Shown here: in pieces, positions 1 through 53,776 of the stretch
Layout: the number at the start of each line of letters is the position of its first letter
How positions within the stretch are numbered: position 1 is the stretch's first letter
Assembly (NCBI RefSeq): GCF_016900095.1
Contig: NZ_JACJJP010000024.1
Coordinates: 1 to 53,776 of the forward strand
Length of the DNA stretch: 53,776 nucleotides
From: Gemmiger formicilis
GTDB taxonomy: Bacteria > Bacillota > Clostridia > Oscillospirales > Ruminococcaceae
Direction: 5' to 3'
Position numbers and translations under genes: made by a program
The notes under the pieces: generated by a model
What the model saw: the letters and a program-made list of their open reading frames with translations, nothing else
Told to the model about the DNA's origin: nothing
Database searches by the model: none

Positions 1-63
1 CTTGTTTTTTTGGAATTGATTAAAGTGTTTTTCCAAACACTGTAAGGTTCCACAAGTTTCAGG

Positions 64-80
64 TTTGTTCAATTTTCAAG
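64..80 (-). promoter_or_regulatory. rRNA leader motif (antitermination-type)
   Basis: Read leftward, the sequence is CTTGAAAATTGAACAAA. This closely matches the conserved 'TTGAAAACTGAACA' motif found in Firmicutes rRNA leaders and 16S-23S spacers. It lies about 35 bp downstream of the leftward promoter at 115-143. A small inverted repeat (GTGTTT / AAACAC, 25-40) follows and could be part of an rRNA processing stem. The assignment is by motif only, since no rRNA sequence is inside the window. Confidence 0.6.
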
Positions 81-114
81 GTCCTGCGCGCTGCCCTCGC
101 GGGACAGCTTAGTT

Positions 115-143
115 ATAATACCACTCTCAAAGAGTTTTGTCAA
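115..143 (-). promoter_or_regulatory. Strong leftward sigma-A promoter, probably of an rRNA operon
   Basis: On the minus strand a perfect -35 TTGACA (138-143) is followed by a 17-bp spacer and a -10 TATTAT (115-120). The spacer contains an inverted repeat ACTCT-CAA-AGAGT. Downstream comes the leader motif at 64-80. The promoter fires off the left edge, away from degV, so its gene is outside the window. Near-consensus boxes and the leader motif make an rRNA operon the best guess. Confidence 0.7.
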
Positions 144-221
144 CACTTTTTTCGAAGTTTTTTTCACTTTTTTTATCCGGGGTTTTTGGGGGTCTTTTCT
201 TACCTATTCTATATACAAAAA

Positions 222-260
222 GGCCCCGGACAGGGCAGAGCGTCTGCGCCGTCCGGGGCC
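222..260 (-). terminator. Intrinsic terminator of the DegV gene
   Basis: The 10-bp stem GGCCCCGGAC / GTCCGGGGCC is followed, reading leftward, by TTTTTG. It lies 15 bp past the DegV stop codon and insulates it from the leftward promoter at 115-143. Confidence 0.85.
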
Positions 261-274
261 GATGCCGTATACCA

Positions 275-1144
275 TTACCGCTTGCTGCCCACCCAGAACA
301 GCGCCACGGTGCCGGGGCCGCTGTGGGCACCGATGACCGGGCCGATGTCCCCGATGTGCAGATCCTTCACGCCCAGGGCCCGCAGCTTGTCCGCCACATA
401 GTCGCAGTCGGCCTTGCAGTCCCCGTGGCTCAGGAACACCGTGCCCCCGGTCACATCCAGGGCGGTGGCCTGGTAGTGCTTGACCAGGGCGTCCAGGCTG
501 GCGCGGCGGCCACGGACCTTCTCCATGGGGATCAGGTGGCCTTCGTCGTCCACGTGCAGCACCGGCTTGATGCCCAGCAGGGTGCCGGCCACGGCGGCGG
601 CGCCGCTGCAGCGCCCGCCCCGTTTGAGGAACATCAGATCATCCACCGTGAACCAGGCGCAGACGGTGGGGGCCAGCTTGCGGGCATAGTCGGCCGTCTC
701 GTCCAAAGAGGCGCCGCCCTTGGCGTAGTTGGCCACCAGATAGCTGAACAGCCCTTCGCCCATGCTGGCCTGCAGGGAATCCACCGTGAGGACGCGGCGG
801 CCGGGGAACTTTTCCATCAGTTCCTGGGCGGCCAGGTTGGACGCCTGGTAGGTGCCGGAAAGGCCGCTGGAGAAAGCCAGGTACAGAATATCCTGTCCCT
901 GTTCCAGCACGGGGGTGAAGGCGTCCTCAAAGTCGGCCAGGGTGACCTGGCTGGTGGTGGACATGCTGCCGTTGCGCAGCTTGTTGTAGAAATCCGAAAG
1001 GGGCATTTCCCGGCCGTCGGGGTAGTTGCGGTAGGTGGCGCCGTCCAGGGTGAAGGTCATGGGCAGCACCTGCAGGCCGGCCTGTTCGATCAGCGCCGGG
1101 GTCAGGTCTCCGGTGGAGTCGGTAAAGATCAGATAATTTGCCAT
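275..1144 (-). CDS. DegV family fatty-acid-binding protein
   Basis: A 289-aa protein that matches the DegV family from end to end. These proteins bind a fatty acid, and the family includes the FakB subunits that present fatty acids to the kinase FakA for phospholipid synthesis. Visible features are the N-terminal FTDSTGDL strand-loop, the STSQVT segment near residue 55 that sits at the lipid head group, the LAFSSGLSGTY motif near residue 90, and a C-terminal GPVIGAHSGPGTVALF loop. The start at 1144 is preceded by AAGGAGCG at good spacing; the same frame stays open further upstream but without a ribosome site. The gene has its own promoter and terminator. No fakA is visible here, so the partner kinase must be elsewhere. 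Confidence 0.9.
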   Translation of the reverse strand: MANYLIFTDSTGDLTPALIEQAGLQVLPMTFTLDGATYRNYPDGREMPLSDFYNKLRNGSMSTTSQVTLADFEDAFTPVLEQGQDILYLAFSSGLSGTYQASNLAAQELMEKFPGRRVLTVDSLQASMGEGLFSYLVANYAKGGASLDETADYARKLAPTVCAWFTVDDLMFLKRGGRCSGAAAVAGTLLGIKPVLHVDDEGHLIPMEKVRGRRASLDALVKHYQATALDVTGGTVFLSHGDCKADCDYVADKLRALGVKDLHIGDIGPVIGAHSGPGTVALFWVGSKR

Positions 1145-1204
1145 TGTCAGAACGCTCCTTATCAGTATCATCCGTCCCGTTGGAACGGTGGTTATCCATT
1201 GCTT

Positions 1205-1233
1205 ACTATACCACACATCCGCCCGGTTTGAAA
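1205..1233 (-). promoter_or_regulatory. Candidate promoter of the DegV gene
   Basis: Minus strand: an extended -10 TGG-TATAGT (hexamer 1205-1210) with a poor -35 TTTCAA at 17 bp (1228-1233). It is about 60 bp upstream of the DegV start codon and just past the YbaK terminator. Confidence 0.45.
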
Positions 1234-1257
1234 AGGCCCGGGCAACCGTACAGGCAG

Positions 1258-1288
1258 CAAAAACCCGGCAGACCGTATGCCCGCCGGG
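1258..1288 (-). terminator. Intrinsic terminator after the YbaK/EbsC gene
   Basis: Leftward stem CCCGGC / GCCGGG followed directly by TTTTTG. It lies 15 bp downstream of the deacylase stop codon. Confidence 0.7.
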
Positions 1289-1302
1289 AAGGTATTGCCG
1301 AA

Positions 1303-1788
1303 TCAGGATTCTTCGGGGCGCCAACCCTTGCCGATGTCCACCCAGCCGGCGAACTCCTGAGCCGCCCGTTCCAGTTCGGGAATGTGCAGCCGCACGGCGC
1401 TGTGGTCGGTGCCCGCCGCCGGATAGACGATGTCGAACCGGCGCAGGCTTTCGTCCAGGTAGACGGGCACCCCCGGCAGATGGTCGAAGGGGCACACCCC
1501 GCCCATGGGATGGCCCACCAGCTCCACCAGCTTGTCGGGGGGAATCATCACCGCCTTGGTGCCGAACTGGGCCTTGTACAGGCTGTTGTTGATCCTGGCG
1601 TCCCCCGCCAGCACCACCAGAATGGGCCCCGTCTTGGTCTGAAAGGCCATGGTCTTGGCGATGTGGGCTTCCTCGCAGCCCAGGTCGGCGGCCGCCTGGG
1701 CCACCGTACCGCTGCACTGGGCCAGGTCGATGGCCCGGTCCCCCAGGCCGAATTGTTCCAGATACTCCCGTACCTTTTCAAAAGACAT
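1303..1788 (-). CDS. YbaK/EbsC family aminoacyl-tRNA deacylase
   Basis: A 161-aa single-domain protein of the YbaK / prolyl-tRNA synthetase associated domain. Family members hydrolyse mischarged tRNAs such as Cys-tRNA(Pro). Supporting motifs are EAHIAKTM near residue 45 (the family 'IaKTl' lysine strand), LVVLAGDARIN near residue 64, and the central GHPMGGVCPF loop near residue 100. The length is typical of the free-standing family. The start at 1788 is supported by GGGGAG 8-10 nt upstream; an in-frame start at 1812 has no ribosome site. It follows the DUF5662 gene by 20 bp and is probably co-transcribed with it. The exact tRNA substrate cannot be read from the sequence. Confidence 0.88.
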   Translation of the reverse strand: MSFEKVREYLEQFGLGDRAIDLAQCSGTVAQAAADLGCEEAHIAKTMAFQTKTGPILVVLAGDARINNSLYKAQFGTKAVMIPPDKLVELVGHPMGGVCPFDHLPGVPVYLDESLRRFDIVYPAAGTDHSAVRLHIPELERAAQEFAGWVDIGKGWRPEES

Positions 1789-1808
1789 GGTTGCTCTCCC
1801 CTTTCTCG

Positions 1809-2348
1809 TCAACGGGCCTTGCCCAGCAGCTTGGTGCGCACATAGGCAAAGCAGGCGTCCTCCCCCTCATCCCGCAGGATGGTCAGGGCGGTTTCCAGCT
1901 GGGCCCGGCTGTCCGGGTGCATGACATAGTGGTCCTTGCTGCGCTCGTAATACTCCCAGGCCGTGGCGTTGGTGTACTTGTCGCCGGTATAGTTGCGGCT
2001 GGCGGCAATGCGGTCACAGATCATCTCGGCCACATACCGTTCCGGCATCCGCATCCCCGCCAGGGCGTAGGGGCCCTTGGGGGAATAGTCGATCCAGTAT
2101 TCCAGGTGGTGCTTGTTCCGGCCCTTGTGGTGCAGCCAGGCGGCGCTGTAGCCTTCGGCCTTACGCTGGGCGTTGTTGGGGCTGCAGCTGCCCTGCCAGT
2201 ATTTGGCCCCGGCCAGAAATTCCACCGGGGACAGCTTGCTCAGGTCATGGAGCAGGCCCTGGCGGTACAATCCGCAGCGGAAGCAATACCGCATGACCAG
2301 CATTTTGTGGTGGTGAATGGTTTTATAGTGCTTGATGGGGTGCCACAC
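1809..2348 (-). CDS. DUF5662 family protein
   Basis: A 179-aa protein of unknown function that resembles the DUF5662 family of Firmicutes and their phages. It is rich in histidine and tyrosine. Recognisable stretches are HKMLVMRYCFRCGLYRQGLLH, the aspartate-containing HDLSKLSP that follows it, and HHKGRNKHHLEYWIDY. The clustered histidines and acidic residues suggest metal binding, as in HD-type hydrolases, but this is inference. The start is a GTG at 2348 preceded by AGGAGG at 9 nt; the longer open frame to 2648 runs antisense into the EamA gene and has no support. It is the first gene of a likely two-gene unit with the YbaK-like gene. Confidence 0.75.
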   Translation of the reverse strand: MWHPIKHYKTIHHHKMLVMRYCFRCGLYRQGLLHDLSKLSPVEFLAGAKYWQGSCSPNNAQRKAEGYSAAWLHHKGRNKHHLEYWIDYSPKGPYALAGMRMPERYVAEMICDRIAASRNYTGDKYTNATAWEYYERSKDHYVMHPDSRAQLETALTILRDEGEDACFAYVRTKLLGKAR

Positions 2349-2418
2349 GGGCCGCCGCCTCCTTTTCCCCGCCGGGCGGGGGAGTCTTTCTTGATTGTAC
2401 ACGAAAACCCGGACTTTG

Positions 2419-2444
2419 AAAAGCCCCGCCGGGGGCGGGGCTTT
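2419..2444 (-). terminator. Intrinsic terminator of the EamA transporter gene
   Basis: The 11-bp stem AAAGCCCCGCC / GGCGGGGCTTT has a 3-nt loop and is followed leftward by TTCAAAG. It begins 5 bp beyond the transporter stop. Confidence 0.8.
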
Positions 2445-2449
2445 CGCTT

Positions 2450-3427
2450 TCAGGAACGGGATGCCGGTTGGGCCGCCGTCTTGGCCTGGGAAGCTTCGGC
2501 GGTTTTTTCGGCGGCCGGTTTGCGGCCGGGCAGCTGTGCCCCCACGATGGCCGCAAACATCAGGCAGCAGCCCAGGGTCTCCACGGGGGTCAGGGTCTGG
2601 TGCAGCACCACCCATCCGGCCAGGGCGCTGAAGACGCTTTCCAGGCACATGGCCAGGCTGGCGATGGTGGGGTCCAGGTTCTGCTGGCCCAGAATCTGCA
2701 GGGTATAGCCCACCCCGCTGGACAGGATGCCGCAGTACAGGATGGACACCGCCGCCCCGGCCAGCTGGGCGGGGGTGGGGTTTTCAAACAGGAACATGAA
2801 CAGGGTGGAGAGCACCGCCGTCATGAGGAATTCCGCAAAGCTCAGCTGCACCCCGTCCAGCTGAGGGCCGAAGTGGTCCACCAGCATGATCTGGAAGCTG
2901 AACAGCAGGGCGCAGAGCAGCAGCTGCCATTCGCCCCCGGTGAGGGTGAGGGCATCCCGCCCGGCCATGCACAGCAGGTACAGCCCCACCACGCTGACGG
3001 CCACACAGACCCACAGCTTGGCGCCGGGGCGGCGGCCGGCGAACAGGCCCAGCACCGGCACGATGACCACGTACAGGGCGGTGAGGAACCCGGCCTTGGC
3101 GGTGCTGGTGGTGCCCACGCCCATCTGCTGGGCGGCGGAGGCGGCGAACAGGGCGATGCCGCACAGCGCCCCGCCCAGCACCAGGGTTTTGGGCTTGATC
3201 CAGAAGGGCAGGCGGCTGCCCTGTTTCTGCCGGGTCTTGTGGCGCACAAAAATCAGGCCCAGCAGAAAGGCGCAGGCCAGCCAGCTGCGGGCCGCCAGAA
3301 AGGTGTAGGCGCCCACATAGCCGCTGCCCACGCTCTGGGCCACAAACGCCACGCCCCAGATCAGGGCGCCCAGCACCAGCAACAGGGTGTTGCGCAGCTG
3401 GGTACGGTCAAGGGTGGGATGATGCAT
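2450..3427 (-). CDS. DMT superfamily (EamA) transporter
   Basis: A 325-aa integral membrane protein with about ten hydrophobic segments arranged as two EamA repeats of five helices. The first begins with LLLVLGALIWGVAFVAQ near residue 14, a typical EamA opening; the second starts around residue 190. Family members export amino acids, metabolites or drugs, and the substrate cannot be predicted. The C-terminal tail (about residues 300-325) is hydrophilic and rich in Ala, Lys and Glu. The start at 3427 follows AGGAGG at 10 nt; the frame extending to 3556 crosses a repeat element and is not coding. A degenerate A repeat (3470-3611) lies in its leader region. Confidence 0.9.
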   Translation of the reverse strand: MHHPTLDRTQLRNTLLLVLGALIWGVAFVAQSVGSGYVGAYTFLAARSWLACAFLLGLIFVRHKTRQKQGSRLPFWIKPKTLVLGGALCGIALFAASAAQQMGVGTTSTAKAGFLTALYVVIVPVLGLFAGRRPGAKLWVCVAVSVVGLYLLCMAGRDALTLTGGEWQLLLCALLFSFQIMLVDHFGPQLDGVQLSFAEFLMTAVLSTLFMFLFENPTPAQLAGAAVSILYCGILSSGVGYTLQILGQQNLDPTIASLAMCLESVFSALAGWVVLHQTLTPVETLGCCLMFAAIVGAQLPGRKPAAEKTAEASQAKTAAQPASRS

Positions 3428-3469
3428 GGGTGTGATTCCTCCTGTTCGTTTGGGGAAGGTAGATGCAGA

Positions 3470-3611
3470 GCCTCCCCTGTGCAAGGGAAGTCGGGGCACA
3501 GCCCCGGAAGGGTTGTGGAGTTTGCCGTATTTGCCGTTCGCGGGCAACAACAGCAAGTTTCCAACCCCTCAGCCGCCTTCGGCGCCAGCTCTCCTTACAC
3601 CGGGGAGCCTT
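3470..3611 (+). repeat. Degenerate A-type hetero-palindromic repeat
   Basis: The element keeps both ends of the A family (CCTCCCCTGTGCAAGGGA on the left, TCCTTACACCGGGGAGCC on the right) and the inner GGGTTG / CCAACCCCTCAG arms. Several stem positions are mutated, so it looks like an old copy. It lies about 40 bp upstream of the EamA start codon. Confidence 0.75.
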
Positions 3612-3642
3612 TTGGGTTTATGCTTCCCGGGGGGCAAAAAAA

Positions 3643-3666
3643 GGAGCCGGCCCGGGGGCCGGTCTC
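3643..3666 (-). terminator. Intrinsic terminator of the lipoprotein gene
   Basis: Leftward stem GAGACCGGCC / GGGCCGGCTCC followed by TTTTTTTG. It lies 8 bp beyond the lipoprotein stop codon. Confidence 0.85.
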
Positions 3667-3673
3667 TTTGCCG

Positions 3674-4282
3674 TTAGGCGTCTTCGTTTTCCACGGTGGT
3701 CATTTCCTCGCTGCCCACACCGGTCACGGTCATGGCGCCGGTGATGTAGTAGCTGCTGGAATCATAGCTGATATACACCTTGTACATCTTGCCGGGGGTC
3801 AGGCCGGAGATGGTGGCGGTGGAGCACTCGCCGCCGGTGGCAAAGTAGACGGTGGTGCCCTGCACGTAGCTGGTCTGGGTGCGGTCATCGGACAGTTCCC
3901 AGATGGCGGCCTTGAACTCGTTGATGGTGGCGGAATCGGTGGTGGCGTAGGCGGTGACGGTGACGCTGTCACCACCGGCCACGAAATAGTCGGTGCTGCG
4001 GTTGGCAATGCCGTTGAAGGCGATGTACAGGGTGTCGCCGTGGACTTCGTTCACAAAGCGGCCTGTGGTCTCCATGCCGTCGGGGAAGGTGATGCTGCCG
4101 CCGGCTTCGGCCTTCTTTTCGGGGGCTTCGTCCTCGTCACCGGCATCGGCATCCCGGAACCCCAGCACGGTGGCGGTGGTCAGGATGGCGTTGGACAGCA
4201 TTTCCTTGGGGCTGCAGGCGGTCAGGGTCAGGGCCATGACCCCGGCCATTGCCAGTGCGGCCAAACGTTTTTTCAGGCTCAT
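3674..4282 (-). CDS. Predicted lipoprotein of unknown function
   Basis: A 202-aa secreted protein. The N-terminus has two lysines and an arginine, a hydrophobic stretch, and a lipobox LTAC with Cys23, so it should be lipid-anchored to the outer face of the membrane. An acidic, low-complexity linker (about residues 46-62) leads to a Thr- and Ser-rich beta-type domain. The end of that domain (ISGLTPGKMYKVYIS) resembles a fibronectin type III or other Ig-like fold. No catalytic motif is evident. The start follows GGAGGG at 9 nt. The gene stands alone between a terminator and a repeat-filled region, so its neighbours give no clue to function. Confidence 0.7.
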   Translation of the reverse strand: MSLKKRLAALAMAGVMALTLTACSPKEMLSNAILTTATVLGFRDADAGDEDEAPEKKAEAGGSITFPDGMETTGRFVNEVHGDTLYIAFNGIANRSTDYFVAGGDSVTVTAYATTDSATINEFKAAIWELSDDRTQTSYVQGTTVYFATGGECSTATISGLTPGKMYKVYISYDSSSYYITGAMTVTGVGSEEMTTVENEDA

Positions 4283-4432
4283 ATTGCATACCCTCCAGGG
4301 GAAACTTCGTGTGGTGTGCGGCGGCGGGATACACCCCCGCAGTTTGAAAATCTTTGTTTATTATACCCGATTTTCCACGCCGGTACAAGGGGCCGGGGAA
4401 AATTCACATGTAAACAGTGGGCAGGCGGGAAA

Positions 4433-4520
4433 GCCTCCCCTGTGCAAGGGGAGGTGCCGCTTCTTTCCCTCATGCCTCCCCTGTGTAAGGGGAGGTGCCG
4501 CGCAGCGGCGGTGGGGTTGT
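4433..4520 (+). repeat. Two successive A-repeat left arms (fragments)
   Basis: Two copies of the A left arm follow each other, each with CTCCCCTGTG(C/T)AAGGGGAG and GTGCCGC; only the second continues into the inner stem and GGGGTTG. No right arm follows. They look like a partial tandem duplication with loss of the rest of the element. The flanks (4300-4430 and 4521-4675) contain no gene. Confidence 0.75.
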
Positions 4521-4677
4521 TTTGCTGCCGGCTTCTGGGGGGGAACGACAGATGCCGTTGGGTCTCTTCTTTTTGGTTTGGCAGGTTGGAGGCTGCCGGG
4601 GGGACGGCTGGCAGCCGGAGTGTCCTTTCTTTTTTTCTGTCGGCATCCTGCCGGGCGGACGGCTGCCGGCTGTTGAG

Positions 4678-4983
4678 TCCTTCCTTTTGTGACCAAAAGG
4701 AAGCGAAAAGTCCCACCGTTTCGACGCGGTGGACGCCGACCAGGGCTGCGGCCCTGGACCCGGAGATGCGGCCACCTTACGACGGCCTACTCAGGTCCTG
4801 GGGGACCTGAGCAAGGAATGGATTTAGAAATCCTTGCGGGGGAGCCTCCCCTGTGTAAGGGGAGGTGCCGCGCAGCGGCGGTGGGGTTGGAAACCATGCC
4901 TGATTTCCCGTTACCGGGTAATGCCGTCAAGTCTCCAACCCCTCAGTCGCCTTCGGCGCCAGCTCCCCTTGCACAGGGGAGCC
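4678..4983 (+). repeat. Composite repeat locus: B(+) then A(+), right B missing
   Basis: B copy at 4678-4817 with its hairpins in order: CTTCC..GGAAG, CCACCG..CGGTGG, CCAGGGC..GCCCTGG, CTCAGGTCC..GGACCTGAG. A copy at 4843-4983 with R-type left arm and S-type right arm. The expected inverted right-hand B is absent; only diverged traces (for example AAAAGGTGGCCGCACTCC near 5004) remain before the hairpins at 5050. No gene is present between 4283 and 5175. Confidence 0.8.
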
Positions 4984-5049
4984 ATTACCAGCTGCTGCCG
5001 GGAAAAGGTGGCCGCACTCCAACGGGGCAAGGTTTCTCACCCAACCATT

Positions 5050-5134
5050 GGCCGCTTTTCGCGGCCGCCCCGTTTCGGAAACAACGCTGCGCGTTGCTTT
5101 TTTGCCCGGGCGGCATAGCCGCCCGGGCAAAAAA
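5050..5134. repeat. Run of perfect inverted repeats beside the uxuA terminator
   Basis: Three hairpins follow each other. The first is GGCCGC / GCGGCC with loop TTTTC (5050-5066). The second is CAACGC / GCGTTG followed by TTTTTT, terminator-like on the plus strand (5082-5103). The third is a 17-bp perfect stem with a 3-nt ATA loop (5098-5134), built from TTTTTTGCCCGGGCGGC and its complement. The third shares its T run with the second and abuts the uxuA terminator. Confidence 0.8.
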
Positions 5135-5136
5135 AA

Positions 5137-5159
5137 GCCCGCACCGGGCAGGTGCGGGC
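5137..5159 (-). terminator. Intrinsic terminator of the uxuBA operon
   Basis: Leftward stem GCCCGCACC / GGTGCGGGC with a 5-nt loop, followed by TTTTTTTT. It starts 17 bp past the uxuA stop codon. Confidence 0.9.
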
Positions 5160-5175
5160 CAAAAACAAAGGTGTT

Positions 5176-6273
5176 TTACTTCTTCTTTTCCTCGTCCAGA
5201 CGGTCGAGCAGGTCCCAGACGCCCAGCATATACTGGATGCCCAGGGCACGGTCGTACTTGCCGTAGCCGGGGCGGCAGTTGCCGGGGCCTTCCTCCCACA
5301 GCTGACGGCCGTGGTCGGGGCGGATATACCCCTCAAAGCCGCAGTCATGGTAGGCGCGCAGGATCTCGATGATGCCGGTCTCGCCGCAGCAGTCGCGGTG
5401 AGCAGCCTCAGAGAAGTCGCCGTTGGGGAAGTGGTGGATGTTGCGGATGTGGGCGAAAGCGATGCGGTCGCAATGCTTGCGCACGATATCGGCAACGTTG
5501 TTGTTGGGGTTGGCGTTCAGGCTGCCGGAGCACAGCGTCAGGCAGTTGTACGGATCGTCCACCATGGTCAGGAAGCGCTGGATGCTCTCCTCGTCCACCA
5601 TCAGGCGGGGCAGGCCGAAGATATCCCATGGCGGATCGTCCATGTGAATGGCCATCTTGATGTCGCATTCGCGGCAGGTGGGCATGATGGCTTCCAGGAA
5701 GTACTTCAGGTTCTCCCACAGCTTTTCCTTGGTGACGGGGGCATAGGCCTTGAACAGCTCGTCCAGCTTGGCCATGCGCTCCGGCTCCCAGCCGGGGAAG
5801 GTCATGTTGTACTTCTCGGTGAAGTTCAGGATATACTCGGCCATGGCCTTGTAGTCGTCCTGGATCATGTCCTTCTGGTAGAACAGGGCGGTGGAGCCGT
5901 CGCCCACCGGGTGGAACAGGTCGGTGCGGGTCCAGTCGAAGATGGGCATGAAGTTGTAGCAGATGACCTTCACGCCGAACTGGGACAGGTTGCGGATGCA
6001 CTGCTTGTATTTCTCGATGAGCTGGTCACGGGTGGGCAGACCGATCTTGATGTCGTCGTGCACGTTCACAGACTCCACCACATCGGCGTTGAAGCCGGCG
6101 GCCTCGATCTGGTCCACGACCTTCTTGATCTCGTCCACTTCCCAGATCTCGCCGGGCATCTTGTCATGCAGGGCCCAGACGATGGTGGAAACGCCGGGAA
6201 TCTGTTTGATGTCGCCCAGGGTGATGGGGTCGTTGCCCTCACCGTACCAGCGCCATCCCATTTGCATAGGCAT
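5176..6273 (-). CDS. uxuA: Mannonate dehydratase UxuA
   Basis: A 365-aa cytoplasmic enzyme that dehydrates D-mannonate to 2-keto-3-deoxy-D-gluconate in the hexuronate pathway. The sequence fits UxuA along its full length: N-terminal MGWRWYGEGNDPITL, FGVKVICYNFMPIFDWTRTDL in the barrel, the metal-site region MAIHMDDPPW near residue 210, LCSGSLN near residue 250, the histidine-rich HIRNIHHFPNGDF, and GYIRPDHGR near the end, all characteristic of this Mn2+/Fe2+ TIM-barrel enzyme. The start at 6273 has GGAGGAC at 6-8 nt. It lies 47 bp behind uxuB in the same operon, so one transcript encodes two consecutive steps. Its length matches bacterial relatives. Confidence 0.97.
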   Translation of the reverse strand: MPMQMGWRWYGEGNDPITLGDIKQIPGVSTIVWALHDKMPGEIWEVDEIKKVVDQIEAAGFNADVVESVNVHDDIKIGLPTRDQLIEKYKQCIRNLSQFGVKVICYNFMPIFDWTRTDLFHPVGDGSTALFYQKDMIQDDYKAMAEYILNFTEKYNMTFPGWEPERMAKLDELFKAYAPVTKEKLWENLKYFLEAIMPTCRECDIKMAIHMDDPPWDIFGLPRLMVDEESIQRFLTMVDDPYNCLTLCSGSLNANPNNNVADIVRKHCDRIAFAHIRNIHHFPNGDFSEAAHRDCCGETGIIEILRAYHDCGFEGYIRPDHGRQLWEEGPGNCRPGYGKYDRALGIQYMLGVWDLLDRLDEEKKK

Positions 6274-6320
6274 AGGTTGTCCTCCTTTATATTGGGTTCA
6301 CGCCCGCGGGGGGCGAAGGA

Positions 6321-7934
6321 TTACTGCAGAGCTTCGTGCAGGGTCTTGCGCACGGCGCCGGGGCCGGCCAGTTCCGCCACGAAGAACTTTTCGATCTTGT
6401 CGGCCAGCACGGTCTGGGTCAGATCGGTGCCGAAGATGGAAGCGTTGCTCAGGATGCCCTTCAGCTGACCGTTGTAGGTTTCGGGCTTGCCCACCTCGAT
6501 GCCGGCGAGCTTGGCCTGCAGGTCATCCTTCAGCGGGTCGGCAGAAACTTCGAAAGCCTTGCCTTCGTCGTCCACAGCCAGCAGGTAACGCAGCCAGCCG
6601 GCCAGGGCCAGAGGAATGGAAACCAGGGTGTTCAGGTCGCGGCCTTCGGCGATATAGCTCTTGATGGTCTCACCGAAGCGGATGCCCACCTTCTGGGAAG
6701 TATCGGTGGCGATACGCTGGGGAGCGTCGGGCATGAAGGGGTTGGGCAGACGCTGCTCCACCACCTCGTCGATGAAGGCCTTGGGGTCCAGGATGCCGGG
6801 GTTGACCACCACGGGCAGACCTTCCTGGTAGCCCAGGCGCTTGATCAGGGCCACGATGTCGGCGTCCTTCATCTCGTCGCAGATCAGGGTGTAGCCCAGC
6901 ATGCAGCCGTAGACGCTCATGGCGGTGTGCAGGGGGTTCAGGCAGGTGGTGACCTTCATGCGCTCGGTCTTGTTGACGGTGTCGCGGTCGGTCATATACA
7001 CGCCGGCCTTTTCCAGGGCGGGACGGCCGTTGGGGAACTTGTCCTCAATGACCAGGTACTGCGGGCGCTCGGCGTTGACGAAGGCCGCAATGAAGGTGTT
7101 CTTGGAAGTGACGATGGGAGCCATGCCCTCGATGCCGTCCTTGGCCAGGGATTCCTCCACGATCTTGTGGGGGCGCGGGGTGATCTTGTCGATCATGGAC
7201 CAGGGGAAGGTGATCTTGGTTTCATCGGTCAGGTAGTCGATGAAGTCCTGGCCCACGTAGCCCTTCTCGGCCCAGGCCTTGGCCACGGTCATGACGCTGG
7301 ACTGCAGCTTTTCGCCGTTGTGAGAGCAGTTGTCCATGCTGACCACGGCCAGAGGATACTTGCCGGCGTTGAAACGCTCGAACAGCAGGGCGGCCACCAT
7401 GCTCATGGCATGGCGGGCATGGTCGGGGCCTTCGTCGATGTCGGCCTGGACAACGGGCATCAGGCTGCCGTCCGGACGGTACAGGGCGTAGCCCTTCTCG
7501 GTGATGGTGAAGGAGATCATCTGCAGACCGGGATCGGTGAAGATTTCCTTGAAGCGGGCCATCATGGCGGCGTCGGCGGAGTTGGCGCGCAGACCTTCGG
7601 CCACGGAACCGATGATCTCACGGCTGGTGGTGCCGTCGGGGTTCAGGGTGACGTTCATGGTCAGGCAGTCGTAAGGGGTGTAGATCTTGTCGATGATGTC
7701 GTAATCGAAGGTGTCGGCGGCGATGATGCCCTTGTCGGCCAGGCCCTCGTTCAGCAGGCGCTGCTGCAAAGCGGCCACAAAGCCGCGGAAGATGTTGCCG
7801 GCGCCGAAGTGGACCCAGATGGGATGGGCTTTGGTGGCGGCGGAAACGGCCTCGTGGTCAAAAGCGGGCAGCTTGACGCCCAGGGCTTCCCATTCAGCCT
7901 TCTGGTTTTTGATGGATGCAGCGTTCATTTGCAT
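6321..7934 (-). CDS. uxuB: Fructuronate reductase / mannitol dehydrogenase family protein (UxuB)
   Basis: A 537-aa NAD-dependent long-chain dehydrogenase of the mannitol dehydrogenase family. It probably reduces D-fructuronate to D-mannonate, the substrate of the adjacent UxuA. The N-terminal Rossmann region contains HFGAGNIFRGF near residue 45, followed by TFDYDII. The catalytic region has MKVTTCLNPLHTAMS near residue 330, with the family K-x4-N-x2-H arrangement, and PFMPDAPQRIATDTSQKV follows. The start at 7934 has AGGAG 11 nt upstream; a nearer ATG at 7928 is less well spaced, and an upstream GTG at 7946 overlaps the ribosome site. Related enzymes act on mannitol or altronate; the uxuA linkage favours fructuronate. 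Confidence 0.93.
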   Translation of the reverse strand: MQMNAASIKNQKAEWEALGVKLPAFDHEAVSAATKAHPIWVHFGAGNIFRGFVAALQQRLLNEGLADKGIIAADTFDYDIIDKIYTPYDCLTMNVTLNPDGTTSREIIGSVAEGLRANSADAAMMARFKEIFTDPGLQMISFTITEKGYALYRPDGSLMPVVQADIDEGPDHARHAMSMVAALLFERFNAGKYPLAVVSMDNCSHNGEKLQSSVMTVAKAWAEKGYVGQDFIDYLTDETKITFPWSMIDKITPRPHKIVEESLAKDGIEGMAPIVTSKNTFIAAFVNAERPQYLVIEDKFPNGRPALEKAGVYMTDRDTVNKTERMKVTTCLNPLHTAMSVYGCMLGYTLICDEMKDADIVALIKRLGYQEGLPVVVNPGILDPKAFIDEVVEQRLPNPFMPDAPQRIATDTSQKVGIRFGETIKSYIAEGRDLNTLVSIPLALAGWLRYLLAVDDEGKAFEVSADPLKDDLQAKLAGIEVGKPETYNGQLKGILSNASIFGTDLTQTVLADKIEKFFVAELAGPGAVRKTLHEALQ

Positions 7935-8008
7935 GATGATACACACTCCTTAACAGTTGCTTAAAGGGGCGGCGGACGGTGTGTTCCGTTCTGCCTTTCT
8001 GTCCCCTA

Positions 8009-8037
8009 GTATACGATGTTCTTTTTACAAGTTAAAT
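8009..8037 (-). promoter_or_regulatory. Candidate promoter of uxuBA
   Basis: Minus strand -10 TATACT (8009-8014) with a weak -35 TTTAAC at 17 bp (8032-8037). A weak -35 suits an activator-dependent promoter, consistent with the divergent AraC-type regulator. No clear pair of activator half-sites was recognised. Confidence 0.5.
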
Positions 8038-8049
8038 TGACGGGATTGC

Positions 8050-8078
8050 TTGAAAGATTGCGAAAATTGCGGTACAAT
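8050..8078 (+). promoter_or_regulatory. Rightward promoter, likely original promoter of the AraC gene
   Basis: TTGAAA (8050-8055), 17-bp spacer, TACAAT (8073-8078), preceded by TTGCGG exactly as in the HAD-gene promoter at 16590-16618. The next rightward gene is the AraC regulator at 8850, about 765 bp away, with a composite repeat element occupying most of the gap. Confidence 0.65.
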
Positions 8079-8150
8079 CAGAAGGTAAGCTCTGCTGTTC
8101 CACCATGTGGATTTTTGCGGCTGCTGTGTGGTTTGTGGGTTGTGTTTTTT

Positions 8151-8805
8151 GGCTTTTCCGGGCAGACGGCTGCCTGCCGTGGGGTTGTCGCTTTTTGGCG
8201 TCAAAAAGCGACGGAAAACCGCCACCGTTTCGACGCGGTGGACGCCGACCAGGGTTTTCAACCCTGGACCCGTGTGCGGCCACCTGACGACGGCCTATTC
8301 ACCGGCCTGGGGGCCGGTGAACAAGGAAATGGATTTAAAACCATTTCCCGGCAGCAGCTGCTGAAGGCTCCCCTGTGTAAGGGGAGCTGGCGGCCGTCAG
8401 GCCGACTGAGGGGTTGGAGACTTGACGGGTTTGCCCGGTAACGGGAAATCAGGCAGGGTTTACAACCCCTCCGCCGCTGCGCGGCACCTCCCCTTACACA
8501 GGGGAGGCCTGGAGGAAGATGCGACTGCGCGGCACATCCCCTTGCACAGGGGAGGCTTTCCGGAAGCGCCATTTTAATCATTTTCCTTGCTCAGGTCCCC
8601 CAGGACCTGAGTAGGCCGTCGGTAGGTGGCCGCATCTTGGGGTCCGGGGCCGCAGCCCCGGCCGGCGGCCGCCGCATCGGAACGGCGGGACTTTTCGCTT
8701 CCTTTTGGTCACAAAAGGAAGGACTCAACGGCAGGCCGCCGCTTGCCAGGAAGTGTACAACCCCTCAGTCGCCTTCGGCGACAGCTCCCCTTACACAGGG
8801 GAGCC
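8151..8805. mobile_element. Composite repeat element B(+)-A(-)-B(-)
   Basis: Left B copy 8187-8329 (stems GTCGCTTTTT..AAAAAGCGAC, CCACCG..CGGTGG, CCAGGGTT..AACCCTGG, TTCACCGGCC..GGCCGGTGAA). A copy in inverted orientation 8366-8508 with an extra R-arm fragment at 8526-8557. Inverted right B copy 8583-8722. A right-arm fragment of A lies outside at 8758-8805. The left outer end resembles GGCTTCTTGGCAAGCGGC only loosely; the right outer end CCGCTTGCCAGGAAG (about 8739-8753) is closer. No open frame here looks like a protein, and no transposase is encoded. Confidence 0.75.
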
Positions 8806-8849
8806 GGTCTCGGCATCCAGTTTTCCCTCATTCCAAGGAGGTCTCCCTC

Positions 8850-9722
8850 ATGTCCACACCCTTCCAGCCTTACACCCGGCGCCAGACCATGATCGCGTCG
8901 GACTTTGAGGTGTACCGCTATCGCAGCACCTACATGAATGAGGTTGCCCTGCATCACCATGATTTTTACGAAATCTATCTGCTGCTGCGGGGCCAGGTGA
9001 GCTATATCGTGGAAAATCACCTGTACAAGATGCGCCCCGGGGACATCATGCTGGTCAGTCCGCTGGAACTGCACCAGGCCCGCATTGCCACCGACACCGA
9101 ACCCTATGAGCGGATCGTGCTGTGGGTGGCGCGGCCCTATCTGGAGCGGCTTTCCAGCGCCCGCACCAGCCTGACCCGGTGTTTTGACACCACCGTGGCC
9201 GGGCACACCAACCTGCTGCGCCTGCCCGGGGCCACCAGCGCGGCCATGCGCCAGAAACTGGAAACCCTGGGGGAGCTCCATGCCCGGCAAGGCTACGGCG
9301 ATGACCTGCTGGCCACCGGGTGCCTGGTTTCCCTGTTGGTGGAGCTGAACCGGGCCGCCGCCGACCGCCGTGGCCAGAACATCGCCGACTGCTCCACCGA
9401 CCGGGTGGTGGACGCGGTGCTCACCTACATCAACGAGCACTACAACGAGCCCCTGACCCTGGACATGCTCTCGGAAAAATTCTTTATCAGCAAATACCAC
9501 CTGCTGCGCAAATTCGACGCCCAGGTGGGCACCACCGTGCACCGGTATATCCTGCAAAAGCGTCTGCTCATTGCCAAGCAGCTGCTGGCCGGGGGCGTGG
9601 CCCCCAACGAGGCCTGCGGCTACTGCGGGTTCGGGGATTACGCCAATTTCTATCGGGCTTTCCGGGGGGAATATGGCACCACGCCCCGGCAATACGCCCA
9701 AACTATTCGCGAACAGGGGTAG
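8850..9722 (+). CDS. AraC family transcriptional regulator
   Basis: A 290-aa regulator. The N-terminal half is a cupin-type sensor domain: HHHDFYEIYLLLRG near residue 30 and RPGDIMLVSPLELHQA near residue 63. The C-terminal 100 residues are an AraC/XylS double helix-turn-helix, with PLTLDMLSEKFFISKYHLLRKF and later GFGDYANFYRAFRGEYGTTPRQY. Sensor domains of this type bind sugars, and the divergent position next to uxuBA makes this the likely regulator of that operon, though the ligand is inferred. The start at 8850 follows AAGGAGG at 8 nt. The frame extends upstream through the repeat element but has no other credible start. Confidence 0.93.
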   Translation: MSTPFQPYTRRQTMIASDFEVYRYRSTYMNEVALHHHDFYEIYLLLRGQVSYIVENHLYKMRPGDIMLVSPLELHQARIATDTEPYERIVLWVARPYLERLSSARTSLTRCFDTTVAGHTNLLRLPGATSAAMRQKLETLGELHARQGYGDDLLATGCLVSLLVELNRAAADRRGQNIADCSTDRVVDAVLTYINEHYNEPLTLDMLSEKFFISKYHLLRKFDAQVGTTVHRYILQKRLLIAKQLLAGGVAPNEACGYCGFGDYANFYRAFRGEYGTTPRQYAQTIREQG

Positions 9723-9919
9723 TTTTTTGGCCAAAACCTCTCAAAAGAAGTATACCACACCCCCTCCCTTCCACGCAAGCACCCCCGCCGGGCCAAGGGC
9801 TGCCCCGCCAAAAATTCCCTGGCAGTTTTTTTGACGCAGCCGTGAAAATTCCCCGGTGAGAAAGCTTTCATTTTTGTACATTATGTCCCCATTTTGTGCA
9901 TAAAATTGCCAAGTTAGGC

Positions 9920-9949
9920 TTGCATAACCCACCGGGTCGGTGCTACAAT
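9920..9949 (+). promoter_or_regulatory. Promoter of the ferredoxin gene
   Basis: TTGCAT (9920-9925), 18-bp spacer, TACAAT (9944-9949). The leader to the ATG is about 108 nt. The rest of 9723-9919 contains no gene. Confidence 0.75.
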
Positions 9950-10063
9950 GATGAAAACGCGGGAGACCGTACCTGTACGGTATTCCGCGTGTCGGCGTAC
10001 CGTCCCACCGTGCAAAGCGGCCGCCGTGCAAAAACACTATGCACGGAGATAAGGAGTATCACC

Positions 10064-10231
10064 ATGGCTCATACCGTTTCCAGCGAATGCGTTGCTTGCG
10101 GCGCCTGCGTTGACACCTGCCCCGTCGGTGCTATCAGCATGGCCGACAAGGCTGTCGTCGATGCCGCTACCTGCATTGATTGCGGCGCTTGCGAAGGCGT
10201 CTGCCCCACCGGTGCCATCCAGCCGGAATAA
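10064..10231 (+). CDS. 2[4Fe-4S] ferredoxin
   Basis: A 55-aa clostridial-type ferredoxin. Two cysteine sets are visible: CVACGACVDTCPVGAI near residue 9 and CIDCGACEGVCPTGAI near residue 37, each giving C-x2-C-x2-C-x3-CP and together holding two [4Fe-4S] clusters. It is a soluble low-potential electron carrier and the natural acceptor for the pyruvate:ferredoxin oxidoreductase encoded at 32745-36284. The start at 10064 follows AAGGAG at 7-8 nt; upstream in-frame codons are in the leader. Its codons are skewed to GGC, TGC and GCT, as in a highly expressed gene. It is monocistronic, with its own promoter and terminator. Confidence 0.97.
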   Translation: MAHTVSSECVACGACVDTCPVGAISMADKAVVDAATCIDCGACEGVCPTGAIQPE

Positions 10232-10253
10232 TCTTCCGACCGAACATGGTTAC

Positions 10254-10292
10254 AAAAGCCCCGTCGTGTTTTTGGCACGGCGGGGCTTTTTG
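10254..10292 (+). terminator. Ferredoxin terminator, probably bidirectional
   Basis: Stem AAAAGCCCCGTCGTG / CACGGCGGGGCTTTT with TTTTTG after it. The mirror T run on the minus strand could also stop transcripts from the converging PIG-V-like gene. Confidence 0.9.
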
Positions 10293-10354
10293 TTTTTTCC
10301 GCAGCCTTCCGGCCGGGAAAATTTTCCACAATTTTTGATTTTCCGGTGAAAAAC

Positions 10355-11605
10355 TCAGTAGATGGGCCCCTGGGCGAAGAATTCCATGGTGTACAGCACC
10401 CCCAGCACCGCCCACAGCACCAGGGCGGCGGCCCGCAGGCCGTTTTTGCGGAAAATCACCGCCGGCAGCACCGGCAGCAGGAAGCAGGCGGCGAAGTACC
10501 GGGGCAGGCTGATGGCCCAGGTGGTTCCCGCCGTGAGGGCGAAGTAGGCCAGGGCGTAGCCCAGGTACTGGGGCGGCAGCCGCCGGGCGGTGAGGGCCAG
10601 CAGCCCCAGCACCAGGAAGATGGCCGCCACCGCCGCCCCGCACAGGTAGAGGGCGGCGGTACGGTTGGAGGTCCACCACTGGGCCATGTACCGCAGATGG
10701 TAGGCCACCGTGTTGGGGAACAGGCCCAGGGCCTGGCCCCAGTGGTCTTTCTGGTAGAAGGCGTACTGGGTGGGGTTGCCGTACACCGCCCAGTTCAGGG
10801 CAAAGTAGAGTCCCAGCCCTGCCGGGGGCCCGGCCACGGCCAGCACCGCCCCGGGGCCGGGGGCGTGCATGTGGCAGCAGGCCCGCCCGATGAGCCAGAT
10901 CAGGGCCAGGCCGCAGAGCAGCCCGCCGGGGGCCCGGGTGAGGGCGGCCAGCAGACCCACCAGCCCGCACAGGGCCCAGTGCTGCCGTTCCAGCAGCAGC
11001 ACGTAGGCGGTGGAGAGGAGCAGGAAGAGGCTTTCGGTCATGGGGGCAAAGAAGAAGAGGCTTCCCGGCCCCACCGCCGTGAAAGCCAGCGCCCACAGGG
11101 CCCGGTGGTGGCCGAACCGCCCGGCCAGCACCAGATAGAGGTTGGCCCCCGCCGCGGCGAACAGCGGTACCTGCACCGCCAGGGCCAGCACCCCCCAGTC
11201 CAGAACGCCCAGGGGGTTGAGCAGCCGCAGCAGGGCGGGAAAGAGCGGGAAGAAGACGATCATCAGGTACTGTTCGGGAAAGGCCTCCCCGGTGCCGTAG
11301 CCGTATTGGGCCAGGTCAATGTAGTGGCGGGCGTCGGTGTTGCCGTAATACTGGGCCTGCAAAGCGGCCAGGGGGTCCAGGTCAGGATAGCGCACCAGGG
11401 CGGCGGTCCAGAACACGGCCTGCCACACCAGGGCGATGAGCAGGCAGACGGCGGCGGCATGGCGCCATTTCCAGCGGGGGCCGGTGTCCCCGGGAGGCAG
11501 CGGGCGCAGGATGGCGGGGCGCAGGGTGCCCGCCACGCACACCCCGGCGCACCACACAAAGAGCAGGACGGCCAGGGCGGGCTGAATCCATGGGATGATT
11601 GACAA
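10355..11605 (-). CDS. PIG-V-like polytopic membrane glycosyltransferase (predicted)
   Basis: A membrane protein of about 416 residues with ten or more hydrophobic segments. The first extracytoplasmic loop has the sequence TDARHYIDLAQYGYGTG near residue 95. It resembles the acidic-residue loop 'D..HY..IA..GY' of the PIG-V/GT-C mannosyltransferase family, in which it carries the catalytic aspartate. FFPLFPALLRLL follows, also typical. Such enzymes use polyprenyl-phosphate sugars outside the membrane; donor and acceptor here are unknown. No ATG is available near the start; TTG at 11605 after GGGGGAAA is the best choice, and the frame upstream of it runs through a terminator and antisense to the next gene. 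It is downstream of efp and the CD1247-type gene, but behind a terminator. Confidence 0.7.
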   Translation of the reverse strand: MSIIPWIQPALAVLLFVWCAGVCVAGTLRPAILRPLPPGDTGPRWKWRHAAAVCLLIALVWQAVFWTAALVRYPDLDPLAALQAQYYGNTDARHYIDLAQYGYGTGEAFPEQYLMIVFFPLFPALLRLLNPLGVLDWGVLALAVQVPLFAAAGANLYLVLAGRFGHHRALWALAFTAVGPGSLFFFAPMTESLFLLLSTAYVLLLERQHWALCGLVGLLAALTRAPGGLLCGLALIWLIGRACCHMHAPGPGAVLAVAGPPAGLGLYFALNWAVYGNPTQYAFYQKDHWGQALGLFPNTVAYHLRYMAQWWTSNRTAALYLCGAAVAAIFLVLGLLALTARRLPPQYLGYALAYFALTAGTTWAISLPRYFAACFLLPVLPAVIFRKNGLRAAALVLWAVLGVLYTMEFFAQGPIY

Positions 11606-11636
11606 GATGGTTTCCCCCTTTTTGGCGGAATACAAA

Positions 11637-11678
11637 AGCGCCCCGGCGCGCCCGCGAAGGGGAGCAGGCCGGAGCGCT
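11637..11678 (-). terminator. Intrinsic terminator after the CD1247-type gene
   Basis: Leftward 11-bp stem AGCGCTCCGGC / GCCGGGGCGCT (one G-T pair) followed by TTTTGT. Loop about 20 nt. Confidence 0.7.
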
Positions 11679-11690
11679 GCAAAGGCAGGA

Positions 11691-12122
11691 TTATTCGTCG
11701 GAGATGGGAATGTTGCCGTTCTCCTCTTCCTCGGGAGCCAGCTCAATGTCGAAAGCGGCGCCGCAGTTGGGGCAGACCAGTTCCTGGTTGAGCAGAGTGT
11801 CCTCGTCCACGGCGGTGACGGCGCCGCAGTTGGGGCAGGTGACCTCGTATTCGGCGTCATCGTCGTCGGACTCGTCTTCCTCGTCCTCGTCGTCGATGCC
11901 GAAGAGGGCGTCGGTCAGATCGTCCATGTCCTCATCGATGGCGTCCAGCTCATCGAACGCCTGGTCCAGCGCCTGGTCATGCTCGGTGACGGTGGCAGCC
12001 ATCGCCTCCAGCAGATCCATCATGGCGGCAATGATCTTGCCGTTCTTGCTGTTGGGGTCAAATTCCATGCCGGTCATCAGGCCGCGGATGTAGGCGGCCT
12101 TGGCGTTCAGGTCCATAGCCAT
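11691..12122 (-). CDS. CD1247-type N-terminal domain and zinc-ribbon protein
   Basis: A 143-aa soluble protein in three parts. An alpha-helical N-terminus (residues 1-70, beginning MAMDLNAKAAYIRGLMTGM) resembles the CD1247 N-terminal domain that is common in Clostridia. A strongly acidic stretch of Asp and Glu follows (about 75-93). The C-terminal zinc ribbon has CPNCG twice, near residues 97 and 118. The function is unknown; family members often sit beside efp, as here, where efp lies 100 bp upstream. The start at 12122 follows AAGGAGG at 9 nt; MDLN two codons later is possible. The role could be regulatory or scaffolding, but nothing in the sequence decides this. Confidence 0.8.
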   Translation of the reverse strand: MAMDLNAKAAYIRGLMTGMEFDPNSKNGKIIAAMMDLLEAMAATVTEHDQALDQAFDELDAIDEDMDDLTDALFGIDDEDEEDESDDDDAEYEVTCPNCGAVTAVDEDTLLNQELVCPNCGAAFDIELAPEEEENGNIPISDE

Positions 12123-12180
12123 AAGGGTTTACCTCCTTTGTTTTGCAAACGGATATGCTGCACCCGCCAGGGGTGCAAAA

Positions 12181-12210
12181 AGCCGGGCGCGGCAGACCCG
12201 CGGCCCGGCT
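12181..12210 (-). terminator. Terminator of efp
   Basis: Leftward stem AGCCGGGC / GCCCGGCT followed by TTTTTG. It lies between efp and the CD1247-type gene, so read-through may set the level of the latter. Confidence 0.75.
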
Positions 12211-12222
12211 CAGGCACATAAA

Positions 12223-12783
12223 TCAGTTGACGCGCTCCATATACTCGCCGGTGCGGGTATCGATGCGGATCTTGTCGCCTTCGTTGATGAACAGGGGCAC
12301 GCGGATTTCGGCGCCGGTCTCAACCTTGGCGGGCTTCAGGGTATTGGTGGCGGTGTTGCCTTTGAAGCCGGGTTCGGTCTCGGTGACTTCCAGCTCGATG
12401 AAGTTGGGGATTTCCACGCTGAAGACCTTGCCCTTGTAGGACAGCAGCTTGCAGACTTCGTTCTCCTTGCAGAACTTGAAGTTTTCCGGCACGTCGGAAG
12501 CGCTGACCGGGATATCGTCGTAGGTCTCGTTATCCATGAAGTGATACAGGCCGCCGTCCTCGTAGCTGTAGGTCACTTCCTTGCGCTCGATGAACGCCTG
12601 GGGGAACTTGGCGGTGGGGTTGTAGCTGGTTTCGACCACGGAACCGGTGATGACGTTCTTGGTCTTGGTGCGCACAAAGGCAGCGCCCTTGCCGGGCTTG
12701 ACATGCTGGAACTCCACAACCTGGAGAACCTGGCCGTCCTGTTCAAAGGTGACGCCGTTACGGAATTCGCCTGCAGAGATCAT
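12223..12783 (-). CDS. efp: Translation elongation factor P
   Basis: A 186-aa EF-P of standard length. It binds between the P and E sites and relieves ribosome stalling at polyproline stretches. Domain I begins [10 protein letters not shown] and holds the loop [10 protein letters not shown] with Lys32 at the tip, the position that is modified in many bacteria. Domain III ends with the family signature region [29 protein letters not shown]. No modification enzyme (EpmA, EarP or YmfI type) is encoded in the window. The start at 12783 follows GGAGGA at 8 nt. The promoter at 12841-12869 gives a short leader, and a terminator follows the gene. Confidence 0.98.
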
Positions 12784-12840
12784 AAATGGATTCCTCCGAT
12801 TACAGAATTAAGTTGATGCAAATAAAACATACCTGTTGAT

Positions 12841-12869
12841 ATTTTACCCGAAAACTTGGCGTATTGCAA
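12841..12869 (-). promoter_or_regulatory. Promoter of efp
   Basis: Minus strand TTGCAA (12864-12869), 17-bp spacer, TAAAAT (12841-12846). The predicted leader is about 50 nt. Confidence 0.75.
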
Positions 12870-12952
12870 GTGTTTTGAGCCACACAAGCACAAAAAATGG
12901 GGATTGCGGGTGGATTTTTTGCGGCAGAATCGCTGTCTGCACAAGCACGGAC

Positions 12953-13483
12953 CGGCTCCCCTGTGTAAGGGGCGGCTTTGCGGACGAGCCGAGACCGGCT
13001 CCCCTGTGCAAGGGGAGCTGGCGGCCGCAGGCCGACTGAGGGGTTGTAAGCTTGGTGGTGTTGCCCGGTAATGGGAAATCGGGCAAGGTTTACAACCCCT
13101 CCGCCGCTGCGCGGCACCTCCCCTTACACGGGGGAGGCATAGGGAGAAAAAGGCGGCACCTACCCTTGCATAGGGGAGGCTTTTCGGAAGTGCCATTTTA
13201 ATCATTTTCCTTGCTCAGGTCCCCCAGGACCTGAGTAGGCCGTCGCAAGGTGGCCGCACTCCCCGGGTCCAGGGCCGCAGCCCTGGTCGGCGTCCACCGC
13301 GTCGAAACGGTGGGACTTTTCGCTTCCTTTTGGTCACAAAAGGAAGGACTTTCCGTCAAGCACCCGCTTGCCAAGAAGCAAGAGGCAGACCAACCCCTCC
13401 GCCGCTGCGCGGCACCTCCCCTTACACAGGGGAGGCTTAGGGAGAAAAAGGCGGCACCTCTCCCCTTGCACAGGGGAGGCTTT
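12953..13483. mobile_element. Composite repeat locus A(-)-B(-) with A fragments, left B missing
   Basis: A arm fragment 12953-12977; A copy in minus orientation 12996-13138; R-arm fragment 13153-13180; inverted B copy 13207-13346 (stems CTCAGGTCC..GGACCTGAG, CCAGGGC..GCCCTGG, CCACCG..CGGTGG and CTTCCTTTT..AAAAGGAAG). The outer end CCGCTTGCCAAGAAGC is at about 13366. Beyond it lie further A right-arm fragments at 13391-13438 and 13451-13483, the last ending 5 bp before the stop codon of the AP-endonuclease-like gene. Confidence 0.8.
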
Positions 13484-13488
13484 CCTCA

Positions 13489-14352
13489 TCACGCCTCCTC
13501 AAACGCCTTTCGCAAAGTCGCCGCGTCCTCCGCCTGGGTGCCGGCGGATTCGCAGATGAAGGTGGGGTGCAGCCCCCGCTGTTTCAGCAGCTTCATCAGG
13601 GGTTCATGGGGCGGGCCGTACTGGGTGTCCGCAAAGGTCAGGTGCATCTTCTCCCCGCCGTCGGTGTAGGCGATGCGGGAAAAATGGGCGTGGAAGTTTT
13701 TGGCCCGCTCATCCCCCAAAGCCTCCTCCAGCCGGTCCAGCAGGGCGGCGTACCCCTTGCCCTCGGGGTCGGCCAGGTCCTGGCCCCGGCTGCGGGCGTA
13801 CAGATGCCCGAAGTCGATGCAGGGGGTGATGCGCTTGTCCACGGCGCACAGGGCCAGCACCTCGTCCAGGGTGCCCAGCTGGCCCACCTTGCCCATGGTC
13901 TCGGGGCAGAGGATGCAGTCCCCGTACCCCGCCTCGTCCACCGCCTTCTGGGCCCGGGTCAGGGTGTCCATGGCCTTTTCCAGGGCGGCTTCCCGGCTCT
14001 GCTTGCCGCAGGACCCCGCGTGGAAGATCACCCGGCGCCCGCCCATGGCCTTGACGGCGGCACAGCTCTGGAGCAGATAGTCCACGCTGTGCAGGCGCTT
14101 GTCCTCCTCCAGGCTGCTCATACTGATGTAGTAGGGGGCGTGCACCGAAAGCACGATCCCCTGGGCGGCACAGGCGGCGCCCAGTTCGGCGGCACGCTCG
14201 GCACTGATTCGCACCCCCCGGCCGCACTGGTACTCGAAGGCGGTGAGGCCGAAGGAGGAGGTGTAGCGGGCAATGTCCGCCGGGGTCTTGCCGCCGGTGG
14301 CCTTGAAGCTGTCCGACAGGCCCGCCGTGCCGAAACGGGGAGATTCATTCAT
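13489..14352 (-). CDS. AP endonuclease family 2 / endonuclease IV-like TIM-barrel protein
   Basis: A 287-aa protein with the order of metal-binding motifs seen in endonuclease IV: VHAPYYI near residue 71, VIFHAGS near 108, CPETMGK near 148, CIDFGHLYAR near 178, HAHFS near 220 and FICESAGT near 268. These supply His, Glu and Asp ligands for the trinuclear zinc site that cleaves at abasic DNA sites. The N-terminal RFGTAGLSDSF also fits. Related sugar-phosphate isomerases/epimerases share the fold, so the DNA repair role is probable rather than certain. The start overlaps the yqeG stop by 8 nt, so the two are translationally coupled. Its stop codon sits 5 bp from an A-repeat fragment. Confidence 0.82.
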   Translation of the reverse strand: MNESPRFGTAGLSDSFKATGGKTPADIARYTSSFGLTAFEYQCGRGVRISAERAAELGAACAAQGIVLSVHAPYYISMSSLEEDKRLHSVDYLLQSCAAVKAMGGRRVIFHAGSCGKQSREAALEKAMDTLTRAQKAVDEAGYGDCILCPETMGKVGQLGTLDEVLALCAVDKRITPCIDFGHLYARSRGQDLADPEGKGYAALLDRLEEALGDERAKNFHAHFSRIAYTDGGEKMHLTFADTQYGPPHEPLMKLLKQRGLHPTFICESAGTQAEDAATLRKAFEEA

Positions 14353-14854
14353 GGGTCACACCGCCTTTTTCGTAGTATCGGCGCACAAAGGGCTTTTCCA
14401 GCCTGCGCTTGAGGCGCACCACCTTGTTCTTGTCGTGGGGGGTGCGGGGCAGCACATACAGGCACTGGATGCCGTACAGCCCCGCCGCCATCCGGTCGGT
14501 GAAGATCTGGTCCCCCACCATGGCCATGGCGCTGCGGGGCACCCCCAGCCGGTGCCGGGCCACAAACAGCCCCACCGGCAGAGGTTTGCAGGCCAGAGGC
14601 ACAAAGGCCAGGCCCACCCGCCCCGCAAAGGGCCGCACCCGCTTGGCGGTGTTGTTGGACACGATGGTCAGCGAGATACCGGCGGCGCGCATGGTATCCA
14701 GCCAGGCCTGGACGGATTCGTCCAGCTGCTGGCTGCCGTCGCCGGTGAGGGTGTTGTCCACATCCAGCACCAAAGCCCGGATGCCCCGGCTGCGCAGAAA
14801 TTCCGGGGTGATGGATTCCACATGACGGAAGATGATTTCGGGTGTTAGCAGCAT
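14345..14854 (-). CDS. yqeG: YqeG family HAD-IIIA phosphatase
   Basis: A 169-aa HAD hydrolase of the YqeG family. The first motif is LVLDVDNTLT (residues 29-38) with nucleophile Asp31 and general acid Asp33. The second is IVSNN near residue 65, and the third is MVGDQIFTDRMAA near residue 113. Relatives include bacterial YqeG and mitochondrial phosphatidylglycerophosphatases (Gep4/PTPMT-like role), so dephosphorylation of PGP is possible but not shown by the sequence. The length is typical. The start follows AAGGAGCC at 8 nt. It is the first gene of a two-gene unit with the AP-endonuclease-like gene. Confidence 0.9.
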   Translation of the reverse strand: MLLTPEIIFRHVESITPEFLRSRGIRALVLDVDNTLTGDGSQQLDESVQAWLDTMRAAGISLTIVSNNTAKRVRPFAGRVGLAFVPLACKPLPVGLFVARHRLGVPRSAMAMVGDQIFTDRMAAGLYGIQCLYVLPRTPHDKNKVVRLKRRLEKPFVRRYYEKGGVTHE

Positions 14855-14912
14855 GGTGTTGGCTCCTTGGTTGTGATCGGGTATGAACTGATGGAAGATA
14901 TTTGTTTTTTAC

Positions 14913-15363
14913 GGCTTCTTGGCAAGCGGCTGCCTACCGGAGTGTTGTCGCTTTTTGACGCCAAAAAGCGACGGAAAAAGCGCCACCGTTTCGACGCGGT
15001 GGACGCCGACCAGGGCTGCGGCCCTGGACCCGGGGATGCGGCCACCTTACGACGGCCTACTCAGGTCCTGGGGGACCTGAGCAAGGAAGAAATTAAAAAC
15101 CATAAGGGAAAGTCGTTGCCAATCCGGAGTCTGCCATGAGCTGTTGCTGTTGGGCAATGGTATAAAAATCATACCTTGTTCACCGGGCCCCAGCCCGGTG
15201 AATAGGCCGTCCCGGAGGGGTGGCCGCACATGGGTCCAGGGTTGAAAACCCTGGTCGGCGTCCACCGCATCGAAACGGTGGGACTTTTCGCTTCCTTTTG
15301 GTCACAAAAGGAAGGCCCCAACGGCAGACTGCCGTCACCCCGGCAGCCTCCAATCCGCCAAGC
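14913..15363. mobile_element. 'Empty' composite repeat element B(+)-core-B(-)
   Basis: Left end GGCTTCTTGGCAAGCGGC at 14913, B copy 14947-15088, a core of about 85 bp without any A repeat (15089-15173), inverted B copy 15174-15315, and a degenerate right end at about 15346-15363. The left B has the stem-5 variant CTCAGGTCC..GGACCTGAG and the right one TTCACCGGGC..GCCCGGTGAA, so the arms are not simple copies of each other. It fills the gap between yqeG and the rpsU terminator. Confidence 0.8.
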
Positions 15364-15372
15364 AAAAAACAA

Positions 15373-15403
15373 AAAGCAGACCCGCCGCAGCGGATCTGCT
15401 TTG
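15373..15403 (-). terminator. Terminator of rpsU
   Basis: Leftward stem AAAGCAGATCCGC / GCGGGTCTGCTTT followed by TTGTTTTTTG. It begins about 60 bp past the rpsU stop. Confidence 0.85.
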
Positions 15404-15462
15404 CCGTTCCTTTTGTAAACACGGGTCATCAAATGCAGCCATACAGCCGCTTTTGCCGAAAT

Positions 15463-15639
15463 TTACTTATACTTGCGCTTGCGGGCGGCTTCGGACTTCT
15501 TCTTGCGGCGCACAGAAGGCTTCTCATAAGCCTCGCGCTTGCGCACTTCGGCCAGGACACCGCTGCGAGCAGTGCTGCGCTTGAAACGGCGCAGGGCGCT
15601 CTCCAGGGATTCGCCCTCCTTGACACGGATCTCCGACAT
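15463..15639 (-). CDS. rpsU: 30S ribosomal protein bS21
   Basis: A 58-aa basic protein beginning [20 protein letters not shown], the typical bS21 opening, and ending in a lysine/arginine-rich tail ([16 protein letters not shown]). It binds the 30S platform near the anti-Shine-Dalgarno region of 16S rRNA. The start at 15639 has GGGAGGG 7 nt upstream. A longer open frame on the same strand in another phase overlaps it but is a shadow. The gene is monocistronic with a consensus promoter at 15709-15738 and a strong terminator. Confidence 0.97.
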
Positions 15640-15708
15640 CTTTATCCCTCCCTTGGTCTTTAGACAGGAGTTTGCCGGTCAAAAATTTCTAATCAACCAG
15701 TAAACAAA

Positions 15709-15738
15709 AGTATACTATATGAAAAGGCCGGCTGTCAA
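15709..15738 (-). promoter_or_regulatory. Promoter of rpsU
   Basis: Minus strand TTGACA (15733-15738), 18-bp spacer, TATACT (15709-15714). Confidence 0.85.
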
Positions 15739-15775
15739 CCTCGTTTTCGCCGCTTCGGCGAAATTCGCACAAAGT

Positions 15776-16525
15776 TTACAAATTAAATAACAGCCACAGG
15801 GCGCCAAACACCACCGGCTGGTGCAGCATGTACACCAAAAGGCTGTGCCGTCCCAAAAAACACAGGGGTTTCAGCCCCGCGGGGGCGGTTCCCCGGGGGA
15901 TGGGCGGGCGCATGCGCCCCACAAAATACCCGCACAGGAACAAGAACAGCCAGGGCAGCAGCGGGAAATAATCGGCGGAGGAAAATTTTGTCAGGTCCGG
16001 CAGACCCAGCCAGAACAGGTTGGGGGCGTACAGCGCCCCGGGCACCCGGCAAAGGCGCAGCCCCTCGAACCCCAGATACCCCGACGGCAGCTGGTTGGTG
16101 AGGGCGAACACCACCGCCGATACCACCAGCCCCGCCGCCGGGGGAATTTTTTCCAGCAGCGGCCGGGCGGCGCAGCACAGCAGGATGGCGCACCCCACCA
16201 GATGCAGCACCCCGAACCAGATGGATTCCGACGGCAGGAAGCCCACCGTGACCACAGTGAGCAGCACCGCACACCCGGCCACGATCAGCCCGTTTTTCAG
16301 CGGCCGGCGGGAGAGGGTGAAGCTGTACCCCGCCAGCAACAGAAAGCTCCAGCAGATGTACTGCTGCCACACATGGCACCCCGGGGCGGTGATATCGTAC
16401 CAGGACGAGGTCTGCCCGAACACATACACCCAGTCAAACATGGCATGGTAGGCCACCATGTTGATCATGGCCAGCCCCCGCAAGGCATCCAGCGGCCACA
16501 GCCGGGCGGCAGTGGATTTCGGCAC
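15776..16525 (-). CDS. Heparan-alpha-glucosaminide acetyltransferase-like (DUF1624) membrane protein
   Basis: A 249-aa membrane protein with seven or eight hydrophobic segments. It begins with RLWPLDALRGLAMINMVAYH, the 'DalRGlamilMi..H' opening typical of the HGSNAT-catalytic / DUF1624 acyltransferase family, in which a histidine takes part in acetyl transfer across the membrane. It ends with FLGRHSLLVYMLHQPV, also characteristic. The likely role is acetylating a cell-envelope sugar; the acceptor is unknown. The start is GTG at 16525 after GGGGGAA; the longer frame to 16729 runs antisense into the HAD gene. It is transcribed from a promoter placed back to back with that of the HAD gene. Confidence 0.85.
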   Translation of the reverse strand: MPKSTAARLWPLDALRGLAMINMVAYHAMFDWVYVFGQTSSWYDITAPGCHVWQQYICWSFLLLAGYSFTLSRRPLKNGLIVAGCAVLLTVVTVGFLPSESIWFGVLHLVGCAILLCCAARPLLEKIPPAAGLVVSAVVFALTNQLPSGYLGFEGLRLCRVPGALYAPNLFWLGLPDLTKFSSADYFPLLPWLFLFLCGYFVGRMRPPIPRGTAPAGLKPLCFLGRHSLLVYMLHQPVVFGALWLLFNL

Positions 16526-16551
16526 GGCGATTCCCCCTTTTTCTGGGACCA

Positions 16552-16580
16552 GTGTAACACAGCAAGGCCAAAAAGCGCAA
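16552..16580 (-). promoter_or_regulatory. Promoter of the acyltransferase gene
   Basis: Minus strand TTGCGC (16575-16580), 17-bp spacer, TTACAC (16552-16557). The start codon follows about 20 nt after the expected +1. Confidence 0.6.
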
Positions 16581-16589
16581 GGGGAACGG

Positions 16590-16618
16590 TTGCAAACCGA
16601 CGAAATTTGCGGTACAAT
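16590..16618 (+). promoter_or_regulatory. Promoter of the Cof-type HAD phosphatase gene
   Basis: TTGCAA (16590-16595), 17-bp spacer, TACAAT (16613-16618). Its -35 box is only 9 bp from the -35 box of the divergent acyltransferase promoter. Confidence 0.75.
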
Positions 16619-16688
16619 CTTTGTGGAAAATGACAACATCTGGAAGACCCGCGCCCACTGGGTGCCGGGACCGCAAGGAGGCAGCACC

Positions 16689-17528
16689 ATGCAGGATATC
16701 CGCCTGATCGCGCTGGATTTGGACGGCACGGTCTTTGATGATCAGAAGCACATCACCCCCCGCACCCTGGCAGCCATCCGGGCCGCCCTGGACAAAGGCA
16801 TCGACGTGATTCCCGCCACCGGGCGGTCGGTGACCGGCGTGCCCAAGGAATTCCTGCACATGCCGGGGGTGCGCTACGCCCTGACCTCCAACGGGGCCAG
16901 CGTGGTAGAGCTGGCCACCGGCAAGGCCATTGTGACCCTGCCCTTTGAGACCGACCTGGCCCTGCGTGTGCTGGAAGTGGTACAGCGGTTTTCCTCTTCC
17001 CTGAGCCTGTTTGTGAACGGCGAATGCTACACCGACCCCGCCAGCGCCGCCATTGTGGAAGCCTGCTGCCCGCCGGAACTGCTGTCCTACGTGCGGGACA
17101 GCCGGGTGGTGGTGGACGATCTGGCCGCCCTCATCCGCAGCCGCCCCGGCGAGGTGGAAAAGTTCAGCATCATGTATGCCAGCACCGAGCTTCGGGACGC
17201 TGCCCGGGAAGCGGTGCTGGCCGCCTGCCCCGAGGTGGACGCCACCAGCAGCGTGAAGGACAACCTGGAACTGAACGCCCCCGGGGTGAACAAGGGCCGG
17301 GGTCTGATGGCCCTGGCGGAGTATCTGGGCCTGCGCAAGGACCAGGTCATGGCCTGCGGCGACAGCGGCAACGACCTGGAGATGGTGCGTCTGGCCGGGC
17401 TGGGGGTGGCCATGGCCAACGCCTTTCCCGAAGTGAAGGAGGTGGCCGACGTGATCACCCTGGACAACAACCACGACGGGGTGGCCGCGGCCATTGAAAC
17501 CTATGCTCTGGGCAAACCTGTTGCGTAA
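16689..17528 (+). CDS. Cof-type HAD-IIB family hydrolase
   Basis: A 279-aa HAD phosphatase with a C2-type cap. Motif I is IALDLDGTVFDD (residues 7-18), with Asp10 as nucleophile. Motif II is PATGRS near residue 44, and TSNGASV marks the substrate side. The lysine motif is VNKGRGLMAL near residue 205, and motif IV is ACGDSGNDLEMV near residue 224. Family members dephosphorylate sugar phosphates, pyridoxal phosphate or flavin mononucleotide; the substrate is not predictable. The start at 16689 follows AGGAGG at 6-7 nt. It is followed at about 100 bp by the phosphofructokinase gene, which has its own promoter. Confidence 0.93.
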   Translation: MQDIRLIALDLDGTVFDDQKHITPRTLAAIRAALDKGIDVIPATGRSVTGVPKEFLHMPGVRYALTSNGASVVELATGKAIVTLPFETDLALRVLEVVQRFSSSLSLFVNGECYTDPASAAIVEACCPPELLSYVRDSRVVVDDLAALIRSRPGEVEKFSIMYASTELRDAAREAVLAACPEVDATSSVKDNLELNAPGVNKGRGLMALAEYLGLRKDQVMACGDSGNDLEMVRLAGLGVAMANAFPEVKEVADVITLDNNHDGVAAAIETYALGKPVA

Positions 17529-17533
17529 AAAGC

Positions 17534-17562
17534 TTGCCTTTTTGGCCGCGCTCGCATACAAT
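17534..17562 (+). promoter_or_regulatory. Promoter of the phosphofructokinase gene
   Basis: TTGCCT (17534-17539), 17-bp spacer, TACAAT (17557-17562), starting 6 bp after the HAD stop codon. Confidence 0.7.
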
Positions 17563-17626
17563 GTAAAATAGTAAACTATGCGTACCTTTTGTGCGCAGGA
17601 ATCAACCCAAAGAAGGTGAAAGACAT

Positions 17627-18856
17627 ATGGCATGGAATCTCCTTGTCGGGCAATCGGGCGGGCCCACCGCCGTCATCAACTCCAGCCTGGCCGGCGTGTT
17701 TGAAAGCGCCCGGGCATTCGGCGCCCAGCATGTGTACGGCATGCAGTATGGTATTGAAGGTCTTTTGGAAGGCCGCATCGTGGATCTGAACGACCAGCTG
17801 GGCGACAAGATGGCCATTGAGCTGCTCAAGCGCACCCCGTCCAGCTTTCTGGGCAGCTGCCGCCACAAGCTGCCCGATTTTGCCGTGAACGAAAAACCCT
17901 ACCAGATCCTGTTTGACCTGTTCAAGCGGTATTCCATCGGGGCGGTGCTGTACATCGGCGGCAACGACTCCATGGACACCATCGCCAAGCTGGCGGCCTA
18001 CGGCGCCGTGAAGAACAGCGAGATCCGGTTCATCGGCGTGCCCAAGACCATCGACAACGACCTGATGGGCACCGACCACACCCCCGGCTACGGCAGCGCG
18101 GCCAAGTACATCGCCACCATTTTGAAGGAAGTCATCTGCGATTCCAGCGTGTACGACCTGCGCAGCGTGACGGTGGCCGAGATCATGGGCCGCCACACCG
18201 GCTGGCTGGCGGGGGCGGCTTCCCTGGCTGCGGGCAGCGACAGCGCCGGGCCGGACATTATCCTGCTGCCGGAACGCACCTTTGACGAGGAAGCGTTCTT
18301 GAAGCGGGTGGCCGACCTGACCGCCGAAAAGAAGAACGTGATCATTGCCGCCAGCGAGGGCGTGAAGAACAAGGACGGCGTCTTCCTGTGCGATCTGGTG
18401 AGCACCGCCGGCCAGCTGGACGCCTTCGGCCACAAGGCCATCCTGTCCGGCACCAGCCGGTACCTGGCCGACCTGATCCGGGTGCGGCTGGGCTGCAAGA
18501 CCCGGGCCATCGAATTTTCCACCCTGCAGCGGTGTGCCTCCCATCTGGCCAGCCGCACCGACATCACCGAGGCCTATCAGGTGGGCGGCGCCGCCGTGGA
18601 AGCCGCCTACAACGGCCAGACCGGCAAGATGTGCGGCATTGTGCGGCTGTCCGACATGCCCTACCGCACCGAAACCACCACCGTGGACGTGGCCGAGGTG
18701 GCCAACAAGGAAAAGTGCGTGCCCGCCGACTGGATCACCCCCGACGGCATGCATCTGAACGAACAGTTTGAAAAGTACGCCCGGCCGCTGATTCAGGCCG
18801 AACTGACCCCCATCTACATCAACGGCGTACCCCAGCACATCCACCTGCAGGGCTGA
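17627..18856 (+). CDS. pfp: Diphosphate-dependent 6-phosphofructokinase (PPi-PFK)
   Basis: A 409-aa enzyme that phosphorylates fructose 6-phosphate in glycolysis. The phosphate-binding N-terminus reads LLVGQSGGPTAVIN, GGNDSMDT lies near residue 111, the active-site PKTIDND near 139, and EIMGRHTGWLAG near 187 binds the sugar phosphate. PKTIDND and an aspartate after GGN are features of diphosphate-dependent enzymes, whereas ATP enzymes have GGDGS and GTIDND. The asparagine in place of the usual GGD is noted as a finding. The start at 17627 has AAGGTG at 10-12 nt. It is about 100 bp downstream of the HAD gene, with its own promoter and terminator. Use of PPi rather than ATP is inferred from motifs. 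Confidence 0.92.
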   Translation: MAWNLLVGQSGGPTAVINSSLAGVFESARAFGAQHVYGMQYGIEGLLEGRIVDLNDQLGDKMAIELLKRTPSSFLGSCRHKLPDFAVNEKPYQILFDLFKRYSIGAVLYIGGNDSMDTIAKLAAYGAVKNSEIRFIGVPKTIDNDLMGTDHTPGYGSAAKYIATILKEVICDSSVYDLRSVTVAEIMGRHTGWLAGAASLAAGSDSAGPDIILLPERTFDEEAFLKRVADLTAEKKNVIIAASEGVKNKDGVFLCDLVSTAGQLDAFGHKAILSGTSRYLADLIRVRLGCKTRAIEFSTLQRCASHLASRTDITEAYQVGGAAVEAAYNGQTGKMCGIVRLSDMPYRTETTTVDVAEVANKEKCVPADWITPDGMHLNEQFEKYARPLIQAELTPIYINGVPQHIHLQG

Positions 18857-18890
18857 GCGCCCGCGCCGGGGGATCCATCATCCGAACGCT

Positions 18891-18942
18891 GCACGCGTCG
18901 AGGACCGCCGCCAGAAGCCCGGTTTTCGGCGCGTGCTTTTTT
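18891..18942 (+). terminator. Terminator of the phosphofructokinase gene
   Basis: Outer stem GCACGCG / CGCGTGC followed by TTTTTT, enclosing a GC-rich 32-nt loop. The MFS gene begins 27 bp later. Confidence 0.65.
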
Positions 18943-18968
18943 GTATGGGTATGGGAGTGGATTTTGTC

Positions 18969-20117
18969 ATGAACAACGCATCCGTGCGGGCCCGGCGTGT
19001 GGGCTACGCGGCCTTTTTCCTCAGCGGCATCTGCGCCATCAGCAGCGGGGTGGTGGTCAGCCTGCTGCAGCAGCGGTACGGGCTGGCCTACGGCGTGTCG
19101 GGGTCGCTGATCTCGGTGATGAGCGTGGGCAACCTGGTGGCCGGGTTTCTGGCCGGGGTGCTGCCCAGCCGTCTGGGGCTGAAGACCACCACCCTGATCC
19201 TGGGCACCGGCTACACCCTGGGCTACGCCCTCATGGGGGTATCCGGGCAGGTATGGCTGCTCACCGCGGCCTTTGCCCTGGTGGGCCTGGCCAAGGGCGG
19301 GGCCATCAACGCCTGCACCATCCTGGTGGGGGACAACGTCCCCGACCGCACCCGGGGCATGAACACCATGCACAGCTGCTACGCCTGCGGGGCGCTGCTG
19401 TGTCCCTTTGTGGCGGCGGGGGCTTCGGCGGCTTTCGGGATTTCCGGCCCCACCAACCTGCTGGCGGTGCTGGGCCTGGGCCTGCTGCTGGCCTTTGCCC
19501 TGGCCCCCGCCTCCCTCACCGGGCAGCGGCAGGGGGCGGCCCGGCCGGACTGGAGTTTCTGCCGCAGCCGGAAATTCTGGCTGCTCACCGCCCTGCTCTT
19601 CTGCCAGAACGGGGCCGAGACCAGCGTCACCGGCTGGCTGGTGACCTACTTCAAGGACCAGGGCATCCTGAGCGGGGCGGTGAGCCCCTACACCGTCACC
19701 CTGCTGTGGGGGGCCACCATGGCGGGACGGCTGTACCTGGCCTTTGTGCGCCCGCCCAAGAATCCCTACACCGCCATGATGATCATGGGCCTGGGCTGCA
19801 CGGTGTTTTACGGCGGGCTGATGCTGGCCCGCACCCAGGTACCGGCCCTTTTGCTGCTGTTGCTGTTTGCGTTGTCCATTGCGGGGATGAACCCCACCGC
19901 CGTGGCCTGCGCCGGCAAGATGACCAGCGTGACCAGCATGGGGGTCATGCTGCCCGCGGCGGGGCTGGGGGCCATCCTCATGCCCTGGGTCATCGGGCTG
20001 GTGGCCGACGCCGCCGGGCTCACCGCCGGCATGGCCTGCAACATCCTGCCCTGCGCCGGGATGCTGCTCTTTGCCGCCCTGGTGCGCCGGGAATCCCGCG
20101 CCGATGCCCCCGCCTGA
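18969..20117 (+). CDS. MFS transporter
   Basis: A 382-aa integral membrane protein with about twelve hydrophobic segments in two halves. The loop between helices 2 and 3 holds LPSRLGLKTT, a reduced form of the MFS motif 'G.l.Dr.GrR'. The second half repeats it weakly (AGRLYLAFVRPPKNP). The sequence resembles the fucose/sugar-type and general MFS groups, but no substrate can be named. The start at 18969 follows GGAGTGG at 8 nt; an upstream in-frame start at 18933 lies within the preceding terminator. No promoter is evident between that terminator and the gene, so it may depend on read-through from the phosphofructokinase gene. Confidence 0.85.
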   Translation: MNNASVRARRVGYAAFFLSGICAISSGVVVSLLQQRYGLAYGVSGSLISVMSVGNLVAGFLAGVLPSRLGLKTTTLILGTGYTLGYALMGVSGQVWLLTAAFALVGLAKGGAINACTILVGDNVPDRTRGMNTMHSCYACGALLCPFVAAGASAAFGISGPTNLLAVLGLGLLLAFALAPASLTGQRQGAARPDWSFCRSRKFWLLTALLFCQNGAETSVTGWLVTYFKDQGILSGAVSPYTVTLLWGATMAGRLYLAFVRPPKNPYTAMMIMGLGCTVFYGGLMLARTQVPALLLLLLFALSIAGMNPTAVACAGKMTSVTSMGVMLPAAGLGAILMPWVIGLVADAAGLTAGMACNILPCAGMLLFAALVRRESRADAPA

Positions 20118-20130
20118 ACTTTGCACCATA

Positions 20131-20184
20131 AAAACTCCCCCGTTTCCGGTCTGCCGAAGCAGGCCCCGGAAACGGGGGAGTTTT
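20131..20184. terminator. Bidirectional terminator between convergent genes
   Basis: The 19-bp perfect stem AAAACTCCCCCGTTTCCGG and its complement enclose a 16-nt loop, with A and T runs at both ends. It serves the rightward MFS gene and the leftward membrane protein gene. Confidence 0.92.
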
Positions 20185-20194
20185 GCTGTCATGA

Positions 20195-21199
20195 TCATTC
20201 CCAGGCGTTGGGGTCGCTCACCCGCACCCGGATGTAGGCGCTGTCATACTGTCCGTACTCCTCCTCGGGGTCGGTGCAGTAGTCGGTGCTCACGGTCAGA
20301 CCGTCGTCGGTGTCGTACCAGGTGTACGCCTCCTCATAGGGGTAAGCCGCGGTCATCTTTTCGGCAAAGTCGTCGGGCAGCAGCTCGGGGGCGAAATAGT
20401 CCCCCGCCCCGTCAGGGATGGGGATGCCCTGCAGCACCCGGGTGGCTTCCTCCAGCCGGGTGCGGGCCCGGTCCAGGTTTTCCTCGGGGGTCTGCTGGAT
20501 GTCCACCCCCAGGATGTACTCTATTTCGGCCACCTGTCCCCGGTTGTCCACCAGGACCGAGACCTTCACGTCCTCCGGGGTGATGAACACATCCTCCCCG
20601 CCGGAAAGATACCCCGAGACATAGTACCCGTAGTCGGCGTATTGGTCGTAGGGGTCGCTGTACCACACGCCGGTGCAGCCGGCTTCCTCCAGGGTGGCGG
20701 CCACCGACTGCAGCCCGGCCGCGGCCAGCTGTTTGCTTTCCTCTATCTGCCGGGCCCCGGCCCCGTACCGGGGCAGAAACACCGACAGCAGCACCGCCGC
20801 CGGCAGCAGCACCACCCCCACGGTCACGGCCGACGCCGGCGGGGTGGGAATCTCCCACCAATGGGCCACGGTGCCCGGGGGCAGGTCCGGCCCGGCGCCG
20901 GGGGCAAAAGGCCCGGCCCGCAGGGTACGGTCACACAGGTCCAGCCAGGCGGGGTCGGTGCTGCGGCGGCGGGCGGCCACCAGGCAGACGATGGCCCCGG
21001 CCCCCAGCAGCACCGCCAGCACAAAGCCCAGGATGACCCCGGGGCGGTAAGCGTCCCGGCGATGGAAAAACACCGAGTCCGCGGCGGTCAGGGCTTCGGT
21101 CAGCACCAGCATGACGGCGCAGGCGGTCAGGCCGTCCCGGGCCAGCAGGGGCAGCAGGGTGTATTTTTGGATCAGCTTGCGGTCAGTCGGCGTCAGCAT
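20195..21199 (-). CDS. Membrane protein of unknown function with extracytoplasmic C-terminal domain
   Basis: A 334-aa protein not recognised as any named family. Three hydrophobic segments lie at about residues 18-38, 52-75 and 124-145. A hydrophilic, acidic C-terminal domain of about 185 residues follows, rich in Tyr, Asp and Glu (DPYDQYADYGYYVSGY, YTWYDTDDGLTV), and probably lies outside the cell. The start at 21199 follows AGGAGA at 8 nt and overlaps the end of the upstream membrane protein gene by 17 nt, so the two are coupled and probably work together. No catalytic motif is seen. Confidence 0.65.
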   Translation of the reverse strand: MLTPTDRKLIQKYTLLPLLARDGLTACAVMLVLTEALTAADSVFFHRRDAYRPGVILGFVLAVLLGAGAIVCLVAARRRSTDPAWLDLCDRTLRAGPFAPGAGPDLPPGTVAHWWEIPTPPASAVTVGVVLLPAAVLLSVFLPRYGAGARQIEESKQLAAAGLQSVAATLEEAGCTGVWYSDPYDQYADYGYYVSGYLSGGEDVFITPEDVKVSVLVDNRGQVAEIEYILGVDIQQTPEENLDRARTRLEEATRVLQGIPIPDGAGDYFAPELLPDDFAEKMTAAYPYEEAYTWYDTDDGLTVSTDYCTDPEEEYGQYDSAYIRVRVSDPNAWE

Positions 21200-22544
21200 G
21201 GGGAGTCTCCTGTTGCGGTTCGGCGGGTTTGTCCGCCGGGGATTCCGCCGCCGGGGGTGCGGGCATCGGGGCAGGCCTGGCGGGCCTGGCCACCGCCAGG
21301 CGCACAAGACCGCCGATGGATGCCGCCCCCGCCGGGGCAAAGGCGAAGTTCCACAGCATGGGGATCAGGTGGGGATGGGGCTCGCAGTGGGCGGGGGCCA
21401 GCACCATCCAGCTGACGGGGGCGGCCAGACCCAGCACAAAGAGGGCAGCCAGCCCGGCGTATTCGGGGGGCAGGGCGCGGCGGCGAAGAAACAGCACCAC
21501 CGCAGCCAGCACAAAAGCGGCCAGGCAGATTGCCAGCCACACCGGCGGGGTGAGGCCCACCGGGCCGATCTGCAGGATGGCGTCCCCCTGCACAAAGTAG
21601 CGGTCCAGCATGGCGGCGGCGGTGGCGGTGCCGCCGGTGGTGTGGCGCAGAGCTGCGGCCACCACGTTGTCCACCGCGTCGGCCCAGTTGCCGAAGTAGA
21701 GCAGGCTTTGCACCAGCCAGACGGCCAGGGCCACCACCACCCCGGCCAGACAGGCCAGCCCGGTGCGGACCATCCGCATGAACCAGCCCCAGGCCGGGCG
21801 TTTGCGGCCCAAGGCCAGCACCCAGCAGACAAACAGGGGGATTTCGGCCAGGATCAGGAAGGTGGAGATGAACTCAAACCCGCACATACACCGCACCAGG
21901 ACGGCGGCAAAGACCAGGAAGTAGGCCCAGTCGGGGGTGATGCGTTTGCGTTTGGTGGCGGCGCACAGGGCCAGCCCCGCCAGGGCGGGGAGCAGCCAGG
22001 TCCACAGGCACCAGTACAGGTCCTTCATGCCCCGCTGCACCCAGGGGGAGAGCAGCACCGCGGCCATCCAGCCGACGGCGGCGGGGGCGCCGAAGGTCCG
22101 CCACAGCCCGATGCACAACCCCAGAGACACGGCGTAGAACAGGATGCTGTTGGCGGCGTAGAGCATCCGTTCCCGGGCCTCGCCGTTATCCTGCCACACC
22201 GAAAACACCTTGTTGAGCACCCCGAACCCCAGGCCCTGCAGCCCGGTCTGGTGGGTGTAGCTCAGGTACTGGTCGGGGGTGACGGGGGTGTTTTCCCGGT
22301 AAAGATACCGGTTCTGGGTGTCGCCGAACTCCCCGGTGTAGCTGCCCAGGAACCCGCCGGGGGCGCTCTGGTCCTGCTGCATCTGCAAAATGCGGGCAAA
22401 GACCAGGGACTGGGAGTAGTCGTCCCAGAAGCCGGTGCGGTAGGTATCCTGGTTGTGCATGAGGAAGGTCAGCACCACCGAAAGCACCCCCACCCCCAGC
22501 AGGGTGAGCAGGGTGCGCAAGATTTTTGGTATGCGGTGAAACAA
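21183..22544 (-). CDS. Polytopic membrane protein, GT-C glycosyltransferase-like
   Basis: A 453-aa membrane protein with about ten hydrophobic segments. After the first helix comes a long extracytoplasmic loop (about residues 30-130) that contains GFWDDYSQS, an acidic motif reminiscent of the first-loop catalytic aspartates in GT-C glycosyltransferases. The C-terminal 35 residues are a proline- and alanine-rich tail. It starts with TTG at 22544 after AAAGGCGG, and no ATG is near. It is the first gene of a two-gene unit with the membrane protein at 20195-21199. The family could not be named, and the glycosyltransferase suggestion rests on topology and one loop. Confidence 0.6.
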   Translation of the reverse strand: MFHRIPKILRTLLTLLGVGVLSVVLTFLMHNQDTYRTGFWDDYSQSLVFARILQMQQDQSAPGGFLGSYTGEFGDTQNRYLYRENTPVTPDQYLSYTHQTGLQGLGFGVLNKVFSVWQDNGEARERMLYAANSILFYAVSLGLCIGLWRTFGAPAAVGWMAAVLLSPWVQRGMKDLYWCLWTWLLPALAGLALCAATKRKRITPDWAYFLVFAAVLVRCMCGFEFISTFLILAEIPLFVCWVLALGRKRPAWGWFMRMVRTGLACLAGVVVALAVWLVQSLLYFGNWADAVDNVVAAALRHTTGGTATAAAMLDRYFVQGDAILQIGPVGLTPPVWLAICLAAFVLAAVVLFLRRRALPPEYAGLAALFVLGLAAPVSWMVLAPAHCEPHPHLIPMLWNFAFAPAGAASIGGLVRLAVARPARPAPMPAPPAAESPADKPAEPQQETPHADAD

Positions 22545-22600
22545 AGGGAAACCGCCTTTCTGCGGGAATTTTGGTTTTCCCGCTCTTGGGTTATTTGGGG

Positions 22601-23058
22601 GAAGGCAGACGGGAGTCTGCCGGGGGAAACGGCTGCTTGCCGTTACCTCTTTCCTTTTCGTGCCCGAAAAGGAAACGAAAAGGGCCCGCCGTTCCGATGC
22701 GGCGGCCGCCGGCCAGGGTTTTCAACCCTGGACCCGTGTGCGGCCACCCCTCCGGGACGGCCTACTCAGGTCCTGGGGGACCTGAGCAAGGAAAATGATT
22801 AAAACGATGCTTCCGGAAAGCCTCCCCTGTGTAAGGGGAGGTGCCGCGCAGCGGCGGTGGGGTTGGAAACCATGCCTGATTTCCCGTTACCGGGCAATAC
22901 CGTCAAGTCTCCAACCCCTCAGTCGGCCTTCCGGCCGCCAGCTCCCCTTGCACAGGGGAGCCTTCAGCAGCTGCTACCGGGCAATGGTATTAAAATCCCT
23001 TCCTTTTCGGGCACGAAAAGGAAAGAGTCCCCGGCAGACTGCCGTCCGCCAAGAAGCC
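22601..23058. mobile_element. Composite repeat element B(+)-A(+)-B(-) with the right B largely deleted
   Basis: B copy 22650-22793 of the second sequence type (stems TTTCCTTTTCG..CGAAAAGGAAA, CCGCCG..CGGCGG, CCAGGGTT..AACCCTGG). A copy 22820-22962. Of the right B only stem 1 is left (22999-23025); the segment from the stem-5 hairpin to stem 2 has been lost, with the junction just after ATTAAAATCCC. The right outer end GCCAAGAAGCC is at about 23048-23058. No gene lies in 22545-23079. Confidence 0.75.
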
Positions 23059-23079
23059 GCCTGTCAAAAATTCAAAAAC

Positions 23080-24711
23080 TCACCGGTCCCACTTATCACA
23101 CAGCGAGGCAATCTGGCTGGCAAAGCGGGCCAGGTCCTTGTTGGCGCCGCCGCGGTTGTGCTCGATGACCACCATGAGCCGCTTGCCCATGTTGACCAGC
23201 CGTTCGTAGGCGGCCGCCGCACGGCGGGACTTGTAGCCTTCGGGGGCGGTGGAGGTGCCCGGTTCCTTGGGAGCGATCTTTTCCCGGTTGCCGGGGGCCA
23301 CACAGTGCACCTGTCCCCCGCCCAGGATGTACTCTCCGCCGTTGTAGGGGGCTTCGGCGGCGTAGCCTTCCAGCTGCAGGGCCTTGGCAAAGTCGGCGCA
23401 GGCGGCGTCCTCGCCGTGGTTCACAAACACAAACCCCGGTTTGGGGGCAAAGCTGTGGATCCACCGCAGCAACCCTTCGTTGTCCGCGTGGCCGGACATG
23501 CCGGACATCTGGGCGATCTCGGCATTGACCTGCACCGTCTCGCCGAAGAGCTTCACCTCGTCGATGCCCTCCAGCAGCGCCCGGCCCAACGAGCCGCCCG
23601 CCTGGTACCCCACAAACAGGATGGTACATTCCTCCCGCCAGAGGTTGTGCTTGAGATGATGGCGGATGCGCCCGGCGTCGCACATGCCGGACGCCGATAT
23701 GATCACCTTGGGATTGGGGTCGGCGTTGATGGCCACCGAGTCTTCCTTGGTCTCGCTGATGCGCAGGTTGGGGAACTGCAGAGGGTTTTCCCCCTTGTTC
23801 ACCAGGGCCAGGGCCTCCTCGTCGTAACATTCGGAGTAGTTTTCCCGGAAAATGTTGGTGGATTTGCTGGCCAGCGGGCTGTCCACATAGACTTCAAAGC
23901 CGTCGTGGTGCCTGATGCGCCCTTCGGCCTTGATCTGGCGGATGAAATAAAGCATTTCCTGGGTGCGGCCCACCGCAAAGCTGGGAATGACCACGTTGCC
24001 GCCCCGGTCAAAGGTGCGCTGCAAAATTTCGGTCAGTTCCCCCACATAGTCCGGCTTGGGCCCATGGCTGCGCCCGGCGTAGGTGGATTCCATGACCACA
24101 TAATCCGCGTCGGTCAGGTACTGGGGGTCCCGCAGCAGGGGCTGGTTCAGGTTGCCGATGTCCCCCGAAAAGACGATGGTCTCGGTGTTGCCGTTCTCGG
24201 TGATATACAGGCTGATGGAGGCGCTGCCCAACAGATGCCCCACGTCGGTGAAGCAGGCTTCCACCCCGTCCACAATCGGCACCCGCTTGCCGTAGGGCTG
24301 GGCCCTGAACTGGGCCATCACCGCCAGGGCGTCCTCCACCGTGTAGTCCGGTTCGATCAGGTCCCGGCCGCTGCGCTGGGCTTTGCGGTTCTTCCACTCC
24401 GCCTCCTGCTCCTGGATGTGGGCCGAATCCTCCAGCATGATGCCGCACAGGTCCATGGTGGCGTCGGTGGAGTAGATGGGCCCCTTGTACCCGTTTTTGT
24501 ACAGGTAGGGAATCCGCCCCGAATGGTCGATATGGGCGTGGGTCAGCAGCACCGCGTCGATCTCGCCGGGGGCACAGGGCAGGTCGGCGTTCTCATAGGT
24601 GTCCTTCCCCTGCTCCATGCCGCAGTCGATGAGGATTCTGTGGCCGCCGGTCTCCAGCAGGGTACAACTGCCGGTGACTTCCCGGTCGGCGCCCAAAAAG
24701 GTCAGTTTCAT
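23080..24711 (-). CDS. MBL-fold, beta-CASP RNase-like metallo-hydrolase
   Basis: A 543-aa protein of the metallo-beta-lactamase / beta-CASP group (RNA-processing exonuclease, CPSF73/Ysh1-like). The zinc motif LLTHAHIDHSGRIP lies near residue 55, a further ligand region is TDVGHLLGSASI near 155, and FSGDIGNLNQPLL lies near 180. The beta-CASP cap carries PSFAVGRTQEMLY, and ISASGMCDAGRIRHHL and MSGMSGHADNEGLLRW supply later ligands (near 345 and 405). The C-terminal 100 residues are less conserved. Family members cleave RNA; this bacterial branch is poorly characterised. The start at 24711 follows AAGGAGCG. It is 43 bp downstream of the GH25 gene on the same strand. Confidence 0.9.
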   Translation of the reverse strand: MKLTFLGADREVTGSCTLLETGGHRILIDCGMEQGKDTYENADLPCAPGEIDAVLLTHAHIDHSGRIPYLYKNGYKGPIYSTDATMDLCGIMLEDSAHIQEQEAEWKNRKAQRSGRDLIEPDYTVEDALAVMAQFRAQPYGKRVPIVDGVEACFTDVGHLLGSASISLYITENGNTETIVFSGDIGNLNQPLLRDPQYLTDADYVVMESTYAGRSHGPKPDYVGELTEILQRTFDRGGNVVIPSFAVGRTQEMLYFIRQIKAEGRIRHHDGFEVYVDSPLASKSTNIFRENYSECYDEEALALVNKGENPLQFPNLRISETKEDSVAINADPNPKVIISASGMCDAGRIRHHLKHNLWREECTILFVGYQAGGSLGRALLEGIDEVKLFGETVQVNAEIAQMSGMSGHADNEGLLRWIHSFAPKPGFVFVNHGEDAACADFAKALQLEGYAAEAPYNGGEYILGGGQVHCVAPGNREKIAPKEPGTSTAPEGYKSRRAAAAYERLVNMGKRLMVVIEHNRGGANKDLARFASQIASLCDKWDR

Positions 24712-24754
24712 GACGAACGCTCCTTCCCGCAGTGGCGTTATTCTGTTTTGTCGT

Positions 24755-27241
24755 TCAGCTCACCCGGCCCGCCCCGTAGGCAGGGGCTTCGGGCAGCACG
24801 AACGGGTCGGCAAAGTTGTTGGTGCGGTCGTTGATGTTCATCCGCACATCCCAGAAGGCGTCCCCGTAATCCCGCAGGACGGTGTAGTTCTGGTCGCTGA
24901 GGGTGCGCAGGGTGGTGGTGTCGGTGATGAGCAGGGCGTCCCCCTCGTACTCGTAGCCCACCAGGCTGTCGGCGTAGGTCTGGGTGACGGTTCCGCTTTG
25001 CAGCAGCTGGGACACCGCCTCGGCGGTGGTCTTCACCAGCTGCACCCGGGCCCCCGCGGGCAGGCTGTTCAGCAGGGCGCCCCGGGTGACCTCCCCGTAT
25101 TCCGGCTGGGTCACGCCCCCCGCCACGGCGGTCAGGGGCAGGTCGGCCAGGCCGTCCTCCAGGCTCTGCCAGTTGTCCTTGTCGCCGTCGGCGTAGGCCA
25201 GCCACACTTCGGCCACATAGTTGCCGAAGGAGACGGTCTTTTTCTCCTCCTCAAGGGTGAAGAGGGTCTGCCCCGCCACCGAATCGTCCCCCGCCGCCAG
25301 GGATTGCAGGCTGGTGGTGGTGGAATCGTAGGTAGCCCGGGCGTCGTCGGACAGGCTTTCCCGGTTGGCCTGGAGGGTGGCGGCGGGCAGGGTCTGGGCG
25401 TTGCGCACGCTCACCCCACCCTTGGCGTCAAACACCAGTTCCAGGCTTCCCACGCCGTCCAGGCCGCCCGACACAGCCACCACCGGCAGGCCGTCGGTGG
25501 TGGTTTCGGCGGCATTGGCGCTGATGACCGCGCTGACACCCAGGTTTTTCAGGTCGCCCAGGATGGGGGATACATCGGTGTCCGGCCCGGCAATGCAGAG
25601 GATGGCCTGGGCGCCGGCGGCCTTGAGGGCCGCCACCTGCTCCGAGGCGGTCTGGGCCAGGTCGTCAGCGGACATGCCGTTGGCGTGGGCGTAGTTGCCG
25701 GTGGAAGCCAGAGAGAAGAACCCGATGGTCTTGCCCGCCCGCTGCACCGTGTAGTTCATGCCGTTGGAAATGCGGTTGCGGCTCCAGCAGGTGGACCGGT
25801 AGAACAGGGGCGCCCCCTCGGTGCCGCGCAGGTTGGCAGCCAGGGAAGGCCCGTTGGCGGTGACCACGTCGTCCAGCAGCCGTTCGGGACCGAAGGCCAG
25901 GTCCACCCCGTCGAAGGCCTGCAGGTCATACCCCGCCGCCGCAAAGGAGGAGGTTATATCCATGCCGCCGGTGAGACTGGTGTTGGCGGTGCCCTGCACG
26001 CTGCCCCCGGCGTCCAGCAGGATGGCGTCGGTGTCGGAAGCCAGAGCGGCCACGTCGGCCAGGGTGACGGTGCCGTTGTCGGTGACGCCCCGCAGGTTGC
26101 CGGTGGCGTAGACGGGCACGCTCACCTCCCCCACCCGCACGGTGACGTCGGCGGTCTGGCGGCCGTCGGCCAGGGTGGCGGTGATGATGCAGCTGCCGTC
26201 CCCCTTGGCGGTAACAACCCCCTTCTTGTTCACGGTGGCCACATTCTCATCGCTGGAAGTCCAGAAGATGCGCTGTCCGCCCTCCTCCTCGGTGACTTCG
26301 TCGGTGGTCAGGGTCACCTTGTCCTTGGCGGCGCCCAGCCACAGTTCGTTGGTATAGGTGTCGTTGGTAAAGCTGGGCTGGGCCGCGGCGGCCTTGGCGT
26401 CGGTGATGCCGGTGAGCAGCAGCTCCTCCATCACAAAGTCGATGTCCACCGTCTCGCTCTGCACCCCGTAGGCGGCGCCGGGCTCGGTGTAGCTGGCCTG
26501 CCACATGGTGTAGGGGCCGGTGTAGCCCAGGTCGGAGTTGAACCGGGCGATCCAGAAATTGTCCCGCCACTCATCAAAGCCCGCGTCCATCAGACGGCCC
26601 CGGGTCCAGTTCAGCGAGGCATAGACCCCCTGTTCCCCGGTGTAGCCCCAGCTTTCCAGCTGGTCGAAGAAGGCGGCGGTGAGTTTGGCCATCTCCTCGG
26701 GGAAAAGGCCGGTGATGGCCTTGTCCTCCAGGTCATAATACACGGGATAGTCCAGCTTGTATGCCTTGGATGTATAGTCGGTCAGACCCTCGTGGTCGGG
26801 GGCTTTCAGCCCCAGAAGCCGGGCCACATGGTCGGCCTCGCTGCGGGCCTGCTCCTCGGTGGTGGCGTAGGAGTAGAGGTAGGCGCCGAAGGGGATGCCC
26901 AGTCGGGTGCACTCGTCGGCGTTGCGCTCCCAGTACTCGTCGTCCTGGGCGTACTCCCCTTCCCCGTTCCACTCGCTGCCGAAGCCGCAGCGCAGAATGG
27001 CAAAGTCGATGCCGGCGGCCTGGGCTTTCTCCCAGTCCACCTCGCCCTGGTATTTGGACACATCAATGCCCTTTTTCACCGCGGGCAGAATCACTTCCCC
27101 CGCATCGTTGAAATAATACCCGTTTTCGTTTTTGGCCCAGGCGCCGGCGGCGGTGCCCACATCGGGCACCGCCGGTTCCCGGGGGCCCTTGTCCCGCCCG
27201 GCAATGACCACAATGATGATGGTCAGAATGACGGCCAGCAC
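24755..27241 (-). CDS. GH25 lysozyme fused to Ig-like and degenerate 5'-nucleotidase-like domains
   Basis: The open frame gives 828 aa. A transmembrane helix (residues 1-15) anchors the protein. The GH25 domain (about 57-270) begins KKGIDVSKYQGEVDW and has DYPVYYDLED, which carries the catalytic Asp/Glu, so it should cut peptidoglycan. A BIG2/Ig-like domain follows (about 285-375). The rest (about 380-828) aligns by eye with 5'-nucleotidase/UshA: ATGNLRG, ILLDAGGSVQGT, LAANL and a C-terminal domain beginning VSFGNYVAEVWL. However, metal-binding His, Asp and Asn residues of that family are missing. The GTG at 27241 lacks a ribosome site; an ATG at 27309 has one but is out of frame by one base, so the true N-terminus is probably MEKDRKTVHRRS followed by the helix. 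Confidence 0.85.
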   Translation of the reverse strand: MLAVILTIIIVVIAGRDKGPREPAVPDVGTAAGAWAKNENGYYFNDAGEVILPAVKKGIDVSKYQGEVDWEKAQAAGIDFAILRCGFGSEWNGEGEYAQDDEYWERNADECTRLGIPFGAYLYSYATTEEQARSEADHVARLLGLKAPDHEGLTDYTSKAYKLDYPVYYDLEDKAITGLFPEEMAKLTAAFFDQLESWGYTGEQGVYASLNWTRGRLMDAGFDEWRDNFWIARFNSDLGYTGPYTMWQASYTEPGAAYGVQSETVDIDFVMEELLLTGITDAKAAAAQPSFTNDTYTNELWLGAAKDKVTLTTDEVTEEEGGQRIFWTSSDENVATVNKKGVVTAKGDGSCIITATLADGRQTADVTVRVGEVSVPVYATGNLRGVTDNGTVTLADVAALASDTDAILLDAGGSVQGTANTSLTGGMDITSSFAAAGYDLQAFDGVDLAFGPERLLDDVVTANGPSLAANLRGTEGAPLFYRSTCWSRNRISNGMNYTVQRAGKTIGFFSLASTGNYAHANGMSADDLAQTASEQVAALKAAGAQAILCIAGPDTDVSPILGDLKNLGVSAVISANAAETTTDGLPVVAVSGGLDGVGSLELVFDAKGGVSVRNAQTLPAATLQANRESLSDDARATYDSTTTSLQSLAAGDDSVAGQTLFTLEEEKKTVSFGNYVAEVWLAYADGDKDNWQSLEDGLADLPLTAVAGGVTQPEYGEVTRGALLNSLPAGARVQLVKTTAEAVSQLLQSGTVTQTYADSLVGYEYEGDALLITDTTTLRTLSDQNYTVLRDYGDAFWDVRMNINDRTNNFADPFVLPEAPAYGAGRVS

Positions 27242-27378
27242 ACAGACGCCGGCCAGCAGCAGGGCGCCGGGGCCGAACGCCGATGCACGGTTTTGCGGTC
27301 CTTTTCCATAACAGTCCTCTTTTATCTTGGGGCGGGGCGGCGGTTTTCCGCCCGCAGTTTCCTTTTATATATAGATTA

Positions 27379-27407
27379 ATAGTACCATTTTGCCCGTGAA
27401 ATTACAA
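27379..27407 (-). promoter_or_regulatory. Promoter of the GH25 gene
   Basis: Minus strand TTGTAA (27402-27407), 17-bp spacer, TACTAT (27379-27384). The expected +1 is about 65 nt upstream of the ATG at 27309, which supports that ATG as the true start. Confidence 0.7.
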
Positions 27408-27409
27408 CG

Positions 27410-27450
27410 CCCGTTTCCGGCAAAATGTGTAAAATCAAGCCGGAAACGGG
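27410..27450 (-). terminator. Hairpin terminator after the GIY-YIG/GNAT gene
   Basis: The perfect 12-bp stem CCCGTTTCCGGC / GCCGGAAACGGG has a 17-nt loop. No good T run follows, and it ends 2 bp before the -35 box of the GH25 promoter, so termination may be imperfect. Confidence 0.6.
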
Positions 27451-27457
27451 ACGTGGT

Positions 27458-28369
27458 TTATTGCGTTTTTTCCAGAATTGCGCGCACTTCGGCCTCGGTC
27501 AGGCCCAGGCGCACGGGGGCGGGCTCTCCCCTGTCGGATTCGTCGGCCAGATGCAGCCACCAGGTCTGCACGTCCAGCCAGCGGCCGAACTTGTACCCCG
27601 ACCGGGGCTGGGTGCCTGCCTTGAAGAACCCCAGCGCCTTGTGGAAGGCTTCGCTTTCGGGATTGGGGTGGGTGATCAGGGCGGCGGCTTCCCGGTAGCC
27701 CTGGGCCTTGAGCATGGCCAGCAGGGGGCGATAGAGTTTGCCCCCCACCCCCTGGCCCATGCAGTCGGGGGCGCAGTAGATGGTGGTCTCCACGCACCAG
27801 CCGTAGGCGGCCCGGGGGTGCAGCGGATGGGCGCAGGCATAGCCGCACAGGCGGCCGGCAGCGTCCTCCGCCACCAGGAAGGGGGCCCGCTGCAGCACGC
27901 CCCGGATATTTTCTTTCATCTCCTCCACCGTGGACAGTTCATACTGGAAGGTGGCGGTGGAGTGGGTGACGTACCAGTTGTACAAGGTCACCACGGCCTG
28001 GGCGTCCTCCTCGGTGGCCAGGCGGACGGTGACTTTGTGCTCGGCGGCCCAGGCATCGGCCAGGGCCTCCTTTTCGGGGCGGGAAAGCTTTTTCAGCGCC
28101 GCTTCCTGGCGCAGGGCCTCGCTCTTGTCGGCGCAGCGCCGGGCATAGGCCAGCCTGGCCCCGCCCTTCATGCGGGTGTACCGGGCGCCGGTGCCCCCGG
28201 CGTGGTTGTGCAGGCGGCGGGCCAGGTCGTTGGTCCAGCCGGAATACAGGCTGCCGTCGGCGCAGCGGACCATGTAGACCCAGGCGGTGGGGGCGTCGGT
28301 GGCACGCAGGTCGGCGGTGCTGGGGGCAAAGCCCCGGGGCGGGTCGTCGTGGAGGTAGGCGCTGCTCAT
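27458..28369 (-). CDS. GIY-YIG nuclease domain fused to GNAT acetyltransferase
   Basis: A 303-aa two-domain protein. Residues 29-105 are a UvrC/YhbQ-like GIY-YIG domain: WVYMVRCADGSLYSGWTND with the two tyrosine motifs, then RRLHNHAGGTGARYTR. Residues 113-290 are a GNAT domain: VTVRLATEEDAQAVVTLYNWYV and the acetyl-CoA loop region CMGQGVGGKLYRPLLAML near 225, close to phosphinothricin-type N-acetyltransferases. Each domain usually exists as a separate protein. The frame is continuous, with no sign of a lost stop codon. The start overlaps the MYG1 stop by ATGA, so the two are coupled. The combined function is unknown; nucleic acid or nucleotide modification is only a guess. Confidence 0.85.
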   Translation of the reverse strand: MSSAYLHDDPPRGFAPSTADLRATDAPTAWVYMVRCADGSLYSGWTNDLARRLHNHAGGTGARYTRMKGGARLAYARRCADKSEALRQEAALKKLSRPEKEALADAWAAEHKVTVRLATEEDAQAVVTLYNWYVTHSTATFQYELSTVEEMKENIRGVLQRAPFLVAEDAAGRLCGYACAHPLHPRAAYGWCVETTIYCAPDCMGQGVGGKLYRPLLAMLKAQGYREAAALITHPNPESEAFHKALGFFKAGTQPRSGYKFGRWLDVQTWWLHLADESDRGEPAPVRLGLTEAEVRAILEKTQ

Positions 28370-29199
28370 TCGCTCACCGGCTTTCCGGCGGCGCGCAGGG
28401 CGCGGCGACAGGCTTCCACCGCCTGGTCCTTGTCATCGGCGGTGATGAGGAAGCGGCTGGGGTGGCAGAACCGCAGGCCCAGACCGCTGCGTTCCCGCAG
28501 AACGGCTTCGGGCTGCCCGGCCCAGGCCGGGGGGAAGGGCACCTTGCTGCGGCGGGTCTTGTAGTCGGTGACGCACTGGGCGCTGTAGCCGCCCCGCTGG
28601 CTGGGATACACCACAAAGATGGCGTCGGTCTTGTACAGGCCGTTTTTCCAGGGCATGTAGGCGGGCAGCACCACAATGCCGTCCTTGGCGGCCTTCCAGG
28701 CACGCTGGACCGTCTCGTCCGCCCGGTTGACGGCGTTGGCAGCGGCGATCTCGTTGCGCAGGATCTGGTCGGCCACCGCCACTGCCCGCCAGAAACACTC
28801 GTCGGGGTCGTCCTTGGAATCCCACACCGGGTTGAAGGAGCCGATGGCGTCGGCCAGGGAGTTCTGTTCCCCGGTGTTGTCGTTCAGGTCCAGGGGCTGG
28901 ACGAAGTTTTCATCCAGCAGACGGGCCTGGTGCTCCCCCACCAGCCCGGCGCCCAGCACCCGCCACAGCAGGCCGAAGGCGGCGTAGGGCACCCCGTTGG
29001 GGCGGGATTCCCGGGGTTCGCTGTGGTGGTCGAACATGCCGCCGCCGATATCGAAGACGATGCCGTCAAAATTGTCCGGCACGGTGAAGCCCCGGGTGAT
29101 CTGGATGTCGGGGCGAAGGATGCGCAGCAAGGCGGTGGAAAACACGTCGTCGGCGTGGAATTTGCCGCCGTGGGTGAAGCCTTTGGACGGAATTTTCAT
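28366..29199 (-). CDS. MYG1 family (UPF0160) DHH-like phosphoesterase/exonuclease
   Basis: A 277-aa protein of the MYG1 family, metal-dependent DHH-superfamily phosphoesterases; the eukaryotic member is a 3'-5' RNA exonuclease. Motifs are THGGKFHADDVFSTALL near residue 9, VFDIGGGMFDHH near 48 (the family DHH-like metal site), and PLDLNDNTG near 105. The C-terminus has FCHPSRFLITADDKDQAVEA. The start at 29199 follows AGGAGG at 8-9 nt; the longer frame to 29274 has no site. It is the first gene of a two-gene unit with the GIY-YIG/GNAT fusion. Confidence 0.9.
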   Translation of the reverse strand: MKIPSKGFTHGGKFHADDVFSTALLRILRPDIQITRGFTVPDNFDGIVFDIGGGMFDHHSEPRESRPNGVPYAAFGLLWRVLGAGLVGEHQARLLDENFVQPLDLNDNTGEQNSLADAIGSFNPVWDSKDDPDECFWRAVAVADQILRNEIAAANAVNRADETVQRAWKAAKDGIVVLPAYMPWKNGLYKTDAIFVVYPSQRGGYSAQCVTDYKTRRSKVPFPPAWAGQPEAVLRERSGLGLRFCHPSRFLITADDKDQAVEACRRALRAAGKPVSE

Positions 29200-29262
29200 G
29201 GGATTTTCCTCCTGTATGGAACACGGCCGGAAAGGCCGATGGGTTTTGGTTGGACGGGTTTT

Positions 29263-29291
29263 ATTATAGCACATTTGGGGGGTGGGGGAAA
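29263..29291 (-). promoter_or_regulatory. Candidate promoter of the MYG1 operon
   Basis: Minus strand consensus -10 TATAAT (29263-29268). At 17 bp the -35 is only TTCCCC (29286-29291), so the -10 is the main evidence. Confidence 0.45.
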
Positions 29292-29332
29292 GCTGTGGTG
29301 TTTTTCTTGGTTTTTCCTTTGGGGTTCGTTTT

Positions 29333-29891
29333 GGCTACTTGGCAGGCAGCTGCCGACCGGGAACTCTTTCCTTTTCGTGCCCGAAAAGGAAACGAAAAGG
29401 GCCCGCCGTTCCGATGCGGCGGCCGCCGGCCAGGGTTTTCAACCCTGGACCCGTATGCGGCCACCCCTCCGGGACGGCCTACTCAGGTCCTGGGGGACCT
29501 GAGCAAGGAATGGATTTGAATAGCACCTCCAAAAAGCCTCCCCTGTGCAAGGGGAGGTGCCGCGCAGCGGCGGTGGGGTTGGAAACCTTGCCCCCTTTCC
29601 CGTCATCGGGCAATACCTCCAAGTCTCCAACCCCTCAGTCGCCTGTCGGCGCCAGCTCCCCTTGCACAGGGGAGCCTTCAGCAGCAGCTGCCGGGAAATG
29701 GTTTCAAATCCTTATCCTTGTTCACCGGCCCCCAGGCCGGTGAATAGTCCGTCGTAAGGTGGCCGCATCCCCGGGTCCAGGGCCGCAGCCCTGGTCGGCG
29801 TCCACCGCATCGAAACGGTGGCGGTTTTTCCGTCGCTTTTTGACGCCAAAAAGCGACAACTTTCCGGCAAACTGCCGCTTGCCAAGAAGCC
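29333..29891. mobile_element. Complete composite repeat element B(+)-A(+)-B(-)
   Basis: Left end GGCTACTTGGCAGGCAGC; B copy 29365-29510 (second type: CCGCCG..CGGCGG stem 2); A copy 29536-29676; inverted B copy 29715-29857 (first type: CCACCG..CGGTGG, with stem 1 CGCTTTTT..AAAAAGCG); right end GCCGCTTGCCAAGAAGCC. The two B arms belong to different sequence types. It is one of the best-preserved filled copies. Confidence 0.8.
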
Positions 29892-29954
29892 AACAACACA
29901 AAAGCAGAATTTTTCGTTTCCTTTTCAGCCACAAAAAAGGAAAAACTCTCCCAC

Positions 29955-29982
29955 TTGCATCCTCCTGCAAATCTGGTATAAT
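29955..29982 (+). promoter_or_regulatory. Promoter of the LTA-synthase-like gene
   Basis: TTGCAT (29955-29960), 16-bp spacer, extended -10 TGG-TATAAT (29977-29982). Confidence 0.75.
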
Positions 29983-30039
29983 AATAGGTTGTCGATACAT
30001 CGCACTTATTTTCTCAGTTGTCCAAAAAAGGAAGTAGTT

Positions 30040-31929
30040 ATGCAAAATTTTAGTAAAACCCTCCGCAGCAGGGCCTTCTGGCTGGGCAAGGTACTGCCCT
30101 TTGTGCTGGCGGTGGCCGCGGCTTTTGTGGCCCGGTATCAGCTGGAACTTTCCGACGGCGTCACCCCCGACTATCTGGCCGGGCAGTGGCCGCTGTACGC
30201 CCCCCTCAATGCCCTGACGGCCTTCTGCCTGACCCTGGTGTTCTTTGCCTTCATCGGGCGGTGGAGCCTGGCCACCGGCCTTTCGGGGGCGCTGTTCACC
30301 CTGCTGGCCATCGTGAACTATTACACCCGGGACCTGCACGGCACCGCCCTCATGCCCCAGGATATCCTGAACATCGGCACCGCTGCCGCGGTCATGGGCA
30401 GCTACACCCTGCGCATCACCCAGACGGTGCTCACCATCGTGGGGTTGTGCGTGCCGGTGCTGGCTATCGCGGTGGCCCAGCATTTTCTGGCTTACGGCCG
30501 CAGCAAGCCCCCCAAAATCCACTGGAAGCAGCGGCTGACACGCTGGGCCGGGTGTTTCGTGGGCATCTTCCTCATTCTGTATGTGGGATACTTTGCCCCC
30601 TTTGCGGTCAAGCCCAAGCAGACCTACGGCTGGGCCTGGCAGCTTACCTATTATAAGTACGGGTATCTGGCGGGCACCATCGAGTCGGCGGGGCTGCTGA
30701 TGAACCCCATCGTGCAGCCGGACAACTATTCCGACGAGGCCGCCGAAACCGCCGCGGCCTCCACCCGGAACTACACGCCGGAGACCGCCGCGGTCTCCGA
30801 GCAGGAATACCCGGACATTGTGCTGATTTTGTCCGAGAGCTTTTACGACTTTGACCTGGTCACCGACCTGCAGGCGGACACCGAGATCATGCCGGTGACC
30901 AAGAACCTGGAAAACAGCATCTACGGCCACACCGTGTCCCCCCAGGTGGGCGGCGGCACCAACTCCAGCGAATACGAGATGCTCACCTCCAATTCTCTGA
31001 TGCTCATGCCCAGCATCACCCCCTTCAACTGGCTGAACCTCTACGGCGCCGACAGCGTGGTCAGCTATCTGGAGGACCTGGGCTACTCCACCATGGCGGC
31101 CCACCCCTACACCAACCTGAACTACCGCCGCAACAGCGCCTGGCTGGCCCTGGGCTTTGACAATGTGTATTTCCAGGACAGCTTCCCCACCCAGGAGTAT
31201 TACGGCAACCGTCCCTACCAGACCGACAGCGCCACCTACAAGGACCTGGAAGCCATGTACGAGTCCATGCCGGAGGACCAGCCCCGGTTCACCTTCCTGG
31301 TGAGCATCCAGAGCCACGGCGACTACGACATGAACGAGCCGGAACTGGACATCGTGCATGCGGCCACCGACTACGGCGAATATGATTCGGTGATGGACGA
31401 GTATCTGTCCTGCATGAAGATGACCGACGCGGCCTTCGGCGAGCTGACCGAGTATTTCACCCAGGTGTATGAACAGACCGGCCGCAAGGTGATTGTGGCC
31501 ATGGCCGGCGACCACGCTCCCAGCTTCGTCACCCATGTGTCGGACCAGAGCCGGGCTTCCGAGAACGATCTGCAGGTATTGCAGCGCAGCACTCCCTTCA
31601 TCATCTGGGCCAACTACCCGCTGGAGAACGCCGGCGAGACCAACGACCGCGACCCGCTGAACCGGATGGACCTGTGCATGCTGGTGCCCACCGTGGCCGA
31701 GCAGGCGGGCCTGCCCCTGACAGACTACTACAAGTATCTGCTGGCCATGAAGGAGGACGTGCCCCTGATGACCGCCGGCAACGACTATATGGACGCCGAC
31801 GGTGTGACCCACGTGTTTGGAGAAAACCAGACCAACGACGACTGGGTCCACGGCTACTTTGCCCTGGAATACAACAACATCGGCACCCACGCCAAAAAGA
31901 ACGATGCTTTGTTCCGGCTGAACGGATAA
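30040..31929 (+). CDS. LTA synthase-like sulfatase-fold transferase
   Basis: A 629-aa membrane enzyme of the lipoteichoic acid synthase / phosphoglycerol transferase family. Five hydrophobic segments occupy about residues 1-200. The extracytoplasmic sulfatase-fold domain follows: VLILSESFYDF near 265 (metal Glu), SPQVGGGTNSSEYEML near 305 with Thr308 as the likely nucleophile, FLVSIQSHGDYDM near 425, and AMAGDHAPSF near 488 (metal Asp and His). This is the order seen in LtaS. It would transfer glycerol phosphate from phosphatidylglycerol to an envelope polymer; relatives act on other glycans. The start at 30040 follows AAGGAAG at 5-6 nt. The gene is monocistronic with its own promoter and terminator. 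Confidence 0.92.
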   Translation: MQNFSKTLRSRAFWLGKVLPFVLAVAAAFVARYQLELSDGVTPDYLAGQWPLYAPLNALTAFCLTLVFFAFIGRWSLATGLSGALFTLLAIVNYYTRDLHGTALMPQDILNIGTAAAVMGSYTLRITQTVLTIVGLCVPVLAIAVAQHFLAYGRSKPPKIHWKQRLTRWAGCFVGIFLILYVGYFAPFAVKPKQTYGWAWQLTYYKYGYLAGTIESAGLLMNPIVQPDNYSDEAAETAAASTRNYTPETAAVSEQEYPDIVLILSESFYDFDLVTDLQADTEIMPVTKNLENSIYGHTVSPQVGGGTNSSEYEMLTSNSLMLMPSITPFNWLNLYGADSVVSYLEDLGYSTMAAHPYTNLNYRRNSAWLALGFDNVYFQDSFPTQEYYGNRPYQTDSATYKDLEAMYESMPEDQPRFTFLVSIQSHGDYDMNEPELDIVHAATDYGEYDSVMDEYLSCMKMTDAAFGELTEYFTQVYEQTGRKVIVAMAGDHAPSFVTHVSDQSRASENDLQVLQRSTPFIIWANYPLENAGETNDRDPLNRMDLCMLVPTVAEQAGLPLTDYYKYLLAMKEDVPLMTAGNDYMDADGVTHVFGENQTNDDWVHGYFALEYNNIGTHAKKNDALFRLNG

Positions 31930-31944
31930 AGCCTGACTTCCCTG

Positions 31945-31982
31945 CCCTGCCTTTTCCTTGCGAAAGGGCGGGGATTTTTTGT
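31945..31982 (+). terminator. Terminator of the LTA-synthase-like gene
   Basis: 12-bp stem CCCTGCCTTTTC / GAAAGGGCGGGG with a 5-nt loop and then TTTTTTG. Confidence 0.88.
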
Positions 31983-32039
31983 TTTTTATGTTGCGGGCTG
32001 CTTGGCGGACGGCAGGCAGCCGCTTGGGGAGCCGAGATT

Positions 32040-32640
32040 GGCTCCCCTGTGTAAGGGGAGCTGGCGGCCGGAGGCCGACTGAGGGGTTGTGAGCTTATTT
32101 TGGCCTCCCGGTAACGGAAAATGTCGCAAGGTTTCCAACCCCTCCGCCGCTGCGCAGCACCTCCCCTTACACAGGGGAGGCTTAGGGAAAAAGCGGCAGC
32201 ACTCCCCCTTGCACCGAGGAGGCGTTCCGGAAGCAGAGACCGGCTCCCCTGTGTAAGGGGAGCTGGCGGCCGGAGGCCGACTGAGGGGTTGTGAGCTTAT
32301 TGTGGCCTCCCGGTAACGGAAAATGTCGCAAGGTTTCCAACCCCTCCGCCGCTGCGCGGCACCTCCCCTTACACAGGGGAGGCTTAGGGGAAGCAGCATT
32401 TTAAAAACTTTCCTTGCTCAAGCCCCCCAGGGCTTGAGTAGGCCGTCGGTAGGTGGCCGCACACCCCGGGTCCAGGGCCGCAGCCCTGGTCGGCGTCCAC
32501 CGCGTCGAAACGGTGGGACTTTTCGCTTCCTTTTGGTCACAAAAGGAAGGACTAAATGGCAGGCAGCCGTTACCCAAGAAGCGAGAAACAAACCAGCCCC
32601 TCGGCCGCTGCGCGGCACCTCCCCTTACACAGGGGAGGCT
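32040..32640. mobile_element. Repeat locus A(-)-A(-)-B(-) with tandem A copies
   Basis: Two nearly identical A copies in minus orientation (32040-32182 and 32242-32383) repeat with a 202-bp period; the second carries GCGCGGC where the first has GCGCAGC. A degraded R arm lies between them (about 32187-32222). An inverted B copy follows at 32411-32550, with the stem-5 variant CTCAAGCCC..GGGCTTGAG. An A right-arm fragment ends the locus (32594-32640). The left B is missing. There is no gene between 31930 and 32744. Confidence 0.8.
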
Positions 32641-32670
32641 TAAAAAACCCGCCCCGAACAAAAGCAAAAA

Positions 32671-32710
32671 AGCACCCCCACCCTGCCCTTTCGGACAGAA
32701 TGGGGGTGCT
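32671..32710 (-). terminator. Terminator of nifJ
   Basis: Leftward stem AGCACCCCCA / TGGGGGTGCT followed by TTTTTTGC, 35 bp beyond the nifJ stop codon. Confidence 0.9.
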
Positions 32711-32744
32711 CTTATTTATGCAGCTTTACCAGACTGCGCAGGTC

Positions 32745-35700
32745 TTACTTGTACAGTTCGACCAGCTTGGTCAGGTGCTCGTAGCGGCTCTCGGCGGCCT
32801 TCTGGTTCTTTTCGAACAGATCCTTGGCGCGATCCGGGAACGCACGGGACAGACGGCTGTAACGGGTCTCGTTGGCCAGGAAGTTCTGGTATTCTTCCAT
32901 CTTGCCAGCCTTGGAGGTCAGGGTGAAGGGGTTCTTGCCCTCGGCCTTCAGAGCGGGGTTGAAGGTGAACAGGTTCCAGTAGCCGGACTCGACGGCCTTC
33001 TTCATCTCGTTCTGGCAGTTGGTCATGCCGCCCTTGATGCCGTGCAGTTCGCAGGGAGCATAGCCGATGATGATGGACGGGCCGGGATAAGCCTCAGCCT
33101 CGGCAATGGCCTTGACAGCCTGAGCCATGTTGGCGCCCAGAGCGATCTGAGCAACATAGATGTAGCCGTAGGTCATGCAGATCTCAGCCAGGCTCTTCTT
33201 GCTGATTTCCTTGCCGGCAGCGGCGAACTGGCAGACTTCGCCGATGTTGGAGGCCTTGGAAGCCTGTCCGCCGGTGTTGGAGTACATCTCGGTGTCGAAG
33301 ACCATAACGTTGACGTCGTGGCCGGAAGCCAGGACGTGATCCAGGCCGCCGTAACCGATGTCGTAAGCCCAGCCGTCGCCGCCGAAGATCCAGAAGCTCT
33401 TCTTGGCCAGGTACTGCTTGTCCTTCAGGATTTCCTTGGCTTCATCGCAGCCGCAGGCTTCCAGAGCAGCGATCAGGGCCTTGGCGGGAGCGTCGTTGGC
33501 CTTGGTGTTGTTCTTGGTTTCCAGGAACTTGTCGATGACAGCGTCCATCTCGGCGCTCTTACCCTTCAGGGCAACAACCTTGTTGATCAGGTTGGCGCGG
33601 ATGGTCTCGTAGCCGATCTGCATGCCCAGGCCGTGCTCGGCGTTATCCTCGAACAGAGAGTTGTTCCAGGCGGGGCCGCAGCCGCTTTCCTTGTTGGTGG
33701 TGTACGGGCTGACAGAAGCGGTACCACCCCAGATGGAGGAGCAGCCGGTGGCGTTGGAGATGAACATCTTTTCGCCGAACAGCTGGGTGATCAGGCGGGC
33801 ATAAGAGGTCTCGGCGCAGCCAGCGCAGGAGCCGGAGAACTCAAGCAGCGGCTGGTTGAACTGAGAGCCCTTGACGGAGATCTCGGAAACAACGCCGGGG
33901 ACATTGTCCTTCTTGCGGATGTTCTCGACGCAGTAATCGAAGGCAGCCTGCTGGTCGGCCTGGGATTCCTGCGGCTTCATCTCGATGGCCTTGGTCGGGC
34001 AGACGGTGACGCACTCGCCGCAGCCCATGCAGTCCAGAGGAGAAACAGCGATGGTGAACTTGTACTCGCTGGCCTTCGGCTTGGTGTCGGCGCTCTTCAG
34101 GCTGGCCGGAGCGGCAGCCATTTCGTCGGCGGTCAGGCAGAAGGGACGGATGGTAGCATGAGAGCAGACGAAGGCGCAGTTGTTGCACTGAATGCACTTG
34201 CCGGCATCCCATTCGGGCACCATGACGGCGGTGCCGCGCTTCTCGTAAGCGGAAGCGCCCAGTTCCCATTCGCCGTTGGGGTTATGCGCAAAGGCGGAAA
34301 CAGGCAGGCTGTCGCCGTCCATACGGGAGACAGGCTCCATGACGTCGCGGACCATCTTGACCAGCGGAGCGGGTCCCTTCAGTTCCTTGGCGGGAGCGTC
34401 CGGCTCGGGGTTGTGCCAGCTTTCGGGCACTTCCACCTTGTGGACAGCGTCCACGCCGGCATCGATGGCCTTCCAGTTCATCTGGACAACGGCGTCGCCC
34501 TTCTTGCCGTAGCTCTTCTTGGCGGCGGCCTTCATGTACTCGACGGCTTCGTCGATGGGCATGACGTCGGCCAGCTTGAAGAAGGCAGACTGCAGGATGG
34601 TGTTGGTGCGCTTGCCCATGCCGATCTCGATAGCCTTGTCGATGGCGTTGATGGTGTACAGCTGAATGTTGTTGTCAGCGATGTACTTCTTGTCGGCAGC
34701 GTTCAGGTGCTCGCCCAGTTCCTCATCGGACCACTGGCAGTTGATCATGAACACGCCGCCCGGCTTGACATCCTGGACCATCTTCATGCCCATGTGGATG
34801 TAGGCGGGGTTGTGGCAGGCAACGAAGTCAGCCTGGTTGATGTAGTAGGGGCTGCGGATGGGCTTGTCGCCGAAACGCAGGTGGCTGATGGTCACGCCGC
34901 CGGTCTTCTTGGAGTCATACTGGAAGTACGCCTGAATGTACTTGTCGGTATGGTCGCCGATGATCTTGGTGGAGTTCTTGTTGGCGCCGACAGTGCCGTC
35001 GCCGCCCAGGCCCCAGAACTTGCACTCCTTGGTGCCGGGAGCGGAGGTGATGGGAGCGGGCTTGACTTCGGGCAGGCTCAGGTTGGTCACGTCGTCCACG
35101 ATGCCGATGGTGAAGCGGGACTTCGGAGCATCCTTCTCCAGTTCCTTGTACACGGCAAAGACGCTGGACGGCGGGGTGTCCTTGGAGCCCAGGCCGTAAC
35201 GGCCGCCGGTCAGGACGATGTCGTTCAGGCCGGCCTCACGCAGGGTAGCGGCCACATCCAGGTACAGGGGCTCGCCCAGGGAGCCGGGCTCCTTGGTGCG
35301 GTCCAGAACGGCGATCTTCTTGACGGTCTTGGGCAGAACCTTCAGCAGGGCTTCGGAGACCCAGGGACGATACAGGCGGACCAGAACCAGGCCGACCTTC
35401 TCACCCTTGGCGGTCAGGTAGTCGATGACTTCCTCGGCCACGTCGCAGATGGAGCCCATGGCGATGATGACGCGGTCAGCGTCCTCGGCGCCGTAGTAGT
35501 TGAACAGATCGTAGTTGGTGCCGATCTTTTCGTTGATCTTGTCCATGTACTTCTTGACAACGGCGGGCAGAGCCTCGTAAGCCGGGTTGCAGGCTTCACG
35601 ATGCTGGAAGAAGATATCGCCGTTTTCATGGCTGCCGCGGGTCTTGGGATGCTCGGGGTTCAGTGCAGCGGCGCGGAATTCTTCCACGGCCTTCATGTTG

Positions 35701-36284
35701 CACATTTCCTTCAGATCCTCGTAGTCCCACTTTTCGATCTTCTGGATCTCGTGAGAGGTACGGAAGCCGTCGAAGAAGTTCACGAAGGGAACGCGGCCCT
35801 CAATGGCGGACAGATGCGCCACGGGGGACAGGTCCATGACTTCCTGGGGGTTGGATTCGCACAGCATGGCGAAACCGGTCTGGCGGGTGGCGTAAACGTC
35901 GCTGTGATCACCGAAGATGTTCAGTGCATGGGTCGCCACGGTACGGGCCGAAACGTCAAAGACGCAGGGCAGACCTTCGGCGGCGATCTTGTACATGTTG
36001 GGGATCATCAGCAGCAGGCCCTGGGACGCGGTGAAGGTGGTGGTGATGGCACCGGTGCCCAGCGAGCCGTGCACGGCGCCGGCCGCGCCGGCCTCGGATT
36101 CCATCTCAACAACCTTGACCTGGTTGCCGAAGATGTTCTTCAGACCCGCAGCGCTCCACTGGTCAACGGTGTCGGCCATCGGGCTGGAGGGGGTGATGGG
36201 GTAGATGGCAGCTACGTCGGTGAACGCATACGCTACGTGGGCCGCAGCGGTGTTGCCATCCATGGACTGTTTTGCTCTTGGCAT
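32745..36284 (-). CDS. nifJ: Pyruvate:ferredoxin (flavodoxin) oxidoreductase
   Basis: A 1179-aa single-chain enzyme that converts pyruvate and CoA to acetyl-CoA and CO2, passing electrons to ferredoxin. Domains in order: the N-terminal pyruvate-binding domain (MDGNTAAAHVAYAFTDVAAIYPITPSS, with YPITPSS), a CoA domain in the middle, a two-cluster ferredoxin domain with CIQCNNCAFVCSH near 695 and CMGCGECVTVCP near 746, a third cluster cysteine pair CAGCAETSY near 818, and the thiamine-diphosphate domain with GGDGWAYDIGYGG near 965 and MYSNTGGQ. The length is standard. The start follows GGAGGAA at 6-7 nt. Codon bias is strong, as expected for an abundant protein. It is divergent from pflB, the alternative pyruvate-splitting enzyme. 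Confidence 0.98.
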   Translation of the reverse strand: MPRAKQSMDGNTAAAHVAYAFTDVAAIYPITPSSPMADTVDQWSAAGLKNIFGNQVKVVEMESEAGAAGAVHGSLGTGAITTTFTASQGLLLMIPNMYKIAAEGLPCVFDVSARTVATHALNIFGDHSDVYATRQTGFAMLCESNPQEVMDLSPVAHLSAIEGRVPFVNFFDGFRTSHEIQKIEKWDYEDLKEMCNMKAVEEFRAAALNPEHPKTRGSHENGDIFFQHREACNPAYEALPAVVKKYMDKINEKIGTNYDLFNYYGAEDADRVIIAMGSICDVAEEVIDYLTAKGEKVGLVLVRLYRPWVSEALLKVLPKTVKKIAVLDRTKEPGSLGEPLYLDVAATLREAGLNDIVLTGGRYGLGSKDTPPSSVFAVYKELEKDAPKSRFTIGIVDDVTNLSLPEVKPAPITSAPGTKECKFWGLGGDGTVGANKNSTKIIGDHTDKYIQAYFQYDSKKTGGVTISHLRFGDKPIRSPYYINQADFVACHNPAYIHMGMKMVQDVKPGGVFMINCQWSDEELGEHLNAADKKYIADNNIQLYTINAIDKAIEIGMGKRTNTILQSAFFKLADVMPIDEAVEYMKAAAKKSYGKKGDAVVQMNWKAIDAGVDAVHKVEVPESWHNPEPDAPAKELKGPAPLVKMVRDVMEPVSRMDGDSLPVSAFAHNPNGEWELGASAYEKRGTAVMVPEWDAGKCIQCNNCAFVCSHATIRPFCLTADEMAAAPASLKSADTKPKASEYKFTIAVSPLDCMGCGECVTVCPTKAIEMKPQESQADQQAAFDYCVENIRKKDNVPGVVSEISVKGSQFNQPLLEFSGSCAGCAETSYARLITQLFGEKMFISNATGCSSIWGGTASVSPYTTNKESGCGPAWNNSLFEDNAEHGLGMQIGYETIRANLINKVVALKGKSAEMDAVIDKFLETKNNTKANDAPAKALIAALEACGCDEAKEILKDKQYLAKKSFWIFGGDGWAYDIGYGGLDHVLASGHDVNVMVFDTEMYSNTGGQASKASNIGEVCQFAAAGKEISKKSLAEICMTYGYIYVAQIALGANMAQAVKAIAEAEAYPGPSIIIGYAPCELHGIKGGMTNCQNEMKKAVESGYWNLFTFNPALKAEGKNPFTLTSKAGKMEEYQNFLANETRYSRLSRAFPDRAKDLFEKNQKAAESRYEHLTKLVELYK

Positions 36285-36485
36285 TTTTCTTCCTCCGTTT
36301 ACTTCGGTGTGCCAAAGGCCGCCACGGCCTTGCGACCCACCAATTTGGATTCAGCACCCGCACACGACCATAGGGGCCCACGGACATACCATGGCCCCGA
36401 ACGGCTGTTTGCAGGAGAAAGTTTCCCCATACCGCAGCCCGTTGCCGGGCAGCCCTGCGATACGGGAACGCTTTTGCTTGCTCTC

Positions 36486-36514
36486 ATTTTACCAAATTTG
36501 TTCCCGTTTCGTAA
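36486..36514 (-). promoter_or_regulatory. Candidate promoter of nifJ
   Basis: Minus strand -10 TAAAAT (36486-36491, preceded by TTTGG) with a weak -35 TTACGA at 17 bp. It would give a nifJ leader of nearly 200 nt. The stretch 36285-36480 has no open frame of note. Confidence 0.45.
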
Positions 36515-36546
36515 AGTATTATTGCATAGAATGTTGTACGATTTTT

Positions 36547-36564
36547 TTGTTAAAATATTGGCAA
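36547..36564. promoter_or_regulatory. Rex-like redox operator
   Basis: TTGTTAA-AATA-TTGGCAA has the geometry of the Rex consensus TTGTTAA-N4-TTAACAA and matches 12 of 14 defined positions. Rex senses NADH/NAD+ and represses fermentation genes in Firmicutes. The site lies between nifJ and pflB, upstream of both promoters. No rex gene is in the window. Confidence 0.45.
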
Positions 36565-36610
36565 TTTGACGATTCTCTTGTGGAATGTTACCGTATTTTC
36601 TACAAGACCC

Positions 36611-36639
36611 TTGTGTAATAGAGAGATATTTTGTATAAT
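36611..36639 (+). promoter_or_regulatory. Upstream pflB promoter (P1)
   Basis: TTGTGT (36611-36616), 17-bp spacer, TATAAT (36634-36639). Confidence 0.6.
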
Positions 36640-36708
36640 TCTGTTTGTCGCCCCTCAATTTGACCGTATACGGATGTTTTTTGCGCATCAAAAGGGGAAA
36701 AATACCCC

Positions 36709-36736
36709 TTGCAAATTCTTCGTTTTGTGGTAAAAT
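36709..36736 (+). promoter_or_regulatory. Downstream pflB promoter (P2)
   Basis: TTGCAA (36709-36714), 16-bp spacer, extended TGG-TAAAAT (36731-36736). Its expected +1 falls at the edge of the palindrome at 36743-36772. The leader to pflB is about 185 nt and contains a hairpin CAGACC..GGTCTG near 36865-36888. Confidence 0.7.
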
Positions 36737-36742
36737 GAGGGT

Positions 36743-36772
36743 CCAAACAGTTAGCAATGGCTAACTGTTTGG
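36743..36772. promoter_or_regulatory. Perfect 13-bp palindrome at the pflB P2 start site
   Basis: The arms CCAAACAGTTAGC and GCTAACTGTTTGG flank a 4-nt AATG centre. Its position just after the -10 box suits a repressor operator; in RNA it would form a stem-loop at the 5' end of the leader. It does not match the Rex consensus. Confidence 0.6.
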
Positions 36773-36926
36773 ATACAAGGTCTCTTTCACGTTGCCCATG
36801 CAACACATTCTGCCCTCCGGCGGGTCTATACTGGGTACGGAAGGGGGGCCTTGCCCCTCGTCAGACCGCGCAGTCCGCGGGTCTGGATTCACCGTTTTTT
36901 CCCTTATTTATAAGGAGGTACCGTCG

Positions 36927-39179
36927 ATGCACAACTATCCCCAGTGGGAAGGCTTTGAAGGCCGCATCTGGAAAGAGGAAGTCAACGTCCGCGATTTTAT
37001 CCAGAAGAACTACCGCCCCTATGACGGGGATTCTTCCTTCCTGGCCGGCCCCACCGAAGCCACCAACAAGCTGTGGGGCGCTCTGCAGCAGCTGCAGAAG
37101 GAAGAACGCGCCAAGAACGGCGTGCTGGACATGGAGACCGAAGTGGTTTCCGGCCTGACCGCCTACGGCCCCGGCTATATCCGGGAAGACCTGAAGGATC
37201 TGGAAAAGATCGTGGGTCTGCAGACCGACAAGCCCCTCAAGCGCGCTTTCATGCCTTACGGCGGCATCAAGATGGCCGAGCAGGCCTGCACCACCTACGG
37301 CTATACTCCCAGCGAAAAGCTGCACGAGATTTTTACCAAATACACCCGCACCCACAACCAGGCGGTGTTTGACGCCTACACCCCCGAGATGAAGAAGGCC
37401 CGCCACAGCCACATCATCACCGGCCTGCCCGACACCTACGGCCGCGGCCGCATCGTGGGCGACTACCGCCGTGTGGCCCTGTACGGCATCGATGCCCTGA
37501 TTGCCTGGAAGCAGGAAGATTTTGCCAACTGCGGCGACGGCACCATGACCGACGACATCATCCGTCTGCGGGAGGAGATTGCCCTGCAGATCAACGCCCT
37601 GAAGGGGATGAAGGAGATGGCCGCCATCTACGGCTACGACATCTCCGCCCCCGCCAAGGACGCCAAGGAAGCCATCCAGTGGCTGTACTTCGGCTATCTG
37701 GCTGCCATCAAGACCCAGAACGGCGCCGCCATGAGCGTGGGCCGCATCTCCACCTTCCTGGACATCTACATCCAGCGGGACCTGGACAAGGGCATCCTCA
37801 CCGAGACCGAGGCCCAGGAGCTCATCGACCATCTGGTCATGAAGTTCCGCATGGTCAAGTTTGCCCGCATCCCCAGCTACAACCAGCTGTTCAGCGGCGA
37901 CCCCGTGTGGGCCACCCTGGAAGTGGCGGGCATCGGCATGGACGGCCGGTCCATGGTCACCAAGAACGACTACCGTTTCCTGCACACCCTGGAGAACATG
38001 GGCCCCGCGCCGGAGCCCAACCTGACGGTGCTGTACTCCAGCGCCCTGCCGGAGAACTTCAAGAAGTACGCCTCCGAGATCTCCATCAAGACCAGCTCCA
38101 TCCAGTACGAGAACGACGACGTGATGAAGCCGGTGTGGGGCGACGACTATTCCATCTGCTGCTGCGTGTCGGCCACCCAGACCGGCAAGGAGATGCAGTT
38201 CTTCGGCGCCCGTGCCAACCTGGCCAAGTGCCTGCTGTACGCCATCAACGGCGGCATGGACGAGAAGCTGCATGACCAGGTGGGCCCGGCTTACGCCCCC
38301 ATCACCAGCGAGTACCTGGATTATGACGAGGTCATGAAGAAGTACGACGTGATGATGGACTGGCTGGCCGGCCTGTACGTGAACGTGCTGAACCTGATCC
38401 AGTACATGCACGACAAGTACTACTACGAGGCCGCCGAGATGGCCCTCATCGACACCGACGTGCGCCGCACCTTTGCCACCGGCATTGCGGGCTTCAGCCA
38501 TGTGGTGGACAGCCTTTCTGCCATCAAGTACGCCAAGGTCAAGACCGTCCGGGACGAGACCGGCCTGGTCATCGGCTACGAGACCGAGGGCGACTTCCCG
38601 AAGTACGGCAACGACGACGACCGCGCCGACGACATCGCCGTCTGGCTGCTGAAGAGCTTCATTGACAAGGTGAAGCGCCGCCACACCTACCGCAACTCCG
38701 AGGCCACCACCTCCATCCTGACCATCACCTCCAACGTGGTGTACGGCAAGGCCACCGGCGCCACCCCCGACGGCCGCAAGGAGTACACCCCCTTCGCCCC
38801 GGGTGCCACCCCCAGCTACGGCGCCGAGACCCACGGCCTGCTGGCGTCCTTGAACTCGGTGGCCAAGCTGCCCTATCACTGGGCGCTGGACGGCATCTCC
38901 AACACCCAGACCATCAACCCCGATGCCCTGGGCCATTCCGAGACCGAGCGCACCAACAACCTGGTGCAGGTGCTGGACGGCTACTTCGATCAGGGTGCCC
39001 ATCACCTGAACGTGAACGTCTTCGGCACCGAGAAGCTGCTGGACGCCATGGAGCATCCCGAGAAGGAAGAGTACGCCAACTTCACCATCCGCGTATCCGG
39101 TTATGCGGTGAAGTTCATCGACCTGACCCGGGAGCAGCAGCTGGACGTCATCGCCCGTACCTGCCACAAGAAGATGTAA
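36927..39179 (+). CDS. pflB: Formate C-acetyltransferase (pyruvate formate-lyase)
   Basis: A 750-aa glycyl-radical enzyme that converts pyruvate and CoA to acetyl-CoA and formate. The active-site cysteines lie in [11 protein letters not shown] near residue 411, with three consecutive cysteines where most family members have two. The glycyl radical loop is [12 protein letters not shown] near residue 727. The length fits pyruvate formate-lyase rather than diol or glycerol dehydratases, and the N-terminus [20 protein letters not shown] is typical. The start at 36927 follows AAGGAGG at 8 nt. Its activase pflA is 730 bp downstream on the same strand but separately transcribed, with a small membrane protein gene on the opposite strand between them. 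Codon use indicates high expression. Confidence 0.97.
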
Positions 39180-39211
39180 GCTTGGCGGCGTGATGCCATA
39201 AACCAAAAATT

Positions 39212-39264
39212 CCCCCGCATGCGCCTACCGGCAGGGCCGGCGGCGGCATGCGGGGGTCTTTTTT
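39212..39264. terminator. Bidirectional terminator between pflB and the small membrane protein gene
   Basis: 11-bp stem CCCCCGCATGC / GCATGCGGGGG, T run TCTTTTTTT on the right and AATTTTTG on the minus strand. Confidence 0.9.
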
Positions 39265-39281
39265 TGGGGCAGGGAAGACGC

Positions 39282-39755
39282 TTATTGGCGGGAAACGGCG
39301 GTCAGTTCCCGGGCGAAGTCCCGATAGCCGGCATCGGCCAGCAGAAGGCCGTTGGCGATGGCCTGCACCGCGGCGTCGGCCACGGCGGCCGCCAGGTACA
39401 GGTACAACAGGGGATACTGCCCGGTCATGGCCAGGTACATTCCCAGGTTCATAAGCAGCAGCACCAGGGAGGCAGCGCCCCCCACGACCCCCAGCCAGGC
39501 CAGCACCCGGACGCCCCGGCGCAGCATATAGCTGATGCCAAAGGCCACCACCAGGCCCAGAACCAGGTTGCCCACCACCGACATGGCAAAGATGCCTGCC
39601 GCCACCATGGCCAGGGTAACCAGGGTGCAGGCGATGCGCACGCCCACCCACAGGTTGGTCAGGCGCACGCACTTGGCGTAGGCGGCAGCGTGGTCTGCGC
39701 GCAGGGCTTGCAGGCGCTCGTTGATGTTTTGTTGCGTTCCGGTGTTGTTTTCCAT
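39282..39755 (-). CDS. Small membrane protein of unknown function
   Basis: A 157-aa protein with a hydrophilic, Asn- and Gln-rich N-terminus (about 40 residues) followed by four to five hydrophobic segments between residues 40 and 135. No family was recognised. The start at 39755 has GAGAGGTG at 7-9 nt; the frame to 39842 extends into the pflA promoter region and is not supported. It is encoded opposite to and between pflB and pflA. Any link to formate metabolism (for example, transport) is unproven; it does not resemble the FocA formate channel. Confidence 0.65.
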   Translation of the reverse strand: MENNTGTQQNINERLQALRADHAAAYAKCVRLTNLWVGVRIACTLVTLAMVAAGIFAMSVVGNLVLGLVVAFGISYMLRRGVRVLAWLGVVGGAASLVLLLMNLGMYLAMTGQYPLLYLYLAAAVADAAVQAIANGLLLADAGYRDFARELTAVSRQ

Positions 39756-39820
39756 CCGTTGGCACCTCTCTTTTCCTGCTACCAGTGTAGCACACTTGCC
39801 CCCAAAATGCCACACGCATT

Positions 39821-39859
39821 TTGTTGTTTTGTCATATTGCATTGTTGTTTTATCATATT
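39821..39859 (+). repeat. Two 18-bp direct repeats upstream of pflA
   Basis: TTGTTGTTTTGTCATATT (39821-39838) and the same with one A for G (39842-39859), with a 21-bp period, which is two helical turns. AT-rich and 50 bp before the pflA start codon, they may be paired activator or repressor sites or part of the promoter. No clear -35/-10 pair could be chosen. Confidence 0.65.
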
Positions 39860-39909
39860 ATCCAAAATTTACCGCGGCGGTTTATACACTGCCGCCAAGG
39901 AGGCCACTT

Positions 39910-40662
39910 ATGTCGGAAGCCGTCAAACAGCCTTTGGGCTATATCAATTCGGTGGAGACCTTCGGTCTGGTGGACGGGCCGGGGGTGCGGTACGTGCTGT
40001 TTTTGCAGGGGTGCCGCATGCGCTGCCGGTACTGCCACAACCCCGAGACCTGGGCCTTTAACAAGGACAACGCCCAGACCCCCGCCGAAGCCTTTGCGGC
40101 GGCGTATCGCTACCGCAACTACTGGAAGAACAACGGCGGTCTGACGGTGAGCGGGGGAGAACCCCTTTTGCAGATCGAGTTTTTGACCGAGCTGTTCCGC
40201 CTGGCCAAGGAAAAGGTGGTGCACACCACCCTGGACACCTGCGGCCAGCCCTTCACCACCGAGGAACCCTTCTATTCCCGGTTTGTGGAGCTGATGAAGT
40301 ACACCGACCTGGTGATGCTGGACATCAAGGAGTGGGACAGCGCCCGGCACAAGGCCCTGACCGGCCACCCCAACGAGAACATCCTGGAAATGGCGCGGTG
40401 GCTGTCGGACCACGGCAAGGACATGTGGATCCGCCACGTGCTGGTGCCCGGCCTGACCGACGACGAGGCCGCCATGGCCGCCACCGGCGAGTTCATCAAG
40501 GGCCTGAAGACGGTGCGCCGGGTGGAGGTTCTGCCCTACCACACCCTGGGACTGTTCAAGTGGGAGAAGCTGGGCATTCCCTACACCCTGGACGGTGTGC
40601 CGGTGCCCACCGACGAACAAGTCAGCAAAGCCGAGGAATTGTTGGGGGTTGTGAAGGAATAA
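39910..40662 (+). CDS. pflA: Pyruvate formate-lyase activating enzyme
   Basis: A 250-aa radical SAM enzyme that installs the glycyl radical on PflB. The cluster motif is CRMRCRYCHNPETW near residue 35 (C-x3-C-x2-C). It is preceded by GLVDGPGVRYVLFLQG and followed by the SAM-binding GGLTVSGGEPLLQ near 78. LDTCGQP and MLDIKEWD also match PflA. There is no extra ferredoxin insert, so it is the short PflA type. The start at 39910 follows AAGGAGG at 7 nt. An A repeat begins only 6 bp after its stop codon and may act as its terminator. Confidence 0.96.
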   Translation: MSEAVKQPLGYINSVETFGLVDGPGVRYVLFLQGCRMRCRYCHNPETWAFNKDNAQTPAEAFAAAYRYRNYWKNNGGLTVSGGEPLLQIEFLTELFRLAKEKVVHTTLDTCGQPFTTEEPFYSRFVELMKYTDLVMLDIKEWDSARHKALTGHPNENILEMARWLSDHGKDMWIRHVLVPGLTDDEAAMAATGEFIKGLKTVRRVEVLPYHTLGLFKWEKLGIPYTLDGVPVPTDEQVSKAEELLGVVKE

Positions 40663-40668
40663 CCCAAA

Positions 40669-40811
40669 GGCTCCCCTGTGTAAGGGGAGGTGCCGCGCAG
40701 CGGCGGTGGGGTTGTGAAGTTTCCCTGGCATCCCGTTACCGGGCAACCACAGCAGCCCTCCAACCCCTCAGTCGGCCTTGCGGCCGCCAGCTCCCCTTGC
40801 ACAGGGGAGCC
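40669..40811 (+). repeat. Solitary complete A repeat after pflA
   Basis: A copy in plus orientation: R-type left arm (GAGGTGCCGCGCAGCGGC), GGGGTTG, a central CCCGTTACCGGG hairpin, CCAACCCC, and S-type right arm with inner stem CGGCCTTGCGGCCG. No B copies accompany it, so A can exist alone. Confidence 0.85.
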
Positions 40812-40830
40812 GGTCTCTGCCCCTCTATAC

Positions 40831-40866
40831 AAAAAACCTGCCATGGAACTCCATGGCAGGTTTTCT
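40831..40866. terminator. Terminator of trmO, bidirectional
   Basis: 15-bp stem AAAACCTGCCATGGA and its complement around ACT, with T runs on both strands. Its edge touches the trmO stop codon. Confidence 0.88.
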
Positions 40867-41570
40867 TATTCTTTGTTGACCGAAAGAACAGTGGCGTCGC
40901 CCCCGTCCACGGTGAACTTCACCTCATATCCCGCAAACCGCAGGCCGTACACCCGGCCGGGGTCGTGCTGGTAGCCGGGGCGGGGGTCGTTTTCCAGCAC
41001 CCCCACCAGCCCCGCCCGGGTCTCCGGGTCCAGGGCGGCCAGCCGGTTTTCCGGGTCGTGGACGGTGAGGGCGTGGGCCTCCACCCGGCCCGCAAACCCG
41101 GACCTGGCCTCCGGATGGGCGTCCACATAGGGCAGGTAGGGCTTGATGTCATAGATGGGGGTGCCGTCCAGCAGGTCCGCCCCCGCCACCTGGATCACCG
41201 GGCCGTCGGGGGTATGGGGCTGCACCCCCAGCAATTTCACGCAGGAAAGCCCCAGGGCGTTGGGCCGGAAGGGGCTGCGGGTGGCAAACACCCCCATCCG
41301 GGTGTTGCCCCCCAGCCGGGGCGGGCGGACGGTGGGGCGCCAGTGTTCGCCGTCGGCCCCCGCCGCCACCACCGTGGAAAACTGCCAGATCAGCCACAGA
41401 TGGCTGTATTCCTCCAGCCCCCGCAGGGCGTCGGCGTTGCGGAAGGGCTCCTCAAACACGATGGTGGCCCGCAGTTCCTCCACCAGGCCGCTCTGCCGGG
41501 GGATGCCGAACTTGTCCGCAAAGGGGGTGCGGATGCGGGCGATGGGGGTGATGGTATAGCTGTCCTGCAT
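40866..41570 (-). CDS. trmO: tRNA (N6-threonylcarbamoyladenosine37-N6)-methyltransferase TrmO
   Basis: A 234-aa protein of the TrmO/YaeB/TsaA family, which methylates t6A37 in some tRNAs using SAM. It begins with the family opening YTITPIARIRTPFADKFGIPRQ. Next come GLEEYSHLWLIWQF near residue 50, the SAM-site RSPFRPNALGLSCVKL near 97, and GTPIYDIKPYLPYVDAH near 135, all typical of the beta-barrel fold. A further C-terminal part includes GYEVKF near the end. The start at 41570 follows AAGGAG at 7 nt and overlaps the upstream stop by one base (TAATG). It is the last gene of a coupled NUDIX-GT10-membrane protein-trmO string. Confidence 0.93.
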   Translation of the reverse strand: MQDSYTITPIARIRTPFADKFGIPRQSGLVEELRATIVFEEPFRNADALRGLEEYSHLWLIWQFSTVVAAGADGEHWRPTVRPPRLGGNTRMGVFATRSPFRPNALGLSCVKLLGVQPHTPDGPVIQVAGADLLDGTPIYDIKPYLPYVDAHPEARSGFAGRVEAHALTVHDPENRLAALDPETRAGLVGVLENDPRPGYQHDPGRVYGLRFAGYEVKFTVDGGDATVLSVNKE

Positions 41571-43546
41571 TATTTTCTCCTTGCCACCGGCAGCAGGGGC
41601 TGTCCGGTGCGCTTGCGCCAGCCCCACCACAGCAGGGCCAGCAGGGTCAGGGCGCTGACGAGCTCCGCCCCGCGCCAGGTCAGGGGCGCCGAAAATTCCA
41701 CCGTGAGCAGGCCGTCGTATCCTGCGGCCAGCACCACGCCCAACCGCCCGTCGTTCAGGGTGGTCAGGGCGGCGGTGCCCCCGTCCATCCGGGTGATGGT
41801 GTATCCGGGATAGGCGATCAGGGGCAATTCCACCATGCCGTCGGCGCCGCTGCCGTTGGCGGCGTCCAGGGTCAGGGTCAGGCCCCGGCGCTCCACCAGG
41901 TCGGCGCTGACCCCGTCGGTCACCACCAGAGCGGTGTTGTCGGAAGTTTCGGGGTCAAAGGTCACGGGCAGGTATTCCAGGGCGCTGCTCACCTTGCCGC
42001 TGTCCAGTTCCCGGCTTTCGCCCGCCCGGTCCCGGCCGTAGTCGCCCCGCAGATACTGGCCCATGTCCATCCAGGCGGACACCAGCGCCACCGACAACAG
42101 GCAGGCGGCGCAGGCCAAAGCCGCCCTGCGGCCATGAAGGGCCAGGGTTTCGTCGGTCTGCAGGCGGGCCACCCCCGCCGCCGCCACAAAGCACAGGCAG
42201 GGAGAGGCCAGCACCAGAAACCGGAAGGGGAACTGTACCGCGCAGGCATAGTGGGCCAGGGTCTGGCCCACGGCGTTGCTGAAGTTGGCCCAGTCAAAGC
42301 TGCTGCACAGGTAGATGCACCCCACGGCGCAGACCAGGCAGGGCAGGCAGAGCTGGTCGGTCTTGCGGTGGGCACCGGCGGCCCGCAGAGCGGCGTAGAG
42401 CACCACCCCCAGCACCAGCCCGGCGCCCAGGCGCAGGGTGTCCATGTTGGTGGGGGTCCAGAAATCCAGCAGCATGGTCCAGTTCACCGCGGTGGCGGTG
42501 GGGGAGTTGACGCTGGACACATCGGTGATGCGGTAGTCGCCCCCCATGTACTGCAAAAAGGGCACCAGGAATCCCAGGTTGAGCAGCACGCTGAGCCCGG
42601 CACCCTTGAGCAGGGTCATCAGCCGCTTTGGCTGCAAAGCCTTGCGCCAGCAGAAGACAACCAGCACCACCGCCGCCAGAGCGGTGATCTCGGTGGTGAG
42701 CAGATGGCTCTGCACCAGGCCGGTGAACCCGATGAGCAGAGGCAGCCAGGCGCCCTTGCGCTGGGTTTCGTCGGCGTCGTCGGCGTACAGGGCCCAGAAC
42801 CCGTAGAGCACCACCGGCAGGAAGATCTGGGCGGTGATCTCGCCGGCGGCCTGCCGCCAGTAGAGGTTGAACAGCCGGTAGTTGCAGCAGGCATACAGGA
42901 AGGTGCCCACATAGGCGGGCAGACGGCGGCGGAAGATCTTGTGCAGGCAGAGGTAGGTCACGCCCACCGTCAGGGCGTTGACCAGCACGTTGAAGAAGTT
43001 GTAGGCGGTGAAGAGGGGATACCCCGCCAGCACCAGCAGGGCCGGGATGTAGAGCAGGGCCTCGCCGTAGAAGATGGGGCTGGCGTAGCCGTAACCGTTG
43101 AGGAAGTCCGGGTAGAGGAAGACAGGGAACTGCCCGGTGCGCAGGCCCTCGGCGATGCCCGCCACCCGGGACATGTGGTAGTGCAGGTCGGAGCCGTAGG
43201 GGGCAAAGCCGCCGAGGCATCCCAGGCTGACCAGCAGCACCAGCCCGGCCAGACCCACAAAGGTGACGCGGCGGCCCTTGTCCGCCCGGTGGAGAAAGAG
43301 CAGCAGAATGTCCAGGGCGGCAAAAAGCACAAAGGCCGACCCCCATTGGACCAGCCGCCAGCCCCACAGTTCCCGCACCTCCAGGCTCAGGAACCGGAAG
43401 TCGGTGTTGCAGGCGTTGACCAGCACCCCGGCATCCTCTGCGGGCACGTCGTTCTGCATCCAGAAATGGCCGGTGAAGTTGTTGACGGTGCCTTCCAGGG
43501 TCATGGCGGCGGACACATCCACCGCCTCCCCGGTCTGGAACACCAC
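41570..43546 (-). CDS. PTPS-related membrane protein, N-terminally truncated
   Basis: The open frame gives 658 aa with about a dozen hydrophobic segments and a C-terminal extracytoplasmic beta-rich part. It resembles the '6-pyruvoyl-tetrahydropterin synthase-related' membrane proteins, which despite the name look like GT-C/YfhO-type transferases. It is a clear paralogue of the protein at 45959-48313: both have SDLHYHMSRVAGIAEGL-like and YPDFLNGYGYASP-like stretches and an identical FWALYADDADETQR. The paralogue has an N-terminal helix and about 150 extra residues. Here the only start with a ribosome site (ATG 43580, encoding MKKLRALPRW) is out of frame and shares ALPRW with the paralogue. The 5' part therefore looks deleted, and the protein may be defective. 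Confidence 0.8.
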   Translation of the reverse strand: MVFQTGEAVDVSAAMTLEGTVNNFTGHFWMQNDVPAEDAGVLVNACNTDFRFLSLEVRELWGWRLVQWGSAFVLFAALDILLLFLHRADKGRRVTFVGLAGLVLLVSLGCLGGFAPYGSDLHYHMSRVAGIAEGLRTGQFPVFLYPDFLNGYGYASPIFYGEALLYIPALLVLAGYPLFTAYNFFNVLVNALTVGVTYLCLHKIFRRRLPAYVGTFLYACCNYRLFNLYWRQAAGEITAQIFLPVVLYGFWALYADDADETQRKGAWLPLLIGFTGLVQSHLLTTEITALAAVVLVVFCWRKALQPKRLMTLLKGAGLSVLLNLGFLVPFLQYMGGDYRITDVSSVNSPTATAVNWTMLLDFWTPTNMDTLRLGAGLVLGVVLYAALRAAGAHRKTDQLCLPCLVCAVGCIYLCSSFDWANFSNAVGQTLAHYACAVQFPFRFLVLASPCLCFVAAAGVARLQTDETLALHGRRAALACAACLLSVALVSAWMDMGQYLRGDYGRDRAGESRELDSGKVSSALEYLPVTFDPETSDNTALVVTDGVSADLVERRGLTLTLDAANGSGADGMVELPLIAYPGYTITRMDGGTAALTTLNDGRLGVVLAAGYDGLLTVEFSAPLTWRGAELVSALTLLALLWWGWRKRTGQPLLPVARRK

Positions 43547-43597
43547 CTGACCAGCGGGGCAGGGCGCGCAGTTTTTTCATGGGGGAAAACTCCTTTT

Positions 43598-44584
43598 TCA
43601 GTGCCCGCGCAGCAGGTCGGCCAGCCGGTCCCCCAGGGTCTTGGGACGGGCGGCTTCGGCGGCCAGGCGCAGGTGGTATTTCCGATCATTTTCGTAGATG
43701 CTGCCCCAGCAGCTGCGGTTGCGGCGCAGATGGGGCCCGCGGCGGAAGATTCCGTCCAGGAACCGGAAGCAGGTTTCGTCGTCCGCGTAGGCCGCCGCCC
43801 GGCTGGACCCGTCCGGGGCCAGGATGGGGGCGCGGCAGACCTTCAGATAGGCGTCCTTGTCCGCCGCCAGGGCCTGCATGGCCTGGATCAGGGCGTTTTC
43901 GTCGGGGTAGTCGGCGGCGCACAGGAAGGATTCCGGGTTGAATTCCCCCTTCACCTCCGGGTCGCCCCAGTACACCGGCACCGCCCCCGCCGCAAAGGCG
44001 TCGGCGATCTTCTCGGTGCAGTAGCCGGGGTCGGCGCTGTTCTCATAGGCCAGGGCAAAGCGGTAGTTCTGCTGGAAGGCGGTCTTGTCCGCCACCGGGC
44101 CGCCCACGTTGTTGCGGTACCCGCCGCCGCTGTCCAGCAGGCCCCGCTGCATCAGGGTTTCCATGAAGGCGTTGCGCTCGGCGGAAAAATCGTTGCTGAC
44201 CACACAGCAGCAGAATCCCGGCCGGTCCAGATAGTAGGCGTCGGGGTGTTCGTGCTTGTGCAGGGCGGCGGCCCAGGTATCCCGCATGGCGTACAGCGGC
44301 AGGCGCAGATACCGCCCCTGGTAGGCAAAGTCGGGGAAGCCCATGGCGTAATCGTACAGGTTCAGGTCCGGCCAGCTGTCCTCCCCGGAAAACTGGATGC
44401 GGCAGCAGTCGTAGTTAAGGGCTTCGTGGCCGAAGGTGCCGCAGAGCACAAAGTCCGGCTTGTCGGCGGGGGAGGTGCAGTACTGGATGGTGTACCCCCG
44501 CTTGGTCAGGGCCCGGGTGAAGTAGTTGTCCCGGGGGTTCCAGTCGGCGGCCAGATCACACAGGGCCAGGCGTACGGTGGGCAT
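43598..44584 (-). CDS. GT10 family (alpha-1,3-fucosyltransferase-like) glycosyltransferase
   Basis: A 328-aa soluble glycosyltransferase. The diagnostic C-terminal region is FALAYENSADPGYCTEKI near residue 185, followed by AFAAGAVPVYWGDPEV, corresponding to the GT10 nucleotide-sugar motif in which the Glu-Asn-Ser and Thr-Glu-Lys residues bind GDP-fucose. The N-terminal half is more variable, as usual for the acceptor domain. GT10 enzymes add fucose to N-acetylglucosamine-containing glycans. The start ATG at 44584 overlaps the NUDIX stop (TGATG) and follows GGGAGG. Fucose as the sugar is inferred from the family. Confidence 0.88.
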   Translation of the reverse strand: MPTVRLALCDLAADWNPRDNYFTRALTKRGYTIQYCTSPADKPDFVLCGTFGHEALNYDCCRIQFSGEDSWPDLNLYDYAMGFPDFAYQGRYLRLPLYAMRDTWAAALHKHEHPDAYYLDRPGFCCCVVSNDFSAERNAFMETLMQRGLLDSGGGYRNNVGGPVADKTAFQQNYRFALAYENSADPGYCTEKIADAFAAGAVPVYWGDPEVKGEFNPESFLCAADYPDENALIQAMQALAADKDAYLKVCRAPILAPDGSSRAAAYADDETCFRFLDGIFRRGPHLRRNRSCWGSIYENDRKYHLRLAAEAARPKTLGDRLADLLRGH

Positions 44585-45129
44585 CACAGGGCCTCCCGCC
44601 GGCGCAGCAGCTCATATTTCAGCAGGGCCGCCACCGTCTTGGAATCCTTGATTTCCCCGGACAGGACCATCTCCAACGCCTTGGCAAAGGGAACCTTCAC
44701 CACGTCCAGGAACTCGTCCGGGTCCAGATGCTGGCCGGTGGTGGAAAGTCCCTTGGCCGCGTACATGTAGATTTTTTCGCTGTCGTAGCCCACGGTGGGG
44801 TAAAGCACCCCCAGGTCGGTATAGTGGTCGGCGGTGACGCCGCACTCCTCGGCCAGTTCCCGCTTGGCGGCCTCGAAGGGGTCTTCGTCCTTTTCCAGCT
44901 TGCCGGCGGGCAGCTCCCAGATTTCCTCCCCGAAGGCATACCGGAACTGGCGCACCATGTAGACCTGGTCGTCGTCGGTGACCGCCAGCACGCAGGCGCC
45001 CCCGTGGTGGTGGACGATCTCCCGTTTGCTCTTGTCGCCGTTTTCCAGTTCCACCTCGTCCAGAGTCACCCGGATGACGTGGCCGTTGAAGATTTCCTGG
45101 CTGCTGAGGGTCTTTTCGGTATGGGGCAT
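44584..45129 (-). CDS. NUDIX hydrolase, ADP-ribose pyrophosphatase type
   Basis: A 181-aa enzyme with a complete NUDIX box at residues 76-98: GKLEKDEDPFEAAKREL then AEECGV, keeping G-x5-E-x7-RE-x2-EE-x-G. The segment YMVRQFRYAFGEEIWELPAG before it, and the proline-containing GVLYPTVGYDSEKIYMY about 15 residues after the box, are typical of ADP-ribose/ADP-sugar pyrophosphatases. It would hydrolyse ADP-ribose to AMP and ribose 5-phosphate. The start at 45129 follows AAAGGAG at 8-9 nt. It is the first gene of a string that continues with the GT10 gene, so an ADP- or nucleotide-sugar role linked to glycosylation is possible but unproven. Confidence 0.93.
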   Translation of the reverse strand: MPHTEKTLSSQEIFNGHVIRVTLDEVELENGDKSKREIVHHHGGACVLAVTDDDQVYMVRQFRYAFGEEIWELPAGKLEKDEDPFEAAKRELAEECGVTADHYTDLGVLYPTVGYDSEKIYMYAAKGLSTTGQHLDPDEFLDVVKVPFAKALEMVLSGEIKDSKTVAALLKYELLRRREAL

Positions 45130-45279
45130 GATGCAGCGCTCCTTTGTATCAGTTTATCTGCCGGTAAACCGGCGTTTTTGGTTGTGATTCGGTTTTATTG
45201 TACGTCGGGGCGGGAGGGGTTGTCAACTTGGGAGTTAAATGGCTTACTTCTGGCTTCTTTGATTTTTTGGCGGACGGCG

Positions 45280-45876
45280 GGCTTCTTGACAGACGGCAGG
45301 CTGCCGGAGTGTCCTTCCTTTTTGTCACCAAAAAGGAAGCGAAAAAGTGCCACCGTTTCGACGCGGTGGACGCCGACCAGGGCTGCGGCCCTGGACCCGG
45401 GGTGTGCGGCCACCTGACGACGGCCTATTCACCGGGCTGGGGCCCGGTGAACAAGGAATGGTTTTAATACCATTGCCCGGTAGCAACTGCTGAAGGCTCC
45501 CCTGTGTAAGGGGAGCTGGCGCCGAAGGCGACTGAGGGGTTGGAAACTGACCGGTATTGCCCGGTAACGGGAAATACGGCAAGGTTTACAACCCCTCCGC
45601 CGCTGCGCGGCACCTCCCCTTGCACAGGGGAGGCTTAGGGAGAAAAAGGCGGCACCTCCCCTTGCACAGGGGAGGCTTTCCGGAAGCATCTTTTTAATCA
45701 TCTTCCTTGCTCAGGTCCCCCAAGACCTGAGTAGGCCGTCGTAAGGTGGCCGCATCTCGGGGTCCGGGGCCGCAGCCCCGGCCGGCGGCCGCCGCATCGG
45801 AACGGCGGGCCCTTTTCGTTTCCTTTTCGGGCACGAAAAGGAAAGCCCCCCGGCAAGCACCCGCTTGCCGAGCAGC
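45280..45876. mobile_element. Composite repeat element B(+)-A(-)-B(-)
   Basis: B copy 45313-45458 (stem 5 TTCACCGGGC..GCCCGGTGAA with loop TGGG); A copy in minus orientation 45495-45634 with an extra R-arm fragment 45649-45674; inverted B copy 45703-45845 of the second type, with stem 3 CCGGGGC..GCCCCGG. Outer ends GGCTTCTTGACAGACGGC and CCGCTTGCCGAGCAGC. It separates the NUDIX operon from the next membrane protein gene. Confidence 0.8.
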
Positions 45877-45920
45877 ACAAAGTATCCCAACGGCTGGCAG
45901 CCACCACCCAAAACCAAAAA

Positions 45921-45948
45921 ATTCCCCGGGAAAAAACCTCCCGGGGAA
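45921..45948 (-). terminator. Terminator of the second PTPS-related gene (gyrA operon end)
   Basis: Leftward stem TTCCCCGGG / CCCGGGGAA with a nine-base loop (AGGTTTTTT) and a following TTTTTTGG. Confidence 0.88.
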
Positions 45949-45958
45949 GATAAAAACA

Positions 45959-48313
45959 TTATACGGTTTTCCGTTTCCGGCTGCGGACCAGCCCAAAGAC
46001 CAGCCCCGCCAGGGTGAGCAGGCTCACAACCTCCGCCGCCCGCCAGGACAGGGGTTCGGCAAAGCCCACGGTGAGGGTGCCGTCGTAGCCCGGTTCCAGC
46101 ACCACGGCCACCTGGCCGGTCTCGCCCCTGGTCACCACGGCGGCGCCGCCGTCGTTGGCCAGCACCTGATACCCCGGATAGTACACCAGGGGCAGTTCCA
46201 GGTTGGCGTTCTGGTCGGCGCTCTCATTCACCAGCCGCAGGGTATAGCGCAGGCTGCCCTTTTCCAGCACCACACAGCTCAGATAGTCGCTGGGGGCCAG
46301 GTTGGGGTTTTCCGCCTGTTCCAGGGCGAACTCCGCCGGCAGATACTCCATGGCGCTGCTGGTGGCGGTGTCCGAAAGGCCCTCGGTGGTGCCGTGACGG
46401 CTGCGTCCGAACTGGGCGTCGGTGTAGGGCAGCAGGTCCAGCCCCGCAAACACCACGCACAAAGCCACCAACCCCGCGGCGCAGATCTGCCCGGCGCGGC
46501 TGCCGGCCAGGTTGCCCAGCAGCCAGACCAGGGCCCCGCCCGCGGCGGACAGCCCCAGCACCGCAAACACCAGAAACCGGAAGGGGAACTGGAAATTCAG
46601 AAACATCCGGCCGACGCTCTCGCCCATCCACCCGGCCAGGGTGGTCCAGCCGGTAAAGCCCACCAGAAGGGTGGCAAAGCCGCCCAGCAGCAGCCCCGCC
46701 TTGCCCGCCTGGCGGCCCCGGCCGGGCAGGTCGGATTTCCAGACCAGCACGGCCAGCAGGCCCGCCGCGGCCAGCAGCAGCGGCGCCCCCAGATGGATAT
46801 AATCCACCTTGGTGTTCCAGGGCTGAAGCAGCCCGGCCAGGGAGATGGCGTAGCCCGCCGGGTCGATGGCGTTGGAATCCGCCCGGAAGCGGTAGTTGCC
46901 CCCCAGCTCCTGGAGCATGGGCACCACGAACCAGGCACACAGCCCCACCGTGAGCAGGGCCCCCTGCAAAAGTGTGAGCAGCCGCCGGGGCCGGAAGGCC
47001 CGCCTGGCGCAGCACAGCACCGTGAACACCGCCATGATGGCGGCCAGCTCGGTGGTGATGGTGTGGGTGAGGATCACCCCGCTGAACCCGAAGGCCAGAG
47101 GCAGGAAGGCGCGGCGGCGCTGGGTTTCGTCGGCATCGTCGGCGTACAGGGCCCAGAACCCGTAGAACAGCAGGGGCAGGAAGGTCTGGGCACAGGTTTC
47201 GCCCAAAGCCGGGCGATAGTACATGTTGAACAGCCGGTAATAGGCGGTCATGTACAGGGCGGTGGCGGCCAGGGCCGCGGCCCGTCCCCTGAAGATGCGG
47301 GAAAAACTCCACCAGCTGATGGCGGCGGTGAGGATGTGCACCCCCACCAGCAGCAGGTTGTACGCCCTGAAGAGGGGCATGCCCGCCAGCACCAGCACCG
47401 CGGGGAAGTACAAAAGCAGATCCCCGTAAAACAGAGGGCTGGCGTAACCGTACCCGTTCAGGAAGTTGGGGTAGATGCGCACCGGGAACTGACCGTCGGC
47501 CAGACCTTCGGCCACGCCCGCCAGCCGGGACATATGAAAGCTCAGGTCAAAGCCGTAGGAGACGGCGTCGTTGAGCACCGGCAGGCTGCAGGCCAGCACC
47601 AGGCCGGCCAGCACCGCCAGCACCACCCGGCTTTGGGGCCGTGGCAGCAATCCGGTGCCGGGCAGCAGGGCCAGCAGCAGCCAGTTGGCCAGCAGCAGCA
47701 CGGCCAGCCAGCCCAGGGCGCAGGTCACATCGTACCAGCCCTGGCGGTGGAGGGTGATGCTTTGCAGCGTCCAGTCGGCGTGATCCGCCCCGAAGACCAG
47801 CCGCACCCCGGCGTCGGCCTCCTCCAGCCAGACCACGTGGGTGACGGTGCCCCCCGCCTTGTCGGTGGCGGGCAGCGCCGCGTTCATATCGATGATGTCC
47901 GCCGATTCCGGCAGCAGCTGCAGCTGGGCGTCCTGCCCGGCCGTGTACGCCACCGTCACCAGATACCGCCCCGCCGGCAGGGCAAAGGCGTCGCTGACCA
48001 GCAGGGAAGGGGGCGGGGTCTCGTCCTCCGTCTCCTCCCCGGCGTCGGTCGTGTCCGGCTGGGCTTCTTCCGCCCCGTCAAACAGGGTGGTTTTGCGGGC
48101 GTCGGGGGTCACCGACCCGTCGGCGCCGGTTTCCAGGGTCAGGGTGTCGGCGTACTGGTTGGTCAGATCAGCGGGGGTAAAGCTGCGGTAGGCGGGGGTT
48201 CCCACACCCCGCAGCAGCACCAGCACCACCCACACCAGCTCCGCCAGCAAAAGCAGGGGCATCCACCGGGGCAGGGCCACCGGGCCTTTGGGGGTTTTCA
48301 ATACAATCTGCAT
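45959..48313 (-). CDS. PTPS-related polytopic membrane protein
   Basis: A 784-aa protein. One N-terminal helix (residues 19-38) is followed by an extracytoplasmic domain of about 160 residues, then a dozen hydrophobic segments (about 205-650) and a C-terminal beta-rich extracytoplasmic part ending in a last helix near 760. Conserved stretches are FDLSFHMSRLAGVAEGL near 248 and YPNFLNGYGYASPLFYGDLLLYFP near 272, read as two adjacent motifs. The family is annotated as '6-pyruvoyl-tetrahydropterin synthase-related' and resembles YfhO/GT-C glycosyltransferases, so a role in envelope glycan modification is plausible. Its start is only 33 bp after gyrA on the same strand, suggesting co-transcription. 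It is the intact paralogue of the truncated copy at 41570-43546. Confidence 0.82.
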   Translation of the reverse strand: MQIVLKTPKGPVALPRWMPLLLLAELVWVVLVLLRGVGTPAYRSFTPADLTNQYADTLTLETGADGSVTPDARKTTLFDGAEEAQPDTTDAGEETEDETPPPSLLVSDAFALPAGRYLVTVAYTAGQDAQLQLLPESADIIDMNAALPATDKAGGTVTHVVWLEEADAGVRLVFGADHADWTLQSITLHRQGWYDVTCALGWLAVLLLANWLLLALLPGTGLLPRPQSRVVLAVLAGLVLACSLPVLNDAVSYGFDLSFHMSRLAGVAEGLADGQFPVRIYPNFLNGYGYASPLFYGDLLLYFPAVLVLAGMPLFRAYNLLLVGVHILTAAISWWSFSRIFRGRAAALAATALYMTAYYRLFNMYYRPALGETCAQTFLPLLFYGFWALYADDADETQRRRAFLPLAFGFSGVILTHTITTELAAIMAVFTVLCCARRAFRPRRLLTLLQGALLTVGLCAWFVVPMLQELGGNYRFRADSNAIDPAGYAISLAGLLQPWNTKVDYIHLGAPLLLAAAGLLAVLVWKSDLPGRGRQAGKAGLLLGGFATLLVGFTGWTTLAGWMGESVGRMFLNFQFPFRFLVFAVLGLSAAGGALVWLLGNLAGSRAGQICAAGLVALCVVFAGLDLLPYTDAQFGRSRHGTTEGLSDTATSSAMEYLPAEFALEQAENPNLAPSDYLSCVVLEKGSLRYTLRLVNESADQNANLELPLVYYPGYQVLANDGGAAVVTRGETGQVAVVLEPGYDGTLTVGFAEPLSWRAAEVVSLLTLAGLVFGLVRSRKRKTV

Positions 48314-48346
48314 GATTCCGTGCCCTTCCTGTGCCTGCGGCAGGGA

Positions 48347-50923
48347 TTATTCCTCGGTGTCGGGGGCGGCGGAATCGGCGGCTTCGTCGGCGCGCTCCTC
48401 CGCCTCAATGCGGGCCAGTTCCTCGGCGGAAGGTTCCCCTTCGCCCTCCTCGGCTTCCGGCTTCTGGGTCTCGGCGCCGTTGTCCCGCTCCACGCGGGCC
48501 ACCATGGCCACCTTGTCTTCCTCGCCCAGGCGCATGACCCGCACGCCGCTGCCGTAGCGGCTCTGGACGTTGATGTCGTCGGCGTGCATCCGGATGAGGA
48601 TGCCGTTCTGGCTGATCAGGATCAGGTCGTCGGAATCGTCCACGATCTTGACGGCGGCAACCCCGCCCTTGGCATAGTTGCGGATGCCCAGACCGCCCCG
48701 CTTGGTGATGCGGTAGTCGTCCACGCGGCTGCGGCGGCCCTTGCCGTCCTCGGTGACGGTGAGCAGGGTGGCGCCGGGACGGCAGACGCCCACGCCCACC
48801 ACATAGTCATCGTCACGCAGGCGGATGACCCGCACGCCGTGGCCGGTGCGGCCCATGCTGCGGGCGTCGGATTCGGTGAAGTGGATGGCGGCGCCGTTGT
48901 GGGTGGCCACGATGAGGTCATCGCTGCCGCCGGTGATGTGGCACCACACCAGGCTGTCGTCCTCGTTGAGGGCGATGGCATTCAGGCCCGCCTTGCGGAT
49001 GTTGCGGAACTGGGAAAGCGGGGTGCGCTTGATCAGGCCCTGGCGGGTCACCATGGTGATATAGTTGTGTTCCTCGTCGATGTCGGCGGGCTGGCGCATC
49101 ATGATGGTGACCTTTTCGCCCTCCTGCAGTTGCAGCAGGTTGGCGATGTGGCTGCCCTTGGCGGTGCGGGCGCCTTCCGGCACCTGGTAGCCTTTCAGGC
49201 GGTAGACGCGGCCCCGGTCGGTCATGAACAGCATGTGGTCATGGGAGGAACCCACGAACAGCTCTTCGGTGAAGTCGTCGTCCTTCTGGTTCATGCCCTG
49301 CACACCGCGGCCGCCGCGGTTCTGGGCGGTGTAGGTGTCGGCGGCGGTGCGCTTGATGTACCCGGAATGGGTCAGGGTAAAGACGCACTGTTCCTTGGGG
49401 ATCAGGTCTTCGATGTCCACCTCGCCGGAGACAGCCTCGATGGAGGTGCGGCGCTCGTCGCCGTACTTGTCGGCCAGGGCCTGCAGGTCGTTCTTGACGA
49501 TGAGCATGGCGTGGTGTTCGTTGGCTAGAATGTCCTTGTAGTTTTCGATGGCGGTGCGCAGCTGGCCCAGTTCCTCATCGATCTTGAGGATTTCCAGACC
49601 GGCCAGACGGCCCAGCTGCAGCTTGACGATGGCGTCGGCCTGGGGATCGTCGAAGCCGAATTTTTCCATGATGGCGGCCTTGGCCTCGGCGAAGCCGCCC
49701 TTGCAGGCGCGGATGGTGGCGATGATTTCGTCCACGATGTCCACGGCCTTGCGCAGACCTTCCAGGATGTGTTCCCGGTCCTGGGCCTTCTTCAGCTCAA
49801 AGGCGGTGCGGCGGCGGATGACCTGACCCTGGAATTCCAGATAGCGCTGCATCATGGTTTTCAGGCTCATGATCTTGGGCACGCCGTCGTCCAGGGCCAG
49901 CATGATGACGCCCACCGTGTCCTGCAGCTGGGTGTAGCGGTAGAGCTGGTTTAAGACCACCTGGGGGTTGGCGTCCCGCTTGATCTCAATGACGATCTTC
50001 ATGCCGGTGCGGCTGGAGCTCTCGTCGTTCAGGTCAGAGATACCCTCGATGCGCTTGTCCTTGACCAGGTCGGCGATGGACTCGATGAGGCGGGTCTTGT
50101 TGACCATGTAGGGAATCTCGGTGATGAGGATCTCAAACCGGCCGTTGGCCTTCTCCACGATCTCGGCGCGCCCCCGCAGGGTGATCTTGCCGCGCCCCGT
50201 GGCGTAGGCGGCCCGGATGCCCGAGCGGCCCATAATGATGCCGCCGGTGGGGAAGTCGGGGCCCTTGACGTGTTCCATCAGGCCGGGCAGGTCGATGTCG
50301 GGGTTGTCGATCATGGCGCACAGGCCGCCCACCACTTCCCGCAGGTTGTGGGGCGGAATGTTGGTGGCCATGCCCACGGCGATGCCCTGGCTGCCGTTCA
50401 CCAGCAGGTTGGGGAAGCGGCTGGGCAGCACGTGGGGTTCTTTCTTGGTCTCGTCGAAGTTGGGGTCCCAGTCGATGGTGTCCTTCTCGATGTCGGTGAG
50501 CATCTCGCAGGCCATCTTGGACATGCGGGCTTCGGTGTAACGGTAGGCAGCCGGGGGGTCGCCGTCGATGGAACCGAAGTTGCCCTGGCCGTCCACCAGG
50601 GGATAGCGCAGGCTGAAGTCCTGGGCCAGACGGACCATGGCGTCGTAGACGCTGGCGTCACCGTGGGGATGGTAGGAGCCCAGCACGGCACCCACGGTGT
50701 CGGCGGATTTGCGGTAGGGGTGGGAGGGGTCGTTGCCCCGCTCGTGCATGGTATACAGAATACGGCGGTGAACCGGTTTCAGGCCGTCGCGCACGTCGGG
50801 CAATGCACGGGAGACGATGACCGACATGGAGTAGTCCAGGAAGGCACTCTCGATCTCTTCCTTCACATCGCGCACGATGACCTTGGTGCCGGAACCCGGC
50901 GTCATAATGACATTTTCTTCCAT
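48347..50923 (-). CDS. gyrA: DNA gyrase subunit A
   Basis: An 858-aa DNA gyrase A subunit, which cuts and rejoins DNA during ATP-driven negative supercoiling. The catalytic tyrosine is Tyr129 in [13 protein letters not shown]. The quinolone-resistance region reads [17 protein letters not shown] (residues 85-101), so the position equivalent to E. coli Ser83 is Ala90. The GyrA box, needed for DNA wrapping, is [11 protein letters not shown] near residue 550, which marks gyrase rather than topoisomerase IV. The C-terminal beta-pinwheel follows, with an acidic tail. The start at 50923 follows AGGTGAG at 7 nt. It is separated from gyrB by 554 bp holding a composite repeat element. Confidence 0.98.
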
Positions 50924-51015
50924 TGGTACTCACCTTTCTGGGAGGGAATCTGGATGGTGTTTGGGGGGCCGGATGGCCGTGGGGGCAAGCAGGTGCTTGC
51001 ATCCGCAGGACGGCA

Positions 51016-51466
51016 GGCTTCTTGGCAAGCGGCTGCTTGCCGGGAACTCTTTCCTTTTCGTGCCCGAAAAGGAAACGAAAAGGGCCCGCCGTTCCGATGC
51101 GGCGGCCGCCGGCCAGGGTTTTCAACCCTGGACCCATGTGCGGCCACCCCTCCGGGACGGCCTACTCAGGTCCTGGGGGACCTGAGCAAGGAAAAAATTT
51201 TGAAAATCCTTGCGGGAAAGCACTTGCCAACCCATAGCCTGCCATTAGCAGCTGCCATCGGGCAATGGTATTAAAACCATTCCTTGTTCACCGGGCCCCA
51301 GCCCGGTGAATAGGCCGTCGTCAGGTGGCCGCACTCCCCGGGTCCAGGGCCGCAGCCCTGGTCGGCGTCCACCGCATCGAAACGGTGGGACTTTTCGCTT
51401 CCTTTTGGTCACAAAAGGAAGGACCAAACGGCTGCCAGCCGTTTTCCCGGCAGCCAGCCGTCTGCC
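51016..51466. mobile_element. 'Empty' composite repeat element between gyrB and gyrA
   Basis: Left end GGCTTCTTGGCAAGCGGC (51016-51033); B copy 51049-51193 (second type); a core of about 87 bp with no A repeat; inverted B copy 51281-51422 (first type); weakly conserved right end. The core ends GGGCAATGGTATTAAAACC, the same sequence that flanks the A insert in filled copies. The stretch 50924-51477 has no other feature. Confidence 0.82.
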
Positions 51467-51477
51467 AAAAAAATCAA

Positions 51478-53776
<2,299 letters not shown>

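Follow-up and report, generated by a model that had tools for sequence, protein, structure and literature searches.

Two-sided stem changes in a mosaic palindromic repeat family of Gemmiger fit DNA palindromes better than a typical structured RNA

Covariation between the two sides of a stem is the standard argument for selection on an RNA fold. A stretch of 53,776 nt from Gemmiger formicilis (contig NZ_JACJJP010000024.1; referred to here, at its full length, as the window) carries many copies of a repeat of about 140 nt, the B unit, in which an initial annotation made from the sequence had reported compensatory changes in several stem-loops, read there as the mark of a fold under selection, such as that of structured RNAs or of the hairpins of mobile elements. 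The locus thereby raises the question whether such changes mark a structured RNA or arise at the level of the DNA itself.

Repeat searches of the window located all 14 B units and the remnant that had been listed before, at the same coordinates, and the stem alleles quoted with them are present in the window copies (Table 1). Seven units lie on the forward and seven on the reverse strand, mostly as inverted B+...B- pairs, five of which are complete in the window, besides one unit with a remnant partner and three single units. In the pairs that were read, the middle consists of either an 85-nt segment or a repeat termed A, which is made of other hairpins. Since the units pair as inverted arms around a middle, the B unit is regarded as the arm of a larger paired element. 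Inverted pairs were also found in stretches of genomes G007, G009, G010, G012, and G021, and single units occur too.

Table 1. Repeat features of the window (positions in nucleotides from its first letter) and arms with an exchanged module
Feature	Position or locus	Strand	Basis or scope
B unit, single, adjoins A repeat	4678..4818	+	repeat searches
B unit, left arm, paired with 8583	8187..8328	+	repeat searches
B unit, right arm, paired with 8187	8583..8723	-	repeat searches
B unit, single, adjoins A repeat	13207..13348	-	repeat searches
B unit, left arm, paired with 15174	14947..15088	+	repeat searches, folding
Middle (85 nt) of the 14947/15174 pair, with comparable middles in certain other pairs free of A repeats	15089..15173		by eye
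B unit, right arm, paired with 14947	15174..15315	-	repeat searches, folding
B unit, partner reduced to stem 1	22650..22793	+	repeat searches
Solo stem 1 hairpin, right-arm remnant	22999..23025	-	repeat searches
B unit, left arm, paired with 29715, A repeat in between	29365..29510	+	repeat searches
B unit, right arm, paired with 29365	29715..29857	-	repeat searches
B unit, single, adjoins A repeats	32411..32551	-	repeat searches
B unit, left arm, paired with 45703, A repeat in between	45313..45458	+	repeat searches
B unit, right arm, paired with 45313	45703..45852	-	repeat searches
B unit, one arm of the gyrB-gyrA spacer pair	51049..51193	+	repeat searches, spacer comparison
B unit, other arm of the gyrB-gyrA spacer pair	51281..51422	-	repeat searches, spacer comparison
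A repeat	3447-3612		repeat searches
A repeat	4841-4986		repeat searches
A repeat	12975-13147		repeat searches
A repeat	22817-22964		repeat searches
A repeat	29533-29678		repeat searches
A repeat	32018-32392		repeat searches
A repeat	40663-40825		repeat searches
A repeat	45493-45643		repeat searches
A repeat	53507-53776		repeat searches
Arms with replaced stem 3-stem 4 stretch	L039, L047, L049 (G000); L067, L074 (G010)		two species

The A family (CCCCTCAGTCGCC...GGGGAGCC hairpins) is encountered within B pairs as well as alone, and in some B arms the stretch from stem 3 to stem 4 is swapped for a similar module of about 110-120 nt made of other hairpins. Elsewhere in the window, positions 42582-43252 and 46941-47611 share about 70% identity at a distance of about 4.36 kb, as if they were neighbouring duplicate genes. 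A Pfam scan of 40 open reading frames of the window detected gyrB and gyrA and no transposase; the mechanically called frames at 8637 and 29818 begin within B units, and their Pfam domains start further on.

Each arm contains five palindromes (stems 1-5), and its two ends, judged by inspection of the consensus, consist of stem 1 and CAAGGAA. Four arms were folded as single-strand DNA, one of these on both strands, and each of the five folds was better than all 200 of its dinucleotide shuffles, with z-scores from -5.8 to -7.2. The unpaired linkers ACGCCGACC, RAAA, and TTYCGA are kept across species and, by eye, are largely retained in more distant species that carry further versions of stems 2 and 3. 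Stem 4 is constant (GGCC-ACC...GAC-GGCC) and, as judged by eye, has two A-C contacts on the unit strand that read as two G-U pairs outwards. Stems 1, 2, 3, and 5 were parsed in 153, 161, 152, and 116 of 181 matches, respectively, using a stem finder that allows one mismatch, and a few of the stem 1 assignments are false hairpins. The TGGG loop of stem 5, initially described as constant, is the rule in the genomes read rather than invariable, TGGA, TGG, and longer G-runs being rare variants; one copy on another contig of the same genome (L041:9875-10017) carries its reverse complement, CCCA. Inverted loops were likewise found in stem 1, with GCGT in five copies and ACGC in four. By eye, the stem alleles look block-swapped, as if recombined between copies.

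The changes in the stems were counted in cores, for which 181 nhmmer matches were reduced to 127 full-length, non-identical cores and these to 45 representatives from six genomes. Among the representatives, 13 of the 23 pairs vary on both sides, and the 1027 cells comprise 132 two-sided changes, 1 one-sided change, and 8 unpaired states; the two-sided counts were reached by none of 500 shuffles, and slid structures gave at most 14 such cells. These tables include a U-G at columns 49-56 within stem 2, which is constant and never varies. The lone one-sided cell belongs to a row of G012 (L098:1466-1557) that also carries pair-breaking changes, and a 43-row alignment that excludes two G012 rows and in which four G007 rows were lengthened gave 123 two-sided, 0 one-sided, and 2 unpaired cells. 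Among the 2330 cells that 22 stem pairs give in all 127 full-sequence cores (107 distinct, seven genomes), 333 were changed on both sides, 1 on one side, and 9 were unpaired; this count excludes pair 78-86, since in the commonest allele these columns fall within the TGCG loop, and their inclusion would raise the one-sided cells by 42. The B rows are many copies from few genomes, so that cells are not independent events, and with few alleles per stem within the window the changes seen there represent few events. The initial annotation had proposed covariation in at least three stems as a check; three helices exceeded the shuffled and slid controls, which stood in for R-scape, and the compensatory changes are thus real and far above these controls.

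The SRP RNA of the same genus, used as a control, behaved differently, with 48 one-sided, 29 two-sided, and 12 unpaired cells among 645 (33 of 35 genomes matched, 30 loci obtained, 27 aligned, and 19 distinct rows; the three loci left out, G000 among them, had the SRP RNA elsewhere in the locus). A G-U state occurs in 1 of the 14 variable B pairs as compared to 13 of 14 in SRP RNA (p = 1e-5), in a count that does not extend to stem 4 with its outward G-U pairs, and in a wider stem parse 7 of 9 wobble-type cells would be G-U on the outward strand only. The part of PMC8794818 used here states that RNA helices are commonly held to pass through wobble pairs, that template switching can create multi-base compensations and loop inversions in hairpins, that rRNA genes contain more multiple compensations and loop inversions compatible with template switching than simulation yields, and that compensation combined with loop inversion is not enriched. 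The single one-sided cell among 1027, set against 48:29 in SRP RNA, together with the block-swapped stem alleles and the inverted loops, indicates DNA palindromes, in which mutation by template switching and gene conversion can yield compensation. DNA palindromes that evolve in concert therefore account for the two-sided changes better than a structured RNA of the usual kind would, and while the changes themselves stand, their reading as a signature of fold selection gives way to a pattern that points to palindromic DNA; the hairpins of mobile elements, also named in the initial annotation, may still apply.

On balance, we favour the reading that the B family is a genus-limited mosaic of intergenic hairpin arrays, BIME-like at the DNA level, in which stems are kept perfect by hairpin templating and copies exchange modules. 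As a rule, two unlike arms stand opposite one another with a variable middle between them, and copies would swap entire stems and middles through recombination or gene conversion, as suggested by the mosaics and by orthologous sites. Stems 1, 2, 3, and 5 would be kept as near-perfect Watson-Crick palindromes, most likely through hairpin-templated correction by template switching at the replication fork, with hairpins of single-stranded DNA acting as putative templates for their own repair; the DNA hairpin itself may, or may not, be selected as well. It is at the level of DNA that the near-perfect palindromes, the swapping of blocks, and the inverted loops find their best explanation, and the template-switch proposal is based on pattern counts. 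Two features speak against a reading at the DNA level only, namely the conserved linkers, which stem repair alone leaves unexplained and which would suit a recognised RNA or protein site, and the G-U pairs of stem 4, which an outward RNA would allow.

The limitation to the genus is apparent from genome-wide searches. A degenerate core pattern and a covariance model both detected 39 cores in the genome of the window, and at an E-value of 0.001 the model matched 27 of the 35 genomes of the genus, with 0 to 63 cores per genome and some of the 27 having one to five weak matches only (127 candidates were scored per genome, and the matches were listed in part). In an order-wide sample, 3 of 295 genomes matched at an E-value of 1e-4 under stricter filters, including the genome of the window (2 of 294 others), with 15 candidates scored per genome, a setting at which weak members outside the genus may escape. 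The 369-nt pair had no blastn match in phages or plasmids, which rules against a phage or plasmid origin, and one 27-nt pattern had no exact match in viral contigs.

In an alternative that we consider unlikely, the B unit is a structured RNA, acting as a cis-acting 3' structure, a small RNA, or a bidirectional intrinsic terminator. It shares covarying helices and conserved linkers with bacterial structured RNAs, and the outward G-U pairs of stem 4 are in its favour. Moreover, outward stem 2 is followed, after a short gap, by 3-5 T derived from a conserved linker, and each pair would thus stop transcription both ways; in the 14947/15174 pair this arrangement scored terminator-like in both arms, and 6 terminator-like sites were found in 14800-15500 (one outside the element) versus 1.0 in shuffles. 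However, the T-run is down to 3 in some species, and about one-third of arm edges are already preceded by a terminator-like hairpin (in three genomes, 32 of 101 edges have one pointing at the element within 130 nt, versus 0.7 in control flanks that were shuffled in two-base blocks rather than taken from other gene ends). No promoter-like site was found in 14800-15500, where 0.3 would be expected. The initial annotation had not recognised a known RNA class in the family; Rfam gave no match in the window at gathering score, and four sub-threshold matches lie around the 14947/15174 pair. The near absence of wobble in the covarying stems also separates the family from such RNAs, although the elements carry arms in both orientations, and selection for an RNA from each strand could be another way of losing wobble pairs.

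Inverted arms, core numbers that differ widely between genomes of one genus, and the state of the gyrB-gyrA spacer in relatives would also agree with a classical MITE, i.e., a DNA transposon that is non-autonomous, bears long terminal inverted repeats, and is moved in trans by a host transposase, an explanation that we hold to be doubtful. In four Faecalibacterium the spacer measures 16-29 nt, and in L103 it measures 16 nt, whereas the window and L099, L101, L102, L104, L108, and L140 carry all or some of B there. In L100, solo stem 1 alone remains, as expected if the palindromic stem 1 doubles as a direct repeat for deletion. In L105, L107, and L120 the spacer contains a REP-associated tyrosine transposase-like reading frame where the window has B, and similar frames were seen by eye in L109, L111, L112, L113, L114, and L129; a GTAG-tagged palindrome lies, by eye, inside the frame of such a gene, and NCBIfam scored those of L107 and L120 below its cut-off.

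A sharp outer boundary, as a MITE would have, was not seen in G000, G007, G009, G010, or G021, where flank similarity fades gradually over further hairpin modules. Of the 11 genomes with ten or more cores, 3 had RAYT-type genes and 8 gave no match, versus 14 of 24 having such genes among those with fewer cores (p = 0.15), and G012 has 16 cores and neither a PF01797 nor a RAYT-type match. A RAYT or IS200 mobiliser was rejected, as core number showed no positive association. No parent transposon with the same ends was seen when 16 genomes of the genus were searched for PF01797 and 35 for RAYT-type genes, and ten PF01797 loci (L029-L038, one from G000) contain neither B nor A. One of these, L030 (G000:C88), holds an IS200-type transposase gene with, by eye, end hairpins of its own, and a second candidate gene is located at G000:C66.

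Several sites are occupied alike in G000 and in G009 or G010, and those insertions are consequently old, in stretches of G009 and G010 that were selected for carrying copies and in which empty sites are invisible. At six shared sites, among the matches listed, orthologous arms of two species have a mean identity of 0.845 (n = 11) as compared to 0.822 for others (n = 941); the arms of the C17 site are nearly identical in both species. Orthologous arms that are barely closer than others, together with middles that look species-specific by eye, suggest concerted evolution or repeated replacement. Between the paired arms of an element, mean identity is 0.739 (n = 12) versus 0.824 for all arm pairs (n = 561), as if the arms were of an X and a Y type. 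A long arm-to-arm hairpin is unlikely as a conserved structure, because random arms resemble each other more than the two arms of an element do.

Among known repeat systems, BIMEs are described in the part of PMC2817692 used here as palindromes in alternating orientation forming mosaic composite repeats that are dynamic and species-specific, and the B family shares the alternating (inverted) orientation and the mosaic build. REPs, in the consulted section of PMC3733652, are repeats of 20-40 nt tagged by GTAG or CGTC; by that description B differs, having arms of 140 nt with five stems and no such tag seen at the ends, and its abundance is not associated with RAYT genes. With neither tag nor RAYT association found, it does not belong to REP/BIME in the strict sense. 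The pneumococcal BOX, RUP, and SPRITE elements are inverted repeats with stable hairpins that bunch with other repeats, as far as the relevant part of PMC10969869 describes them. To that extent, hairpins, bunching, and inverted repeats at both ends (with heterotypic arms and a variable middle) link the B family to them and to MITEs, but neither sharp ends nor a parent insertion sequence were found. The same part of PMC3733652 presents TIRtrons as long inverted repeats of RAYT-like transposases that form repeat families, a feature that B resembles, although 8 of the 11 core-rich genomes had no RAYT-type match. A literature search found no description of the B family, a weak negative given its incomplete coverage of subscription papers. 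The family would be a genus-limited variant of mosaic palindromic repeats that has no match in the libraries and literature searched.

A further proposal, to which we give little credence, holds that the stems, in arrays crowded around the replication origin, evolve almost only by DNA-templated double-sided changes, with covariation being largely mutational; the arrays would then act as cruciform or hairpin sites that replicate early and help to organise the chromosome. The 39 cores are confined to 8 of 98 contigs (C14, C16, C17, C22, C24, C25, C34, and C39), together 476 of 3257 kb, and 19 of the cores lie on the gyrBA and dnaA contigs, which form 2 percent of the assembly. The core-bearing contig C39 carries recF, dnaN, and dnaA and, by gene order, should adjoin the window contig. 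In the complete relative G004, with dnaA at 1.48 Mb, 30 protein pieces were mapped; those from core-bearing contigs lay 0 to about 1.5 Mb away, as did those from core-free contigs, with C16 and C22 partly near and C14, C24, C25, and C34 far. General clustering at the origin is thus not supported by this mapping, though gene order is scrambled, the pieces of one contig lying far apart.

The confinement to 8 contigs could also reflect contamination or misassembly, but an artefact is highly improbable, as there is a single gyrB, on the window contig (the other long match, on C11 at 35% identity, was read as parE), dnaA, dnaN, and recF lie on another core-bearing contig, and the family extends through the genus.

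Taken as mosaic palindromic DNA, the B family has consequences beyond this genome. Going by covariation scores alone, one could take it for a new class of RNA, even with wobble intermediates almost missing, and it stands as a warning to RNA-discovery pipelines about palindromic DNA repeats. With its many parallel copies and species, the family makes stem repair by template switching open to direct testing. Finally, it provides a marker for a genus of gut bacteria.
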